This document shows, piece by piece, positions 1 to 64,000 of a stretch of DNA of 64,000 bases (its first letter is position 1; every line of letters starts with the position of its first letter). The notes under the pieces were generated by a model. The model had not been told where the DNA came from, made no database searches, and saw only the letters and a program-made list of their open reading frames with translations. The DNA is from Cellulomonas hominis (lineage in GTDB: Bacteria; Actinomycetota; Actinomycetes; Actinomycetales; Cellulomonadaceae). The DNA lies in contig NZ_JACHDN010000001.1 of NCBI RefSeq assembly GCF_014201095.1, positions 3,844,001 through 3,908,000 on the forward strand. The letters run 5' to 3'. A program made the position numbers and the translations under genes.

Positions 1-2587
<2,587 letters not shown>

Positions 2588-2588
2588 G

Positions 2589-3863
2589 TCAGGAGGCGTT
2601 CTCGTCGAGGACGGCCTGCAGGTTGGTCTGCACGGAGCCGAGGATCGCGGCGGGGTCGCCGGTCTTCAGGGTGAGCAGCTGGGAGTTGAAGTCGGTGATG
2701 ACGTCGGCGGCGCCCCGAGCGTTCACGACGTTCTGCGCGAAGTCGGCGGAGTCGATGAACGCGGTCATCTCCGGGTACAGCTCCTTCCAGCCGTCGGCCG
2801 CGGACTGCACGGACGGCATGACACCGAACGCCTCGGAGAACGCGAGCTGCTGCTCGGTCGCGGTCAGGTACTGCACGAGGTCCACCGCGTCGGACTGGTT
2901 GTCCGAGTCGGCTGCGACCCCCCAGCAGTTGGTGAACTGCAGGGTGCCCTGGCCGGCCGGGCCCGCGGGGAGCTCGACCACGCGGTAGGCGGCGTCGGGG
3001 TAGTCGTTGGTCATCGCACCGGTGATCCAGTTGCCCTCGATCGTCATCGCGGCCGCGCCGGTGCCGAACGCCTCGCCGCCCCAGCCGGTGCCGAGGTCGG
3101 AGGCGTACGCGGCGCTGCCGGACGCGAGCAGCTGCTGGACGTAGGTCAGGCCCTCGACGTTCTCGGGGGAGTCGGCGGTCGCCTCGGTGCCGTCCGCGCT
3201 CACCAGCGTGCCGCCGGCCTGGGCGAGGAACGCGCCGACCCGGGCGTACTCGCCGGAGAAGCCGAGGCCGACCCGGCCGTCGGTGGTCAGGCGCGCGGAC
3301 ACGTCGGTGAGCTCGTCCCAGGTGGTGGGGACGTCGTCGTCGGTGAGGCCGGCGGCCTCCCACGCGGCCGTGTCGATGATGAGGCCCAGCGTGGAGAAGT
3401 CCTTCGGGGCGCACACCAGCTCGCCGTCGTAGGTGAACTGCTCGACGAGGCTCGGGTAGAAGTCGTCCGCGTTGTCCAGCGAGTCGCCGTACGGGTACAG
3501 CGAGCCGTTCGCGGCGTAGGTCTGGAACTGGTCGGCGCTGACGTAGAACACGTCGGCCGGGTCGCCCGAGGCGAAGCCCTGGCTCAGCTCCTGGGTCAGG
3601 TCGGAGGCGACCTGCACGGTCGCGTCGACGCCGGACTCCTCGGACCACGCGGCGACGGCGGCCTGGACCGCGTCGGTCTCGGCGTCGCCGGAGGACCCGA
3701 TGAGGATGCTGAGCGAGCCGCCCTCGCCCGAGGCACCGGCGTCGTCGCCGCTGCCCTCGTCGAAGCCGGAGCCGCCGCCGCAGGCGGTGAGCGCGAGGAC
3801 GCCGGCGGCGCCGACGGCGGTGGACGCCAGGAGGCGCCGTCCTCGGGTGGGGATGCGGTGCAT
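2589..3863 (-). CDS. sugar ABC transporter substrate-binding lipoprotein
   Basis: 424-residue extracellular solute-binding protein of family 1 (UgpB/MalE-like). A basic N-region and hydrophobic stretch end in the lipobox LALTAC with the lipidated Cys at residue 28, followed by a Gly/Ser/Asp linker. The two-lobed binding domain occupies about residues 50-420. Start chosen at the ATG 3861-3863 because a GAAGGAGAG ribosome site lies just upstream. It is the first structural gene after the LacI regulator (38-base gap) and is followed directly by the two permeases. The ligand is unknown; the divergent glycosidase suggests a malto- or other gluco-oligosaccharide, which is inference. Confidence 0.9.
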   Translation of the reverse strand: MHRIPTRGRRLLASTAVGAAGVLALTACGGGSGFDEGSGDDAGASGEGGSLSILIGSSGDAETDAVQAAVAAWSEESGVDATVQVASDLTQELSQGFASGDPADVFYVSADQFQTYAANGSLYPYGDSLDNADDFYPSLVEQFTYDGELVCAPKDFSTLGLIIDTAAWEAAGLTDDDVPTTWDELTDVSARLTTDGRVGLGFSGEYARVGAFLAQAGGTLVSADGTEATADSPENVEGLTYVQQLLASGSAAYASDLGTGWGGEAFGTGAAAMTIEGNWITGAMTNDYPDAAYRVVELPAGPAGQGTLQFTNCWGVAADSDNQSDAVDLVQYLTATEQQLAFSEAFGVMPSVQSAADGWKELYPEMTAFIDSADFAQNVVNARGAADVITDFNSQLLTLKTGDPAAILGSVQTNLQAVLDENAS

Positions 3864-3901
3864 GGGGGTCTCTCCTTCAGGGGTGCGGGGGAGGGGGGTG
3901 G

Positions 3902-4930
3902 TCAGGGTGTGCGGCTGGACGCGCGCTCGACGAGGTGCGGGGCGAGCAGCACCTGCTTGCTGCGGGTGCCGCCGGTGCCGTCGAGCTGGTCGAGCAGCAG
4001 GTCGAGCGCGCGGTGCGCGGCCTCGGTGAGCGGCTGGGCGACGGACGTGAGGCCGACGGCGGCCGCGACGGGCGTGTCGTCGAAGCCGACGACGGCCAGC
4101 GGGGTGTCGCGGCTGCGCCCGACCGTCAGCGCGCCGAGCGCGAGGGAGTCCGAGGCGCAGACGACGGCGGTGGGCGCGGCGTCGGCGAGCACCCGCTCGA
4201 TGGCCTGCGCGCCCGCGGCGACCCCGTCGGGGACGCGGGCGTGCAGCCGGCGCAGCAGGCCCGCGTCGTGCCCGGCGTCCACCATCGCGGCGGCCCAGCC
4301 GGCGGCGCGGTCCTCGCCGACGTCGGAGCCGTCGGGCCAGCCCAGGTAGGCGATCCGCTCGTGCCCGAGCCGGCGCAGGTGCTCCACGGCCGCGCGGGTT
4401 CCGGCGGAGCCGTCGACGTCGACCCAGGGGTGGTCGTCGGTCGCGGCGCCCGGGGCGGACCACGGCCGGCCGAAGGTCACGAACGGCACGTCCCGCTCGG
4501 CGAGCCAGGCGGCTCGGGCGTCGTCGCGGTGCGTGCTGGTCAGCACGAAGGCGTCGAGGTCGGCCGTGTCCAGCAGCTCGCCGTACTGGGCGATCTCGCG
4601 CTCGTCGTCGGGGGCGGTGAACAGCATCACCCGGTAGCCGCGGGCCTGGGCGCTCTCCGTGAGGGCGTGCAGGAACCGGTCGAGGACGGCGCCGTTGATG
4701 CCGTCCTGCACCGGCTCGAGCCGCAGGCCGACGACGCGGGACCGGCCGGTGCGCAGCTGCCGGGCGGCGGCGGACGGGCGGTAGCCGAGCGCGTCGATCG
4801 CGGACCGGACGCGGTCGGTGGTCTCGGGCCGCACCAGGTGGGGGGCGTTGAGGACGTTGGACACCGTCTGGCGGGAGACGCCTGCACGCTGCGCGACGCT
4901 CTCCAGCGTCGGCCGGGTCGTGCTGTCCAT
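3902..4930 (-). CDS. LacI-family transcriptional repressor of the sugar locus
   Basis: 342-residue regulator with an N-terminal LacI helix-turn-helix (residues 9-28, LESVAQRAGVSRQTVSNVLN), hinge helix near residues 50-60 and a periplasmic-binding-protein-like effector domain. The ATG at 4930 has an AGGAG site upstream; an in-frame upstream ATG at 4969 would place the operator inside the gene and is rejected. It is the first gene of the unit regulator - binding protein - permease - permease, so it is most likely autoregulated through the perfect palindrome 32 bases upstream. The inducer is presumably the imported sugar or a product of the divergent glycosidase. Confidence 0.92.
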   Translation of the reverse strand: MDSTTRPTLESVAQRAGVSRQTVSNVLNAPHLVRPETTDRVRSAIDALGYRPSAAARQLRTGRSRVVGLRLEPVQDGINGAVLDRFLHALTESAQARGYRVMLFTAPDDEREIAQYGELLDTADLDAFVLTSTHRDDARAAWLAERDVPFVTFGRPWSAPGAATDDHPWVDVDGSAGTRAAVEHLRRLGHERIAYLGWPDGSDVGEDRAAGWAAAMVDAGHDAGLLRRLHARVPDGVAAGAQAIERVLADAAPTAVVCASDSLALGALTVGRSRDTPLAVVGFDDTPVAAAVGLTSVAQPLTEAAHRALDLLLDQLDGTGGTRSKQVLLAPHLVERASSRTP

Positions 4931-4961
4931 CGGTCGCTCCTCTGCGGGCCGGGGATATGAT

Positions 4962-4984
4962 CGTTCCAATTCGCGATTGGAACG
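4962..4984. promoter_or_regulatory. LacI-type operator shared by divergent genes
   Basis: Perfect inverted repeat: arms CGTTCCAAT and ATTGGAACG (9 bases each) around TCGCG. It sits between the LacI gene start (4930) and the divergent glycosidase, and its right arm overlaps the predicted -35 of the latter. Confidence 0.8.
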
Positions 4985-5006
4985 CTCAAACGGATGCCCC
5001 TAGAGT
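4977..5006 (+). promoter_or_regulatory. promoter of the divergent glycosidase gene
   Basis: TTGGAA (4977-4982), an 18-base spacer and TAGAGT (5001-5006) match a housekeeping sigma promoter. The -35 element lies in the right arm of the LacI operator, so repressor binding would block it. This leaves a leader of about 125 bases before the ATG at 5139. Confidence 0.6.
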
Positions 5007-5138
5007 TGCCAGCGCCCCCGGGACTGTCAAGCCGAGGGGTCCGTCGCCGGATCACGATCCGGTCTCGGCGGGGGCGCCGGCCGCCGCGCCCGCGATCACC
5101 CGCCCGCCCCGCCCGCCCCGAACCACGACGAGGTACCC

Positions 5139-7205
5139 ATGGAGCTCCAGCCCCTGCTGCACGACCTGCTCGCCGCCGTGCAGGCGCCCACCCAGGCCTG
5201 GTCCGACCCGGAGGGCCAGATCGGCCTGACGGAGGGCCGCGGCGCCCAGGGCGTCTACCACGGCGACGTCCGGGTCCTGTCGGGCGCGCGGCTCGCGGTC
5301 TCGGGGGCGGCGCCGGAGTCGATCGGCTCCGGCACGGACGGCCCCGGCCGGGTCCGCGCCGTGCTGCTCGCCCGCAGCGTCGACGGCCCCGGTGCCGACC
5401 CGACCGCGCGGCTGGAGCGGCTGCGGGAGGTCGTGCCCGGCGTGGTGACCGAGACCCTGACGCTGTCCTGCTCGACGGCCGAGCCGGTGCGCGCGCTCCT
5501 CGAGCTCACCGTGACCCCGGACGGCACCCCGATGGACCGGATCAAGTCCGGCGCCCCCGTGGGAGCCCCGCCGGCGGTCGAGCTCGTCACCGGCGGCGCG
5601 CGGTGGCGGGCCGACGACGAGGTCACGGCGGAGCTGTCCGCGCCCGGCGCCCGCGTCGAGGTCGCCGACGACGGCACCGTTCGCCTGGCCTGGGAGGCGA
5701 CCGCCGCCACAGGCGCCCCGCACGTCAGCACGTGGACGCTGGCCGTGTCCGACGCGGGCGGCGTGGTCACGGCCCCGCGCCGCGCCCGGCCGGAGTGGGC
5801 GACGCCGGAGGTCGAGGCCGCGGACCGCCGGCTGCCGGCGCTGCTGGACCAGGCTCTCGCCGACCTCGGGACCCTGCGGATGAGCGCGCGGTTCGCGCCC
5901 GACGACGTGTTTCTCGCCGCGGGCGCGCCCTGGTTCTTCACCCTGTTCGGCCGGGACTCGCTCTGGGCCGCCCGCATGCTGCTCCCGCTCGGGACGGAGC
6001 TCGCCGCCGGCACGCTGCGGACGCTCGCCGCCCTGCAGGGGGAGCGGACCGACCCCGCGACCGCCGAGCAGCCCGGCAAGATCCTGCACGAGATCCGGCG
6101 CGCCGAGCTGAGCATGCCCGGCGAGGGCACCGTGCTTCCTCCCGTGTACTACGGCACCGTCGACGCGACCCCGCTGTGGGTCTGCCTGCTGCACGACGCC
6201 TGGCGGTGGGGGATGCCGGCCGACGAGGTCGAGGCGCTGCTGCCCGCGATGGAGCGCGCCCTCGCGTGGATGTCCGACCACGGCGACTCCGACGGCGACG
6301 GGTTCCTCGAGTACGCCGACGAGTCGGGCACCGGCCTGGCGAACCAGGGCTGGAAGGACTCCGGCGACTCGGTGCAGTGGCGGGCAGGCGGGCTCGCCAC
6401 CGGGCCGATCGCGCTGGCCGAGGTGCAGGGGTACGCGCACGAGGCCGCCGTCGCGGGCGCGGCGTTGCTCGATGCCTTCGGACGCCCCGGCGCCGAGCGC
6501 TGGCGCGCGTGGGCCGCGGCCCTGGCCGAGCGGTTCCGGGAGGCGTTCTGGACCTCCGACGCCCGCGGGCCGTACCCCGGCATCGCGCTCGACGCTGGCA
6601 AGCGGGTCGTGGACACGGTGACCAGCAACATCGGGCACCTGCTCGGCACCGGCCTGCTGTCCGCCGACGAGGAGGCCGTGGTCGCCGAGCGGCTGGCCGC
6701 GCCGGACATGGACTCCGGGTACGGGCTGCGGACCATGTCCACCGAGTCCGCCGGCTACTGGCCGCTGCGGTACCACGGCGGAGCGGTGTGGCCGCACGAC
6801 ACGGCGATCGTCGTGCAGGGGTTGGCCCGTGCCGGGCACGCCCGGGCCGCCGCCGCGCTGGCCGAGGGGCTGCTGGCTGCCGCGCAGGACGTGGACGACC
6901 GGCTGCCCGAGCTCTACGGCGGCGACGCCCGGGGGTCCGTGCCGCGTCTCGTGCCGTACCCCGCGGCGTGCCGCCCGCAGGCGTGGTCGGCCGCGGCGGC
7001 GGTCTCGGTGCTGGGGGCGGCCCTCGGTCTGCGCCCGGACGTGCCGGGTGGGACGCTCGACGTCGCCCCGCCCGTCCCGGCGCCGCTCGGCGCGGTGAGC
7101 GTCGAAGGGCTCCGGCTGGCCGGCCGGCCGCTGTCCGTACGGGTGGCCGCGGATGGCCGGGTCGAGGCGAGCACCGACGCGCCGGTGCGCGTCCGCACCT
7201 CCTGA
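5139..7205 (+). CDS. glycogen-debranching N-terminal-domain / amylo-alpha-1,6-glucosidase family glycosidase
   Basis: 688-residue cytoplasmic protein (no signal peptide). The first 210 residues fit the glycogen-debranching N-terminal bis-type domain; from about residue 265 ([15 protein letters not shown]) an alpha/alpha-barrel glycosidase domain follows, with GWKDSGDS near residue 405 and [12 protein letters not shown] near residue 545, both typical of these families. Start chosen at the ATG after a GAGG site. It is divergent from the LacI/ABC importer operon and shares its operator, so it probably hydrolyses the imported oligosaccharide. Members of this family act on alpha-glucans but also on other alpha-glucosides, so the exact bond cleaved is uncertain. 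Confidence 0.8.
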
Positions 7206-7281
7206 CGCCGCCGGATCCCGCCGGGCCGTATCGTGGACTCCTCGTGCGCGCCGGCGCGCGAGGGGGACGGACGGTGGACGC

Positions 7282-9171
7282 ATGGGACTGCTGGACCGGA
7301 TCGGCTCGCCCGAGGACGTGCGAGCGCTGACACCGGCGCAGGTCCGCCTGCTGGCGGCGGAGATCCGCACGTTCCTCGTGGACCAGGTCTCCCGCACCGG
7401 CGGGCACCTGGGGCCGAACCTCGGCGTCGTCGAGCTCACGCTCGCGCTGCACCGGGTGTTCGACTCGCCGCGGGACACCCTGGTGTTCGACACCGGCCAC
7501 CAGGCGTACGTGCACAAGCTCCTGACCGGCCGGCGGGACTTCAGCCGGCTGCGGCACCGCGGCGGCCTGTCCGGGTACCCGAGCCGGGCGGAGTCGGAGC
7601 ACGACGTCGTGGAGAACTCGCACGCGTCGACCGCGCTGTCCTGGGCGGACGGCATCGCCCGGGCGAACGCGCTGGCCGGGCGCGGCGACCGGCACGTGGT
7701 CGCGGTGATCGGCGACGGCGCGCTGACCGGCGGCATGGCCTGGGAGGCGCTGAACAACATCGCCGACGGCACCGACCGGCGCCTGGTGGTCGTGGTCAAC
7801 GACAACCAGCGGTCGTACGCCCCGACGATCGGCGGCCTCGCCCTGCACCTCGACGCGCTGCGGACCACGCGCGGCTACGAGAGCGTCCTGTCCTGGGGCA
7901 AGCGGACCCTCAAGCGCTCCGGACCGCCCGGGCGGATGGCCTACGACGCGCTGCACGGCCTGAAGAAGGGCATCAAGGACGTCGTCGCGCCGCAGGGCAT
8001 GTTCGAGGACCTCGGGCTGAAGTACGTCGGGCCGGTCGACGGGCACGACGCGGGCGCCGTGGAGTTCGCGCTGCAGCGGGCGCGCGCGTTCGGCGGGCCG
8101 GTGATCGTGCACGTCATCACGGAGAAGGGCCGCGGGTACAGCCCGGCCGAGCAGGACGTGGCGGACCGGTTCCACGCCGTCGGGCAGATCCACCCCGAGA
8201 CGGGACTGCCCGTGGCGCCGTCGCGGTTCGGCTGGACCGGCGTGTTCGCGGACGAGGTCGTGCGGATCGGCCGCCGCCGGCCCGACGTCGTGGCGATCAC
8301 CGCGGCGATGCTCAACCCGGTGGGCCTGGCGCCGTTCGCGGCGGAGTTCCCGGACCGGACGTTCGACGTCGGCATCGCCGAGCAGCACGCCGTGACCACG
8401 GCCGCGGGCATGGCGTACGCCGGGCTGCACCCCGTGGTCGCCGTCTACGCGACCTTCCTCAACCGGGCGTTCGACCAGGTGCTCATGGACGTCGCGCTGC
8501 ACCGGGCCGGGGTGACGTTCGTGCTGGACCGCGCCGGGCTGACCGGCGACGACGGCGCCAGCCACAACGGCATGTGGGACCTCGCGGTCCTGGGCGTCGT
8601 GCCCGGGCTGCGGCTGGCGGCCCCGCGCGACGAGGACACCCTCCGCGCGGCCCTGCGCGCGGCCGTGGACGTGGACGACGCGCCCACCGTCGTGCGGTAC
8701 CCGAAGGGCGCGCTGCCCGACCCGCTGCCGGCGGTCGACGAGGTGGACGGCGTGGACGTGCTCGCGCGGCACGGGGCCGGGGCCGCGGGCGACGCGCGGA
8801 CCGTGCTGGTGTGCGGTGTCGGGCCGATGGCGCGCACCGCCGTCGCGCTGGGGGAGCTGCTCGCGGCGCACGGGCTCGGCGTGACCGTCGTGGACCCGCG
8901 CTGGGTGCTGCCCGTGCCGGCAGCGCTGGTCAAGCTCGTGGGGGAGCACGACCACGTGGTCACCCTCGAGGACGGCGTGCGGGAGGGCGGCGTCGGCTCG
9001 GCCCTCGCGCTGCGCGCCCGGGACGCGGGGATCGCCACGCCGGTGCAGGCGTTCGGGGTGCCGCGGCGGTTCCTCGACCACGCGGCCCGCGACGAGCTGC
9101 TGACGACGCTGCGCCTGACCCCGCCGGACATCGCCCGCGACGTCCTGACGGCCCTGGGCGCCACCCCCTGA
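7282..9171 (+). CDS. dxs: 1-deoxy-D-xylulose-5-phosphate synthase
   Basis: 629 residues, normal for DXS. It condenses pyruvate and glyceraldehyde 3-phosphate using thiamine diphosphate, the first step of the MEP isoprenoid pathway. Visible hallmarks: the early [12 protein letters not shown] and [12 protein letters not shown] segments, the ThDP-binding [16 protein letters not shown] from about residue 144, the transketolase-type [11 protein letters not shown], and [18 protein letters not shown] near residue 415. The ATG at 7282 gives the family N-terminus; a possible -10 (TATCGT, 7230-7235) lies upstream. Dxs beside RNase D, a LuxR gene and DUF3000 is a conserved actinobacterial neighbourhood. 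Confidence 0.95.
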
Positions 9172-9218
9172 CGTGGCCCGGCCTCGCGCGCGCGGGCGGT
9201 GCGCGCGCGAGAAGGACA

Positions 9219-9232
9219 GTGAGCGCCGTCAC
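9219..9232. promoter_or_regulatory. CRP-type site A upstream of pflB
   Basis: GTGA, six bases (GCGCCG), TCAC. Same half-site architecture as the CRP/GlxR family. It shares its last base with site B (centres 14 bases apart), so the two may be alternative. Confidence 0.45.
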
Positions 9233-9247
9233 GTGAGCACCATCACG
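9232..9247. promoter_or_regulatory. CRP-type site B upstream of pflB
   Basis: CGTGA, six bases (GCACCA), TCACG: perfect 5-base arms with the 6-base spacing of the CRP family, about 86 bases upstream of the putative pflB transcription start. Confidence 0.55.
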
Positions 9248-9275
9248 CTCCCGTTCCCGCTGGTCACGGCCCGAC

Positions 9276-9291
9276 TGGGACCTCGGTCCCA
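9276..9291. promoter_or_regulatory. DosR/DevR-like box upstream of pflB
   Basis: TGGGACC TC GGTCCCA, a 7-base-arm palindrome whose core GGGAC-N4-GTCCC is the core of the mycobacterial/streptomycete DosR (DevR) dormancy box. If TAGCGT (9314-9319) is the -10, the box is centred near -42, the position of a class II activator. Confidence 0.55.
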
Positions 9292-9305
9292 AGACATCCC
9301 ATGAC

Positions 9306-9325
9306 CTCGTGAATAGCGTCACGAG
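9306..9325. promoter_or_regulatory. CRP-type site C overlapping the pflB promoter
   Basis: CTCGTGA, ATAGCG, TCACGAG: perfect 7-base arms around a 6-base spacer, ending 28 bases before the pflB start codon. It overlaps the candidate -10 TAGCGT, so a bound protein here would be expected to repress. Confidence 0.6.
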
Positions 9326-9353
9326 TACGACGACCTCAGCGAGGGAGCAACAG

Positions 9354-11621
9354 ATGTCCACCACAGCAGTACCTCAGTCCGGCACCGACGCCACCGCGGG
9401 TGCCTGGGACGGATTCGTCACCGGACCCTGGTGTGACGGGATCGACGTCCGCGACTTCATCCAGCGCAACTACACCCCGTACACGGGCGACTCGGCGTTC
9501 CTCGCCGGGCCGACCGAGCGCACCACGGGCGTCTGGGCGACGCTCAGCGAGATGTTCCCCGCCGAGCGCGCCAAGGGCGTGTACGACATCGACAACCACA
9601 CCCCGTCGACGATCGTGTCGCACGAGCCCGGCTACATCGACCAGCCGAACGAGCTCATCGTCGGCCTGCAGACCGACGCCCCGCTGAAGCGCGCCATGAT
9701 CCCCAACGGCGGCTGGCGCATGGTGGAGAAGTCCCTCGAGACCTACGGGTACGAGGTCGACCCCGACGTCGCCAAGATCTTCTCGACGTACCGCAAGACG
9801 CACAACGACGGCGTCTTCGACGTGTACCCCCCGAACGTGCGCGCGGCCCGCTCCTCGCACATCATCACCGGCCTGCCGGACGCCTACGGCCGCGGCCGGA
9901 TCATCGGCGACTACCGCCGCGTCGCGCTGTACGGCGTGGACGCGCTGATCGAGGGCAAGCGCCTCGAGCGGCACGAGATGGACATGGAGCCGTCGGTCGA
10001 GGACATCATCCGCGACCGCGAGGAGAACGCCGAGCAGATCCGGGCGCTCCAGGAGCTCAAGCAGATGGCGGCCTCCTACGGCTACGACATCTCCAAGCCG
10101 GCCACGACCGCCCGCGAGGCCGTGCAGTGGCTGTACTTCGCCTACCTGGGCGCGGTGAAGGAGCAGAACGGCGCGGCCATGTCGCTGGGCCGGGTCTCCA
10201 CCTTCCTCGACGTGTACCTGCAGCGCGACCTCGCCTCCGGTGCGATCACCGAGGAGTTCGCGCAGGAGCTGATCGACGACTTCGTCATCAAGCTGCGCAT
10301 CGTCCGGTTCCTGCGGACCCCCGAGTACGACGCCCTGTTCTCCGGCGACCCGACCTGGGTGACGGAGTCCATCGGCGGCATCGGCGAGGACGGCCGCCCG
10401 CTGGTCACCAAGTCGTCGTTCCGCTTCCTGCAGACGCTCTACAACATCGGCCCGGCCCCCGAGCCGAACCTGACCGTGCTGTGGAGCAACCGCCTGCCGG
10501 AGGGCTTCAAGCGGTACTGCGCGCAGGTCTCCATCGACACCTCCGCGATCCAGTACGAGTCCGACGACCTGATCCGCACCTCCTGGGGCGACGACGCGGC
10601 GATCGCCTGCTGCGTGTCCCCGATGCGGGTCGGCAAGCAGATGCAGTTCTTCGGCGCCCGCGTCAACATCGCCAAGGCCCTGCTCTACGCGATCAACGGC
10701 GGCCGCGACGAGGTGTCCGGCAAGCAGGTCGCGCCGGTCAGCGCCCCGGTCGAGGGCGACGTCCTGGACTACGAGGACGTGGCGGCGAAGTACGACAAGC
10801 TGCTCGACTGGCTGGCCGAGACCTACGTCGACGCGCTGAACTGCGTGCACTACATGCACGACAAGTACGCGTACGAGCGCCTCGAGATGGCCCTGCACGA
10901 CCGGGCGATCCTGCGGACCATGGCCTGCGGCATCGCCGGCCTGTCGGTCGTCGCGGACTCGCTCTCGGCCATCAAGTACGCCAAGGTCACGCCGGTGCGG
11001 GACGAGGACGGCCTGGTGACGGACTACGTCATCGAGGGCGACTACCCGAAGTACGGCAACGACGACGACCGCGCGGACGACATCGCGGTGGGCATCACCA
11101 AGGCCTTCATGGAGAAGATCCGCCACCACAAGACGTACCGCAACGCGCTGCACACGCAGTCGGTGCTGACGATCACCTCGAACGTCGTGTACGGCAAGGC
11201 CACGGGCAACACCCCCGACGGCCGCCGCGCCGGCGAGCCGTTCGCCCCGGGCGCCAACCCGATGAACGGGCGCGACTCGCACGGCATGCTCGCCTCCGCC
11301 ATGTCGGTCGCGAAGCTGCCGTACTCCGAGGCGATGGACGGGATCTCGCTCACCTCGACGGTCGTGCCCTCGGGCCTCGGCCGCACCAAGGACGAGCAGG
11401 TGACGAACCTCGTGGGCCTCATGGACGCGTACAACGTGTCCTCCGGGTACCACCTGAACGTCAACGTCCTCAACCGGGACACCCTCGAGGACGCCATGGA
11501 GCACCCCGAGAAGTACCCGCAGCTCACCATCCGGGTCTCCGGCTACGCCGTGAACTTCGTCCGGCTGACGCGCGAGCAGCAGCTCGACGTGCTCTCCCGG
11601 ACGTTCCACGGCGGCATCTGA
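9354..11621 (+). CDS. pflB: formate C-acetyltransferase (pyruvate formate-lyase)
   Basis: 755 residues, close to the 760 of E. coli PflB. It converts pyruvate and CoA to acetyl-CoA and formate under anaerobiosis. The catalytic pair Cys419-Cys420 ([14 protein letters not shown]) and the C-terminal glycyl-radical site RVSGYAV, with the radical on Gly730, are intact. The ATG at 9354 is chosen because GAGGGAG precedes it at 9341-9347; an upstream in-frame GTG (9309) would lie in the regulatory palindrome. The activase gene follows 89 bases downstream. Regulation probably combines CRP-type and DosR-like proteins, judged from the palindromes in the 183-base leader. PFL is oxygen-sensitive, so its presence implies real fermentative growth. 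Confidence 0.97.
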
Positions 11622-11628
11622 CCCGCCC

Positions 11629-11666
11629 GGTCGCCCGCCGGGACCACCCGGCCCCGGCGGGCGACC
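11629..11666 (+). terminator. intercistronic hairpin between pflB and pflA
   Basis: Perfect 14-bp stem (left arm 11629-11642, right arm 11653-11666) with a 10-base loop. It may partly terminate, or stabilise the pflB message, so that the catalytic enzyme is made in excess over its activase. Confidence 0.5.
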
Positions 11667-11710
11667 CGCCCCGCCAGCCACGCACGCAGCACGCCCCGAG
11701 GAGGCCCGAG

Positions 11711-12589
11711 ATGACCGGCACAGTCGAGCAGGTGGGCGCCCCGGTGATCGAGCTCGGGCTCCCGCTGGTCGGGGGCTCGCACCAGCGCTCGTCGGCCGGC
11801 ACCGCCGGCCTCGAGGTGAGCGAGGCGGACCGCTCCGAGCGGTTCGCGCAGATGCGGGCCGGCGAGCTGGGCTCGCTGCACTCCTGGGAGCTCGTCACCG
11901 CGGTGGACGGCCCCGGCACCCGCCTCACGACGTTCCTGGCCGGCTGCCCGCTGCGCTGCCTGTACTGCCACAACCCCGACACGATGGAGATGCGCCGCGG
12001 CGAGCCGGTGCTCGCCGAGGAGCTGCTCCGCCGCATCGCCCGCTACGTGCCGGCGTTCTCGGTGACCGGCGGCGGTCTGACCATCTCGGGCGGCGAGCCG
12101 CTCATGCAGCCGGCCTTCGTGGCCCGCCTCCTGCGCGGGGCCAAGGAGCTCGGCGTGCACACCGCGATCGACACCTCCGGCTACCTCGGCGCGCACTGCA
12201 CCGACGCGATGCTGGCGGACATCGACCTGGTGCTGCTGGACGTCAAGTCCGGCATCCCCGAGACCTACAAGAGGACCACCGGCCGCGAGCTCCAGCCGAC
12301 GCTGGACTTCGGCCGCCGGGTCGCCGCGAGCGGGACCGAGATCTGGATCCGGTTCGTGCTGGTGCCCGGCCTGACGGACGCCGTCGAGAACGTCGACGCC
12401 GTCGCCGACTACGTCGCCACGCTGTCCACCGTGTCCCGCGTCGAGGTGCTGCCGTTCCACCAGATGGGCCGGGACAAGTGGGCGAGCCTCGGCATGGACT
12501 ACGAGCTCGAGGATGCCCAGCCGCCGAGCCCCGAGCTGGTCGCCCGGGTGCGCCAGCAGTTCCGGGACCGCGGGCTCACCGTCTTCTGA
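11711..12589 (+). CDS. pflA: pyruvate formate-lyase-activating enzyme (radical SAM)
   Basis: 292-residue radical-SAM protein that installs the glycyl radical on PflB. The CxxxCxxC cluster motif is Cys79, Cys83, Cys86 (CPLRCLYC); the SAM-contacting GGE-type motif appears as TISGGEPLMQ. Compared with E. coli PflA (246 residues) it has about 50 extra residues at the N-terminus, before the LHSWELVTAVDGPGTR core. The start ATG has a strong GAGGAGG site at 11698-11704. It pairs with the upstream pflB and presumably shares its promoter. Confidence 0.95.
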   Translation: MTGTVEQVGAPVIELGLPLVGGSHQRSSAGTAGLEVSEADRSERFAQMRAGELGSLHSWELVTAVDGPGTRLTTFLAGCPLRCLYCHNPDTMEMRRGEPVLAEELLRRIARYVPAFSVTGGGLTISGGEPLMQPAFVARLLRGAKELGVHTAIDTSGYLGAHCTDAMLADIDLVLLDVKSGIPETYKRTTGRELQPTLDFGRRVAASGTEIWIRFVLVPGLTDAVENVDAVADYVATLSTVSRVEVLPFHQMGRDKWASLGMDYELEDAQPPSPELVARVRQQFRDRGLTVF

Positions 12590-12592
12590 TCC

Positions 12593-12645
12593 TCGGTGCC
12601 GCCGGCCGCACCGGTCGTCGTGGGTCAGGCGGCCGGCGGTACCGA
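12593..12645. terminator. bidirectional hairpin between convergent pflA and FadB-like gene
   Basis: 17-bp stem with one G-U pair (arms 12593-12609 and 12629-12645) and a 19-base loop. It covers the stop codon of the minus-strand gene and can serve both strands. Confidence 0.6.
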
Positions 12646-14820
12646 TGCCACGCCCGGTGGCAGCAGCCGCCGCCCGAGCACCCGCTCCGACCAGCCGGAC
12701 CGGTCGAGCCAGGGGCAGATCCCGCCGAGGTGCGCGGGCCAGCCGGCGCCCAGGAGCATCGCCAGGTCGACCTGCTCCGGCCCCGGCACGACGCCCTCGG
12801 CCAGCAGCGCGCCGATCTCGTCGGCCAGCCCGCGCGCCACGCGGTCCAGCACGGCGGCCTCCTGCTCGGCCCGGGTCCCGCCCGCGGTCGGCGCTCCGAA
12901 CGCGTCCTGGATCGCGGGGTCGACCTCCGGCAGCCCGGACGGGCCGGGGCGGGCGACGGTCCGGCCCTCCTCGACCAGGCGGTCGAGGCCGGGGGACAGC
13001 GGGTAGCGCGCCCCGAGCTCCTCGTGCAGCGTCACGAGCACGTGCCGGGCGACCGGGAGCCCGACGAGCTGGAGCAGCGCGAACGGGCTCATGGGCAGCC
13101 CCAGCGGCCGCAGCGCGGCGTCCGCGGCCTCGACGGGCGTGCCGTCCCCGACCGCCCCGAGCACGTCCGCGAGCATCCGCAGCAGCACCCGGTTGACCAC
13201 GAAGCCGGGACGGTCCGTCGTGCGGACCACGGTCTTGCCGGCCCGGCGCGCCACGTCCACGCCCGTCGCCACCGCGACGGGGTCGGCGGCCTCCGTGGCG
13301 ACGACCTCGACCAGCGGCATCTGCGCGACCGGGTTGAAGAAGTGCAGGCCGACCACGCGCTCCGGGTGCGCCAGCCCGTCGGCCATCGCGGTCACCGACA
13401 GCGCGGAGGTGTTCGTCGCGAGCACGCAGTCCGGACGGACCAGCCCCTCGAGCTCGGCGAACACCGCGCGCTTGACGTCCAGCACCTCGGTGACGGCCTC
13501 GACGACCAGGTCCGCGTCGGCCAGCGCGCCCAGGTCGGTGCCGACCCGGATCCGGTCCAGCAGCCGGCGCGCGGCGTCCTCGGGCAGGCGGCCGCGGGCG
13601 ACCGCCTGCTCCACGAGGTCGCGCACCCGGTCGCGGCCCGCGGCGGCGCGCTCCTCGTCGACCTCGCGCAGCGCGACCGGGACGTCCAGCCGGGTGCCGA
13701 GCAGCACGGCGAGCTGGGCCGCCATCAGCCCGGCGCCGACGATGCCGACCCGGTGCACCTCGCGCGGCTCGGCGGCGTCCTCGACGCGGGCGGCGCGCCG
13801 GGCGCCCCGTCCGGTGAGGTCGGCGGCGTACAGGGCGGCCCGGGCCTCGTCGGACAGCAGAAGGGCGGCCAGCACGTCGTCCTCGGCGCGGAAGCCGGCG
13901 TCCCGGTCCCGGGACCCGGCGCGGGCCAGCAGGTCGAGGGCGTGCGCGTAGGCGGGCGCGGCGCCGTGCAGCCGGGCGTCCAGGGCCACGGCGGCGCGGG
14001 CGACCGGGTCCGGCTCGCCGTCCGGCAGCGGGGGCACCTGGGCGTGGCGGCGGGACGGCGCGTCGCCGGCGCGCAGGACGCCGGCCGTCCACGCCACGGC
14101 CGACTGCTCGAACGCGTCCGCCGGCAGCACCGCGTCGACCAGGCCGAGGTCCAGCGCCTGCTCGGCGGTCGTCAGCCGGTTGTTCGCGAGCGGCCGCAGC
14201 ACCGCCAGCTCGACCGCCGCGGGCAGCCCGACGATGCGGGGGAGCAGCCAGCAGCCACCCCAGCCCGGCACGATCCCCAGGGACGCCTCCGGCAGCCCGA
14301 TGGACCGCACGCCCGCCGCGGCCACCCGGTGGTCGCAGTGCAGGGCGAGCTCCAGGCCCCCGCCGAGGGCGTGTCCGGTCAGCCAGGCGAACGTCGGCAC
14401 CGGCAGCTCGCCGAGGACCCGCAGCACGGCGTGGCCGGCGACCCCGAGCGCGCGCGTCGCGGCCAGGTCGGACAGGCCCCGGGCGACCCCGAGGTCGGCG
14501 CCCGCGACGAAGCAGCCCGGCCGCCCCGTGACGGCGACCGCCGCGACCTCGCCCGCGTCGGCGCGGTCCCGGACGGCGAGCAGCGCCTCCTGCAGGGCGA
14601 CCAGCCCCCGCGGGCCCATCGTCGTGGGACGGCGCTCGTCGCCCGCGGTCAGGGTGAGCAGGGCCAGCACGCCGCCGTCGTCCGGCAGCGGCACGTCCCG
14701 CGCGACGACCCGCAGGGCGTGGTCGTCGGGCTCGCCCGGCAGGCCCGCGAGCAGCGCCGGGACGTCGGGCGCGTCGGACGCGGCCGACGCGTCGGAGGAC
14801 GGGACGGTGGCGTGGCGCAT
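12625..14820 (-). CDS. FadB/FadJ-like enoyl-CoA hydratase / 3-hydroxyacyl-CoA dehydrogenase
   Basis: 731-residue bifunctional beta-oxidation protein. Residues about 25-230 form the crotonase domain, with the oxyanion-hole region HALGGGLELALHCDHR and the PEASLGIVPGWGG segment carrying the catalytic Glu. From about residue 345 an NAD-binding fold begins (VGIVGAGLMAAQLAVLLG), followed by the HAD signature with GLHFFNPVAQMPLVEVV and two C-terminal HAD domains. ATG 14820 is used because of a GGGGGAG site. In related genomes a thiolase gene usually sits beside this one; here the upstream neighbour is directly the RNase D gene. Cytoplasmic, fatty acid degradation. Confidence 0.9.
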   Translation of the reverse strand: MRHATVPSSDASAASDAPDVPALLAGLPGEPDDHALRVVARDVPLPDDGGVLALLTLTAGDERRPTTMGPRGLVALQEALLAVRDRADAGEVAAVAVTGRPGCFVAGADLGVARGLSDLAATRALGVAGHAVLRVLGELPVPTFAWLTGHALGGGLELALHCDHRVAAAGVRSIGLPEASLGIVPGWGGCWLLPRIVGLPAAVELAVLRPLANNRLTTAEQALDLGLVDAVLPADAFEQSAVAWTAGVLRAGDAPSRRHAQVPPLPDGEPDPVARAAVALDARLHGAAPAYAHALDLLARAGSRDRDAGFRAEDDVLAALLLSDEARAALYAADLTGRGARRAARVEDAAEPREVHRVGIVGAGLMAAQLAVLLGTRLDVPVALREVDEERAAAGRDRVRDLVEQAVARGRLPEDAARRLLDRIRVGTDLGALADADLVVEAVTEVLDVKRAVFAELEGLVRPDCVLATNTSALSVTAMADGLAHPERVVGLHFFNPVAQMPLVEVVATEAADPVAVATGVDVARRAGKTVVRTTDRPGFVVNRVLLRMLADVLGAVGDGTPVEAADAALRPLGLPMSPFALLQLVGLPVARHVLVTLHEELGARYPLSPGLDRLVEEGRTVARPGPSGLPEVDPAIQDAFGAPTAGGTRAEQEAAVLDRVARGLADEIGALLAEGVVPGPEQVDLAMLLGAGWPAHLGGICPWLDRSGWSERVLGRRLLPPGVASVPPAA

Positions 14821-14916
14821 GGCGGCTCCCCCTGGGGACGACGGTGTCCTGCGGAACACCGGTGACCCTAACCGTGCGGCCCGGGTGCTGTCGCGCGACG
14901 CGGTCGCGGCCCCGGG

Positions 14917-16167
14917 TCAGGCCACCGCGCCCTGGGCCGCGAAGGCCTCCGCGAGGCGCGGGGCCAGCAGCCCGATCTGCCACGGCCGGGCCCCGCCGGC
15001 CGCGAGCCGCTCCGCGAGGTGCTCCGCGTCCGCCGGCTGCGGCGGCGTCCAGCACACCCGGCGCAGCAGGTCGGGCTGCAGCAGGTTCTCGGCAGGCACG
15101 GTGTGCGCCTCGGACAGCTCCGCGACGATCGCGCGGGCGGCGGCGAGCCGGGCGGCGGCGGCCGGGTCCCGGTCGGCCCACGCGCGCGGCGGCGGCGGGG
15201 CGTCGGTGCGCGGCCCGCGGACGGACGGCAGCTGGTCGTCGGCGAGCGCGAGCCCGGCGTCGACGGCCCGCTGCCAGAGCGCGGCCCGCCGGCGGGTGCC
15301 CTTGCCGGAGAACTGCGGCAGCGCGACGAGCTGCGGCACGGACCGGGGCAGGGCCTGCGCGGCGGCGACGATCGCGGCGTCGGGCAGCACGCGGCCGGGG
15401 GAGATGTCCCGCTGCCGGGCGTTCTCGTCGCGGGTCTCCCACAGCGACCGCACCACGGCGAGCCGGCGGGGGTCGCGGATGGCGTGCACGCCGGACACCC
15501 GGCGCCACGGCTCGACGCGCGGCGGGGCGGGCGGGGCGAGCCGCGCGGCCTCGAACTCCTCGGCGGCCCACTGCGCCTTGCCGGCCAGGGCCAGCCGCTC
15601 GGCCAGCACCTCGCGCAGCTCGACCAGCACCTCGACGTCGAGCGCGGCGTACCGCAGCCACTGCTCGGGCAGGGGGCGGGTGGACCAGTCGACGGCCGAG
15701 TGCTCCTTGGCGAGGCCGAGGCCGAGGAGCTCGGCGACGACGGCGGCCAGGCCGACGCGCTCCAGCCCGAGCAGCCGGGCGCCGAGCTCCGTGTCGAACA
15801 CCCGGGAGGGCCGCATGCCCTGCTCGGCGAGCGCGGGCAGGTCCTGGGACGCGGCGTGCAGCACCCACTCGACCCCGACCAGGGCGTCGGACAGGGGCGA
15901 CAGGTCGGGGACCGCGACCGGGTCGATCAGGGCGGTGCCGGCGCCCTCGCGTCGCACCTGGACCAGGTAGTTGTGCTGGCCGTAGCGGTAGCCGGACGCG
16001 CGCTCCGCGTCCACGGCGACGGGGCCGGTGCCGGCGCCGAACGCCTCGACCACCCGGGCGAAGGCCTCGGGGGTGTCGACGACGGCGGGGACGCCCTCGG
16101 ACGGTTCCGTCAGGGGCGTGACGTCGGGCTCGGCCGGGCTGCCGGCCGGCTGGGGGACGGACTGCAT
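14917..16167 (-). CDS. RNase D-like 3'-5' exonuclease with HRDC domain
   Basis: 416-residue protein. The DEDDy exonuclease domain covers about residues 25-200, with the first acidic pair in VAVDAERASGYRYGQ, the central HAASQDLPAL motif and the C-terminal RYAALDVEVL (Tyr-x3-Asp). An HRDC nucleic-acid-binding domain follows at about residues 220-300, then an extra C-terminal segment found in actinobacterial members. Role: 3'-end maturation of tRNA and other stable RNA. The message is probably leaderless because TACGGT lies six bases upstream of the ATG. Confidence 0.88.
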   Translation of the reverse strand: MQSVPQPAGSPAEPDVTPLTEPSEGVPAVVDTPEAFARVVEAFGAGTGPVAVDAERASGYRYGQHNYLVQVRREGAGTALIDPVAVPDLSPLSDALVGVEWVLHAASQDLPALAEQGMRPSRVFDTELGARLLGLERVGLAAVVAELLGLGLAKEHSAVDWSTRPLPEQWLRYAALDVEVLVELREVLAERLALAGKAQWAAEEFEAARLAPPAPPRVEPWRRVSGVHAIRDPRRLAVVRSLWETRDENARQRDISPGRVLPDAAIVAAAQALPRSVPQLVALPQFSGKGTRRRAALWQRAVDAGLALADDQLPSVRGPRTDAPPPPRAWADRDPAAAARLAAARAIVAELSEAHTVPAENLLQPDLLRRVCWTPPQPADAEHLAERLAAGGARPWQIGLLAPRLAEAFAAQGAVA

Positions 16168-16173
16168 GGGACA

Positions 16174-16179
16174 ACCGTA
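16174..16179 (-). promoter_or_regulatory. -10 element of the RNase D gene
   Basis: TACGGT on the minus strand, six bases before the start codon, fits TANNNT and a leaderless or near-leaderless start. Confidence 0.45.
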
Positions 16180-16213
16180 GGCCGTCGTGACCCCGCGGCC
16201 GCGGCGGCGCGCG

Positions 16214-16777
16214 TCAGGCGAGCAGGCCGGTCCGGATGGAGATGGCCACGAGCGCGGCGCGGTCGCCGGTGCCGAGCTTGCGGGAGATCCGGGCGAGGTG
16301 GCTCTTCACGGTGAGCGCGGACAGGCCGAGCTCGTCGCCGATGGCGCGGTTGCTGAACCCGTCGGCCACGAGGCGCAGCACGGACAGCTCGCGGGAGGTG
16401 AGGTCGGGGCGGGTGCGCGCGAACGGCGACGGGACCGCGCCCGGGGCGGCGCCCGGCTGCCCGACGACGGCGTTCGGCTCCGTGGCGACGGCGCCGCGCA
16501 GGCCTCCGGTCAGCAGGCCGACCAGGTCCCGGCGCCCCGCCCGGCGGGCGAGCAGGATGACGCGGCCGGAGCCGCGGCGGCGCAGGTTCCGCACCAGCGT
16601 CTGGCCGTCGCCCTCGCCGAGCTCGGTCACGACGACGCACATCTGGCCGAGGCCGCGGCGGCGCGGATCGGCGGCCGGGGCCCCCGGACGGCGCGTCTGC
16701 GGCAGGGTGGCCGCGCGGGCACCCGTCGGCGCGCCCGGCGCCAGGCCGGGTCCACGTCGGATCGGCTCGATGCTCAC
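16214..16777 (-). CDS. LuxR-family regulator with degenerate receiver-like domain
   Basis: 187 residues from a GTG preceded by AGGGGG at seven bases; an ATG at 16801 is the alternative. Residues 125-185 are a clear GerE/LuxR helix-turn-helix (LTSRELSVLRLVADGFSNRA, then TVKSHLARISRKL). Residues 45-100 resemble the second half of a receiver domain (VVVTELGEGDGQTLVRNL), but the usual phosphoacceptor Asp is replaced and the early acidic pair is absent. It is therefore probably not a phosphorylated response regulator. It sits between RNase D and DUF3000, its conserved place in Actinobacteria, and has a CRP-type site about 110 bases upstream. Confidence 0.85.
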   Translation of the reverse strand: MSIEPIRRGPGLAPGAPTGARAATLPQTRRPGAPAADPRRRGLGQMCVVVTELGEGDGQTLVRNLRRRGSGRVILLARRAGRRDLVGLLTGGLRGAVATEPNAVVGQPGAAPGAVPSPFARTRPDLTSRELSVLRLVADGFSNRAIGDELGLSALTVKSHLARISRKLGTGDRAALVAISIRTGLLA

Positions 16778-16884
16778 GGCGGTGCCCCCTTGACGGTCCA
16801 TTCCCTTGCCCCCTGTATCGGCCCGTCACGCCCCTGTCTTGAGCGGAACGGGTGACATCGTGTCGTGCCGCGTCGCGGTTGTCA

Positions 16885-16900
16885 CGTGACGGAGGTCACG
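16885..16900. promoter_or_regulatory. CRP-type site upstream of the LuxR-family gene
   Basis: CGTGA, six bases (CGGAGG), TCACG. The arms and spacing are identical to pflB site B. The same stretch also forms GTCACGTGAC (16881-16890). Confidence 0.5.
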
Positions 16901-16914
16901 GGTGGGGCACGGGA

Positions 16915-17496
16915 TCAGTGCCGCGGGCCCAGCGGGACGACGCCGTCGGGGAGCGGCGGGAGGCCCGCCACGGTGCACAGCAGGGTGCCCCACGCGCGCA
17001 GGTGCGGGGCCAGGTCGTCGTCGCGCGCCGTCCAGGAGGCGCGCAGCTCGAGCTCGCTCAGCTCGGGGCGCTCGTCCAGGGCGCCGAACGACTGGGACAG
17101 CACCCGGGTGACCGTCCCGCCGGCGGCGTGCGCGTCCACGCCGGCGGAGGCGAGGGCGTCCGCGAACCACGACCAGGCGACCTCCGCGAGCAGCGGGTCC
17201 TGCCCGACCTCGGGCTCCAGCGTGGCGCGCACGAGCGTCACGAGCCGGAACGCGCCCTCCCAGGCCTCCTGGCCCGCGGGGTCGTGCAGCACGACGAACC
17301 GGCCGGACGCCAGCGCGTCCGCCTCCGGGTCGCGGCGCGCGCTGCGCACCTCCGCGACCAGGGCGGCCGTGTACGGGGCGATCCGCGTCGGCCCGGGCGC
17401 CTTCTCGAGCGAGACCTCGGGGCGCAGGGTCACCCCCCGCAGCGACCGCAGGGCACGCAGGAACTCCGGTGGCGCGTCGCGGGGGCCGGTGCTCAC
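16915..17496 (-). CDS. DUF3000 family protein
   Basis: 193-residue soluble protein of unknown function confined to Actinobacteria, recognised by the start (PPEFLRALRSLRGVTLRPEV) and the central RFVVLHDPAGQEAWEGAFRL segment. The GTG at 17496 is chosen because a TACCGT -10 sequence lies eight bases upstream, so the message is likely leaderless; longer in-frame starts run back into the divergent gndA promoter. No catalytic motif can be seen. Its conserved neighbours (LuxR regulator, RNase D, dxs) suggest a housekeeping role, but none can be assigned. Confidence 0.8.
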   Translation of the reverse strand: MSTGPRDAPPEFLRALRSLRGVTLRPEVSLEKAPGPTRIAPYTAALVAEVRSARRDPEADALASGRFVVLHDPAGQEAWEGAFRLVTLVRATLEPEVGQDPLLAEVAWSWFADALASAGVDAHAAGGTVTRVLSQSFGALDERPELSELELRASWTARDDDLAPHLRAWGTLLCTVAGLPPLPDGVVPLGPRH

Positions 17497-17504
17497 AGCA
17501 GCCG

Positions 17505-17510
17505 ACGGTA
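17505..17510 (-). promoter_or_regulatory. -10 element of the DUF3000 gene
   Basis: TACCGT on the minus strand, eight bases before the GTG start; supports leaderless transcription. Confidence 0.45.
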
Positions 17511-17564
17511 GCGGCGGGGCGCCCGGAGGGTGGTCGCGGCACGCCGGTCGGCGACGAGCCGCAC

Positions 17565-17592
17565 TAGGGTGAGGGGGCCCTGGCACCCCCTC
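17565..17592 (+). promoter_or_regulatory. gndA -10 element and start-site hairpin
   Basis: TAGGGT (17565-17570) fits a -10. Directly after it GAGGGGG (17571-17577) and CCCCCTC (17586-17592) form a 7-bp inverted repeat with an 8-base loop, ending just before the GAAGGAG ribosome site. It could be an operator or a 5' hairpin. Confidence 0.4.
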
Positions 17593-17608
17593 GAAGGAGC
17601 TCCTGCGC

Positions 17609-19051
17609 ATGTCCGCTGCACCTGCCGCACAGATCGGCGTGACCGGCCTGGCCGTCATGGGCCGCAACCTGGCCCGCAACCTGGCCCGGCACGGCTACAC
17701 GGTGGCGGTGCACAACCGCTCGTACGCGAAGACCGAGTCCCTGGTCGCGGACCACGGCGACGAGGGCACGTTCGTGCCGTCCGAGTCCGTCGAGGACTTC
17801 GTCGCGTCGCTGGAGCGGCCGCGCAAGGTCGTCGTCATGGTGAAGGCCGGCGGCCCGACCGACGCGGTGATCGACGAGCTGGTGCCGCTGCTGGACGAGG
17901 GCGACATCGTCATCGACGCGGGCAACGCGCACTTCCCGGACACCCGCCGGCGCGAGGCCGCGCTGCGCGAGAAGGGGCTGCACTTCGTCGGCACCGGCGT
18001 CTCGGGCGGCGAGGAGGGCGCGCTCAACGGCCCGTCGATCATGCCGGGCGGCTCGCGCGAGTCGTACGCGGTGCTCGGGCCGATCCTCGAGGACATCTCG
18101 GCGAAGGTCGACGGCACCCCGTGCTGCACCTACGTCGGCCCCGACGGCGCCGGGCACTTCGTCAAGATGGTGCACAACGGCATCGAGTACGCCGACATGC
18201 AGCTGATCGCCGAGGCGTACGACCTGCTCAAGCAGGGCCTGGGCGCCTCGGCGGCGGAGATCGCGGACATCTTCCGGACGTGGAACGAGGGCGACCTCGA
18301 GTCCTTCCTCATCGAGATCACGGCCGAGGTGCTGTCCCAGGTCGACGCCGAGACCGGCCAGGCGTTCGTCGACGTCGTGCTGGACCAGGCGGAGCAGAAG
18401 GGCACCGGCCGCTGGACCGTGCAGAACGGCCTGGACCTCGGCGTGCCGATCACCGGCATCGCGGAGGCCACGTTCGCCCGCGCGCTGTCCGGCTCGGTGC
18501 CGCAGCGCGCCGCGGCCGTCGGCACGCTGCCCGCGCACGCCGGGGCGTTCGAGGTCGCGGACCGCGACGCGTTCGTCGAGGACGTGCGGCTCGCGCTGTA
18601 CGCGTCCAAGGTCGTCGCGTACTCGCAGGGCTTCGACCAGATCGCGGCGGCCTCGGCCGAGAACGACTGGGACATCGACCGCGGCGCCATGGCCCGCATC
18701 TGGCGCGGCGGCTGCATCATCCGCGCCCGGTTCCTCAACCGCATCACCGAGGCGTACGAGCGCGACGCCGACCTGCCGCTGCTGCTGGCCGACGAGTACT
18801 TCACCGGCGCGGTCGCGAACGGGGTCGCGGCGTGGCGCCGGGTCGTCGCGCAGGCGGCGCTGGCCGGCGTGCCGGTCCCGGCGTTCTCGTCCTCGCTGGC
18901 CTACTACGACGGGGTCCGCGCCGAGCGGCTGCCCGCCGCGCTGATCCAGGCCCAGCGCGACTTCTTCGGCGCGCACACCTACCGCCGCACGGACAAGGAC
19001 GGCACGTTCCACACCGACTGGTCCGGCGACCGCACCGAGCAGCCCGCGTGA
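17609..19051 (+). CDS. gndA: 6-phosphogluconate dehydrogenase (decarboxylating, NADP-dependent)
   Basis: 480 residues, the usual length of the long-chain Gnd type. It oxidises and decarboxylates 6-phosphogluconate to ribulose 5-phosphate in the pentose phosphate pathway. The Rossmann start GVTGLAVMGRNLARNLARHG, the substrate-loop GVSGGEEGALNGPSIMPGG, the catalytic Lys region GHFVKMVHNGIEYADMQ and the C-terminal RTDKDGTFHTDW that reaches into the partner subunit are all visible. Ribosome site GAAGGAG at 17593-17599. Its stop overlaps the GTG of the next gene (GTGA), so the two are translationally coupled. Confidence 0.96.
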   Translation: MSAAPAAQIGVTGLAVMGRNLARNLARHGYTVAVHNRSYAKTESLVADHGDEGTFVPSESVEDFVASLERPRKVVVMVKAGGPTDAVIDELVPLLDEGDIVIDAGNAHFPDTRRREAALREKGLHFVGTGVSGGEEGALNGPSIMPGGSRESYAVLGPILEDISAKVDGTPCCTYVGPDGAGHFVKMVHNGIEYADMQLIAEAYDLLKQGLGASAAEIADIFRTWNEGDLESFLIEITAEVLSQVDAETGQAFVDVVLDQAEQKGTGRWTVQNGLDLGVPITGIAEATFARALSGSVPQRAAAVGTLPAHAGAFEVADRDAFVEDVRLALYASKVVAYSQGFDQIAAASAENDWDIDRGAMARIWRGGCIIRARFLNRITEAYERDADLPLLLADEYFTGAVANGVAAWRRVVAQAALAGVPVPAFSSSLAYYDGVRAERLPAALIQAQRDFFGAHTYRRTDKDGTFHTDWSGDRTEQPA

Positions 19052-20304
19052 CCGCGGCGGCCACGGCGCCCGAGGGCCTGCAGCCGGTCGTCCTCGGCGC
19101 CGACATCGGCGTGTACGCGCTCGCCCGGGCCTTCCACGAGGAGTACGGCGTCCGCTCGGTCGTCGTGAGCGGCGCCGCCCTCGGGCCGGTCGCCGACTCG
19201 GCGATCCTGGACAACGTGCTCGTCCCCGACGGGCACGACCCGCGGCAGCTCGTGGACGCCCTGCTCCGGGTGGCCCGCGAGCACCCCGGCCGCCGCCTGG
19301 TGCTGCTGGCGAACTCCGACTGGCTGGTGCGCGTCGTCGTGCAGCACCGCGCGGAGCTCGAGCCGCACTACGTGGTGCCGTTCCTGTCCGAGGACCTGCT
19401 GGACCGGCTGTCGGACAAGGCGACGTTCGCGGAGATCGCCACGGACCTCGGCCTCGCCGTGCCGCGGACGATCGTGCAGGACTTCGCCCTCGCCGGCGAC
19501 CCCGCGTGGGCGCCCGCTGGCGTGGACGTGGCGTACCCGCTGATCGCCAAGGCGGCCAGCAGCGCGGACTACCAGGAGGTGGAGTTCGCGGGGAAGAAGA
19601 AGGTCTTCGAGATCGGCACCCCGGCCGAGCTCGCGGCGCTCTGGGAGTCGCTGCGCGCGGCGGGCTTCCGCGGCCGGTTCGTCGTCCAGGAGCTGATCCC
19701 GGGCGACGACACCCAGATGCGGTCGATCACGGCGTACGTGGACTCCCACGGGGAGATCACGCTGCTCTGCTCGGCGCACGTGCTGCTCGAGGAGCACACG
19801 CCGTCCGGCCTGGGTAACCCGGCCGCGATGGTCGTGACCCGGGAGCAGGAGATGCTCGACCAGGCGGCGGCGTTCCTGCGCGGCGTCGGCTACGTCGGGT
19901 TCGCGAACTTCGACGTCAAGGTGGACCCGCGCGACGGGTCCTTCCGGTTCTTCGAGGTGAACCCGCGCATCGGCCGGAACAACTACTACGTCACGGCGGC
20001 CGGGGCGAACGTCGCGCGGTTCCTCGTCGAGGACCGGGTGCTCGGTCACCGGGTGACCCCCGTGGTGGTCGACACCGAGGTGCTCTACTCGATCCTGCCG
20101 CACCGGCTGCTGCTGAAGTACGTGCTCGACCCCGCGCTGGCCGGGCGGGTGCGGGCGCTGATCCGCGCCGGGCGCGTGGCGCACCCGCTGCGGTACGCCC
20201 GCGACGCCGGTCCGCGCCGCCGCTGGTACGCGTTCGCGGCGGCGCTGAACCAGGTCCGCAAGTTCCGGCGGTACTACCCGGAGCCGACGAGCACGGGGTT
20301 CTGA
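19048..20304 (+). CDS. ATP-grasp carboxylate-amine ligase (D-amino-acid ligase-like)
   Basis: 418-residue cytosolic ATP-grasp enzyme. The N-terminal pre-ATP-grasp half (residues 12-130) starts PVVLGADIGVYALARAFHEE; the ATP-binding half has LIAKAASSADYQEVEF, FVVQELIPGDDTQMRS and the Mg-binding FFEVNPRIGRNNYYVTAAG. Size and layout resemble the D-aspartate ligase (Aslfm, about 420 residues) that makes peptidoglycan cross-bridges in enterococci. Cellulomonads have L-Orn peptidoglycan bridged by D-Glu or D-Asp, so a role in bridge formation is attractive but only inferred. Overlap with gndA by four bases implies co-expression. Confidence 0.75.
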   Translation: MTAAATAPEGLQPVVLGADIGVYALARAFHEEYGVRSVVVSGAALGPVADSAILDNVLVPDGHDPRQLVDALLRVAREHPGRRLVLLANSDWLVRVVVQHRAELEPHYVVPFLSEDLLDRLSDKATFAEIATDLGLAVPRTIVQDFALAGDPAWAPAGVDVAYPLIAKAASSADYQEVEFAGKKKVFEIGTPAELAALWESLRAAGFRGRFVVQELIPGDDTQMRSITAYVDSHGEITLLCSAHVLLEEHTPSGLGNPAAMVVTREQEMLDQAAAFLRGVGYVGFANFDVKVDPRDGSFRFFEVNPRIGRNNYYVTAAGANVARFLVEDRVLGHRVTPVVVDTEVLYSILPHRLLLKYVLDPALAGRVRALIRAGRVAHPLRYARDAGPRRRWYAFAAALNQVRKFRRYYPEPTSTGF

Positions 20305-20305
20305 C

Positions 20306-20324
20306 CCCGGCGGTCCGCGCCGGG
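20306..20324. terminator. short hairpin between convergent genes
   Basis: CCCGGCG / CGCCGGG with a 5-base loop in the 21-base gap between the ATP-grasp gene and the convergent USP-like gene. Confidence 0.4.
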
Positions 20325-20325
20325 C

Positions 20326-20811
20326 TCAGCCCAGCTCGGACGTCCCCGAGTAGAGGTGCAGCACCGGCACCTGCAGGTCCTCGCGCGCCCGGGACGCCCA
20401 GTCGCGGTGGAACGTGTCCTCGAGGGCGTGCGGGTAGGTCACGACGACGACCTCCCGCGCGCCCTCGGACGCGACGGCCTTGCGCAGCGCCGGCAGCGGG
20501 TCGTCGTCCACGACGACCCCGGTGGCGCTGACGCCCGCGGCCTCGAACGCCGCGAGGGAGTCGGCGAGCTGCTCGGCGGCGTCGGCGACGGCCTCGGTCG
20601 GCTTCGGCTCGCGGCCGAGCACGGTGTCGAGGGCGTCGCGCAGCTCGCCGAGGCTGAGCTGGTCGACCAGGGAGACGAGGACGTTGCGCTCCGTGTCGGC
20701 CGGGATGAGGACGCGGTACGCCAGCGTCTCGCCGTCGTGCAGCGAGAGGATGTGGGCGACGTCCGCCGAGGCCAGGGTGTCCTCCGTGAGGACGAGGATG
20801 GTGTCTGTCAC
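20326..20811 (-). CDS. small alpha/beta protein, universal-stress-like fold (uncertain)
   Basis: 161 residues from a GTG whose -10 (TAGTCT) lies seven bases upstream. The start TDTILVLTEDTLASADVA, the mid-region GVSATGVVVDDDPLPALRKA and the end REVVVVTYPHALEDTFHRDW followed by QVPVLHLYSG resemble the alternating strand/helix pattern of universal stress proteins, but the ATP-binding Gly-rich loop is not convincing. I cannot assign a function. It lies downstream of, and its promoter overlaps the stop codon of, the pyrimidine-reductase-like gene. Confidence 0.65.
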   Translation of the reverse strand: MTDTILVLTEDTLASADVAHILSLHDGETLAYRVLIPADTERNVLVSLVDQLSLGELRDALDTVLGREPKPTEAVADAAEQLADSLAAFEAAGVSATGVVVDDDPLPALRKAVASEGAREVVVVTYPHALEDTFHRDWASRAREDLQVPVLHLYSGTSELG

Positions 20812-20818
20812 GCGGTCG

Positions 20819-20824
20819 AGACTA
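20819..20824 (-). promoter_or_regulatory. -10 element of the USP-like gene
   Basis: TAGTCT on the minus strand, seven bases before the GTG start; its first three bases are the TAG stop of the upstream gene. Confidence 0.45.
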
Positions 20825-21610
20825 GCCGCGACCGAGGGTCCAGCGCCCGAGCAGCATGCCGTCGTGGTGCAGCAGGTGCGCCGGGCGGACGGGCAGCGGG
20901 TCCAGCCACTCGGGACCCTGCACGGCGCGCAGCGCGGGCCCCGCGACCAGCAGCGGGCTGGTGGTGAGGCAGAGCTCGTCCACGAGGTCCGCGCGGACCA
21001 GGTCGGTGAGCAGGCGCGGTCCGCCCTCGGCCAGCACCCGGGCCAGGCCGCGCTCCGCGAGGGCCACGAGGGCGGCGCCCAGGTCGACGGTGTCCGCACC
21101 CGTGACCAGCACCCGGTCGGCACCGAGCTCGGCGCGCAGCTCCGCGAGCCGCGGGCAGGCCTCCGTCGTGACGACGTAGGGCGGCCGGTCGGTGCCGCGC
21201 AGGCCCGGGGGCAGGTCGCCCGACGCGGACACCAGGGCCAGCGCGAGCGCGGGGTCCTGGCCCCGGGCCGCGCGGGCCGCGCGCAGGTCGGCGGGCACCG
21301 TCAACGGGGTGTACCCCTCCGCCCGCGCGGTGCCCGCGCCGACCAGCACGACGTCCGCGACGGCCCGCATGACGCGGAACACCCGCCAGTCGGCGGGGCC
21401 GTTGATGCTGCGCGACCGGCCGTCCGGGCCCTGCGCGGCGCCGTCGAGGGTGGCGATCATGTTCGCCCGGACCGCGCTGCTGCGGCCCGGGCGGGCCGCC
21501 GGGTGCGCGTACAGGTCGTGCAGCGCGGGCTCGCAGTCCGCGGGGAGCAGCGTGGCCCCGGCCTGGTCGAGAGGCAGGAGCACGTCCAGGGGCGGCAGGT
21601 CGCGGGGCAT
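20822..21610 (-). CDS. pyrimidine reductase family protein (RibD C-terminal domain)
   Basis: 262 residues, a stand-alone RibD_C/dihydrofolate-reductase-like fold. Visible family features are NMIATLDGAAQGPDGRS (residues about 50-66), the INGPADWRVFRVMRAVADVV helix, GAGTARAEGY for NADP binding, and VLAEGGPRLLTDLVRADLVD near residue 195. RibD reduces a pyrimidine intermediate in riboflavin synthesis; stand-alone actinobacterial copies may reduce other pteridine or pyrimidine substrates, so the substrate is open. A TACCCT -10 lies seven bases upstream of the ATG. Confidence 0.85.
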   Translation of the reverse strand: MPRDLPPLDVLLPLDQAGATLLPADCEPALHDLYAHPAARPGRSSAVRANMIATLDGAAQGPDGRSRSINGPADWRVFRVMRAVADVVLVGAGTARAEGYTPLTVPADLRAARAARGQDPALALALVSASGDLPPGLRGTDRPPYVVTTEACPRLAELRAELGADRVLVTGADTVDLGAALVALAERGLARVLAEGGPRLLTDLVRADLVDELCLTTSPLLVAGPALRAVQGPEWLDPLPVRPAHLLHHDGMLLGRWTLGRG

Positions 21611-21617
21611 GGCCGCC

Positions 21618-21623
21618 AGGGTA
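21618..21623 (-). promoter_or_regulatory. -10 element of the pyrimidine-reductase-like gene
   Basis: TACCCT on the minus strand, seven bases before the ATG. Confidence 0.45.
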
Positions 21624-21670
21624 GCCGCGCGGCGCGCGGGCCCGGCCTCGCCGCCGCGCGCCGCCCGGCC

Positions 21671-21676
21671 TAGGCT
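21671..21676 (+). promoter_or_regulatory. -10 element of zapE
   Basis: TAGGCT eight bases before the GTG start, no Shine-Dalgarno between: leaderless arrangement. Confidence 0.5.
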
Positions 21677-21684
21677 GTCCCGCC

Positions 21685-22725
21685 GTGAGCACCGCCACCC
21701 CCACCACCGCGAGCCTGGCCGAGCGCCGCCCCGAGGTGGCCCCCGACCGGCTGCTGGCCGAGCGCGTCCCGCCGCGGCACTTCGCCGGGGAGTCGTTCGA
21801 CACCTACCGGCCCGACCCCCGGTACCCGAGCCAGCAGGCGGCGCTGGACCGGCTGCGCGCGGTCGCCGGCGAGCTGACCTCCGGCGGCGGCGGGCGGCGC
21901 TGGTTCCGGCGCAAGGCCCCGACGGTGCCGGCCGTGTACCTGGACGGCGGGTTCGGCGTGGGCAAGACCCACCTGCTCGCGTCGCTCGCCCGCGCGGTCG
22001 GACCCGAGGCGTCCGCGTACGGGACGTTCGTGGAGTACACGAACCTCGTGGGGGCGCTCGGGTTCCGGCCGACCGTGGACGCTCTCGCCGGGCGGCGCCT
22101 GGTCTGCATCGACGAGTTCGAGCTCGACGACCCCGGCGACACCGTGCTGATGTCCCGGCTGCTGCGCGAGCTCACCGACCGCGGCGTGGCCCTGGCGGCG
22201 ACGTCGAACACCCTGCCCGAGTCGCTGGGCGAGGGGCGGTTCGCCGCCGACGACTTCCTGCGCGAGATCCAGGACCTCGCGGGCCGGTTCGAGGTGCTGC
22301 GCATCGACGGCCAGGACTACCGGCAGCGGGCCACCGTGACCGACGCCCCCGGCCTGGACGACGACGCGGTGCGCGCCGCCGTCTCCGGGGTGCCGGGCGC
22401 GACGCTCGACGACTTCGCGGGGCTGCTGCGGCACCTGGCGAGCGTGCACCCCTCCCGGTACGGGGCGCTGCTGGACGGCGTGGACCTCGTGGGCCTCACC
22501 GGGGTCGGGCCGGTGCCGGACCAGGACGTCGCGCTGCGGCTCGTGGTGCTCGTGGACCGGCTGTACGACCGGGACGTGCCGGTGCTGCTCGGCGGCGCGG
22601 GGGAGTCCGCGCTGTTCACGGAGCAGATGCTCGCCGGCGGCTACCGCAAGAAGTACTTCCGCGCCCTGTCCCGCCTGGGCGCCCTCGCGGAGCGCGGCCG
22701 CGAGGAGGCCGCGGCCCGCGCGTAG
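21685..22725 (+). CDS. zapE: ZapE/AFG1-family AAA-type ATPase
   Basis: 346-residue cytosolic P-loop ATPase. Walker A is GGFGVGKTH (about residue 90-98), Walker B is LVCIDEFELDDPGD, and the sensor-like ATSNTLPESL follows, all typical of ZapE/AFG1. In proteobacteria ZapE associates with the Z-ring during division; the mitochondrial homologue is linked to membrane protein quality control. The actinobacterial role has not been established as far as I know. It starts at a GTG only eight bases after the -10 element and converges on treZ with a 12-base gap. Confidence 0.87.
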   Translation: MSTATPTTASLAERRPEVAPDRLLAERVPPRHFAGESFDTYRPDPRYPSQQAALDRLRAVAGELTSGGGGRRWFRRKAPTVPAVYLDGGFGVGKTHLLASLARAVGPEASAYGTFVEYTNLVGALGFRPTVDALAGRRLVCIDEFELDDPGDTVLMSRLLRELTDRGVALAATSNTLPESLGEGRFAADDFLREIQDLAGRFEVLRIDGQDYRQRATVTDAPGLDDDAVRAAVSGVPGATLDDFAGLLRHLASVHPSRYGALLDGVDLVGLTGVGPVPDQDVALRLVVLVDRLYDRDVPVLLGGAGESALFTEQMLAGGYRKKYFRALSRLGALAERGREEAAARA

Positions 22726-22737
22726 CCGGCCCCCGGC

Positions 22738-24573
22738 TCAGGCCAGGACCGCCACCGAGCGGGCGCCGAGGACCGCCGAGGGCGGGGCGCCGTCCGGGCC
22801 GGCGGGCAGGACGCGGGCCGTCGTCCACGCCGCGCGGACCGTGAGGTCCGTGCGGGTCGTCGCCAGGGGGATGACCCGCTCCGCGTCGGCGAGGTTCACC
22901 ACCACCCGGGCCTCGCCGCGGTGCAGCACCAGCCAGTCCGCCCACGCACCGTCCACCGGCTCCGCGTCCGGCGCCCACGTGAGGTCGGTGCCGGCCCGGT
23001 CCCCGGACGCCAGGTCCGGGACCTCCCGGCGCAGCGCGACCAGCCGCCGGTACCAGTCGAGCATCCGGACGTGGCCGGGCAGGCCGGGCTCGTCCCAGTC
23101 CAGCCGGCTGGCCGCGTGGGTCGCGGGGTCCTGCGGGTCCGGCACCCGGAACGTCGCCTCGTCCTCGCCGTACATCGCCGCCCAGCCGTGCCCGCCGAAC
23201 TCCCGGGCCCGGCCCTCCCGCACGGCCTGCGCGAGCTCCGGCTCGGGGTGGTCGGTGACGTACATCCACGGGGTGCGGGCGCCCCACTCCTCGCCCATGA
23301 ACAGCATCGGCGTGTACGGGGACAGCAGCACCAGCGCGGCCGACGCGGCGAGCGCGCCGTCGTCCAGAGCCGCCGTCGGCCGGTCGCCGAGCGCGCGGTT
23401 GCCCACCTGGTCGTGGTCCGAGCCGAACACGACGAACCGGTGCCCGTCGACCTCCGGCGGCACGGGCCGGCCCCAGTCGCGTCCGCGGAACGTCGAGTAC
23501 CCGCCGTCGTGCACGAACACGTCGCGCAGCGCCTTGCGCAGGGTCTCCGGCGCGCCGAAGTCGACGTAGTACCCGTGCCGCTCGCCGGTGAGCAGGGCGT
23601 GCAGCGCGTGGTGCACGTCGTCCGCCCACTGCGCGGTCATGCCCCAGCCGCCCTCGGCGGTCGGGGTGACGCTCACGGGGTCGTTGAGGTCCACCTCGGC
23701 GATGAGGGACAGGGGGCGGCCGACCTCGGCGGACAGCGCGGCCACCTCGTCGGCGAGCTGCGCCAGCACGTGCCGGGGCGAGTCGTCCACCAGGGCGTGC
23801 ACGGCGTCGAGCCGCAGCGCGTCCACGTGGAAGTCGCGCAGCCAGCGCAGCGCCGAGTCGACGATCCACCGGCGCACCTGCTCGGCGCCGTCGCCGTCGA
23901 GGTTGATCGCCGCGCCCCACGGGGTGTGGTGCGCCTCGGTGAAGTAGGGGCCGAACTCGCCCAGGTAGTTGCCGGACGGCCCCAGGTGGTTGTGGACGAC
24001 GTCGAGGCACACCGCGAGCCCGGCCGCGTGCGCCGCGTCGACGAACCGCTGCAGGGCCGCGGGGCCGCCGTACGGCTCGTGCACCCCGTAGAGCCCGACG
24101 CCGTCGTAGCCCCAGCCGTGCACGCCGTTGAACGGGGCGACGGGCAGCAGCTCGACGACCTCGACGCCCAGCGCGGCCAGGTGGTCCAGGCGCGCGGCCG
24201 CCGCGTCGAGCGTGCCCTCGGGCGTGTAGGTGCCGACGTGCAGCTCGTAGACCACGGCGCCGCGCACGTCCCGGCCGCCCCAGCCCGCGTCGGACCAGGC
24301 GTGCCGGGACGCGTCGAACACCCGCGAGGGGCCGTGCACGCCGGCGGGCTGCCACGGGCTGCGGGGGTCCGGGCGCGGGTCGCCGCCGTCCAGCACGAAC
24401 GCGTAGTCCGTGCCGTGCGGGAGGTCGCGGTCCGCGGACCACCAGCCGTCGTCGCCCCGGGTCAGCGGGACGGACTCCGCCCCGCCGTCGTCGGCGGCGG
24501 GCAGGTGCAGGGCGACGTCGCGGGCGGCGGGCGCCCAGACGGCGCCGGGCGGCCGGATGCGGGGGGCTGTCAT
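22738..24573 (-). CDS. treZ: malto-oligosyltrehalose trehalohydrolase
   Basis: 611-residue GH13 enzyme that releases trehalose from the malto-oligosyltrehalose made by TreY. An N-terminal beta-sandwich (residues 1-95) precedes the barrel, which has VHNHLGPSGNYL, the nucleophile in FHVDALRLDAVHAL, the acid/base Glu in LIAEVDLND and the third acid in VFGSDHDQVGNRA. Length is slightly above the usual 580-600. The ATG overlaps the TreY stop (ATGA), so it is the last gene of the glgX-treY-treZ unit. Cytoplasmic; trehalose is a compatible solute and reserve. Confidence 0.95.
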   Translation of the reverse strand: MTAPRIRPPGAVWAPAARDVALHLPAADDGGAESVPLTRGDDGWWSADRDLPHGTDYAFVLDGGDPRPDPRSPWQPAGVHGPSRVFDASRHAWSDAGWGGRDVRGAVVYELHVGTYTPEGTLDAAAARLDHLAALGVEVVELLPVAPFNGVHGWGYDGVGLYGVHEPYGGPAALQRFVDAAHAAGLAVCLDVVHNHLGPSGNYLGEFGPYFTEAHHTPWGAAINLDGDGAEQVRRWIVDSALRWLRDFHVDALRLDAVHALVDDSPRHVLAQLADEVAALSAEVGRPLSLIAEVDLNDPVSVTPTAEGGWGMTAQWADDVHHALHALLTGERHGYYVDFGAPETLRKALRDVFVHDGGYSTFRGRDWGRPVPPEVDGHRFVVFGSDHDQVGNRALGDRPTAALDDGALAASAALVLLSPYTPMLFMGEEWGARTPWMYVTDHPEPELAQAVREGRAREFGGHGWAAMYGEDEATFRVPDPQDPATHAASRLDWDEPGLPGHVRMLDWYRRLVALRREVPDLASGDRAGTDLTWAPDAEPVDGAWADWLVLHRGEARVVVNLADAERVIPLATTRTDLTVRAAWTTARVLPAGPDGAPPSAVLGARSVAVLA

Positions 24574-27097
24574 GCGTCGGTCCTCCTCACCAGCAGGGCG
24601 ACGGGCAGTCGGTCGAGCAGGGCGGCCAGCGGGCGCACCCCGCCGTCGACCGGCCGGTCCGCGAGCACGTCGTGCCAGTCGCCGTCCGGCAGGGCGACGG
24701 TGTGGTCCGCCCAGCCGCCGAGCCGGTCCACCATCGCCGCCAGCCGGGTGGCCACCACGGCGACCCGGGGCTCGCCGTCCGCGGTGCGGGCGAACGTCAG
24801 CACGTGCCCGGTCGAGTGCGGCAGCGGGGCGAACCCGGCGCCCGGGCCGACGAACGCCTCCGGCAGGTCCCGGCGCAGCCGGAGCGCCCGGGAGGTCACC
24901 AGCAGCTTCTCGTCGGCCAGGTCCCGCGGGCCCGCGCCCTCGTCCAGCCGCGCCAGCCGGGCGGCGAGCGCGCCGGTGTCGACGGGCCGGCGGTTGTCCG
25001 GGTCGACGAGCGCGACGGCCGGGACCTCGGTGCCCTGGTAGACGTCCGCGACGCCCGGGAGCGTGAGCTGCACGAGCTTCTGCCCGAGCGTCGCCGCCCG
25101 GACGGCGTCCCGCGTGCGGTGCTCCCACTCGGCGAACAGCTCCGCGACCCGCGGGTCGGCCAGCGCCTGCGCGGCGGCGTCCAGCACCGCGCGCTCGTAC
25201 GCCTCGTCCGGGGTGATCCACGACGTGCGGTCCTTCGCCTCGCGCGTCGCCTTGGTCAGGTACTCCGCGAGCCGGTCGCCGCCGATCGGCCCGTCCGCGG
25301 TCCACGTGCCCGCGAGGGTCTGCCACAGCAGGTTCTCCGTGCGGCCGTCCAGCAGGGCGCTGCGATACGGGGCGGACGCGGCGCGCAGCCGGCCGACGAG
25401 GTCAGCCCACTCCACCGGCAGCTCGGACAGCACCCCGAGCCGCGCCCGGACGTCCTCGCTGCGCTTGGTGTCGTGCGTGGACAGCGTCGTCATGCCGAGC
25501 GGCGTCTGCTGCTGCGCCCGGGCCGCCCACGCGAGCAGCTCGGTGGGGGACAGGGCGAACCTCCCGGGCTCGCCGCCGACCTCGGTCAGGGCGACGAGCT
25601 GGGTCCACCGGTAGAACGCGGTGTCCTCCACGCCCTTGGCCATCACCGCGCCGCACACCTGCTGGAAGCGCACCACGAGCTCGTCGCGCTGCGGCTCCCG
25701 GGTCCGGCCGGCGCTGCCCACCTCGCGGCCGAGCAGCAGGTCCACGAGCACGTCCATCGTCGCGGCGCGCTCGGGGGACAGGCGCTCGCGGGCGATCCGG
25801 GCGGCGGACTCGAGGGCCTCGACGTCGGTCGCGTGCGGGGTGCTGCCGGGCGCGACGTAGGCGCGGTACCGGTCCATCGCCACGAGCAGCTCGACCAGGC
25901 AGTCGTGCAGCGACCGCCAGGTGTGGTCCCGCAGGCGCAGGTCGCCGCGGCACACCTCGGCGGCGAGCTCGGTCAGCCGATACACCTCGGCGTACAGCGC
26001 CCGGTCGACGACCTGCCGCTTCGCGTCGTCCACGATCTCCGGCAGCGCGTCGGAGGAGTCGCCGGTGAGCCGGTGCATGAGCGCCCCGAGCCGCGCGCCG
26101 CCGCCCGGGTCCACGAACGCCTGCTGGATCCGCCACAGCGCCTCGTAGCCGGTGGTGCCGGCGGTCTCCCAGTCGGCGGGCAGCTCCTCGTCGCCCTGCA
26201 GGATCTTCTCGACGACGACCCACGCGCCGCCGGACTTCTCCCGCAGCCGCTCGAGGTAGCCGCCGGGGTCGGCCAGACCGTCGGGGTGGTCGATCCGCAG
26301 GCCGTCGAGCACGCCCTCGTCCAGCAGCCGCAGCACCAGGGCGTGCGTGGCGTCGAACACCGCCGGGTCCTCGACCCGGATCGCGGCGAGCGTGCCCACG
26401 TCGAAGAACCGCCGGTAGTTCAGCTCCTCGTCCGCGACCCGCCAGTACGCCAGCCGGTAGTGCTGGCGCTCCAGCAGCTCGGCGAGCGGCAGCGCCTCGG
26501 TGCCGGGCCGGACCGGGAACGCGTGGTCGTAGTAGCGCAGCACCCACTGCGGCTCGTCGCCGTGGCCCGGGACGACCTCGTGCTCCAGGTGCAGCTCGCC
26601 CGAGGCGAGGACGGTGCCGATCCGGTCGCCGAGCACGGGCATGAGCACGTCGCCCGCTCCCGCCGACCAGTCCACGTCGAACCAGGACGCGTACGGCGAC
26701 TCCGGGCCCTCCGCGAGCACGGACCACAGCGCCCGGTTGTGCCACACGGGGGTCGGGACGGCCATGTGGTTCGGCACGATGTCCAGCACCAGGCCGAGGC
26801 CCGCGGCGTGCGCGGCGTCCGCGAGCCGGCGCAGGGCCGGCTCCCCGCCGATGACGGGGGAGACCTCGTCGTGGTCGACGACGTCGTACCCGTGCGTCGA
26901 ACCCGGGGCCGCGGTGAGGATCGGGGACAGGTAGACGTGCGTCACCCCGAGCGTCGCCAGGTACGGCACCCGCTCCGCGACGTCGTCCAGCGTCAGGTCC
27001 GCACCGAGCTGCACCCGGTAGGTGGACGTCGGCACCGGGCGGCCGGGCGCGGGGAGCCGGCGCGACGGGGTGCGGGCCTCGGGCCCGCGGTCGACGC

Positions 27098-27101
<4 letters not shown>
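24570..27101 (-). CDS. treY: malto-oligosyltrehalose synthase
   Basis: 843-residue GH13 intramolecular transglucosidase that turns the reducing-end alpha-1,4 bond of a maltodextrin into an alpha,alpha-1,1 bond. Recognised by PTSTYRVQLGADLTLDDVAE at the start, VTHVYLSPILTAAPGSTHGYD, VLDIVPNHMA, the nucleophile region LDGLRIDHPDGLADP, the acid in VVEKILQGDEELP, and TTLSTHDTKRSEDVRAR. The GTG at 27101 overlaps the glgX stop by four bases. Substrate is supplied by GlgX debranching; product goes to TreZ. Confidence 0.95.
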
Positions 27102-29317
<2,216 letters not shown>

Positions 29318-29521
29318 GCGGTTCGTCCTCCGGGGGGCGTTCGGTGCTACCGGGCGGTCGGTGCCCAGGTGCACAGCGTGCCAGGGGTACCCCCAGGTCC
29401 GCAGGACGAACGCCGCCGGGGCCGTCCGGGTGGGTGGGTGCCGGGGTTTCACCCGAGGTCACCGGCCCGTTCACTCCGACGGACTATCGCATATCGGGCA
29501 AATCGGACGCATGCTCGACGC

Positions 29522-29728
29522 ATGGACGGGGACGAGGCGCGGGTGGTCATCACCAACGCGGACATCGCGGCGGCGAAGCGCGACTGGCAGCTCGCGCGCT
29601 CCCGCGGCGACCTCCCCGACCGGATCGACGCCGCGTACGACCTCTACCGCCGCCTCGTCTCGGCCCAGGCCCAGCAGATCGCCGACACGTTCCGCGCCAC
29701 CGGCGCCCTCCGCGCCGACCAGGGCTGA
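29522..29728 (+). CDS. small conserved-looking hypothetical protein
   Basis: 68 residues, charged and mostly helical in appearance (ITNADIAAAKRDWQLARSRG, then IDAAYDLYRRLVSAQAQQIA). No membrane segment, signal or metal motif. I do not recognise a family. The coding frame is supported by strong third-position GC and by its being the only sensible frame between glgX and the repeat region; the start is uncertain because no Shine-Dalgarno precedes the ATG. Confidence 0.6.
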   Translation: MDGDEARVVITNADIAAAKRDWQLARSRGDLPDRIDAAYDLYRRLVSAQAQQIADTFRATGALRADQG

Positions 29729-29800
29729 CGGCCGCGGGGCCGGGTGCGGCCCGCCCTTTCGTGGGGCGCGCGTGCGGGCCGCGCGCGGGGCCTGTGCGCT

Positions 29801-29870
29801 GCGGGGCATGTGGCGTGCAGTCGGGGTACCGCGCGGCATGCCCGGTCGTCCGGATGGTGCCCCCTCGGCA
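29801..29870 (+). repeat. 70-bp direct repeat, copy 1
   Basis: First copy of a 70-bp sequence repeated at 29954-30023 with a single T/C difference (position 29849). It contains nested palindromes: GGTACC, CCGCGCGG, GGCATGCC, and a 7-bp stem GGGCATG (29804-29810) with CATGCCC (29837-29843); GGGGCA and TGCCCC lie near the ends. The 316-base gap 29729-30044 holds only this repeat pair and a GC-rich spacer; I see no gene in it. Confidence 0.9.
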
Positions 29871-29953
29871 CGGAGGCTCTGCTCTGCCGGGCGCGGTGCC
29901 TGTGCGGGGCCGGCGTGCCGGCGTGCGCTCCAGGTGTGCGCCCGCCAGGCGCC

Positions 29954-30023
29954 GCGGGGCATGTGGCGTGCAGTCGGGGTACCGCGCGGCATGCCCGGTC
30001 GCCCGGATGGTGCCCCCTCGGCA
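29954..30023 (+). repeat. 70-bp direct repeat, copy 2
   Basis: Second copy, 69 of 70 bases identical to 29801-29870, offset 153 bases. The flanks of the two copies are not alike, so the boundaries at GCGGGGCATG and CCCCTCGGCA appear sharp. It ends 22 bases before the stop codon of pncA on the opposite strand. Confidence 0.9.
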
Positions 30024-30044
30024 GCGCGGGGGCGCGGGCGAGCG

Positions 30045-30680
30045 TCAGAGGGCGGCGGACGTCGTCAGGGTGACGCCGGCCGCCGACAGGCGGGTGAGGG
30101 CGTCGATCGTCGTGCGGACGCCGACGCCCGCGGTGAGGTCCGTGAGGACCCGGACGTCGAAGCCGGCGTCCCGGGCGTCCAGGGCGGTGGCGGTCACGCA
30201 GTGGTCGGTCGCGAGGCCCACGACGTCGACGCCCTCCGCCCCGGCCGCGCGCAGGGCGTCCGCCAGGCCCGCGGGGGCGGCGTCGGCCAGGGCGCCGGCC
30301 TCGGCGGCGGACTCGTGCGCCGGCTGCACCGCGCCCGCGAAGCCCGAGTAGTCCTGCCGCCCCTGGCCCTTGCGGACGTGCACGGTGCCGTCCGGCAGGC
30401 GCAGCGCCGGGTGGTACGCGGCACCGACGGTGTCCCGGACGCAGTGCTCCGGCCAGGTGGTCACGTAGTCGGGGTCCGCGCCGACGGCGAAGTGCCCGGC
30501 GTTGGAGTCGGGGAGGGGCTCGTGCCAGTCGGCGGTGGCGACGACCATGTCGTAGGCGGACGCGGCACGCGCGAGGAACGCGGTGACCCGCTCGGCCACC
30601 GCCGCGCCGCCGGTGACCGCGAGGGACCCGCCCTCGCAGAAGTCGTTCTGCACGTCCACCACGATCAGCGCCCGGCCCAC
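30045..30680 (-). CDS. pncA: nicotinamidase (isochorismatase fold)
   Basis: 211 residues. It deamidates nicotinamide to nicotinate in NAD salvage. Catalytic triad Asp9 (VVDVQNDFCEGG), Lys104 (VHVRKGQG) and Cys161 (GLATDHCVTATALDA); the metal-site residues Asp51 and His53 lie in TADWHEP, with another His near residue 63. Start GTG 30680 is chosen because GGGAGGA lies at the right distance; upstream codons in frame read as non-conserved Arg/Gly-rich sequence. Likely a single-gene transcript. Confidence 0.93.
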   Translation of the reverse strand: MGRALIVVDVQNDFCEGGSLAVTGGAAVAERVTAFLARAASAYDMVVATADWHEPLPDSNAGHFAVGADPDYVTTWPEHCVRDTVGAAYHPALRLPDGTVHVRKGQGRQDYSGFAGAVQPAHESAAEAGALADAAPAGLADALRAAGAEGVDVVGLATDHCVTATALDARDAGFDVRVLTDLTAGVGVRTTIDALTRLSAAGVTLTTSAAL

Positions 30681-30735
30681 GGCGATCCTCCCGTCGCGGC
30701 GGCCCGCCCGGTGCGCGCCGCCCGCGCCCACTCTA

Positions 30736-30791
30736 GGCAGCGCGGCTCAGGCAGGAGGGCTCAGGCAGCGCGGCTCAGGCAGCGCGGCGGG
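30736..30791. repeat. 14-bp tandem repeat spanning a stop codon
   Basis: Four consecutive 14-base units: GGCAGCGCGGCTCA, GGCAGGAGGGCTCA, GGCAGCGCGGCTCA, GGCAGCGCGGCGGG. The third unit carries the stop codon of the minus-strand methyltransferase gene (30775-30777) and the fourth encodes its last residues. Confidence 0.85.
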
Positions 30792-31554
30792 CGACGACGG
30801 CGGTGCCGTCCACGTCCTCGTCCCGGACGACCTCGGCGTCCAGCCCGGCAGCCGTGCAGGCGGCGAGCGTGGCCGGGGCCTGCCGTGGGCTGGTCTCGAT
30901 CAGCAGCCGGCCGCCGGGCGCGAGCCACCGGGGCGCCGCGGCGGCCACCCGGCGGTGCAGGTCGACGCCGTCCGCGCCGCCGTCGAGGGCCGTGCGGGGC
31001 TCGTGCTCTCGGGCCTCGGCGGGCATGTGCGCGATCTCCGCGGTCGGCACGTAGGGGGCGTTGGCGACGAGCACGTCCACCCGGCCGCCGAGCGCGTCGG
31101 GCAGCGGGGCGTCGAGGTCCCCGAGCAGCACGGTCGCGCGCGACCCGAGGTTCGCCCGGGCGCACGCCACCGCGGCCGGGTCGAGGTCCGCCGCCCACAG
31201 CCGCACGTCCGGCCGCTCCGCGAGCACCGCCAGCCCCACCGCGCCGGTGCCGCAGCACAGGTCCACGACCCGCGCGCCGCGCGGCAGACCGGACAGCGCC
31301 GCCGCGACCAGCACACCCGTCCGCGCCCGAGGCACGAACACGCCCGGCGCGACCCCGACGCGGAGCCCGCGGAACGCCGCCCAGCCGACGACCTGCTCCA
31401 GCGGCTCGCCGGCCACCCGGCGCGCGGTCATCGCCTCGAGCGCGGCGGCGTCGGGCGCCTCGGCGACGAGCAGCGCGGCCTCGTCCTCGGCGAACACGCA
31501 CCCCGCGGCACGCAGCCGCGCCACGAGGGCGGCGGGCGGAGCGGCACGGTTCAC
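30775..31554 (-). CDS. PrmC/HemK-like N5-glutamine methyltransferase (putative)
   Basis: 259-residue SAM-dependent methyltransferase. The SAM site is VVDLCCGTGAVGLAVLAE (about residue 105) and the catalytic-loop motif reads VANAPYVP, a NAPY variant of the NPPY motif that binds the target amide in PrmC/HemK enzymes. The N-terminal helical part (residues 5-75) matches PrmC layout. Because true prfA-linked PrmC is normally beside prfA, this is likely a second, paralogous enzyme with an unknown target. The GTG start at 31554 is supported by TACATT eight bases upstream (leaderless). Confidence 0.8.
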   Translation of the reverse strand: MNRAAPPAALVARLRAAGCVFAEDEAALLVAEAPDAAALEAMTARRVAGEPLEQVVGWAAFRGLRVGVAPGVFVPRARTGVLVAAALSGLPRGARVVDLCCGTGAVGLAVLAERPDVRLWAADLDPAAVACARANLGSRATVLLGDLDAPLPDALGGRVDVLVANAPYVPTAEIAHMPAEAREHEPRTALDGGADGVDLHRRVAAAAPRWLAPGGRLLIETSPRQAPATLAACTAAGLDAEVVRDEDVDGTAVVARRAA

Positions 31555-31562
31555 GGACCGTG

Positions 31563-31568
31563 AATGTA
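31563..31568 (-). promoter_or_regulatory. -10 element of the methyltransferase gene
   Basis: TACATT on the minus strand, eight bases before the GTG. It lies in the 23-base gap after arcA. Confidence 0.45.
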
Positions 31569-31577
31569 CGCCGCCCG

Positions 31578-32867
31578 CTAGACCGCCACTGCGTCGCGGG
31601 CCAGCGGGCAGGTCATGCAGTGCCCGCCCCCGCGCCCGCGGCCCAGCTCGCCGCCGTCGATCGTGATGACCTCGACCCCGGCCTTCCGCAGCAGCGTGTT
31701 CGTGATCGTGTTCCGGTCGTACGTCACGACCACCCCGGGCTCGAGGGCGACCGCGTTGTTCCCGGAGTCCCACTGCTGCCGCTCGCTGGCGTAGTCGTCA
31801 CCGCCGGTCTCCACGACCCGCAGCGCGTCCAGCCCGAGCGACCGGGCGACCACGTCGAGGAACGGGGTGGCGCCCTCGTCGGTGACGTGCACCCCGGGCT
31901 CGCGCTCGCCGGGCCGCAGGGTGAACGCGTGGATGTCGTCGACGATCCGCGGGTACACGGTCACCAGGTCGCGGTCGGCGAACGTCATGACGGTGTCGAG
32001 GTGCATGGCGGCGCGCAGCCGCGGCATGCCGGCGACCACGACCCGCTCGGCGGCCTGCTGCCGGAACAGCGCCTGCGCGAGCTGCGTGATGCCCTGGCGG
32101 GAGGTGCGCTCGCTCATCCCGATCAGCACGGTGCCGTTGCCGACCGGCATGACGTCGCCGCCCTCGACGGTCGCCCGCCGCCAGTCCACCTCGGGGTCGC
32201 CCCACCAGACGTGCGAGCCGGCGAACCGCGGGTGGAACAGGTAGACGGCCTTCATGAGCAGCGTCTCGTCGTGCCGCGCCGGCCAGTAGAGCGGGTTGAG
32301 CGTCACGCCGCCGTACAGCCAGGACGTCGTGTCCCGGGTGTAGAGCATGTTCGGGAGCGGGGGCAGCAGGTACTCCCGGCTCGTGCCGTCGTGGTCGACC
32401 AGCGCGGCGTACGCGGGCGGGTCCGGCAGGTCGGCCGTCGCCAGCCCGCCGACGAGCTGCTCCGCGAGCTCGCGCGGGGTCAGGGACTCCAGGTGCGCGC
32501 GGGCGGGCTCGACGAGCCCGATCCCGACGGCGGCGGGCACGAGGGCCCGGTCGAGCAGCCAGTCCCGGGCGCCGGGCACGGACAGCGCCTCGCCGAGCAC
32601 CTGGTGCAGCTCGAGCACCTCGATGCCGCGGCCGCGCAGCTTCGCGACGAAGTCGGCGTGGTCGCGCTGCGCCCGCTCGACCCACAGCACGTCGTCGAAC
32701 AGCAGGTCGCCGGCGTTGCGGGGCGTGAGCCGGCGGTGCGCGAGGCCGGGCGCGCAGACCAGGACGGACCGTAGCCGGCCGACCTCCGAGTGCACGCCGA
32801 ACGGGAGGGCGCCGGGCTCGGCGGACGACGCGACCTGGGCGGCCGGGACGGACGTGGACGGGGACAT
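31578..32867 (-). CDS. arcA: arginine deiminase
   Basis: 429 residues, normal for ArcA. It hydrolyses arginine to citrulline and ammonia, the first step of the ADI energy pathway. Seen: [19 protein letters not shown] at the start of the pentein fold, [12 protein letters not shown], the catalytic [10 protein letters not shown] and [10 protein letters not shown] segments, and the C-terminal [13 protein letters not shown] with the nucleophilic Cys near residue 417. ATG 32867 has a CCGGAGG site. It follows the arginine/ornithine antiporter gene by 34 bases. Genes for ornithine carbamoyltransferase and carbamate kinase, needed to gain ATP, are not adjacent. Confidence 0.95.
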
Positions 32868-32901
32868 GCGGACCTCCGGGGGTCGGGCGGCGGACGGGAC
32901 G

Positions 32902-34356
32902 TCAGAGGCTGATCGCGCCGCGGGCCAGCGCGACGACGGCGGCGACCGCGCCGGCGAGCGACAGGGCGAACAGCAGGGCCTCGGTCGGGGAGAACACGCG
33001 CCGGTGCTGCTCGCGGCGGGTCATGACGAACAGCACGGTCGACGGGGCGTACACGAGGAACGCGATCAGCAGCAGCTCCCAGCCCGCGGCGACGAGCAGG
33101 AACGTCGTGTACAGCACCGCGAGCCCCGCGACCAGGGCGTCCCGGGGCCGGACGCCGGCGGCGCGGTCGGTCGCGAGCCGCAGCGCGTAACCGGCGGCGA
33201 GCAGGAACGGCAGCAGCGACAGCGCCGCGGTCAGGTCGAGCGCGAGGTCGAGGGCGTCCTCGGCGACCTTGGTGAGCAGCAGCATCACCTGCACCGTGCA
33301 CGTCGACAGCAGCAGCGCGGTGGCGGGCACGTCGCGGGCGTTCTTCCGGGCGAGGAACCGCGGCATGTCCCGGTCCTGCGCGGCGACGTAGAGCACCTCG
33401 GCCGCCATCAGGCTCCACGCCAGGTACGCGCCGAGCACGGAGACCACGAGGCCGACGGAGACGAGGACGGCCCCCCACGGCCCGACCGCCGCCTCCAGCA
33501 CCCCGGCCATCGAGGGCTGCCGCAGCGCGGCGATCTCCGCCGACGGCAGCACGCCGTAGGACACGACGGTCACCGAGGCGAACACCGCCAGCACCGTGAG
33601 GAAGCCCAGCACCGTCGCCCGTCCGACGTCCTCGCGGCGGCGCGCGTGCCGTGAGTACACGCTCGCACCCTCGACGCCGAGGAACACGAAGACGGTCACG
33701 ATCATCGTGCCGCGCACCTGGTCGACGAGCGTCCCGCCGTCCACGCCGCCCTGCAGGTTCGCCATGAGGACGTCCACGTCCAGGGCGAAGAGCGCGAGCA
33801 GGACGAACACGACGATCGGCACGAGCTTGGCGACCGTGACGACCCGGTTGAGCCCGGTCGCCTCCTGCACGCCGCGCCGCACCAGCAGGAAGAACCCCCA
33901 CGCGCACACGGACGAGATCCCCACCGCGAGCCAGGTGTCCCCGGCGCCCAGCGCGGGCACCGCGGCGCCCAGCGTCGACATGATGAGGATCCAGTAGAAG
34001 GTGTTCCCGACGCAGGCGCTGGCCCAGTACCCGAACGCCGAGAAGAACCCGGCGTACTCGCCGAACCCGGCCTTGGCGTACGCGTACACCGCGGCGTCCA
34101 GGTGGGGGGCGCGGATCGCGAGCCGCTGGAAGACGAACGCGAGCATGAGCATGCCGGCGCCGGCGACGGCCCACGCGACGAGCGCGCCCCACACGCCGGT
34201 CCCGGCGGCGAACCGCGCGGGCAGCGAGAACACCCCCGCTCCGACCATCGAGCCGACGACCATGGCGGTGAGCCCGCCGACGCCGATCGTGACGGTGCCG
34301 GGGGAGACGGCCGGCCCGGCGGCGCCGTCCTGCGTCCGAGGAGCGGGTGAGGTCAT
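32902..34356 (-). CDS. arcD: basic amino acid/polyamine antiporter, likely arginine-ornithine exchanger
   Basis: 484-residue APC-superfamily membrane protein with about 12 hydrophobic segments; the first contains [15 protein letters not shown], the GSxVGxGIF-type substrate motif of this family. Located directly upstream of arcA, so arginine import with ornithine export is the natural assignment; a citrulline-exporting variant is possible if the rest of the pathway is missing. The start ATG is preceded by GGAGGG (10-base spacing), which lies inside a small hairpin. Confidence 0.85.
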
Positions 34357-34366
34357 GGCGGCGGGT

Positions 34367-34385
34367 CCCTCCGGTCCCGGGAGGG
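34367..34385 (-). promoter_or_regulatory. hairpin covering the arcD ribosome site
   Basis: CCCTCC (34367-34372) and GGAGGG (34380-34385) are complementary with a 7-base loop; on the mRNA the start-proximal arm is the Shine-Dalgarno GGAGGG, so folding would mask it. Confidence 0.4.
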
Positions 34386-34394
34386 GGCGGGACC

Positions 34395-34430
34395 GGCTGT
34401 CCGGCGGCCCCCTCCGACCGCCGGACAGCC
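34395..34430 (-). promoter_or_regulatory. 13-bp stem-loop in the arcD leader
   Basis: Perfect arms GGCTGTCCGGCGG (34395-34407) and CCGCCGGACAGCC (34418-34430), 10-base loop that reads TCGGAGGGGG on the mRNA strand and could pair with the CCCTCC of the neighbouring hairpin. Confidence 0.5.
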
Positions 34431-34574
34431 CTCACCGCAGCACACCGGCTCGCACCGGGGGAACCCCTGAGTGGCGTCGCGGGCCCGCGACCGGGGCGAA
34501 CGCGGAGAATTGAGTAGTGACGGGGACCGGATGCGGCCCGCGACTGAGGGTCGGGCGGCGAACCGACCCCCGGG

Positions 34575-34580
34575 TAGGCT
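34575..34580 (+). promoter_or_regulatory. -10 element of the tRNA gene
   Basis: TAGGCT ten bases upstream of the tRNA 5' end; start of transcription would fall about three bases before the mature end. Confidence 0.45.
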
Positions 34581-34589
34581 GGCCGCGCG

Positions 34590-34663
34590 GCCCCGATAGC
34601 CCAACCGGCAGAGGCGTTCGGCTCAAACCCGATCCAGTGTGGGTTCGAATCCCACTCGGGGCA
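34590..34663 (+). tRNA. tRNA with CAA anticodon (Leu by anticodon), class-I-type short variable region
   Basis: Acceptor arms GCCCCGA and TCGGGGC pair perfectly; T-stem GTGGG/CCCAC encloses TTCGAAT; the anticodon stem-loop TCGG-CTCAAAC-CCGA places CAA at 34624-34626; discriminator A at 34663; CCA is not encoded in full (CCG follows). The D-stem has three good pairs. Between the anticodon and T stems there are only five bases (CCAGT), whereas bacterial tRNA-Leu normally has a long variable arm. It is therefore Leu by anticodon but not by shape; identity is uncertain. Confidence 0.85.
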
Positions 34664-34705
34664 CCGTGCTCGTCCCCACCCCTCGACCCGCCGTCCGGGC
34701 GTCCC

Positions 34706-34711
34706 TACTGT
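34706..34711 (+). promoter_or_regulatory. -10 element of the DHFR-like gene
   Basis: TACTGT six bases before the ATG at 34718; near-leaderless arrangement. Confidence 0.4.
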
Positions 34712-34717
34712 GGGCCG

Positions 34718-35284
34718 ATGGGGCGGCTGATCTACTCGATGTTCACCTCGCTCGACGGCTACGCGTCGGACGCGTCCGGCAGCAGCGACTGGGGCGGGGC
34801 GCTCGACCCGGCGCTGCACGACTTCATCTCCGAGCAGACGCGGTCGGTCGGCACGTACCTGTACGGCCGGCGCATGTACGACACGATGGCGTACTGGGAG
34901 ACGGCGCTCGAGGAGCCGGACCCGCCGGAGTTCGTCCGCACGTACGCCCGGGTGTGGCAGGCGGCGACCAAGGTCGTCTACTCGACCACCCTCGACGCGC
35001 CGACGACGGCGCGCACCACCGTCGAGCGGGCGTTCGACCCCGCGGCCGTGCGCGCGTGGGTGGACGGGCTCGACCACGACGTGACGGTCGACGGCCCGAC
35101 GCTGGCCGCGCACGCGCTGCGCGCGGGGATCGTCGACGAGGTGCAGCCGTACCTCGCGCCGGTGGCCGTCGGCGGCGGGCTGCGGTTCTGGCCGGACGGC
35201 CTGCGCCTCGACCTGGACCTCCTCGAGGAGCGCCGGTTCGGCAACGGGACGCTCTGGCTGCGGTACGCGGTGCGGCGGCCCTGA
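34718..35284 (+). CDS. dihydrofolate reductase family protein (RibD_C-like)
   Basis: 188-residue member of the large stand-alone DHFR-like/RibD_C family, starting MGRLIYSMFTSLDGYASDAS, with LYGRRMYDTMAYWET in the middle and DGPTLAAHALRAGIVDEVQ toward the end, all typical. These proteins share the NADPH-binding fold but rarely replace true folate reductase; the substrate is unknown. Start taken at the ATG giving the family's usual N-terminus. It converges on the sugar dehydrogenase gene with a 3-base gap. Confidence 0.88.
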   Translation: MGRLIYSMFTSLDGYASDASGSSDWGGALDPALHDFISEQTRSVGTYLYGRRMYDTMAYWETALEEPDPPEFVRTYARVWQAATKVVYSTTLDAPTTARTTVERAFDPAAVRAWVDGLDHDVTVDGPTLAAHALRAGIVDEVQPYLAPVAVGGGLRFWPDGLRLDLDLLEERRFGNGTLWLRYAVRRP

Positions 35285-35287
35285 GCG

Positions 35288-36382
35288 TCACGGCCCGCGC
35301 GTCGCGCCGCCGGCCAGCGGCACGGACAGCGCCCGGTCGTCCCCGGGCCGCGGCTCTCCGCGTGCCGTGTTGTTCGTGAGCACCCAGAGCGTCCCGTCCG
35401 GCGCGAGCGCGACGTCCCGCAACCGCCCGCGGTCGGTCAGCGCCTCGATCGCGGTGCCCGGTTCCGCGACCGGGACCAGCCGCAGCCGCTCGCCGCGCAG
35501 GTTCGCCACCACGACCACGTCCCCGACGGCGGCCAGCCCGCTGGGGCTCGCGGCGTCCGGGGACCACTGCTGCACGGGGTCCACGAACCGCGGGTCGCCC
35601 GCGACCCCCTCCACCTCCGGCCAGCCGTAGTTCCCGCCCGGCTCGATGACGTTGAGCTCGTCCCAGGTGTCCTGCCCGAACTCCGTCGCGAACAGCCGGC
35701 CGTCGGGCGCCCATGCCAGCCCCTGCACGTTGCGGTGCCCGAGGCTGTACACCGGCGAGCCCGGGTCGGGGTTGTCCGCCGGCACGTCCCCGTCGGGGGT
35801 GAGGCGCAGGATCTTCCCGGACAGCGCACCCGGGTCCTGGGCGCTCGCGGGGTCGCCCGCGTCGCCGACGCCCGCGTAGAGCATCCCGTCCGGGCCGAAC
35901 GCGATCCGCCCGCCGTTGTGGTTGCCCGCCGACGGCAGCCCGTCGACCACCGTCACCGGATCGCCCAGCGCCCACGACCCCGGACCGCCCCGCAGCGGGT
36001 AGCGCTGGATCCGGTTGCCGTCCGGCCCGGTGGAGTAGGCGTACAGCCGGTCGTCGGCGTCCACCGCCAGCCCGAGCAGCCCGCCCTCGCCGCCGTGCAC
36101 CACGTCCGGGACCGTGCCCACCTCCCGGGTCGAGCCGCCGCGGAGCACCTCCAGCACCCGGCCCGTGTCGCGCTCGGACACCAGCGGCGCGCCGTCCGCG
36201 AACACCACCGACCACGGCACGTCGAGCCCGGTGACCACGTCCGCCGGAGCGCCCCATGACGGCAGCGCGGTGGACGAGGGCGCCGGCGGGGGCGCGTCCG
36301 GCGTGCCGGGGGAGCATGCCGCCACCAGCAGCACGGCGGCGACCCCTGCGACGGCCGGCCTCCGGCCCCGAGCGCGCCCCAC
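35288..36382 (-). CDS. PQQ-type soluble sugar dehydrogenase lipoprotein (GSDH/Asd-like)
   Basis: 364-residue exported beta-propeller. From the GTG at 36382 (GGGAGGG just upstream) a short basic N-region and hydrophobic core lead to the lipobox LLVAAC with Cys23. The propeller shows VVHGGEGGLLGLAVDADDRLY, NHNGGRIAFGPDGMLYAG, ILRLTPDGDVPADNP, LGHRNVQGLAWAPDGRLFAT and EFGQDTWDELN, which are the conserved strands of glucose/sorbosone dehydrogenases. Members bind PQQ and oxidise aldoses outside the cytoplasm; many genomes with such genes make no PQQ, so the cofactor state is open. Confidence 0.87.
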   Translation of the reverse strand: MGRARGRRPAVAGVAAVLLVAACSPGTPDAPPPAPSSTALPSWGAPADVVTGLDVPWSVVFADGAPLVSERDTGRVLEVLRGGSTREVGTVPDVVHGGEGGLLGLAVDADDRLYAYSTGPDGNRIQRYPLRGGPGSWALGDPVTVVDGLPSAGNHNGGRIAFGPDGMLYAGVGDAGDPASAQDPGALSGKILRLTPDGDVPADNPDPGSPVYSLGHRNVQGLAWAPDGRLFATEFGQDTWDELNVIEPGGNYGWPEVEGVAGDPRFVDPVQQWSPDAASPSGLAAVGDVVVVANLRGERLRLVPVAEPGTAIEALTDRGRLRDVALAPDGTLWVLTNNTARGEPRPGDDRALSVPLAGGATRGP

Positions 36383-36443
36383 GATCCCTCCCCCCGACGG
36401 TCGTGCACCCGACGATAGGCGCGCCACCCCGCGCCGGCCCACG

Positions 36444-37232
36444 ATGGACCGCATGGAACGGCACCGCGTCGGTGACGTCGACGTGCACCTGGCCGCCCAC
36501 GGCGCGGGGCGGCCCGTCCTCGTGCTGCACGGCGCCGGCGTCGACCACCGCGAGCCCGAGGCCTGCTTCGAACCGGCCCTCGCCGCACAGGGCGGCCTGC
36601 GCCGGATCTACCCGGACCTGCCCGGCCACGGCCGCACCCCCGCACCGCCGGGGCTGCGCAGCGCGGACGACGTGCTGGACGTGATCCTCGGCCTGGCGGA
36701 CGCGGTGGCGGGCGACGACCCGCTCCTGCTGGTGGGGCATTCGGCGGGCGCGCACTACGCCCGGGGCCTCGCCGCGCGCCGCCCGGAGCGGGTCGCGGGG
36801 CTGGCCCTCGTGTGCCCGCTGCTCCCCGGGGGCGGCGGCGACGTCCCCCCGCACCGGCCGGTGGTCGCGGACGACGCCCTCGGCGACGCCGGGTTCCGGG
36901 GCTACGTCGTCGTGCAGACCCCCGCGATGCTCGACCGCTACCGGCGGTGGGTGGAGCCGGGCGCGGCGCTCGCGGACGCGGCGGCGGCCGAGCGGATCGG
37001 CGTGCGGTGGGAGCTCGCCGAGCCCGGCGGCCCGGCCTACGGCGGTCCGGTCCTCGTCGTCGCGGGACGCCGGGACTCGACCGTCGGGTACGCGGAAGCG
37101 GTCCGGCTGCTGGACGTGTACCCGCGGGCGACGCTCGCGGTGGTGGACGACGCCGGGCACGCCCTCCCGCACGAGCGCCCGGAGGTGCTGGCGGGGCTGC
37201 TGCGCGAGTGGCTGGCCCGCGTCCCGCGGTGA
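36444..37232 (+). CDS. alpha/beta-fold hydrolase
   Basis: 262 residues (259 if the ATG at 36453 is used; neither has a clear ribosome site). The oxyanion turn HGAGVDHRE, the nucleophile elbow LLVGHSAGAHYARG (Ser in GHSAG, near residue 99), the acid in VVAGRRDSTVGY and the His in DDAGHALPHERPE complete the catalytic triad of a serine hydrolase. Substrate unknown. It is divergent from the sugar dehydrogenase gene (61-base gap) and is followed by pdtaR, which has its own promoter. Confidence 0.85.
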   Translation: MDRMERHRVGDVDVHLAAHGAGRPVLVLHGAGVDHREPEACFEPALAAQGGLRRIYPDLPGHGRTPAPPGLRSADDVLDVILGLADAVAGDDPLLLVGHSAGAHYARGLAARRPERVAGLALVCPLLPGGGGDVPPHRPVVADDALGDAGFRGYVVVQTPAMLDRYRRWVEPGAALADAAAAERIGVRWELAEPGGPAYGGPVLVVAGRRDSTVGYAEAVRLLDVYPRATLAVVDDAGHALPHERPEVLAGLLREWLARVPR

Positions 37233-37319
37233 CCGCGTGCGCCCTGGCGAACCCCGACCGCCCGGTCGGCGTGCCGAGGTTCACAGGCCGCCGCACGGCC
37301 GCCGGGGCCCGCGTGCCCC

Positions 37320-37325
37320 TAGAAT
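37320..37325 (+). promoter_or_regulatory. -10 element of pdtaR
   Basis: TAGAAT, a close match to TATAAT, eight bases before the GTG start; no ribosome site between, so the transcript is probably leaderless. Confidence 0.6.
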
Positions 37326-37333
37326 CTGTTCCC

Positions 37334-38026
37334 GTGAGCACCCAGGACGCGACGCCCGGCGGCGAGGCGCAGGCCGCCGACACCCCCCTCGACCTCGAGA
37401 TCCCGCAGGCCCGCGCGGCCGAGAAGGCCCCGGAGGCGACCTCCCGGCCGGCCCGCCGCGCGGTCGTCGCGGAGGACGAGGCCCTCATCCGCATGGACGT
37501 CGTCGAGACGCTCCGCGAGGCGGGCTTCGACGTGGTCGGCGAGGCCGGCGACGGCGAGCAGGCGGTGGCGCTCGCCACCGAGCTCAAGCCGGACGTCGTG
37601 GTCATGGACGTGAAGATGCCCGTGCTCGACGGCATCTCCGCGGCGGAGCGCATCGCGAAGGGCCACCTGGCGCCGGTCGTGCTGCTCACCGCGTTCTCGC
37701 AGACCGAGCTCGTCGAGCGCGCCCGCGACGCCGGTGCGATGGCGTACGTCGTCAAGCCGTTCAGCCCGGCGGACCTGCTGCCGGCGGTCGAGATCGCCAT
37801 CTCCCGCTACGCGCAGATCACCGCGCTGGAGTCCGAGGTCGCCGACCTCGCCGAGCGGTTCGAGACCCGCAAGCGCGTCGACCGCGCCAAGGGCCTGCTC
37901 ATGACGAAGATGGGCCTGACGGAGCCGGAGTCGTTCCGCTGGATCCAGAAGACCTCGATGGACCGCCGCCTCACCATGCGCGAGGTCGCGGACGCCGTGA
38001 TCGACCAGGTCGGCGGCGCCTCCTGA
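37334..38026 (+). CDS. pdtaR: ANTAR-domain response regulator (PdtaR type)
   Basis: 230 residues. A 40-residue low-complexity N-terminal tail precedes the receiver domain (acidic pair Asp48-Glu49, phosphoacceptor Asp92 in VVVMDVKMPVLDG, conserved Lys in VVKPFSPADL). Residues about 165-225 form the ANTAR RNA-binding domain (RFETRKRVDRAKGLLMTKMG, ending MREVADAVIDQV). The mycobacterial counterpart (Rv1626) is phosphorylated by PdtaS and acts on RNA hairpins rather than DNA. Its location a few genes from polA and rpsA matches the actinobacterial order. No kinase gene is adjacent. Confidence 0.93.
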   Translation: MSTQDATPGGEAQAADTPLDLEIPQARAAEKAPEATSRPARRAVVAEDEALIRMDVVETLREAGFDVVGEAGDGEQAVALATELKPDVVVMDVKMPVLDGISAAERIAKGHLAPVVLLTAFSQTELVERARDAGAMAYVVKPFSPADLLPAVEIAISRYAQITALESEVADLAERFETRKRVDRAKGLLMTKMGLTEPESFRWIQKTSMDRRLTMREVADAVIDQVGGAS

Positions 38027-38045
38027 GGCACCCGCCCCCGCGTCT

Positions 38046-38088
38046 CGACGAGGCCCGGTCCACCCTCGCGGTGGGCCGGGCCTCGTCG
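38046..38088 (+). terminator. terminator of pdtaR
   Basis: 19-bp stem with one G-U pair (38046-38064 and 38070-38088) and a CTCGC loop, 20 bases after the stop codon. Confidence 0.8.
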
Positions 38089-38257
38089 CGTCCGGGGCGG
38101 GTCGTGGGGCGGCTCGCGGCACCTCCGGGTCACGAATCGGCAACGACCACTGGTGGAGACACGGGCGACACGTCCCCGACACATCGGGCCCCTACGTTCT
38201 CGCGCAAGCACCGGCCCGGGGACCTGGCCGGCAGTACTCACGACAGGGGTACCACGC

Positions 38258-39523
38258 ATGACTCGTAGGACACACGCCGTGCAGGCTGCGGCTCTCGCGG
38301 GGGTCGTCGCCCTCGCGCTGACCGCGTGCGCCGGCTCGGACGACGACGGTGCCGGCGGCGAGGAGACGTCCGCCGGCGGGGCGGGCGGCCCGCTCATCAT
38401 CGGCACGCTGCTCCCGCAGACCGGCACGCTGGCCTACCTCGGCCCGCCGGAGGTCGCGGGCGTCGACCTGGCGATCCAGGAGATCAACGAGGCCGGCGGC
38501 GTGCTCGGCGAGGACGTCGAGGTCGAGCACGCGGACTCCTCGGACGCCGAGCACGGCGAGGTCGCGACGCAGTCCGTCACCGACCTGATCTCGAAGGACG
38601 TGCAGGTCATCATCGGGGCGGCCTCGTCCTCGGTGACGCAGATCGTGATCGACGACATCACCGGGGCCGAGATCGTCCAGATCTCCCCGGCGAACACGGC
38701 GACCACGCTGTCCGGCTACTCGGACTTCTACTTCCGCACCGCCCCGCCGGACACCGTGCAGGGCTCCGCGCTCGGCAACCTCATCACCGGGGACGGGCAC
38801 TCGAACATCGGCATCCTGGTGTTCAACGAGGAGTACGGCACCTCGCTGCGGAACGTCGTCAAGGACACCGTCGAGGCGGCCGGCGCCACGGTCGTGTACG
38901 GCAACCAGGGCGAGGAGTTCGACCCGGCGTCCAGCAGCTTCGCGACCGACGTCACGGCGCTCATGGCCACCAGCCCGGACGCCGTCGTCGTGCTCGCGTT
39001 CGAGCAGACGAAGCAGATCATCCCCGAGCTCGTCGCCGCCGGCGTCGACCCGGCGACGATCTACATGGTCGACGGCAACACCGCCGACTACTCCGCCGAC
39101 TTCCAGCCCGGCACGCTCGAGGGCGCCCAGGGCACCATCCCCGGCGCGTTCCCGAGCGACGAGTTCGCCGAGCGGCTGAAGTCCGTCGACCCGGCGCTGA
39201 CGGACTTCGCGTACGGCCCCGAGTCGTACGACGCGACCATCCTGGCGGCCCTCGCGGCGGTCAAGGGCGGCGGCACCGACGGCCCGACGATCCAGGCGAA
39301 CCTGGCGGCGGTCTCCGGTGCGGACGGCGGCGAGAAGTGCTCGACGTTCGCGGACTGCGTCGAGCTGCTCGACGCCGGCGAGGACATCCAGTACGTCGGC
39401 CAGTCCGGCATCGGCCCGTTCAACGAGGACAACGACCCGTCGTCCGCGTTCATCGGGGTGTACCAGTACGGGGCCGACAACAAGAACGTCTGGGTGAAGG
39501 CGGTCGAGGGCGCGGTCGAGTGA
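38258..39523 (+). CDS. livK: branched-chain amino acid ABC transporter substrate-binding lipoprotein
   Basis: 421-residue periplasmic-binding-protein type I lipoprotein. Signal peptide with lipobox LALTAC, lipidated Cys24, then an Asp/Gly-rich linker. The mature part begins LIIGTLLPQTGTLAYLGPPE, with the conserved VDLAIQEINEAGGVLG and VIIGAASSSVTQ segments of the Leu/Ile/Val-binding family. An AGGGG site precedes the ATG. The cognate permeases and ATPases (livHMGF) lie 1-6 kb downstream on the other strand, separated by two unrelated genes. Amino-acid preference cannot be deduced. Confidence 0.92.
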   Translation: MTRRTHAVQAAALAGVVALALTACAGSDDDGAGGEETSAGGAGGPLIIGTLLPQTGTLAYLGPPEVAGVDLAIQEINEAGGVLGEDVEVEHADSSDAEHGEVATQSVTDLISKDVQVIIGAASSSVTQIVIDDITGAEIVQISPANTATTLSGYSDFYFRTAPPDTVQGSALGNLITGDGHSNIGILVFNEEYGTSLRNVVKDTVEAAGATVVYGNQGEEFDPASSSFATDVTALMATSPDAVVVLAFEQTKQIIPELVAAGVDPATIYMVDGNTADYSADFQPGTLEGAQGTIPGAFPSDEFAERLKSVDPALTDFAYGPESYDATILAALAAVKGGGTDGPTIQANLAAVSGADGGEKCSTFADCVELLDAGEDIQYVGQSGIGPFNEDNDPSSAFIGVYQYGADNKNVWVKAVEGAVE

Positions 39524-39542
39524 CCGCCTGACCCGCCCGGCA

Positions 39543-39585
39543 CGAGGGCCCGGGGCGCGCGCACCAGCCGCGTCCCGGGCCCTCG
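39543..39585 (+). terminator. terminator of livK
   Basis: 17-bp stem with one G-U pair (39543-39559 and 39569-39585), 9-base loop, 20 bases after the stop codon. Confidence 0.8.
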
Positions 39586-39625
39586 CGCGCGCCCGGGCGG
39601 GGTTCCCCGGGCGGCGGGCCGGGCG

Positions 39626-39631
39626 TAGCGT
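39626..39631 (+). promoter_or_regulatory. -10 element of the VOC gene
   Basis: TAGCGT eight bases before the ATG at 39640; leaderless arrangement. Confidence 0.45.
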
Positions 39632-39639
39632 CGCGGGGC

Positions 39640-40017
39640 ATGGACCTTCGACTGGAGCTCGTGCAGGTGCCCGTCTCCGACGTGGACCGGGCCATCGCCT
39701 TCTACACCGAGCGCGCCGGGTTCGTGCTCGACCACGACCACGCCGTCGGCGGCGGCATCCGGTTCGTGCAGCTCACGCCGCCGGGGTCGCCCGCGTCGAT
39801 CGCGATCGGGACCGGCCTGACGACGATGCCGCCGGGGTCCGTGGAGGGGCTGCAGCTCGTCGTCGCCGACATCGAGGAGGCCCGCGCGGAGCTCACCGGG
39901 CGCGGGCTGGACGTGGGGGAGGTGCAGGACTACCCCTGGGGGCGGTTCCTGTTCTTCGCGGACCCCGACGGGAACCGGTGGGCCGTCCAGCAGATCGTCA
40001 CCGGGGGGAGCGCCTGA
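39640..40017 (+). CDS. VOC (glyoxalase/bleomycin-resistance fold) protein
   Basis: 125-residue single VOC unit: LELVQVPVSDVDRAIAFYTE at the start, GLQLVVADIEEARAEL in the second half and the closing FFADPDGNRWAVQQ, the usual betaalphabetabetabeta pattern. Candidate metal ligands are the early Gln/His-position (Gln9) and the late Glu/Gln positions, which are not fully conserved, so the enzyme activity (lyase, dioxygenase or antibiotic binding) is open. The stop shares one base with the start of the DUF2277 gene. Confidence 0.85.
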   Translation: MDLRLELVQVPVSDVDRAIAFYTERAGFVLDHDHAVGGGIRFVQLTPPGSPASIAIGTGLTTMPPGSVEGLQLVVADIEEARAELTGRGLDVGEVQDYPWGRFLFFADPDGNRWAVQQIVTGGSA

Positions 40018-40355
40018 TGTGCCGGAACATCACCACGCTGCGGGGCCTGGAGCCCGCCGCGACGCCGGAGGAGATCGAGGCCGCGTCGCGGCAGTTCGTC
40101 CGGAAGGTCACGGGCGTGCAGTCGCTGAGCGCCGTGACCGAGGAGCCGGTGGAGCGGGCCGTGGCGGAGATCGCCGCGATCGTGACGCGGCTGCTCGACG
40201 AGCTCCCCGAGCGCCGCCGCCCGCCGGCCACGGTCCCGCCCCTGCGCCGCCCCGAGGTCCGCGCCCGCCTGGGCCTCGACGCCGAGCCTTCCCACGAGCA
40301 CGAGCACGGGCACGAGCACTCCCACGCGCACCCGCACGAGCACGTGCCCGCGTAG
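40017..40355 (+). CDS. DUF2277 family protein with His-rich tail
   Basis: 112 residues. The N-terminal MCRNITTLRGLEPAATPEEI and FVRKVTGVQ are the signature of DUF2277, a small bacterial family of unknown function. After residue 90 the protein ends in a tail dominated by His-Glu pairs (HEHEHGHEHSHAH), which should bind divalent metal ions. The ATG is preceded by GGGGGAG and overlaps the stop of the VOC gene (TGATG), so the two are translationally coupled. A strong hairpin follows. Confidence 0.85.
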   Translation: MCRNITTLRGLEPAATPEEIEAASRQFVRKVTGVQSLSAVTEEPVERAVAEIAAIVTRLLDELPERRRPPATVPPLRRPEVRARLGLDAEPSHEHEHGHEHSHAHPHEHVPA

Positions 40356-40361
40356 CGCAGC

Positions 40362-40412
40362 GCGAGGTCGAGGGTCTCGTCCGGAGCGCGCCCCCGACAC
40401 CCTCGACCTCGC
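40362..40412. terminator. bidirectional terminator between convergent DUF2277 and livF
   Basis: Perfect 14-bp arms (40362-40375 and 40399-40412), 23-base loop. A second, exclusive pairing exists between GAGGGTCTC (40370-40378) and GAGACCCTC (40415-40423). Confidence 0.75.
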
Positions 40413-40454
40413 ATGAGACCCTCGGACCTCGCCCCTTCCGGCCCGCCCCGCGCC

Positions 40455-41273
40455 TCAGGCCTCCGGGGACTCGCACCGGGTCGCCGCCTCCACGTCCGTC
40501 GCCAGGGTGCCCAGGTAGAGCTCGATCACCTTCGGGTCGTGCATCAGGTCCCGGCCGGGGCCGGAGTAGGCGTTCGAGCCCTGGTCCAGCACGTACGCCC
40601 GGTCGCAGATCTGCAGGCACCGCCGCGCGTTCTGCTCGACGATGACGACGGACACCCCGGCCTTGTTGATCTTGCGGGTGCGCAGGAACGTCTCGTCCTG
40701 CCGCACGGGGGACAGGCCGGCCGAGGGCTCGTCGAGCAGCAGCACGGACGGGTCCATCATGAGCGCGCGCGCCATGGCGACCATCTGCCGCTCGCCGCCG
40801 GACAGCGAGCCCGCCCGCTGCTTGCGCCGCTCCCCGAGCACGGGGAACAGGTCGACGATGAACGCGAACCGCTCGGCGAACCGCTTCGGCGACTGGAACA
40901 GCCCCATCTCGAGGTTCTCCTGGATGGAGAGCGACGGGAACACGTTGTTGGTCTGCGGCACGAAGCCGACGCCGCGCCGCACGAGCGAGTCCGCCCGGTG
41001 GTTGGTGATGTCCTCGCCCTTCAGCACCACCGAGCCGGACCGGATGGTCACCAGCCCGAACAGCGCCTTGAGCAGCGTGGACTTGCCCGCGCCGTTCGGG
41101 CCGATGATGCCGACGAGCTCCCCGGGGTGCACGACGAGGTTGCAGTCGTTGAGGATGTTCACCCCCGGCACGTAGCCGGCGACCAGCGAGGTGGCCGCGA
41201 GCAGCGGCTCCCCGGCGGGTGCGCCGCGGTGGACGGTCGAGGGGTCGTTCCCCTGCACGGCGGTGCTGCTCAT
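40455..41273 (-). CDS. livF: branched-chain amino acid ABC transporter ATP-binding protein LivF
   Basis: 272-residue ATPase. Walker A IIGPNGAGKSTLLKALFGL, signature LSGGERQMVAMARALMM, Walker B VLLLDEPSAGLSP and the switch His replaced by Gln-Asn in VVIVEQNARRCLQ, which is normal for LivF proteins. N-terminal 27 residues are an extra tail. Its ATG overlaps the livG stop (ATGA). Last gene of the livHMGF operon; energises import of branched-chain amino acids together with LivG. Confidence 0.93.
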   Translation of the reverse strand: MSSTAVQGNDPSTVHRGAPAGEPLLAATSLVAGYVPGVNILNDCNLVVHPGELVGIIGPNGAGKSTLLKALFGLVTIRSGSVVLKGEDITNHRADSLVRRGVGFVPQTNNVFPSLSIQENLEMGLFQSPKRFAERFAFIVDLFPVLGERRKQRAGSLSGGERQMVAMARALMMDPSVLLLDEPSAGLSPVRQDETFLRTRKINKAGVSVVIVEQNARRCLQICDRAYVLDQGSNAYSGPGRDLMHDPKVIELYLGTLATDVEAATRCESPEA

Positions 41274-42217
41274 CGGGTGCCCTCCTCGGTCGTGGTCGCG
41301 TCCTCCAGCAGGGCGTCGTCGCCGAGGTCGGTGTCGTGGTGCGCGCCGAGGTAGGCGTCGATGACGGCCTGGTCGGCCATGACGTCCTCGGGCGGTCCCT
41401 CCGCGACGATCCGTCCCTCGGCCATGACGACGACCCAGTCGGAGATGTGCCGGACCATGTGCATGTCGTGCTCGACGAACAGCACGGTGGTGCCCTCCTC
41501 CCGCAGGGCCTGGATGTGCCCGAGCAGCGACTGCGTGAGCGCGGGGTTCACGCCGGCCATCGGCTCGTCGAGCATGACCATGGTCGGCTTCGACATCAGC
41601 GCCCGGGCCATCTCCAGCAGCTTGCGCTGCCCGCCGGACAGGCTGCCGGCGAAGTCGTCGCGCTTGGCGTCGAGCTTGAACCGGACCAGCAGCTCCTCGG
41701 CCTGCTCCGTGATCTCCCGCTCGCGGGCGCGCCACAGCGGCGGCACGAGGGCGGTGAGCAGGTTCTCGCCGGGCTGGTGGGCGGCACCGAGCCGCATGTT
41801 CTCGATGACGGTCATCCGGGACAGCGCCTTGGTCAGCTGGAAGGTGCGGACCATCCCGGACCGGGTGACGCGCGCCGCGGACACCCCGGACAGCGACCGG
41901 CCCTCGAACGACCAGGTGCCGGTCGACGGCTTGTCGAAGCCGGTGAGCAGGTTGAACAGCGTGGTCTTGCCGGCGCCGTTCGGCCCGATGAGCGCGGTGA
42001 TCGCACCGCGCTGGACCTCGAGGTGCCCGACGTCGACGGCGGTCATGCCGCCGAAGTGCCGCGTGACGCCGTCGGCGACGACGATCGCGTCCGGCTTCGG
42101 CACGCCGGGCGTGTGCGCGACGTGCGCGAGGTCGGCCGTGACGCGGTCCTTGCCGGTGGCCGTGGTCGCGTACGGGACGGGCGGGGGGACGTGGCCCCGG
42201 GGGACGTCAGCGGACAT
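41270..42217 (-). CDS. livG: branched-chain amino acid ABC transporter ATP-binding protein LivG
   Basis: 315-residue ATPase with Walker A LIGPNGAGKTTLFNLLTGF, the LivG-type VRTFQLTKALSRMTVIENM, signature LSGGQRKLLEMARALM, Walker B MVMLDEPMAGVNP and switch His in VLFVEHDMHMV. Longer than typical LivG (about 255) owing to a 45-residue N-terminal extension and an acidic C-terminal tail. Overlaps livM by 11 bases upstream and livF by four downstream. Confidence 0.93.
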   Translation of the reverse strand: MSADVPRGHVPPPVPYATTATGKDRVTADLAHVAHTPGVPKPDAIVVADGVTRHFGGMTAVDVGHLEVQRGAITALIGPNGAGKTTLFNLLTGFDKPSTGTWSFEGRSLSGVSAARVTRSGMVRTFQLTKALSRMTVIENMRLGAAHQPGENLLTALVPPLWRAREREITEQAEELLVRFKLDAKRDDFAGSLSGGQRKLLEMARALMSKPTMVMLDEPMAGVNPALTQSLLGHIQALREEGTTVLFVEHDMHMVRHISDWVVVMAEGRIVAEGPPEDVMADQAVIDAYLGAHHDTDLGDDALLEDATTTEEGTR

Positions 42218-43193
42218 CGATCGCCAGCTCCTTCTTGTCGCCGAGGATGCCTTGCGGTCGGAAGATCACCAGGAGCATCAGCGTGACGCCGACGACGATC
42301 CAGCCGAACTGCTCGATCTGCTCGGTGCGCATGACGGACTCCGGGACCCCGACGCGCATCACGGACTTGATGAGCATGAGCGCGGCCCAGAAGATGATCG
42401 ACCCCAGCACGGGACCGAACACGGTCGCGGCGCCGCCGAGCAGCAGGATCGTCCAGACGAAGAACGTCATCGGGCGGCCCATGGAGTCGGGCTGCACGGC
42501 GCGCGGCAGGACGTAGATGATCCCGGCCGCCGCGCCGATCACCCCGCCGAGGACGAGGGACTGCATCTTGTACGAGTAGACGCTCTTGCCGAGCGACCGC
42601 ACGGCGTCCTCGTCCTCGCGGATGCCCTTGAGCACGCGCCCCCACGGGGACCGGATCAGCAGCCAGACCAGCAGGCAGGCGAGCGCGACCACCGACCACC
42701 CGACGATGCGGACCCACCAGGAGTTCGAGGCGTTCATCGCGTACTCGAACGGCCCGATCGCGACGCTGCCGTCCGGGAACGGCGAGGCGTCCTGGAACGT
42801 GTGCTTGTACGAGTTGCCCGTGAGCCCGGACGAGGCGCCGGTGAGGTCGGTCAGCGCGGAGGACCGGCCGACCATGCGGATGATCTCCGCCGCGGCGATC
42901 GTGACGATCGCGAGGTAGTCGCCGCGCAGCTTCAGGGTCGGGATGCCGAGCAGCAGCGCGAACACCGCGGCGCACGCGAACGCGACCGCCACCGCGGCCC
43001 ACAGCGGCCACCCGGCGATCGTGGCGATGGCGAAGCCGTAGGCGCCGAGCAGCATGAACCCGGCCTGGCCCATGTTCAGCAGGCCGGTGAGGCCGAAGTG
43101 CACGTTGAGGCCGATGGCGGCGAGCGCGTAGGCCGCGGTCGTCGGGGCGAAGATCTCGCCGGCGACGTTGACGAGGATGCGGGACCACTCCAT
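42207..43193 (-). CDS. livM: branched-chain amino acid ABC transporter permease LivM
   Basis: 328-residue membrane protein with eight or more hydrophobic segments. Family marks are LNVHFGLTGLLNMGQAGFMLLGAYGFA near the start (split here as GLTGLLNMGQAGF), GDYLAIVTIAAAEIIRM and the closing LVIFRPQGILGD. ATG 43193 lies eight bases after the livH stop. Forms the membrane channel together with LivH. Confidence 0.92.
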   Translation of the reverse strand: MEWSRILVNVAGEIFAPTTAAYALAAIGLNVHFGLTGLLNMGQAGFMLLGAYGFAIATIAGWPLWAAVAVAFACAAVFALLLGIPTLKLRGDYLAIVTIAAAEIIRMVGRSSALTDLTGASSGLTGNSYKHTFQDASPFPDGSVAIGPFEYAMNASNSWWVRIVGWSVVALACLLVWLLIRSPWGRVLKGIREDEDAVRSLGKSVYSYKMQSLVLGGVIGAAAGIIYVLPRAVQPDSMGRPMTFFVWTILLLGGAATVFGPVLGSIIFWAALMLIKSVMRVGVPESVMRTEQIEQFGWIVVGVTLMLLVIFRPQGILGDKKELAIDVR

Positions 43194-43201
43194 GACGGCT
43201 C

Positions 43202-44608
43202 CTAACCGATCCGCTCGGCGCGGCCGAGGATGCCCTGGGGCCGCAGCAGCAGGACGAGGATGAGGATGAGCAGCGCGCCGGCGTAGCGCATGTCGCTCGG
43301 GATGACGAGGTTCGACATCTCGACGACCAGGCCGATGACGATCGACCCGGCCAGCGCGCCGAACGCCTGCCCCAGGCCGCCGAGCGTGACCGCCGCGAAC
43401 ATCAGGAGCAGCAGGGCGCCGCCCATGTTCCAGGAGGTCGCGTTGAGGTACAGGCCCATGAGCACGCCGCCGAGCGCGGCCAGGCCGGCCCCGAGCGTCC
43501 AGACGAGCCGGATGATCCGGTCCACCGTGATGCCGGACGCCGCGGCGAGCGCGGGGTTGTCCGAGACGGCACGGGTGGCGCGGCCGACGCGCGTGCCGAG
43601 CAGGAAGTACGCGACCCCCGCCAGGACGACCGCCGCGATGAGCAGCGACCACAGCGACGTGGTGCTGATCCGCACCGAGCCGAGGGTGACGGTCGTCGGG
43701 TTCGTCGTGACGATGCGCAGCGCGCCGCCGCCGAAGAAGAACTGGAACGCGTACTGCAGCGCCATCGACAGGCCGATCGTCACGATCATCAGCTGGGTGA
43801 GGCCCACCCGGCGGCGGCGCAGCGGGCGCCACATCCCGGCGTCCTGCAGCCAGCCGGACGCGGCGCCCACGGCGACGGCCAGCACGCCGGAGACCACGAG
43901 CGGCAGCCCGAGGATCTGGCAGCCGACGTACGCGAGGATCGCGCCGAGGGTGACCTGCTCGCCGTGCGCGAAGTTCGACAGCCCCGTCGTGCCGTAGATC
44001 AGCGACAGGCCGACCGAGGCGAGGGCGAGGAGGACGCCGAAGACCAGGCCGCTGGTGGCCTGCTGCGCGAGCCGCCCCCAGGAGAACCCGCTGCCGCCCG
44101 AGCCGGACGGGGCGTCGGCCTCGGCGTCGGACGCGGGCGCTGTGCTGCCCGGGTCCGGCTCGGCCGAGGCGTCGTCGGACCCTCCGGCGGCCGGTGCCCC
44201 GAGCGGGAACAGCGCCCCCGCGGAGGAGCCGAGCGCGACGGTGACCGTGCGGGGGTTCCCGGCGGGGTCCCGCAGCGTCTCGCCCGCGGGCAGGGTCGCG
44301 ACGTCCAGCGTGACGGTGTAGTCGCCGGCGGCGGTCACCGCCACGGTCCACCGGCCGTCGGCGTCCGTGGTCGCCGTGCTGGTGCCGCCCGGGCCCTCGA
44401 CGTCGAGGACCACGCCGGCGGCGGGCTGCTGGTCGGCCGTGCGGATCGTGCCGTTGAGGCACCCCGTCGCCGCGTCCGCGACGCAGCCGGCCGTGGCCGC
44501 CCGCGCGGTCGCCGGCGCGGCGAGGGTGAGGAGCAAGGAGAGGAGGAGCACGCCGAGGGCGGCGAGCGCCCCGGCGGTGGAACGGTCCCTGGTCGCGGCT
44601 CGGCGCAC
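43202..44608 (-). CDS. livH: LivH permease with N-terminal signal peptide and exported Ig-like domain
   Basis: 468 residues, about 170 more than a plain LivH. Residues 1-38 look like a cleavable signal peptide (LLLSLLLTLAAPATARA). Residues about 42-130 form a small beta-sandwich of the carboxypeptidase-regulatory/transthyretin-like kind (CLNGTIRTADQQPAAGVVLD, then TTDADGRWTVAVTAAGDYTV). Residues 131-172 are an acidic Ser/Gly/Pro linker, and the LivH permease follows (LSLIYGTTGLSNFAHGEQVT, ending LLRPQGILGRAER). GTG start with GGAGGA upstream. First gene of livHMGF; the exported domain may contact the binding lipoprotein LivK or the cell wall (inference). Confidence 0.9.
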   Translation of the reverse strand: MRRAATRDRSTAGALAALGVLLLSLLLTLAAPATARAATAGCVADAATGCLNGTIRTADQQPAAGVVLDVEGPGGTSTATTDADGRWTVAVTAAGDYTVTLDVATLPAGETLRDPAGNPRTVTVALGSSAGALFPLGAPAAGGSDDASAEPDPGSTAPASDAEADAPSGSGGSGFSWGRLAQQATSGLVFGVLLALASVGLSLIYGTTGLSNFAHGEQVTLGAILAYVGCQILGLPLVVSGVLAVAVGAASGWLQDAGMWRPLRRRRVGLTQLMIVTIGLSMALQYAFQFFFGGGALRIVTTNPTTVTLGSVRISTTSLWSLLIAAVVLAGVAYFLLGTRVGRATRAVSDNPALAAASGITVDRIIRLVWTLGAGLAALGGVLMGLYLNATSWNMGGALLLLMFAAVTLGGLGQAFGALAGSIVIGLVVEMSNLVIPSDMRYAGALLILILVLLLRPQGILGRAERIG

Positions 44609-45014
44609 CTGGTCCTCCGTCCGGTCGTGGCCGACGGATCGGCCGGAGTCGGCAGCGGGCCCGCGGTGGACGGCAGGACGGTCCTGCCGGGCGGGTTGGG
44701 CGCGACAGTAGGGAGGCCGTGTGTCCGGCCGATTACGGGCGTGTTCGAGGCGATCGCGTCCTTGCGCCGGGCGGCCGGGACGCCGGGCGGGAGCGGTCCC
44801 ACGGTGGGCCGTTCACCCGCGAGAGTGAGCCGTCCCACACGCCCGGTCGCTGACCAGCGGGTTCGCGCCGGACCCCCGCGACGGTTGTCGGAGGCGACTA
44901 GGCAGGACGGGTTGCGGTGGGCCATGATCGGGCGAATGCCGCGGGGGGCGCAGCAGGCTCGCGACGACACCGAGGTCGCCGCGCCGTCCGAGTCCGACTG
45001 GAGGTCGCCGCACC
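44609..45014. other. 406-base divergent intergenic region (livH / GNAT)
   Basis: Contains the leader and presumed promoter of livHMGF on the minus strand and of the GNAT gene on the plus strand. Apart from the 19-base palindrome at 44671-44689 I see no gene, RNA or convincing -35/-10 pair. Confidence 0.6.
44671..44689. promoter_or_regulatory. palindrome upstream of livHMGF
   Basis: CGGCAGGAC and GTCCTGCCG (9-base perfect arms) around a single G, 63 bases upstream of the livH start; position and symmetry suit an operator, or a leader hairpin. Confidence 0.45.
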
Positions 45015-45701
45015 GTGCCGTCGCCCGTCGCCGTCCGTCCTGCTCGTCCGGAGGACCTGGACGTCCTCGTCACCCTCAGCCTGGCCGCGCGGTCGGAGTC
45101 CCTGGTCGGGGCCCAGCTCTGCACGGACGACGCCGACCGGCTCCGCCACCAGATCGGCGCCCTGGTCGCCGAGCCGGGCGCCCTGGGCCTGGTCGGCATG
45201 CTGGACGGCGAGGTGTGCGGCATGGCGCTCGCGCGGATCGTCGGGCCCAGCCTGTTCACCGACGAGGTGACCGTCTCCATCGAGGCCGTGTTCGTCGCCG
45301 AGGGCGCGCGGCGCCGCGGCGTCGGGCACGCGCTGCTCGGCGGGGTGGTCGAGGAGGCGCAGCGCGCCGGGGCGTCCGACGTGCTCGCCGTCCCGCTGCC
45401 GGGCGCGCGCGGCATGCTGCGGTTCCTGGCGCGGCTGGGCTTCGCGCCCGCGGCCGCGCACCGCGTCGTGAGCACCGAGGCGCTGCAGCGCCGCCTGGTG
45501 GCCGACGCGCCGGCCCGCCGCCCGTCGGGGCGCGTCGGGCTGGACGACCTCATCGCCCGCCGCCGCCGCGCCCGCGCGGGGCGGGGCGTGGCGGGCGCGG
45601 AGGCCGCGGCGGTTCAGACCGGCCGGGCGTCCATCAGCATGCAGGTGAGCCGGGCGGAGCAGATCCGCCGGCCGCGCGGGTCCTCGACCACCACGTCGTA
45701 G
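45015..45701 (+). CDS. GNAT-family N-acetyltransferase
   Basis: 228 residues from a GTG with a GGAG site. The acetyl-CoA-binding core is visible as VSIEAVFVAEGARRRGVGHALL (the RRxGxG/A loop near residue 98) followed by VEEAQRAGASDVLAVPLP and FLARLGFAPAAAHRV. The last 40 residues are Arg/Ala-rich and overlap the 3' end of the convergent PaaI gene by 88 bases. Target substrate (amine, peptide or antibiotic) unknown. Confidence 0.82.
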   Translation: MPSPVAVRPARPEDLDVLVTLSLAARSESLVGAQLCTDDADRLRHQIGALVAEPGALGLVGMLDGEVCGMALARIVGPSLFTDEVTVSIEAVFVAEGARRRGVGHALLGGVVEEAQRAGASDVLAVPLPGARGMLRFLARLGFAPAAAHRVVSTEALQRRLVADAPARRPSGRVGLDDLIARRRRARAGRGVAGAEAAAVQTGRASISMQVSRAEQIRRPRGSSTTTS

Positions 45702-46033
45702 GTCGCGACCCGCCCGCCGAGGTGCACCGCGGTGGCCGTGCCGGTCACCACGCCGTCGGTGGCCGCGCGGTGGTGCGTGCAGCTCAGCTCGATGCCGACC
45801 GCCCGGCGGTCCGGGCCGGCGTGCGCCGCGGCGGCGTACGAGCCCAGGGTCTCGGCGAGCACCGCCGACGCGCCGCCGTGCAGCAGGCCGTAGGGCTGGG
45901 CGTTCCCGGCGACGGGCATCGTGCCGACGGCGCGGTCGGGACCGACCTCCAGCAGCTCGATGCCCATGCGCTCCATGAGGGTGCCGGGCGGGTAGGGGGG
46001 CGGGGTCTGGGGCTCCGGGCCGGTGTCGGACAT
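45614..46033 (-). CDS. PaaI-family hotdog thioesterase
   Basis: 139-residue hotdog-fold protein with the family active-site segment GLLHGGASAVLAETLGSYAA (Asn/Asp-His-Gly-Gly type) and the strand GIELSCTHHRAATDGVVTG. Such enzymes hydrolyse aryl- or acyl-CoA thioesters. The ATG at 46033 is divergent from polA with only 19 bases between, so the two promoters overlap. The 3' end overlaps the convergent GNAT gene. Confidence 0.9.
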   Translation of the reverse strand: MSDTGPEPQTPPPYPPGTLMERMGIELLEVGPDRAVGTMPVAGNAQPYGLLHGGASAVLAETLGSYAAAAHAGPDRRAVGIELSCTHHRAATDGVVTGTATAVHLGGRVATYDVVVEDPRGRRICSARLTCMLMDARPV

Positions 46034-46039
46034 GACCGA

Positions 46040-46045
46040 TAGGTT
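46040..46045 (+). promoter_or_regulatory. -10 element of polA
   Basis: TAGGTT seven bases before the polA GTG; with no ribosome site between, polA is probably leaderless. Confidence 0.5.
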
Positions 46046-46052
46046 GGCACCC

Positions 46053-48731
46053 GTGACTGACGCGACGCGACTCCTCCTGGTGGACGGCCACTCGATGGCG
46101 TACCGGGCCTTCTTCGCCCTCCCGGTGGACAAGTTCGCCACCTCGACCGGCCAGCCCACCAACGCGGTGTTCGGTTTCGTGTCGATGCTGGCCAACCTGC
46201 TGCGGGACGAGGAGCCCACGCACGTCGCGGTCGCGTTCGACGCCGGGCGGACCACGTTCCGCACCGAGCAGTACGAGGAGTACAAGGCGAACCGCTCCGC
46301 GTCGCCCGAGCCCTTCCGCGGCCAGGTCGAGATCGTCAAGCAGGTCCTCGCGACCATGCACATCCCGACGCTCGACAAGCCGGGCTTCGAGGCGGACGAC
46401 ATCCTCGCGACGCTGGCGCGCCAGGGCGCGGCCGAGGGCATGGACGTGCTCATCTGCTCCGGCGACCGCGACTCCCTGCAGCTCGTGAACGAGCGCGTCA
46501 CGGTGCTCTACCCGGTCAAGGGCGTCTCCGAGCTCGCCCGGATGACCCCGGACGCGGTCCAGGCCAAGTACGGCGTGCCGCCGGAGCGGTACCCCGACAT
46601 CGCGGCGCTGGTCGGCGAGTCCTCCGACAACCTGCCGGGCGTCCCGGGCGTCGGCCCGAAGACGGCCGCGAAGTGGATCGCCACCTACGACGGCCTCCAG
46701 GGCGTCGTCGCGAACGTCGACCGGATCACGGGCAAGGCGGGTGAGTCCCTGCGCGCGAACCTCGACCAGGTGCTGCTCAACCGGCAGCTCAACCGCCTGC
46801 TGGACGACCTGGAGCTGCCGCTCGGCCCCGAGGACCTGGCCGCGCGCCCGTGGGACCGGGAGGCGCTGCACACCATCCTCGACGAGCTCGAGTTCCGCAC
46901 CCTGCGCGACCGGCTGTTCGCGATGCTGCCCGGCGAGGCCGACGCCGCCGAGGTCGCCGGGCCGTCCGAGGGGCCGGTCATCGTCACCCCCGTGGACGGC
47001 GGGCTGGCGGCGTGGCTGGAGCGGCACGCCGGCGCCCGAACGGCGCTGGACGTGCAGGGCTCGGCGTCCCCGGCCGGCGGCGACGCGTGGGGCGTCGCCC
47101 TCGTGGTCGGCGACGAGGCCGTGGCGTACGACCTGGCGCAGATCTCCCCCGAGGACGAGACGGCGCTGGGCGCGTGGCTCGCCGACCCCGCGCAGCCCAA
47201 GGTGCTGCACGCCGCCAAGGAGGCCTGGCACGCCCTGGCGGGTCGCGGGTTCGCGCTGGCGGGCGTCGAGTTCGACACCGAGCTCGGCGCGTACCTGCTG
47301 CAGCCCGACCGCCGCGGGTACGACCTGTCCGACCTGGCGATCGGCTACCTGCGCCGCGAGCTCGGCGCGGTGGCCGACGAGTCCGGGCAGGGCGCGCTCG
47401 ACCTCGACCTGGAGGGCTCGCAGGAGGGCACCCGCGGCGCCGTCCGGGCGGCGGCCGTCCTCGACCTGGTCGACGTCCTCGGGGGCCAGCTCGCCGACCG
47501 CGGCGCGGACCACCTGCTCCGGGACGTCGAGCTGCCGCTGGAGGGCGTGCTCGAGCGCATGGAGCACGTCGGCATCGCCGCGGACGCCGGCTACCTCTCG
47601 GCGCTGGAGAAGGAGTACGACAGCGCCGTGCAGCGCGCCGCGGGCGAGGCCTACGACGCGATCGGCCGGGAGGTGAACCTCGGGTCGCCGAAGCAGCTGC
47701 AGGAGGTGCTGTTCGACCAGCTCGAGATGCCGAAGACCAAGCGCACCAAGACCGGCTACACCACCGACGCGAACGCGCTGGCGGACCTGTTCGCGCGGAC
47801 CGGGCACCCGTTCCTCGAGCACCTGCTCGCGCACCGCGACGCCATCCGCCTGCGCCAGACCGTCGAGGGCCTGCTGCGCTCGGTCGCCCCGGACGGCCGG
47901 ATCCACACGACGTTCCAGCAGACCATCGCGGCCACCGGCCGGCTGTCGTCCACCGACCCGAACCTGCAGAACATCCCGATCCGCACCGAGGCGGGGCGGC
48001 AGATCCGCCGCGCGTTCGTCGTGGGTGCCGGCTACGAGACGCTGCTGACGGCCGACTACTCGCAGATCGAGATGCGGATCATGGCGCACCTGTCCGGCGA
48101 CGCCGGGCTGATCGAGGCGTTCACCGCGGGGGAGGACCTGCACTCGTACGTCGGCTCGCGGGTGTTCGGGGTCCCGACCGACGAGGTCACCAGCGCCCAG
48201 CGGTCGAAGATCAAGGCGATGTCCTACGGCCTGGCGTACGGCCTGTCCGCGTACGGCCTCTCCCAGCAGCTCAAGGTCGCCGTCAAGGAGGCGGAGACCC
48301 TCATGGCGGACTACTTCTCCCGGTTCGGCGGCGTGCACGACTACCTGGAGACCGTCGCCGACGAGGCCCGCGCCACCGGGTACACCGCGACCATCCTCGG
48401 CCGCCGCCGCTACCTGCCGGACCTCACGAGCGACAACCGCGTCCGGCGCGAGGCCGCCGAGCGGATGGCCCTGAACGCCCCGATCCAGGGCAGCGCGGCG
48501 GACATCATCAAGCTCGCGATGCTCGGCGTGCAGCGCGAGCTCGACGCGCAGGGCCTCGCGTCGCGCCTCCTGCTCCAGGTGCACGACGAGCTCGTGCTCG
48601 AGGTCGCACCGGGCGAGCGCGACGCGGTCGAGGCGCTCGTGCGGGCGCAGATGGGCGCGGCGTACGCCCTGGACGTCCCGCTGGACGTCTCGGTCGGCGT
48701 CGGGGCGAGCTGGCACGACGCGGGCCACTGA
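46053..48731 (+). CDS. polA: DNA polymerase I
   Basis: 892 residues. The N-terminal 5'-3' exonuclease domain (VDGHSMAYRAFFALP; VAVAFDAGRTTFRTEQYEEY; SSDNLPGVPGVGPKTAAKW) covers residues 1-310. The middle 3'-5' exonuclease fold has lost its acidic residues (TALDVQGSASPAGG where proofreading enzymes have DxE), as in other actinobacterial Pol I. The polymerase domain has GRLSSTDPNLQNIPIRT, motif A DYSQIEMRIMAHLSGD, O-helix KAMSYGLAYGLSAYGL and motif C QVHDELVLEV. The O-helix carries Tyr where E. coli has Phe762. GTG 46053 is chosen over an ATG at 46035 because the latter lies upstream of the -10. Confidence 0.95.
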   Translation: MTDATRLLLVDGHSMAYRAFFALPVDKFATSTGQPTNAVFGFVSMLANLLRDEEPTHVAVAFDAGRTTFRTEQYEEYKANRSASPEPFRGQVEIVKQVLATMHIPTLDKPGFEADDILATLARQGAAEGMDVLICSGDRDSLQLVNERVTVLYPVKGVSELARMTPDAVQAKYGVPPERYPDIAALVGESSDNLPGVPGVGPKTAAKWIATYDGLQGVVANVDRITGKAGESLRANLDQVLLNRQLNRLLDDLELPLGPEDLAARPWDREALHTILDELEFRTLRDRLFAMLPGEADAAEVAGPSEGPVIVTPVDGGLAAWLERHAGARTALDVQGSASPAGGDAWGVALVVGDEAVAYDLAQISPEDETALGAWLADPAQPKVLHAAKEAWHALAGRGFALAGVEFDTELGAYLLQPDRRGYDLSDLAIGYLRRELGAVADESGQGALDLDLEGSQEGTRGAVRAAAVLDLVDVLGGQLADRGADHLLRDVELPLEGVLERMEHVGIAADAGYLSALEKEYDSAVQRAAGEAYDAIGREVNLGSPKQLQEVLFDQLEMPKTKRTKTGYTTDANALADLFARTGHPFLEHLLAHRDAIRLRQTVEGLLRSVAPDGRIHTTFQQTIAATGRLSSTDPNLQNIPIRTEAGRQIRRAFVVGAGYETLLTADYSQIEMRIMAHLSGDAGLIEAFTAGEDLHSYVGSRVFGVPTDEVTSAQRSKIKAMSYGLAYGLSAYGLSQQLKVAVKEAETLMADYFSRFGGVHDYLETVADEARATGYTATILGRRRYLPDLTSDNRVRREAAERMALNAPIQGSAADIIKLAMLGVQRELDAQGLASRLLLQVHDELVLEVAPGERDAVEALVRAQMGAAYALDVPLDVSVGVGASWHDAGH

Positions 48732-48733
48732 GC

Positions 48734-49351
48734 GTGCCCAGGCGGGTCGACCGGGACCAGCGGCGCGCGGAGATCGTCGACGCCGCGCTGCGCGTCGTCG
48801 CGCGCGAGGGGCTGGACGGGGCCACCACCCGCGCGATCGCGGACGAGGCGCGCTGCACGCTGAGCGTGCTCGCGCACTTCTTCGGCGGCAAGGAGGGGCT
48901 GCTGGTCGCCGCGCAGACCGAGGTGCTCGACCGGATCGTCCGGCGCGCCTTCCGGTCCTCGGGTGAGCTGATGGGCCTCGAGGCCCTCGCGGGCGCCCTG
49001 GACGCGGCGCTCCCGCTCGACGCGGAGCGGTCCGCCGACGCCGCGGCCAACGCCGCCTTCGCCGCGGCGGCCCTTGCGCACCCGGACCTGGCCGCCGCGC
49101 GCCGGAGCAGCCGCGCGGACATCCGCCGGGTGCTGGACGGCTGCCTCGCGGAGGCCCGCGAGGCGGCCGAGCTGCGCGACGGCGTCGACGACGGCGCGGT
49201 CGTCCAGGAGTTCTTCGTGCTCGCGGAGGGCGCCGCGCTGTCCGTGGGGCTGGACGGCGACGGCGACCCCGAGGTCACGGCACGGGTGCGGCGGCAGGCG
49301 GCGGAGTTCGTCGACCGGCTGCGGCGTCCCGGGCCCGCTGCTCCGCGCTGA
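48734..49351 (+). CDS. TetR-family transcriptional regulator
   Basis: 205 residues. Residues 10-56 form the TetR helix-turn-helix (AEIVDAALRVVAREGLDGAT, then SVLAHFFGGKEGLLVAAQTE, where YYHF of other members reads LAHFF). The C-terminal half is an all-helical ligand/dimer domain. It follows polA by two bases and may be co-transcribed with it. Its 3' end overlaps the convergent beta-glucosidase gene by 77 bases. Possible control of the neighbouring beta-glucosidase/MFS pair is a guess. Confidence 0.85.
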   Translation: MPRRVDRDQRRAEIVDAALRVVAREGLDGATTRAIADEARCTLSVLAHFFGGKEGLLVAAQTEVLDRIVRRAFRSSGELMGLEALAGALDAALPLDAERSADAAANAAFAAAALAHPDLAAARRSSRADIRRVLDGCLAEAREAAELRDGVDDGAVVQEFFVLAEGAALSVGLDGDGDPEVTARVRRQAAEFVDRLRRPGPAAPR

Positions 49352-50699
49352 CCCCGAGCCACCAGGACCACGAGTCCTTCGGCGTGCGGGCCTGCGTCGC
49401 GCGGTCGACGTGCACCAGCCCGAACCGCTCCTCGAACCCGGCGGCCCACTCGACGTTGTCGAACGCCGACCACACGTAGGCGCCGCGGACGTCCACCCCC
49501 GCGGCCACCGCGTCGGCGACCGCGCCGAGGTGCGCGTCGAGGAACGCGACCCGGCGCGGGTCCGCCACCCGGCCGGTGACCGGGTCCGGGTCGGGGTCGC
49601 GGTAGGACGCGCCGAACTCGGTCACCACGACCGGCGGCAGGCCGGGGTACCGGTCGCGCAGCGCGACCAGCACCGCGGTCAGCGCCTCCGGGACGACGGC
49701 CCAGCCGAAGTCGGTCCGCTCCGCGCAGTCCACCGGCACGGGGGAGAACGGCAGCCCGTCCGGGACGTCGACCTCCATGACGCCGCGGTAGTCCTTGCCG
49801 GCCCGCGGCGCCTCGACGCGGGCGGGCTCGTAGTAGTTCACCCCGTACACGTCGAGCGGCGCGGCGATCACGGCGAGGTCGGCGTCCAGCGCGCCGCCGT
49901 GCACCGGGAGCAGCTCCTCGACGCCCTCGGGGTAGCGGCCCAGCAGGATCGGGTCGGAGTACGCCCAGTTGGTGACGACGCGGAACAGCTCGGCGGCGGC
50001 GACGTCCTCCGGGGCGTCCGACGCGGCCTCGACCGGGAAGTGCTGCTGGGCGATCCCGACGCGGTGCCCGGGTCCCGCGGCCCGCAGCACCGCCGTGCCG
50101 AGTCCGTGCGCGAGGAGCTGGTGGTGCCCCGCGGCGAGCGCACCCAGCCCGAGGCCGAGCGCCGGCGCGTGGTCCGTCAGCCCGTGGCCGTAGAGCGTGT
50201 GCACGTTGATCTCGTTGAGCGTGAGCCAGTCGTGCACCCGGTCGCCGAGCCGGTCGACCACGTGCCCCGCGTAGTCCGCGAACGCGTGCGCCGTCCGGCG
50301 GTCCAGCCACCCCCCGTCCGCCTGCAGGGCCAGCGGGAGGTCCCAGTGGTACAGCGTGGGCACCGGGCGGACGCCGGCGGCGAGCAGCGCGTCCACCAGC
50401 CGGTCGTAGAAGTCGAGCCCGGCGGGGTTCACCGGCCCGGTGCCGCCCGGGACGACCCGCGGCCAGGAGATCGAGAACCGGTAGTCGTCGAGCCCGGTGA
50501 GGAGCGCGGCGTCCTCGGCGTACCGGTGGTAGTGGTCGATCGCGACGCGGCCGGTGTCGCCGTTCCGGATCACGCCGGGGCGGGACGTGAACTCGTCCCA
50601 GATGCTCGGGCCCTTCCCGTCGGCGTCCCACGCGCCCTCCACCTGGTAGGCGGAGGTGGCGGCGCCGAAGCGGAATCCGGGCGGCAGGTCTCGGGGCAC
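49275..50699 (-). CDS. GH1 beta-glucosidase
   Basis: 474-residue cytoplasmic glycoside hydrolase family 1 enzyme. N-terminal FRFGAATSAYQVEGAWDADG and PSIWDEF; acid/base Glu163 in LTLNEIN (usually TxNEP); nucleophile Glu361 in VVVTEFGASY, a known variant of ITENG; and NVEWAAGFEERFGLVHVD near the end. GTG 50699 is chosen since GGAAGGA lies eight bases upstream; a GTG at 50744 lacks one. It is the second gene of a pair with the MFS transporter, suggesting uptake and hydrolysis of cellobiose or another beta-glucoside. Confidence 0.93.
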   Translation of the reverse strand: MPRDLPPGFRFGAATSAYQVEGAWDADGKGPSIWDEFTSRPGVIRNGDTGRVAIDHYHRYAEDAALLTGLDDYRFSISWPRVVPGGTGPVNPAGLDFYDRLVDALLAAGVRPVPTLYHWDLPLALQADGGWLDRRTAHAFADYAGHVVDRLGDRVHDWLTLNEINVHTLYGHGLTDHAPALGLGLGALAAGHHQLLAHGLGTAVLRAAGPGHRVGIAQQHFPVEAASDAPEDVAAAELFRVVTNWAYSDPILLGRYPEGVEELLPVHGGALDADLAVIAAPLDVYGVNYYEPARVEAPRAGKDYRGVMEVDVPDGLPFSPVPVDCAERTDFGWAVVPEALTAVLVALRDRYPGLPPVVVTEFGASYRDPDPDPVTGRVADPRRVAFLDAHLGAVADAVAAGVDVRGAYVWSAFDNVEWAAGFEERFGLVHVDRATQARTPKDSWSWWLGVSAEQRARDAAAGRRTPPPAAAPVP

Positions 50700-50754
50700 G
50701 GCGGGGTCCTTCCAGGGCGCGGGGGTCAGGTGGCGGGGAGTCACGGGGTGGGGG

Positions 50755-52026
50755 TCACGCCGCGTCGGCGCGGGCGTCGGCGGAGTCGGGCGCGTCGCGC
50801 AGGTGGCGGACGCCGACGAGCGCGGCGAGCGCGAGGGCGGCGGTCACGCCGTACAGCACGGGGTACCCGCCGGCGCGGGTGACCAGCGGCGCGGCGAGCA
50901 CCGGCGCGAGCACCTGCGGCAGCGCGGAGGCCACGTTCCCGACGCCGAGCATGGTCGCCCGGGTGCGCGGGTCGGGCAGCACGGCGGTGAGCACGGCCAG
51001 GTCGACGGCCACGTACAGGCCCCAGCCGACGCCGACCAGCGCCGTCGCCGCCAGCACGACCGGCAGCACGGGGAACGCAGCGAGCAGCGTGGCCGCGGCC
51101 GCCAGCAGCACCGCGGACGCGGCGACGAACGGCCGGCGCCGGCCCCGGCGGTCCGAGGCGGCACCCGCGACGCCGGCCACCACGGCGGTGACGAGGGCGG
51201 TGATCGCGGTGAGCGCCAGGACCCAGGTGCCGGGGTGGTCCACCCCGACGCCGTCCTGCAGGTAGAAGTACAGGTAGAGCAGCACGAGCGCGTTGACGAG
51301 GTTGAGTGCGAGCCGCACGCCCCAGGCCCACGCGAACGGGACGGTGGGCCGGAGCCCGCGCAGCCCGTCCCGCGGGCTCTCGGGCGCCTGCGGGGAGCTG
51401 CCGGGCGCCTCGTGGTGCACGACGAGCAGCGCGGTCACCAGGCACGGCACGGCCACGGCCAGCGCGACGTACCCGAGCGGCCCCTCGCCCGCGGCCACGG
51501 CGACGGCGGTGCCCGCGACGACCCCGATCGTCTGCGCGATGCCGAACCAGGCGCCGACGGTCCCGCGCCGCCGCTCCGGGACGTGGTCCGCGAGCATGGC
51601 CGCCAGCGCGGCGAGCGGCCCGTTCAGGCCGACCTGCACGAGCAGCCACCCCGCGACCATCGCCGCCGGCGTGTCCGCGGCGGCGAGCACGAGCAGGCCC
51701 GCGACGCCGACGGCGGTGCCGGCGACCAGCACGGGCCGGCGCCGTCCCCACCGCGTGCGCAGCCGGTCGGACAGCGCGCCCCACAGCGGGTTGGCGACCA
51801 TCGACGCGAACGCGCCGTACCCCGTCACGAGGGCCAGCAGCGCCTCCTTGCCGTCCGCCGCGATCCGGTCGGCCTGGGCGGGCAGCAGCACCTGGATCGG
51901 CCCGAACCACCCCGCGGCCACGCCCACCATCGCGAGGACGTACGCGACGAGCCACCCCCGGGTGGGTACGCGGGGCCCGGCGAGGACGGCCACGGCCGGC
52001 GCGCCCGGCGGGTTCGACTCCGGCAT
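50755..52026 (-). CDS. MFS transporter, probable glycoside permease
   Basis: 423-residue membrane protein with 12 hydrophobic segments and the MFS loop motifs GALSDRLRTRWGRRRPVLV and GAASDRRGRRRPFVA, plus LADHVPERRRGTVGAWFGIA. The arrangement resembles GPH/sucrose-type symporters. The ATG at 52026 has a GGAGGA site and lies just downstream of an 11-base palindrome. It precedes the GH1 gene by 55 bases, so it most likely imports the beta-glucoside that GH1 cleaves. Confidence 0.88.
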   Translation of the reverse strand: MPESNPPGAPAVAVLAGPRVPTRGWLVAYVLAMVGVAAGWFGPIQVLLPAQADRIAADGKEALLALVTGYGAFASMVANPLWGALSDRLRTRWGRRRPVLVAGTAVGVAGLLVLAAADTPAAMVAGWLLVQVGLNGPLAALAAMLADHVPERRRGTVGAWFGIAQTIGVVAGTAVAVAAGEGPLGYVALAVAVPCLVTALLVVHHEAPGSSPQAPESPRDGLRGLRPTVPFAWAWGVRLALNLVNALVLLYLYFYLQDGVGVDHPGTWVLALTAITALVTAVVAGVAGAASDRRGRRRPFVAASAVLLAAAATLLAAFPVLPVVLAATALVGVGWGLYVAVDLAVLTAVLPDPRTRATMLGVGNVASALPQVLAPVLAAPLVTRAGGYPVLYGVTAALALAALVGVRHLRDAPDSADARADAA

Positions 52027-52043
52027 CGCGTCCTCCGCGTTTT

Positions 52044-52054
52044 GGTGTATCACC
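52044..52054. promoter_or_regulatory. candidate operator of the MFS/GH1 pair
   Basis: GGTG TAT CACC palindrome 17 bases upstream of the MFS start codon, in an unusually AT-rich patch for this window. Confidence 0.4.
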
Positions 52055-52154
52055 TGATCCAGAACGCAAGGTACTGCCTGCCCCGGTCCGCCGCCAGACC
52101 CCCGGCACGATCCGCGAGCCCGCGAGTTCGACGGGGCACGCCGGGCGGGGGCGC

Positions 52155-53018
52155 TCAGGGGCGGTGGGACACCAGGATCGCCGTGCCCGGGAGCAGGCGT
52201 CCGCGCAGGGGGCTCCAGCCGCCCCACGTCCGGTCGTGGCCCTCGGGCCACTCCGGCTCGACCAGCGCGTCCAGCACCAGCCCGGCGCCCACCAGGTCGG
52301 CCACGTGGTCGCCGAGGGTCCGGTGGTACTCGGCGTACAGCACCCGCCCGCGGTCGTCCGCCTCGACGTAGGGCCGCCGGTCGAAGTACGAGCGCTCCGC
52401 GGTGAGCCCGGGCGGCCCGGGGTCGTCGGGGAACGCCCACCGCACCGGGTGGGTCACCGAGCACACCCAGCGCCCGCCCGGCCGCAGCACCCGCGCCGCC
52501 TCGGCGTGCACCCGCCGCGCGTCCGGCACGAACGGGATGGCGCCGTAGGCGGTGAACACGACGTCGAACGAGGCGTCCGGGAACGGCAGCGTCCGGGCGT
52601 CGGCCTGCACGAGCGGCACGGCGACCGCCCGCCCGGCGACCGGCCCGGCCTCGCGCCCCGCGTCGGCGGCGCGCGCCCGGTCCACCGCCGCGGCCGCGCC
52701 GAGCATCCCGGCGGACACGTCGGTCGCCACCGCCAGCGCGCCGTGCGCGGCCAGCCAGCGCGAGCACTGCGCCGCGCCCGAGCCGACCTCGAGCACCCGC
52801 CGTCCGGCGACGTCGCCCAGCAGGTGCGCGTCGGCCTCCCGCAGGCCCTCGGGGCACCAGACGAAGTCGTCGTCCCCGAGGAAGGCGCCGTGCTCGTCGA
52901 GGTAGTCCCCGGCGTTCGCGTCCCACCAGCGCCGGCCGGCACCCTCGGCGGCCGCGGCGGGCACGTCGCGGTACCCCGCGGAGGCGAGCTGCGGGCCCGG
53001 CGCGTCGTCGGTCGTCAC
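52155..53018 (-). CDS. class I SAM-dependent methyltransferase
   Basis: 287 residues. The SAM site is RRVLEVGSGAAQCSRWLAAH (about residue 73), with the acidic strand end VATDVSAGM, motif VQADARTLPFPDASFDVVFT and the post-motif VLRPGGRWVCSVTHP. Methyltransferase_11 type; the substrate cannot be inferred. GTG start at 53018, with TACCGT six bases upstream. It is divergent from pfkA. Confidence 0.88.
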   Translation of the reverse strand: MTTDDAPGPQLASAGYRDVPAAAAEGAGRRWWDANAGDYLDEHGAFLGDDDFVWCPEGLREADAHLLGDVAGRRVLEVGSGAAQCSRWLAAHGALAVATDVSAGMLGAAAAVDRARAADAGREAGPVAGRAVAVPLVQADARTLPFPDASFDVVFTAYGAIPFVPDARRVHAEAARVLRPGGRWVCSVTHPVRWAFPDDPGPPGLTAERSYFDRRPYVEADDRGRVLYAEYHRTLGDHVADLVGAGLVLDALVEPEWPEGHDRTWGGWSPLRGRLLPGTAILVSHRP

Positions 53019-53024
53019 CCCCCG

Positions 53025-53030
53025 ACGGTA
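53025..53030 (-). promoter_or_regulatory. -10 element of the methyltransferase gene
   Basis: TACCGT on the minus strand, six bases before the GTG; leaderless arrangement. Confidence 0.45.
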
Positions 53031-53073
53031 GCCGTCCGGGACCTCCGGCTCACGGTGGGGCCCGGCGTGCCGA

Positions 53074-53079
53074 TAGCCT
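53074..53079 (+). promoter_or_regulatory. -10 element of pfkA
   Basis: TAGCCT in the context CGATAGCCTG, 60 bases before the start codon; no clear -35. Confidence 0.4.
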
Positions 53080-53139
53080 GGTCAGGTCGCGCGACGGCGC
53101 CGCGGCCAACCCCCACCCTCGGATGAAGGAGACCTCAGC

Positions 53140-54165
53140 GTGCGAGTCGGACTGCTCACCGGTGGTGGCGACGTCCCCGGTCTGAACGCGGCGATCCGGG
53201 CGGTCGTCAAGCGGGGCGAGGGGGAGTACGGGCACTCCATCATCGGGTTCCGCAACGGCTGGCGCGGCGTGGTGGACGGCGACATCGTGCCGCTGACCCG
53301 CAACCACATCCGCAACGTGCTGCCCAGCGGCGGCACCCTCCTCGGCACGGCGCGGTACCACCCGCACGCGTCGAACGGCGGCATGGACGGCGTCCTGGCG
53401 ACCCTGGAGGCCGAGCGGATCGAAGCGCTGATCTGCATCGGCGGCGACGGCACGCTGCACGCGGCGTCGAAGGTGGCCGAGGCGGGCGTCAAGATCGTCG
53501 CGATCCCCAAGACGATCGACAACGACGTCTGGGGCACCGACCGGTCCATCGGCTTCGAGACCGCGGTGGGCATCGCGACCGAGGCGATCGACCGGGTGCA
53601 CACCACCGCCGAGTCGCACAACCGCGTGATGATCGTCGAGGTCATGGGGCGCAGCGCCGGCTGGATCGCCGTGACCGCCGGGATCGCCGGCGGCGCCGAG
53701 GTCGTGCTGGCCCCGGAGGAGCCGTTCGACATCGACAAGGTGATCAAGTTCCTCAAGCACCGGCACCGCGCGCACGCGAACTTCTCGATCGTCGTCGTCG
53801 CCGAGGGGGCCGTCCCGGCCGAGGGCACGTCGATGTCGTACGAGGCGCCGGTCGGTCAGTTCGGCGAGATCGTCGCGGGCGCGATCACCGCGCGGGTGAA
53901 GGCGGAGATCGAGGAGCGCACCGGGTTCGACACCCGCGTGACGGTGCTCGGCCACGTGCAGCGCGGCGGCAGCCCGGTCCCGGCGGACCGGATCCTCGGC
54001 AGCCGGTTCGGCGTCGCCGCGATCGACGCGCTGGCCCGGGGCGAGTCGAACGTCATGACGGCGCTGCGCGGCGAGGAGGTCGTGCTGGTCCCGCTGCCCG
54101 AGATCGCGGGCAAGGTGAAGCGCGTCCCGTCGGAGCTGCTCCGGGTGGCGCGCGCCCTGGCCTGA
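53140..54165 (+). CDS. pfkA: 6-phosphofructokinase (ATP-dependent, group III type)
   Basis: 341 residues. It phosphorylates fructose 6-phosphate, the committing step of glycolysis. The phosphate-donor residue is Gly104 (GGDGT, residues 101-105), which favours ATP over pyrophosphate, while the substrate loop is PKTIDND with Lys124 (E. coli has Gly there). This Gly104/Lys124 combination is that of the streptomycete ATP-PFK. Other marks are LTGGGDVPGLNAAIR, MGRSAGWIA and VLGHVQRGGSPVPADR. GTG start with GAAGGAGA upstream. Confidence 0.95.
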   Translation: MRVGLLTGGGDVPGLNAAIRAVVKRGEGEYGHSIIGFRNGWRGVVDGDIVPLTRNHIRNVLPSGGTLLGTARYHPHASNGGMDGVLATLEAERIEALICIGGDGTLHAASKVAEAGVKIVAIPKTIDNDVWGTDRSIGFETAVGIATEAIDRVHTTAESHNRVMIVEVMGRSAGWIAVTAGIAGGAEVVLAPEEPFDIDKVIKFLKHRHRAHANFSIVVVAEGAVPAEGTSMSYEAPVGQFGEIVAGAITARVKAEIEERTGFDTRVTVLGHVQRGGSPVPADRILGSRFGVAAIDALARGESNVMTALRGEEVVLVPLPEIAGKVKRVPSELLRVARALA

Positions 54166-54170
54166 CGGCT

Positions 54171-54200
54171 TTGACCCGCCGTCACCGGGGCCGGTAAGGT
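54171..54200 (+). promoter_or_regulatory. rpsA promoter
   Basis: TTGACC (54171-54176), 18-base spacer, TAAGGT (54195-54200): the best -35/-10 pair in the window. Predicted start near 54207, leader about 85 bases. Confidence 0.75.
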
Positions 54201-54248
54201 ATTCGGCGGTGTGGCGTGCCCTGCGTGGGGCGCGCGGCACCGCCGAAT
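54201..54248 (+). promoter_or_regulatory. hairpin in the rpsA leader
   Basis: ATTCGGCGGTG (54201-54211) pairs perfectly with CACCGCCGAAT (54238-54248); an inner stem CGTGCCC/GGGCGCG extends it. The outer arm overlaps the predicted transcription start, so only about seven outer pairs may exist in the RNA. It could serve feedback control by S1, as leader hairpins do in E. coli, but this is inference. Confidence 0.5.
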
Positions 54249-54291
54249 CCCTGTTCGCACGACAACTGTCCGCATCGGAGCCCATCCCTAC

Positions 54292-55773
54292 ATGAGCATC
54301 TCCACCCCCGCCAAGCCCGGCACCCCGCAGGTCGCGGTCAACGACATCGGCACGGCCGAGGACTTCCTCGCCGCCGTCGACGCCACGATCAAGTACTTCA
54401 ACGACGGCGACATCGTCGAGGGCACCATCGTCAAGGTCGACCGTGACGAGGTCCTGCTCGACATCGGCTACAAGACCGAGGGCGTCATCCCGTCCCGCGA
54501 GCTGTCCATCAAGCACGACGTGGACCCGGGCGAGGTCGTCAAGGTCGGTGACGAGGTCGAGGCCCTCGTCCTCCAGAAGGAGGACAAGGAGGGTCGTCTG
54601 ATCCTGTCCAAGAAGCGCGCCCAGTACGAGCGCGCCTGGGGCACGATCGAGAAGATCAAGGAGGAGGACGGCGTCGTCACCGGCACCGTCATCGAGGTGG
54701 TCAAGGGTGGCCTCATCCTCGACATCGGCCTCCGCGGCTTCCTGCCGGCCTCCCTCGTCGAGATGCGCCGCGTCCGCGACCTCCAGCCGTACGTCGGCAA
54801 GGAGATCGAGGCGAAGATCATCGAGCTCGACAAGAACCGCAACAACGTGGTCTTGTCGCGCCGGGCGTGGCTCGAGCAGACGCAGTCCGAGGTCCGTTCC
54901 ACCTTCCTGCAGACCCTGCAGAAGGGCCAGGTGCGCCCCGGTGTCGTGTCCTCGATCGTCAACTTCGGTGCGTTCGTCGACCTGGGCGGCGTGGACGGGC
55001 TCGTGCACGTCTCCGAGCTGTCCTGGAAGCACATCGACCACCCGTCCGAGGTCGTCGAGGTCGGCCAGGAGGTCACGGTCGAGGTCCTGGACGTCGACTT
55101 CGACCGCGAGCGGGTCTCGCTGTCGCTGAAGGCGACGCAGGAGGACCCGTGGCAGGCGTTCGCCCGGACGCACGCCATCGGCCAGGTCGTCCCCGGCAAG
55201 GTCACCAAGCTCGTCCCGTTCGGTGCGTTCGTGCGCGTCGAGGACGGCATCGAGGGCCTGGTGCACATCTCGGAGCTGGCCGTGCGCCACGTCGAGATCC
55301 CGGAGCAGGTCGTGCAGGTCGGCGACGACGTGTTCGTCAAGGTCATCGACATCGACCTGGAGCGCCGCCGCATCTCGCTGTCGCTCAAGCAGGCGAACGA
55401 GGGCTTCGACCCGACCTCGGAGGACTTCGACCCCGCGCTGTACGGCATGGCGGCCGAGTACGACGAGGAGGGGAACTACAAGTACCCCGAGGGCTTCGAC
55501 CCGGCGACCAACGAGTGGCTCGAGGGCTTCGAGACCCAGCGCGAGGCCTGGGAGGCGCAGTACGCCAAGGCCCACGAGCGCTGGGAGGCGCACCGCAAGC
55601 AGGTCCTGGACGCCGTCCAGGCCGACGCGGAGGCCGCGTCCGAGGGTGCGTCCTCGTCGTCCTCCTCGTCGTCGAGCTCCTCCTACTCCTCGGCCCCGGC
55701 CCAGGAGGCGACCGGCACGCTGGCGTCGGACGAGGCGCTCGCCGCGCTCCGCGAGAAGCTCACCGGCAACTGA
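54292..55773 (+). CDS. rpsA: 30S ribosomal protein S1
   Basis: 493 residues with four S1 RNA-binding domains at about residues 36-106, 123-192, 209-279 and 296-366 (for example VRPGVVSSIVNFGAFVDLGG and VVPGKVTKLVPFGAFVRVED). It assists mRNA binding and translation initiation. The C-terminal 125 residues are acidic and disordered, with an 11-Ser run near residue 455. Single gene between its own promoter and a strong terminator. In mycobacteria polA is next to rpsA; here six genes lie between. Confidence 0.96.
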   Translation: MSISTPAKPGTPQVAVNDIGTAEDFLAAVDATIKYFNDGDIVEGTIVKVDRDEVLLDIGYKTEGVIPSRELSIKHDVDPGEVVKVGDEVEALVLQKEDKEGRLILSKKRAQYERAWGTIEKIKEEDGVVTGTVIEVVKGGLILDIGLRGFLPASLVEMRRVRDLQPYVGKEIEAKIIELDKNRNNVVLSRRAWLEQTQSEVRSTFLQTLQKGQVRPGVVSSIVNFGAFVDLGGVDGLVHVSELSWKHIDHPSEVVEVGQEVTVEVLDVDFDRERVSLSLKATQEDPWQAFARTHAIGQVVPGKVTKLVPFGAFVRVEDGIEGLVHISELAVRHVEIPEQVVQVGDDVFVKVIDIDLERRRISLSLKQANEGFDPTSEDFDPALYGMAAEYDEEGNYKYPEGFDPATNEWLEGFETQREAWEAQYAKAHERWEAHRKQVLDAVQADAEAASEGASSSSSSSSSSSYSSAPAQEATGTLASDEALAALREKLTGN

Positions 55774-55806
55774 GCCGACCGGCCGGGCCTGCGCCCGGTC
55801 AGCGGT

Positions 55807-55844
55807 CCGACGGGCCGGCCACCTGCGGGTGGCCGGCCCGTCGG
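55807..55844 (+). terminator. terminator of rpsA
   Basis: Perfect 17-bp stem (55807-55823 and 55828-55844) closed by a TGCG tetraloop, 33 bases after the stop codon. Confidence 0.85.
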
Positions 55845-55936
55845 CGTCTCACCGGCCGGGACGCCCGTCCGGGCCGTGTCACCGGTGCGTGAGAGGATCG
55901 ACGGCGCCGCTGATCCACCCCGTGAAAGGCCGAGCT

Positions 55937-57886
55937 GTGCCCGCGCGCTCCACCACGCCCCGTCCGGCCACCCTGACCGGGTCGGTGCTGCGGCGGTCCC
56001 TGCTGCTCATGGGCCGCGGGATCGCGTCGCAGCCGCGCACGTACGTCCTGGCCATCGGCACGTCCGCCGCGTTCGGCGCGCTGACGGTCGCCGTGAGCCG
56101 GGTGCTCGGCTGGGCGACCGACGACGTCGTGGTCCCGGCCATCGCCGGGGACGGCGTGGCGCGCGGGCGCATCTGGCTCGCGGGGGGCGTGCTCGCGCTG
56201 GTCGCGGTCTCGCTGGCCGCGGCGGTCGCCGGGCGGCGCATCTTCGCGGGCATGGGCGTGGCCGACCAGCAGGCCATGCACCGGCGCGCCGTGACCCGGC
56301 AGTACCTGCGGCTGCCGATGAGCTGGCACCGCCGGCACCCGACCGGGCAGCTGCTGTCGAACGCCTCGGCGGACGTCGAGGCCGCGACCGGCGTGTTCAA
56401 CCCGCTGCCCTTCGCGCTCGGCGTCGTCGTGATGATCGCCGTGGCCGCGGTGGCGCTGCTGTCCACCGACGTGTGGCTCGCGCTGGCCGCCCTCGTGGTG
56501 CTGCCCGCCGCCGTCGTCGCGAACCTCGTGTTCCAGCGCCGGATGTCCCCGGCCGCGACCCGCGCGCAGCAGCTGCGCGCGGAGGTGGCGGACATCGCGC
56601 ACGAGAGCTTCGAGGCCGCGCTGCTGGTGAAGTCGCTGGGCACCGAGGACCGCGAGGAGCGCCGGTTCGCCGAGCGCGCGGGCGCCCTCCGGGACGCGAA
56701 CGTCCGCGTGGGCGTCGTGCGCGCCTACTTCGACCCGGTCATCGACATGCTGCCGAGCATCGGGACGCTGCTCGTGCTGCTGGTCGGCGTGTGGCGGGTG
56801 TCCGTCGGCGCGGTCGACACCGGCGACATCGTCGCGGCGGCCTACCTGCTCACCCTGATGGCGGTCCCGGTGCGGGCGTTCGGCTGGGTGCTGGGCGAGC
56901 TGCCGCGCGCGCTGGTCGGGCACGACCGGGTGGCGCGCGTCGTCGACGCCGAGGGCGAGCTCGCGGCGGGCGCGGTGCCGCTGACCCGCCGGCCCGGCGG
57001 CGCGGCGCTGCGGATGTCCGGCGTCGGCGTGCGGGTGCCCGGCCCGGACGGCGGACCGGTCGACCTGCTGCGGGACGTGGACCTCGACGTCGCGCCCGGC
57101 CGCGTGGTCGCGGTCGTCGGCCCGACGGGGGCGGGGAAGACGACGCTGGTGTCGCTCGTCCCGCGGCTCACCGACCCCACGACCGGGACCATCGCCGTCG
57201 ACGGCACGGACGTGCGCGACCTCGTCCCCGGCGACCTGACCGGCCAGGTGGTCCTGGTCGGGCAGCAGACCTTCGTCTTCGAGGACACCGTGCGCGGCAA
57301 CGTCACGCTGTGCGACGCCGACGACCCGGCCGCCCCCTCCGACGACGAGGTCTGGGCCGCGCTGCGGCTCGCCCGGGTGGACGGCGTGGTCCGGGAGCTG
57401 CCCGGCGGGCTGGACGCCCCGCTGGGCGAGCGCGGCTCGAACCTGTCCGGCGGGCAGCGGCAGCGCCTCGCGATCGCCCGGGCGCTCGTGCGCCGGCCGC
57501 GCCTGCTCGTGCTGGACGACGCCACGTCGGCGGTGGACCCGCGGGTGGAGCAGGGCATCCTCACCGGCCTGCGCGAGCACACGGGCGACGGCGGCACCGG
57601 CCCGACGGTGCTGCTGGTCGCGTACCGGATGTCCTCGGTGCTGCTGGCCGACGAGGTGGTGCACGTCGCGGGCGGCCGGGTGGTCGACCGCGGCACGCAC
57701 GCGGAGCTGCTGGCCCGCGACCCCGGCTACCGGGAGCTCGCGACGGCCTACGAGCAGGAGTCGGAGCGCCGTGCCGCCCGCCGGGCCGAGGCCCTGGCCG
57801 CGGGGGAGTCCGCCGAGGAGGACGACGAGGACCGCGAGGCCGACGCGCTGGTGGCGGCCGAGCTGGACGAGGAGGAGGCGCGATGA
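55937..57886 (+). CDS. ABC exporter half-transporter with degenerate nucleotide site
   Basis: 649 residues: six membrane segments (residues 20-330) fused to an ATPase. Walker A GPTGAGKTT and signature LSGGQRQRLAIARAL are canonical, but the Walker B glutamate is Asp (LLVLDDATSAVD) and the switch His is Tyr (LLVAYRMSS). This is the pattern of the non-catalytic half of heterodimeric exporters such as BmrC or TM287. GTG start with GAAAGG upstream. The acidic C-terminal tail (residues 610-649) ends in the ATGA overlap with the partner gene. Substrate unknown (drug, lipid or peptide). Confidence 0.9.
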   Translation: MPARSTTPRPATLTGSVLRRSLLLMGRGIASQPRTYVLAIGTSAAFGALTVAVSRVLGWATDDVVVPAIAGDGVARGRIWLAGGVLALVAVSLAAAVAGRRIFAGMGVADQQAMHRRAVTRQYLRLPMSWHRRHPTGQLLSNASADVEAATGVFNPLPFALGVVVMIAVAAVALLSTDVWLALAALVVLPAAVVANLVFQRRMSPAATRAQQLRAEVADIAHESFEAALLVKSLGTEDREERRFAERAGALRDANVRVGVVRAYFDPVIDMLPSIGTLLVLLVGVWRVSVGAVDTGDIVAAAYLLTLMAVPVRAFGWVLGELPRALVGHDRVARVVDAEGELAAGAVPLTRRPGGAALRMSGVGVRVPGPDGGPVDLLRDVDLDVAPGRVVAVVGPTGAGKTTLVSLVPRLTDPTTGTIAVDGTDVRDLVPGDLTGQVVLVGQQTFVFEDTVRGNVTLCDADDPAAPSDDEVWAALRLARVDGVVRELPGGLDAPLGERGSNLSGGQRQRLAIARALVRRPRLLVLDDATSAVDPRVEQGILTGLREHTGDGGTGPTVLLVAYRMSSVLLADEVVHVAGGRVVDRGTHAELLARDPGYRELATAYEQESERRAARRAEALAAGESAEEDDEDREADALVAAELDEEEAR

Positions 57887-59712
57887 GCGCGGCGGACCCG
57901 GCCGACCAGGCCGGCCTGGGCGGCGGCGCCGAGCCGCTCGGCGTCCTCGGCACCCTGCGCCGCGGCGTGCAGGTCTCCCCGCAGCTCGTGCAGGGCATCG
58001 GCCTGACCTTCCTGCTCGCCGTCGTCGCGGCGGCCGGCAAGGTCGTCGTGCCCGTGGCGGTGCAGCAGGTGATGGACACCGGCATCCTCGCGGACGGCGG
58101 CCCCGACGTGCGCCGGGTCGTCACGCTGGTGGGCGCCGCCGCCCTCGCGCTGGTCGCGGGCGGGCTGTGCTCCGCGCTGGTGAACGTGCGGCTGTTCCGG
58201 GCCTCCGAAGCCGGGCTCGCGGAGCTGCGGGTCCGGGCGTTCCGGCACGTGCACGACCTGTCCGTGCTCACGCAGAACACCGAGCGCCGCGGGTCCCTGG
58301 TCTCGCGCGTCACCTCGGACGTCGACACGATCTCGATGTTCGTGCAGTGGGGCGGCATCATGCTGCTGGTCTCGACGCTGCAGGTCGCCGTCGCGACGGT
58401 GCTCATGGCCGTCTACTCGTGGCAGCTCACGATCCTGGTGTGGCTGTGCTTCGGGCCCCTGGTCGTGGCGCTGCGGCCGCTGCAGAAGCGGGTGAACGCG
58501 GCCTACACCCGGGTGCGCGAGCGCGTCGGGGCGATGCTCGGCGCGGTGTCCGAGGCCGTCGTCGGCGCCGAGACGATCCGGGCGTACGGCGTGCAGCGCC
58601 GGGTGCAGCGGACCGTGGACGCCCGGATCGGCGCGACCCGGGACGCGATGGTGCACGCGCAGAACACCGTGTCGCTGGTGTTCTCCTCGGGCGTCCTGGT
58701 CGCGAACCTCGTGCTCGCGGTCGTCGTGGTCGCCGGGACGGCGCTGGGCGTGGCCGGCGAGCTCAGCGTCGGCCAGCTGCTGGCCTTCCTGTTCCTCGTG
58801 CAGCTGTTCACCGGCCCGGTGCAGCAGGCCACCGAGGTGCTCAACGAGCTGCAGAACGCCGTCGCCGGCTGGCGCCGGGTGCTGGGCATCATCGACACGC
58901 CCGTGCAGGTGGCCGACCCCGGCCCGCGCGGCGTGCCGTCGCCCCGCGGACCGGCGGCGGTCGAGCTGCGCGGCGTCGGCTTCGCCTACCCGGGCGGGCC
59001 GCCGGTGCTGCACGAGGTGGACCTGCACCTGCCGGCGGGCCGCTCGGTCGCCGTCGTGGGCGCCACCGGCTCCGGCAAGACGACGATCGCCAAGCTCATC
59101 ACCCGCCTGATGGACCCGACGGACGGCTCGGTGCTGCTGGACGGCACCGACCTGCGCACGGTCAGCACCGAGCACCTGCGCCGGCGGGTCGTCATGGTGC
59201 CGCAGGAGGGGTTCCTGTTCGACGCCACGCTCGCGGAGAACCTGGTCTACGGCCTGCGCGGCGCCGACGGCACCGCCCCCGACCCGGACGCCGCGGAGCC
59301 GGAGCTGCGCGCGGCGCTGGCGGAGCTCGGGCTGTCGGACTGGGTCGCGGAGCTCCCGGCCGGCCTGGACACGCCGGTCGGCCAGCGCGGCGAGGCGCTG
59401 TCCGCGGGGGAGCGGCAGCTCGTCGCGCTCACCCGCGCGTACCTGGCGGACGCCGACCTGCTCGTCCTGGACGAGGCCACCTCCGCTGTCGACCCGGCGA
59501 CCGAGGTGCGGATCGCCCGGGCGCTCGACTCGCTGACCACGGGCCGCAGCACGGTGACGATCGCGCACCGGCTGTCGACGGCGGAGGCGGCCGACCTGGT
59601 GGTGGTCGTGGACGCCGGGCGGGTCGTCGAGGTCGGCCCGCACGAGGACCTGGCCGGGCGCGACGGCGTGTACGCCGCGATGCACCGGGCGTGGGTGGCG
59701 CAGACGCGCTGA
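57883..59712 (+). CDS. ABC exporter half-transporter, catalytic partner
   Basis: 609-residue partner of the preceding gene (four-base overlap). Six membrane segments precede an ATPase with Walker [10 protein letters not shown], intact Walker [13 protein letters not shown] and switch His in [12 protein letters not shown], but a non-standard signature LSAGERQ. In heterodimers the altered signature pairs with the altered Walker B/His of the partner, so exactly one of the two ATP sites is degenerate. This fits an obligate heterodimer in the cytoplasmic membrane. Confidence 0.92.
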
Positions 59713-59764
59713 CCGGCGTGGACGCGCCGGGCGGTCGCGCGGGGCGCCGTGGGAGGATCGGCGG

Positions 59765-60190
59765 GTGGCACAGCACTCCTCCGTCCCGTCCGTCCCCGTC
59801 CGCCCCTCGGCGCTCGACCCGGCCGTCGCGGCGCGCCTGTCCCGGGACGCCGCCGGCCTGGTCGCCGCGGTCGTGCAGCAGCACGACACCGGCGAGGTGC
59901 TCATGGTCGGCTGGATGGACGACGAGGCGGTGCACCGCACCCTGACCTCCGGCCGCGTGACGTTCTGGAGCCGGTCGCGGCAGGAGTACTGGCGCAAGGG
60001 CGACACGTCCGGGCACGCGCAGTACGTGAAGTCGGTCGCCCTCGACTGCGACGGCGACGCGCTGCTCGTGCGGGTCGACCAGGTCGGCGCGGCCTGCCAC
60101 ACGGGCACGCGCACCTGCTTCGAGGCCGGCGGCCCGCTGGACGCCGTCGTGGGCGAGCGCCCCTCGGCCACCGCGGGGGAGCAGCCGTGA
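59765..60190 (+). CDS. hisI: phosphoribosyl-AMP cyclohydrolase
   Basis: 141-residue HisI without the HisE domain, as usual in Actinobacteria. It opens the purine ring of PR-AMP in histidine synthesis. Key segments: [35 protein letters not shown], the Mg-binding [13 protein letters not shown] and the zinc ligands in [14 protein letters not shown] start with GGGAGG upstream. Its stop overlaps the trpE start (GTGA), linking histidine and tryptophan genes in one transcript. Confidence 0.95.
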
Positions 60191-61758
60191 CCGCCGGGCC
60201 GGCGGCGCCCGCCGAGGCCCCCGTGGACGTGCCCTGGGGCGCGACCTGGCCCGCGCTGGACGAGTTCCGCGAGCGGGCCGCGACGCGCCGGGTGGTCCCG
60301 GTGGTCCGCCGCCTGCTCGCCGACGACACCACGCCGGTGGGCCTGTACCGCACCCTCGCGGCCGGCCGGGCGGGCACGTTCATCCTCGAGTCCGCCGAGC
60401 AGGACGGCACGTGGTCGCGCTGGTCGTTCGTCGGCGTGCGGTCGCGCGCGACCCTGAGCGTCCGCGACGGGCGCGCCGTGTGGACCGGCGACGTGCCGGC
60501 CGGCGTGCCGACGCAGGGCGACCCGCTGGCCGTGCTCGGCGAGACGCTCGAGGTGCTGCGCACGCCCGCCGTCCCGGGCCTGCCCCCGCTCACCGGCGGC
60601 CTGGTGGGCGCGCTCGGCTGGGACGTGGTCCGGCACTGGGAGCCCACGCTGCCCGCGGCCGCCCCCGACGAGCTCGGCGTGCCGGAGCTGACGCTCTGCC
60701 TCGCGACCGACCTCGCGGTGACCGACCACCGGGACGGCTCGGTGTGGCTCGTCGCCAACGCGATCAACTTCGACGGCACCGACGAGCGGGTGGACGAGGC
60801 GCACGCCGACGCGATGGCCCGCCTGGACGCGATGCAGGACGCCCTGCTCCGCCCCGCCGCCCCGGCAGCCGCCCTGCTCGTGGACGCCCCGGTGCCCGAG
60901 CTGGAGTTCCGGTCCACCGCCGCGGAGTACGAGGCCGCGGTCGCCACCGGCAAGGAGGCGATCCGCGACGGCGAGGTGTTCCAGGTCGTCCTGTCCCAGC
61001 GGCTCGACCTGGACTGCCCCGCGGACCCGCTCGACGTGTACCGGGTGCTGCGGACCATCAACCCGAGCCCGTACATGTACTACCTGCAGCTCCGGGACGC
61101 GGACGGCGGCGACTTCGCCGTCGTCGGCTCCAGCCCGGAGACGCTGGTCAAGGTCACCGAGGGCCACGTCACCACGTTCCCGATCGCCGGCTCCCGCCCG
61201 CGGGGCGCGACCCCCGAGGAGGACCGCGCGCTGCACGACGAGCTGCTCGCCGACCCGAAGGAGCGCGCGGAGCACCTCATGCTGGTGGACCTGGCCCGCA
61301 ACGACCTGGTCAAGGTGTGCGAGCCCGCCACCGTCGAGGTCGTCGAGTTCATGGCGGTCCGCCGCTTCAGCCACATCATGCACATCTGCTCGACCGTGGT
61401 CGGCCGGCTGCGCGCCGGGGCGACGGCGCTCGGCGCCCTCACCGCGACGTTCCCCGCGGGCACCCTGTCCGGCGCCCCGAAGCCGCGGGCGATCGCGCTG
61501 ATCGACGAGATCGAGCCGGCCCGGCGCGGCATCTACGGCGGGACCGTCGGGTACTTCGACCTGGCGGGGGACATGGACATGGCCATCGCCATCCGCACCG
61601 CCCTGATCCGGGGCGGCCGCGCGAGCGTGCAGGCGGGCGCCGGCATCGTCGCGGACTCGGTCCCTGCGGCGGAGTACCGCGAGTCCCGGGACAAGGCCGC
61701 CGCGGCGGTCCGGGCGGTGCAGGTGGCGTCGCGGCTGCGGCGGGCGGAGCGGTCGTGA
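60187..61758 (+). CDS. trpE: anthranilate synthase component I
   Basis: 523 residues. It makes anthranilate from chorismate with TrpG. The feedback site [19 protein letters not shown] (LLES type, binds tryptophan), the chorismate-binding regions [36 protein letters not shown], the [12 protein letters not shown] helix and [19 protein letters not shown] are all present. No trpG is adjacent. GTG start overlaps hisI; its stop overlaps the next gene in the same way. No leader peptide or attenuator is visible upstream. Confidence 0.96.
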
Positions 61759-62363
61759 CCTCGGCGCCCGACACCGAGGCGCCCCGGAGCCCCCGCACCC
61801 CCCGGCGCGCCGGGTCGGTGCTCGCCCTGCTGCTCCTGTCCGGCCTGGTCGCGCTCACCACGCTGCCGACCTGGGTCACGGCCACCGCCGCCGGCGCGCA
61901 GGGCGAGCAGGTCGCCGTCACCGTCCGGGGCTCCGCCGCCGCGCCCGGCCTGGTCGCGGCGGCCCTCGTGCTGCTGGCCGCCGCCGGCGCGGTCGCGCTG
62001 GTCGGCCGGATCGGGCGCTGGGTGGTGGTCGGGGTCGTCGCCGCGGCGGGCGTGCTCGTCGTGGCCTCCGGCCTGGCCGCGTGGGGCGGGGCGGCCGCCG
62101 CCGCCGAGCGGGCCGCCGCGGACGCGACGGGCGTGTCCGGGGTCGTCGGCGAGGTCGCGGTCGGCCCGTGGCCGCTCGTCGCCGCCGGCCTCGGCGTGGT
62201 CGTGGTCGCGGCCGCCGTGCGCCTGGCCCTTGTCTCCGGCCGCTGGCCCGCCGCCTCGGACCGGCACGAGCGCGCGGGCGGGAGCGCGCCGCCCGCCGCC
62301 GCGGGCGGCGACGACGAGCGCAGCACCTGGGACGCGCTGTCCCGTGGGGACGACCCGACCTGA
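61755..62363 (+). CDS. Trp biosynthesis-associated membrane protein
   Basis: 202 residues with four hydrophobic segments (about residues 20-42, 62-82, 85-107, 135-158), matching the actinobacterial family found next to trp genes (TIGR02234 type). Features TTLPTWVTA after the first span and a polar, disordered C-terminal tail ending STWDALSRGDDPT. Function unknown; possible membrane partner for tryptophan metabolism. Coupled to trpE by GTGA overlap. Confidence 0.88.
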   Translation: MTSAPDTEAPRSPRTPRRAGSVLALLLLSGLVALTTLPTWVTATAAGAQGEQVAVTVRGSAAAPGLVAAALVLLAAAGAVALVGRIGRWVVVGVVAAAGVLVVASGLAAWGGAAAAAERAAADATGVSGVVGEVAVGPWPLVAAGLGVVVVAAAVRLALVSGRWPAASDRHERAGGSAPPAAAGGDDERSTWDALSRGDDPT

Positions 62364-62372
62364 ACCGTCCGC

Positions 62373-62378
62373 TAGGGT
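62373..62378 (+). promoter_or_regulatory. possible -10 before the HGxxPAAW gene
   Basis: TAGGGT, 33 bases before the ATG at 62411, with no recognisable -35. Confidence 0.3.
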
Positions 62379-62410
62379 GACGACACGACGTCATGAAAGG
62401 TGTGCCCACG

Positions 62411-62731
62411 ATGGTCGAGCAGTCGCTCCGTCCCCCCGGTGTCGTGTCGGGTGCCCAGCAGCAGCCCGGCACGGAGACCCTGCGTCTGCCCCCGTCGGCC
62501 CCGCCCACCAACCACGGCCACACCACCGCCGCGTGGACCACGACGATCATCGTGCTGGTCGGTTCGGTCGCCGGCGCGCTCGGCCTGATCTTCGGCCAGA
62601 TGTGGCTGTTCTGGACCGGTATCGGCGTCGCGCTCGGCGGCGTCGTGGTCGGCAAGGTGCTGCAGGTCGCGGGCTTCGGCCAGGGCGGGCGGCACACGGT
62701 CGCGAAGGCCCGGCGCACCGGCGGCCACTGA
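62411..62731 (+). CDS. HGxxPAAW-motif small membrane protein
   Basis: 106 residues; after a polar N-terminus the motif HGHTTAAWT appears (about residue 43), followed by two membrane spans. This motif defines a small actinobacterial family in the trp neighbourhood; function unknown. The ATG at 62411 is chosen because GAAAGG lies 12 bases upstream; the in-frame ATG at 62393 overlaps that site. Confidence 0.85.
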   Translation: MVEQSLRPPGVVSGAQQQPGTETLRLPPSAPPTNHGHTTAAWTTTIIVLVGSVAGALGLIFGQMWLFWTGIGVALGGVVVGKVLQVAGFGQGGRHTVAKARRTGGH

Positions 62732-62876
62732 GCGCCCGCGCGGACGGGCGACGCGCCCGGCCCCGGCTGGACGGCGGAACCCGGCTCCGGTAGACCTGGG
62801 GGGTTCCGGCACGCTCGCGAGCAGCGGCGACGCCGGGCAGAGACCCCGCACGGACCCACGACAGGAGCCCGCCGAG

Positions 62877-63368
62877 ATGTCGACCCCGAACCAGCCGCAG
62901 GACCCGTACTCCGCCCCCGACGGCTCCGGCCAGGGCCAGCAGCCCGGCGGCCAGCAGCCCGGCGGCATCCCGCAGTACGGGCAGTACGCCGGCGGGGAGC
63001 CGGCGCCCCAGCCCTACGGCCAGCAGCCCTACGGGCAGCAGCAGCCGTACGGCCAGCCTGCCGGCTACGGCGGCTACTACCCGAAGAACAACCTCGCGGT
63101 GTGGTCGCTGGTGCTGGGCCTGGTGGGCCTGTTCGTCTGCGGGTTCGTCACCGGCATCGCCGGCATCGTCGTCGGCACGAAGGCCAAGCAGGCCGTGGCC
63201 CGCGGCGAGGCGAACAACGGCGGCATGGCGACGGCCGGCCTCGTGATCTCCTGGATCGCCACCGTCCTCACGGTCCTCGCGACGGTGTTCGTCATCATCG
63301 CGATCGTCTCGCTCGGCGGCTGGGACGCGTTCTGGGACGAGTACCAGAACAGCCTCAACGGCTACTGA
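62877..63368 (+). CDS. DUF4190 membrane protein
   Basis: 163 residues. Residues 1-65 are a Gln/Gly/Pro/Tyr-rich cytoplasmic tail with repeated PYGQQ units; residues 70-150 hold two membrane spans around the DUF4190 core (NNLAVWSLVLGLVGLFVCGF, IAGIVVGTKAKQAV, TAGLVISWIATVLTVL). Unknown function; common in Actinobacteria. ATG with AGGAG site. It precedes the DUF2752 gene by one base. Confidence 0.88.
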   Translation: MSTPNQPQDPYSAPDGSGQGQQPGGQQPGGIPQYGQYAGGEPAPQPYGQQPYGQQQPYGQPAGYGGYYPKNNLAVWSLVLGLVGLFVCGFVTGIAGIVVGTKAKQAVARGEANNGGMATAGLVISWIATVLTVLATVFVIIAIVSLGGWDAFWDEYQNSLNGY

Positions 63369-63369
63369 G

Positions 63370-63807
63370 ATGACCCCGGCCGCGCCGCCCGTCCGCGCCG
63401 CGCGTCCGAGCCGCCTCCGGGCGGTGCGGACGCCGCTGCTGCTGGCGGGCGGCGCGGCCGTCGTCACGTCCGGGCTCCTGCTGGTCGACCCGCACGAGCC
63501 CGGCTCGTGGGGCGTGTGCCCGGTGTACGCGCTGACCGGCCGGTACTGCGCCGGGTGCGGCGTGCTGCGCGCGTCGCGCGACCTGCTGACCGGCGACCTG
63601 GCGGGGGCGTGGGCGATGAACCCGCTGTGGGTGCTCGTCGTCCCCGTCCTGGTCGCGTTCTGGGTCCGGGGGCTCGTGCGGGGCTGGCGGACCGGGACCC
63701 CGCCCGCCGCCCCGCCCGCGTGGGTCGCCGTGGGCGGCCTGCTGCTGGTCGCGGCGTACTCCGTCGCGCGCAACGTCCCCGCCTGGGCGCCGCTCCTCGC
63801 GCCGTGA
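63370..63807 (+). CDS. DUF2752 membrane protein
   Basis: 145 residues with about three membrane spans and the family core CPVYALTGRYCAGCGVLRAS (the CPxxxLTGxxCPGCG-type motif with Cys residues) followed by DLLTGDLAGAWAMNPLW. DUF2752 proteins are of unknown function and often accompany DUF4190 in front of trpC. ATG starts one base after the preceding stop. Confidence 0.88.
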   Translation: MTPAAPPVRAARPSRLRAVRTPLLLAGGAAVVTSGLLLVDPHEPGSWGVCPVYALTGRYCAGCGVLRASRDLLTGDLAGAWAMNPLWVLVVPVLVAFWVRGLVRGWRTGTPPAAPPAWVAVGGLLLVAAYSVARNVPAWAPLLAP

Positions 63808-63917
63808 CCCGTCCCACACGCTGGGCCGTGGTCGGGCGACGTGCCGGCCGCCCGTACCATGGCCGAGGCGGCGCCGCGCGGGGTGCCGTTGCCGATGGCG
63901 GGGGAGATGAGGCGGCG

Positions 63918-64000
63918 ATGGGCACTGTGCTGGACGACATCGTGGCGGGGGTCCGCGAGGACCTCGCGGTGCGCGAGGCGGCCACGCCGCTGGCGGAGCT
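63918..64000 (+). CDS. trpC: indole-3-glycerol-phosphate synthase (N-terminal part, cut by window edge)
   Basis: The first 27 complete codons read MGTVLDDIVAGVREDLAVRE and continue to the window end; this is the usual TrpC opening (VLDDIVAGVREDLAxR). It converts the anthranilate-derived carboxyphenylamino sugar to indoleglycerol phosphate in tryptophan synthesis. A GGGGAG/GAGG stretch lies upstream of the ATG. The conserved gene order from trpE supports the call. Confidence 0.85.
   Translation, partial: MGTVLDDIVAGVREDLAVREAATPLAE

Follow-up and report, generated by a model that had tools for sequence, protein, structure and literature searches.

A predicted DosR/DevR-type promoter with an upstream CRP-type site in front of pflB in Cellulomonas

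Which signals may control fermentation through pyruvate formate-lyase in Cellulomonas hominis? The question is raised by a stretch of 64,000 nucleotides, hereafter the window (positions 3,844,001-3,908,000 of the 4.49-Mb genome), in which dxs, a leader, pflB and pflA follow one another on one strand. The pflB gene (9354..11621, + strand) encodes a formate C-acetyltransferase (TIGR01255, 1184 bits for a cut-off of 994; PF02901 and PF01228), and pflA (11711..12589, +) encodes the pyruvate formate-lyase-activating protein (TIGR02493, 299 bits, cut-off 232). The upstream neighbour dxs (7153..9171, +; TIGR00204, 585 bits, cut-off 466) bounds the leader. About 4.6 kb past the end of pflB, the minus strand encodes a short LuxR/GerE output-domain protein of 195 amino acids (16214-16801), of which the family scan matches the C-terminal DNA-binding part only. 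A preliminary description of the leader had reported three stacked GTGA-N6-TCAC palindromes and read them as CRP-type sites, one of them in a repressor position over the -10. The exact matches found here confirm their coordinates and arm lengths: site A (GTGAGCGCCGTCAC, 9219-9232) has arms of 4, site B (CGTGAGCACCATCACG, 9232-9247, with the exact core GTGAGCACCATCAC at 9233-9246) has arms of 5, and site C (9306-9325, with the exact core GTGAATAGCGTCAC at 9309-9322) has arms of 7 that read CTCGTGA/TCACGAG. Sites A and B indeed have base 9232 in common, and the three palindromes do span 107 bases. An asymmetric core common to the three sites was also seen by eye.

Exact GTGA-N6-TCAC occurs five times in the window for 0.80 expected upon dinucleotide shuffling, and none of 600 shuffles had even two copies inside 107 bp. 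Once the two outer bases of a CRP site are added, the excess disappears: TGTGAN6TCACA with up to two mismatches occurs nine times in the window for 8.57 expected. Genome-wide, the exact palindrome is hardly enriched, with 57 copies in 4.49 Mb against about 50 when the window shuffles are scaled up. The cluster is thus unusual, yet the motif alone does not prove that these are CRP sites, and position and conservation must therefore decide. Genome-wide excess was dropped as evidence, for the palindrome as well as for the box described below (45 exact copies, that of pflB included, versus about 31 scaled from shuffles). The reversed-pattern controls, with 13 matches for the palindrome and 3 for the box, exaggerate the enrichment; that for the palindrome is a poor null because its dinucleotide content is altered. 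The pattern GTCCCNNGACATCCCA, scanned across the genus with two mismatches, gave several matches in each of 80 genomes and was rejected as too loose. The two further exact palindromes of the window lie at 4617-4630 and 16886-16899.

A search for PflB in 118 related genomes detected it in 83 of them. Seventy pflB leaders were examined (30 loci and 40 stretches), 66 from the same genus and four from two other genera; lower-identity second pflB copies, fragments and most matches from other orders lie outside this set. Fifty-six leaders, all from the same genus, could be anchored on GGTCCCAAGACATCCCATGA with at most six mismatches, the other 14 of the 70 being unanchored, and the anchored leaders were split by closeness into 13 closest and 43 less close ones. 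Site A is present in only one of the 56, the window's own, which is the sole leader where the exact motif occurs twice upstream of the box. Among the genomes tested it is private to the source genome, and it is probably incidental. Both arms of site C (GTGA and TCAC) are present in 10 of the 56 leaders, and neither the left nor the right arm is found in the 43 less close ones, while the spacer with the -10 (TANNNT) is kept in 53 of the 56. No base of the 6-base spacer varies among the 13 closest leaders; one inner arm base is kept in 10 of them, and some outer arm positions vary too. A repressor at site C is therefore not indicated, since the arms are lost and the -10 within the spacer is kept; to judge by the alignment, site C belongs to the core promoter, as its -10 region. 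The preliminary description had named a lack of arm conservation in the pflB leaders of close relatives as grounds for refutation. By this rule sites A and C are not supported as operators; site B recurs in 35 of the 56 leaders. A model with three CRP-family sites, in which a repressor would sit at C over the -10 and A and B would be alternative upstream sites, would account for the exact motifs and their rare clustering, and it agrees with the presence of a Crp-family protein and with the conservation of site B. It is nevertheless quite improbable, given the fate of site A and of the site C arms among the relatives, and it leaves unexplained the stronger conservation of another element.

This element, absent from the list of the preliminary description, is the most conserved one of the leader. 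It is a perfect 16-base palindrome, TGGGACCTCGGTCCCA, at 9276-9291, between sites B and C, and its core GGGACCTCGGTCCC at 9277-9290 is an exact GGGAC-N4-GTCCC. The published DosR motif TTSGGGACTWWAGTCCCSAA shares this core (PMC2275270), and the hspX probe described in PMC12919924 includes GGGTCAATGGTCCC and GGGACTTCTGTCCC. If TAGCGT at 9314..9319 (+), 23 bp after the box, is taken as the -10, transcription is predicted to start near 9326, the box is centred at -42.5, and AAGACA at 9291..9296 (+), which touches the box and ends 17 bp before the -10, becomes the predicted -35. Dev boxes near the transcription start overlap the -35, a feature common to the DevR targets analysed in PMC3029386. A promoter-proximal box that would likewise overlap the -35, relative to the predicted start, is found in 66 of the 70 pflB leaders for 0.11 expected from shuffles, when at least 8 of 10 arm bases, then a gap of 23 or 24 bp, then TANNNT are asked for. 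The four leaders without it belong to extra pflB copies in four genomes (G052, G020, G018 and G055), each of which has the box before its other copy. TAGCGT itself is read in 39 of the 66 leaders with the box. The left arm of the box lies outside the anchor, and three of its positions, 7, 6 and 4 bases before the GGTCCC of the anchor, show G, G and C in every one (100%) of the 56 anchored leaders; the other two are G in 89% and A in 75%. The fourth arm position is an A-T pair in 42 of the 66 leaders, T-A once, C-G once and unpaired in 22, so pairing is common and not absolute.

The predicted core promoter is conserved as well. GACA of the -35 is invariant in the 56 anchored leaders, the anchor used for their selection itself containing GACA. 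In the promoter spacer, TCCCATGA (9297..9304, +) is strongly conserved as TCCCATGA or TCCCATCA according to the column frequencies of the same 56 leaders, and it too belongs to the anchor; one group of leaders has GACATGGGAT in its place, and the unanchored leaders differ. We know of no known element that accounts for it. A sigma-70 consensus scan of the leader returned no promoter, and a terminator scan and Rfam returned nothing for it. No match to the FNR box TTGAY-N4-RTCAA was found with up to two mismatches in 9172-9353.

Counted as exact matches, the box of the pflB leader is the only one in the 64-kb window, where 0.54 are expected; GC-rich DNA readily yields such boxes, and the motif is unremarkable by itself. 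A further sign, which does not come from pflB relatives, is its position relative to a -10. On the 90 sides of the 45 exact boxes of the genome, TANNNT lies 8 times at gaps of 23 or 24 bp, and all the remaining 59 gaps account for 18 cases, so that some of the exact boxes, a minority, resemble promoters. In the genome the half-box pattern GTCCCN{22,24}TAGNGT has 8 matches versus 2 for its reversed control, and the full box is present at three of them, pflB, adhE and feoA. The exact box upstream of adhE (genome 609416-609429) lies 23 bp before TAGCGT. The protein encoded there matches PRK13805 partially and below the cut-off, because the fetched frame is cut. When adhE was sought in 58 related genomes, 39 had a match at E below 1e-120. 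Thirty loci were fetched and 28 used, two (L275 and L282) being omitted for their short flanks. The box followed after 23 or 24 bp by TANNNT is found in 27 of these 28 leaders at 8 of 10 arm bases and in all 28 at 7 of 10, for 0.02 and 0.22 expected from shuffles. No exact CRP-type motif was found above the 11 adhE leaders scanned. Box and spacing being alike in the two places, the formation of formate and acetyl-CoA and that of ethanol are probably switched together. The third place is ahead of feoA-feoB (ferrous iron uptake), where an exact box at genome 2599774-2599787 lies 24 bp before TAGCGT. It could be argued that the conserved block of the pflB leader is nothing else than a strong constitutive core promoter, its palindromes being by-products of GC-rich sequence, and the genome counts close to shuffle expectation would agree with this. 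We consider it scarcely probable, given that three bases of the left arm never vary although this arm is over 30 bp away from the -10, on its upstream side, and that the box recurs with its spacing before adhE.

A candidate for the protein that would bind the box is a DosR-like response regulator of the receiver-GerE type, encoded at genome 339471-340106. Among PDB entries it matches DevR best (3c3w, E 8.5e-49). It keeps the residues K-T-V-K-N, and within this stretch lie K179, K182 and N183, reported as core DNA-contacting residues (PMC5999986). The gene adjoining that of the regulator, in convergent orientation (337682-339448), encodes a kinase with GAF, HisKA_3 and HATPase domains. Its first GAF domain is similar to those of DosT and DevS, at E 2e-27 to 1e-26, and the aligned His and Tyr, which we take to be the haem-side residues, are kept. 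Of 72 same-genus genomes, 70 have a match to the regulator at E below 1e-40; the assemblies of the other two are 84% and 67% complete. In three Cellulomonas genomes (G005, G022 and G024) the match is only 48-50% identical and the box is kept. The distant DosR-like gene of these three genomes reads KTVKN, and a haem-GAF-like sequence is found about 1 kb away. This pattern is against a strict one-orthologue link and favours a DosR-type system there too; it could mean that the system was replaced in these genomes. The candidate was chosen by eye among 28 GerE-type matches of the genome, and the PDB comparison was made for that one alone, which leaves room for another NarL-family regulator at the box. 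The user of the box may thus be a different protein of the NarL/LuxR family, or the second DosR-like paralogue at 3668786-3669421 (42% identity), an alternative that overlaps with the best explanation and differs from it in the protein named. The many GerE matches and the three genomes that keep the box with no close orthologue speak for it. We nevertheless regard it as unlikely, considering that the box fits the published DosR motif and that the paralogue has RTVKR instead of KTVKN. Moreover, the protein at 339471-340106 is the one with DevR as best match, with a DevS-like GAF kinase beside it and with a match in almost all of the 72 same-genus genomes.

Site B fared better than its two companions. 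When the 85 bp above the box are searched for the 16-mer closest to TGTGAN6TCACA, it matches at 8 or 9 of 10 positions in 35 of the 56 anchored leaders for 0.6 expected. At least 8 of 10 is reached in all 13 close leaders and in 22 of the 43 others, and 21 of the 56 are below this value; the window's own site B has 8 of 10 to TGTGA-N6-TCACA. The distance between the centres of site B and of the box is about 43-44, 32-33 or 22-23 bp in 33 of the 35 leaders, and 29 and 26 bp in the two others, and these three classes place the predicted centre of site B at -86.5, -75.5 and -65.5. The spacing thus appears to shift mostly by about one helical turn. The Rayleigh length peaks near a period of 10.5 bp at 0.84 for the 35 sites and at 0.80 with the closest group cut to two, while it is only 0.55 over the 8 distinct distances and the statistic ignores kinship. 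Within the closest group, two leaders are offset by exactly 11 bp from the other eleven, with the arms kept. In the M. smegmatis cydA promoter the Crp1 sites are placed at -101..-86 and -73..-58, distances comparable to those of the predicted site B centres (PMC7739888).

A protein that may bind site B is encoded as well. Two CRP/FNR-type proteins stand out in the genome, one of them a more distant family member. The other, the Crp orthologue, matches the CRP/FNR-family PDB entries 3mzh, 3d0s and 3h3u, presumably M. tuberculosis CRP, at E around 1e-81, with an identical helix RETVNK, and it is matched at E below 1e-70 in 47 of the 48 same-genus genomes searched. Of the three sites proposed in the preliminary description, site B is therefore the one that stands as a CRP-type site, by its recurrence in Cellulomonas pflB leaders and by the matching recognition helix of the encoded Crp. 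It is plausible that such a switch couples fermentation to carbon or energy status. The palindromes could also be operators of Rex, which responds to NADH/NAD; a Rex protein is encoded in the genome (PF06971, 61.8 bits). A single mismatch separates site C from GTGAAN4TTCAC, near matches to this pattern number 3 in the window for 0.27 expected (site C, 4617 and 58798), and exact matches are present in 6 of 35 pflB leaders of other genera (two Isoptericola and four Streptomyces). The near match at 4617 is the palindrome at 4617-4630 already mentioned. The Rex consensus has inner A/T. Sites A and B are without these and not within one mismatch of the pattern, which has no exact copy in the window; site C is not conserved, and the conserved copies of site B read, for example, GTGAGCACCGTCAC or TGTGACCCGGGGCACA. 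Control by Rex at these sites thus appears very improbable.

The sequence comparisons make it rather likely that the pflB leader acts as a DosR/DevR-type promoter for low oxygen and that the CRP-type site upstream has a co-regulatory role. When oxygen falls, the DevS/DosT-like GAF kinase (337682-339448) would phosphorylate the DosR-like regulator (339471-340106), a dimer of which would bind GGGACCTCGGTCCC, centred at -42.5 and touching the weak -35. The bound regulator would recruit RNA polymerase to TAGCGT at 9314-9319, a class II promoter for anaerobic expression of pflB. The Crp orthologue may bind site B, which depending on the species is set back from the centre of the box by some two, three or four helical turns, and would tune the output according to cAMP or energy state, probably as a co-activator. 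Site C would coincide with the core promoter, and site A would be a repeat private to this genome.

This arrangement resembles known systems in part. As in Mycobacterium, a GGGAC-N4-GTCCC core is predicted to lie over the -35, and a DosR-like regulator and a DevS-like GAF kinase are encoded. In contrast to the mycobacterial DosR/DevR targets, the predicted ones of Cellulomonas are the fermentation genes pflB and adhE, a CRP-type site lies upstream, and the exact box is single; two or more boxes are known from several targets, a common trait of such promoters though no requirement. The OsdR of Streptomyces is a DosR orthologue with a related palindrome, AGGGCCGATCGGCCCT (PMC5069765); in S. lividans a putative PFL is grouped with genes described as the OsdR regulon, which constitutes a precedent (PMC6302529). 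There, the putative pfl gene is close to osdR (SCO0206 versus SCO0204 in the numbering of the genes), whereas in the source genome a long distance separates pflB from the regulator gene, and pflB has a predicted promoter to itself, with a fixed spacing and a CRP-type site. The mycobacterial Crp sites TGTGA-N6-TCACA, such as those of M. smegmatis cydAB (PMC7739888), are like site B in half-sites and spacing and lie at comparable distances upstream, and a Crp-family protein with the same recognition helix is present in both. The window's site B differs by its GC-rich outer bases and by sharing a promoter with a DosR-type box. Distinctive for Cellulomonas are the genus-wide wiring of pflB together with adhE and a CRP-type site that changes its place. 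Our literature search, which had most subscription journals outside it, returned no publication on DosR-type control of pflB in Cellulomonas.

A broader proposition, to which we give an even chance, is that in Cellulomonas the DosRS "dormancy" system is the main oxygen switch of fermentation, replacing at pflB and adhE the role of FNR, ArcA or Rex, and that at pflB CRP is integrated by way of a site that evolution has displaced, for the most part, by full helical turns. If true, the oxygen sensor behind fermentation in facultative cellulose-degrading actinobacteria could be named, and a regulon known from work on dormancy in mycobacteria would serve active fermentation elsewhere. The natural variants, with many species, CRP-type sites at steps of about 11 bp and altered box arms, make co-activation by CRP and a response regulator directly testable, and this in soil bacteria that are harmless. 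To look beyond the genus, pflB leaders were read at 37 of 80 loci, 35 of them from other genera and two from Cellulomonas, a reading that comes with no null model and is a lead only. Those of Microbacterium, Isoptericola and Agromyces are among the leaders without a box-like sequence, and some other-genus leaders do have one.
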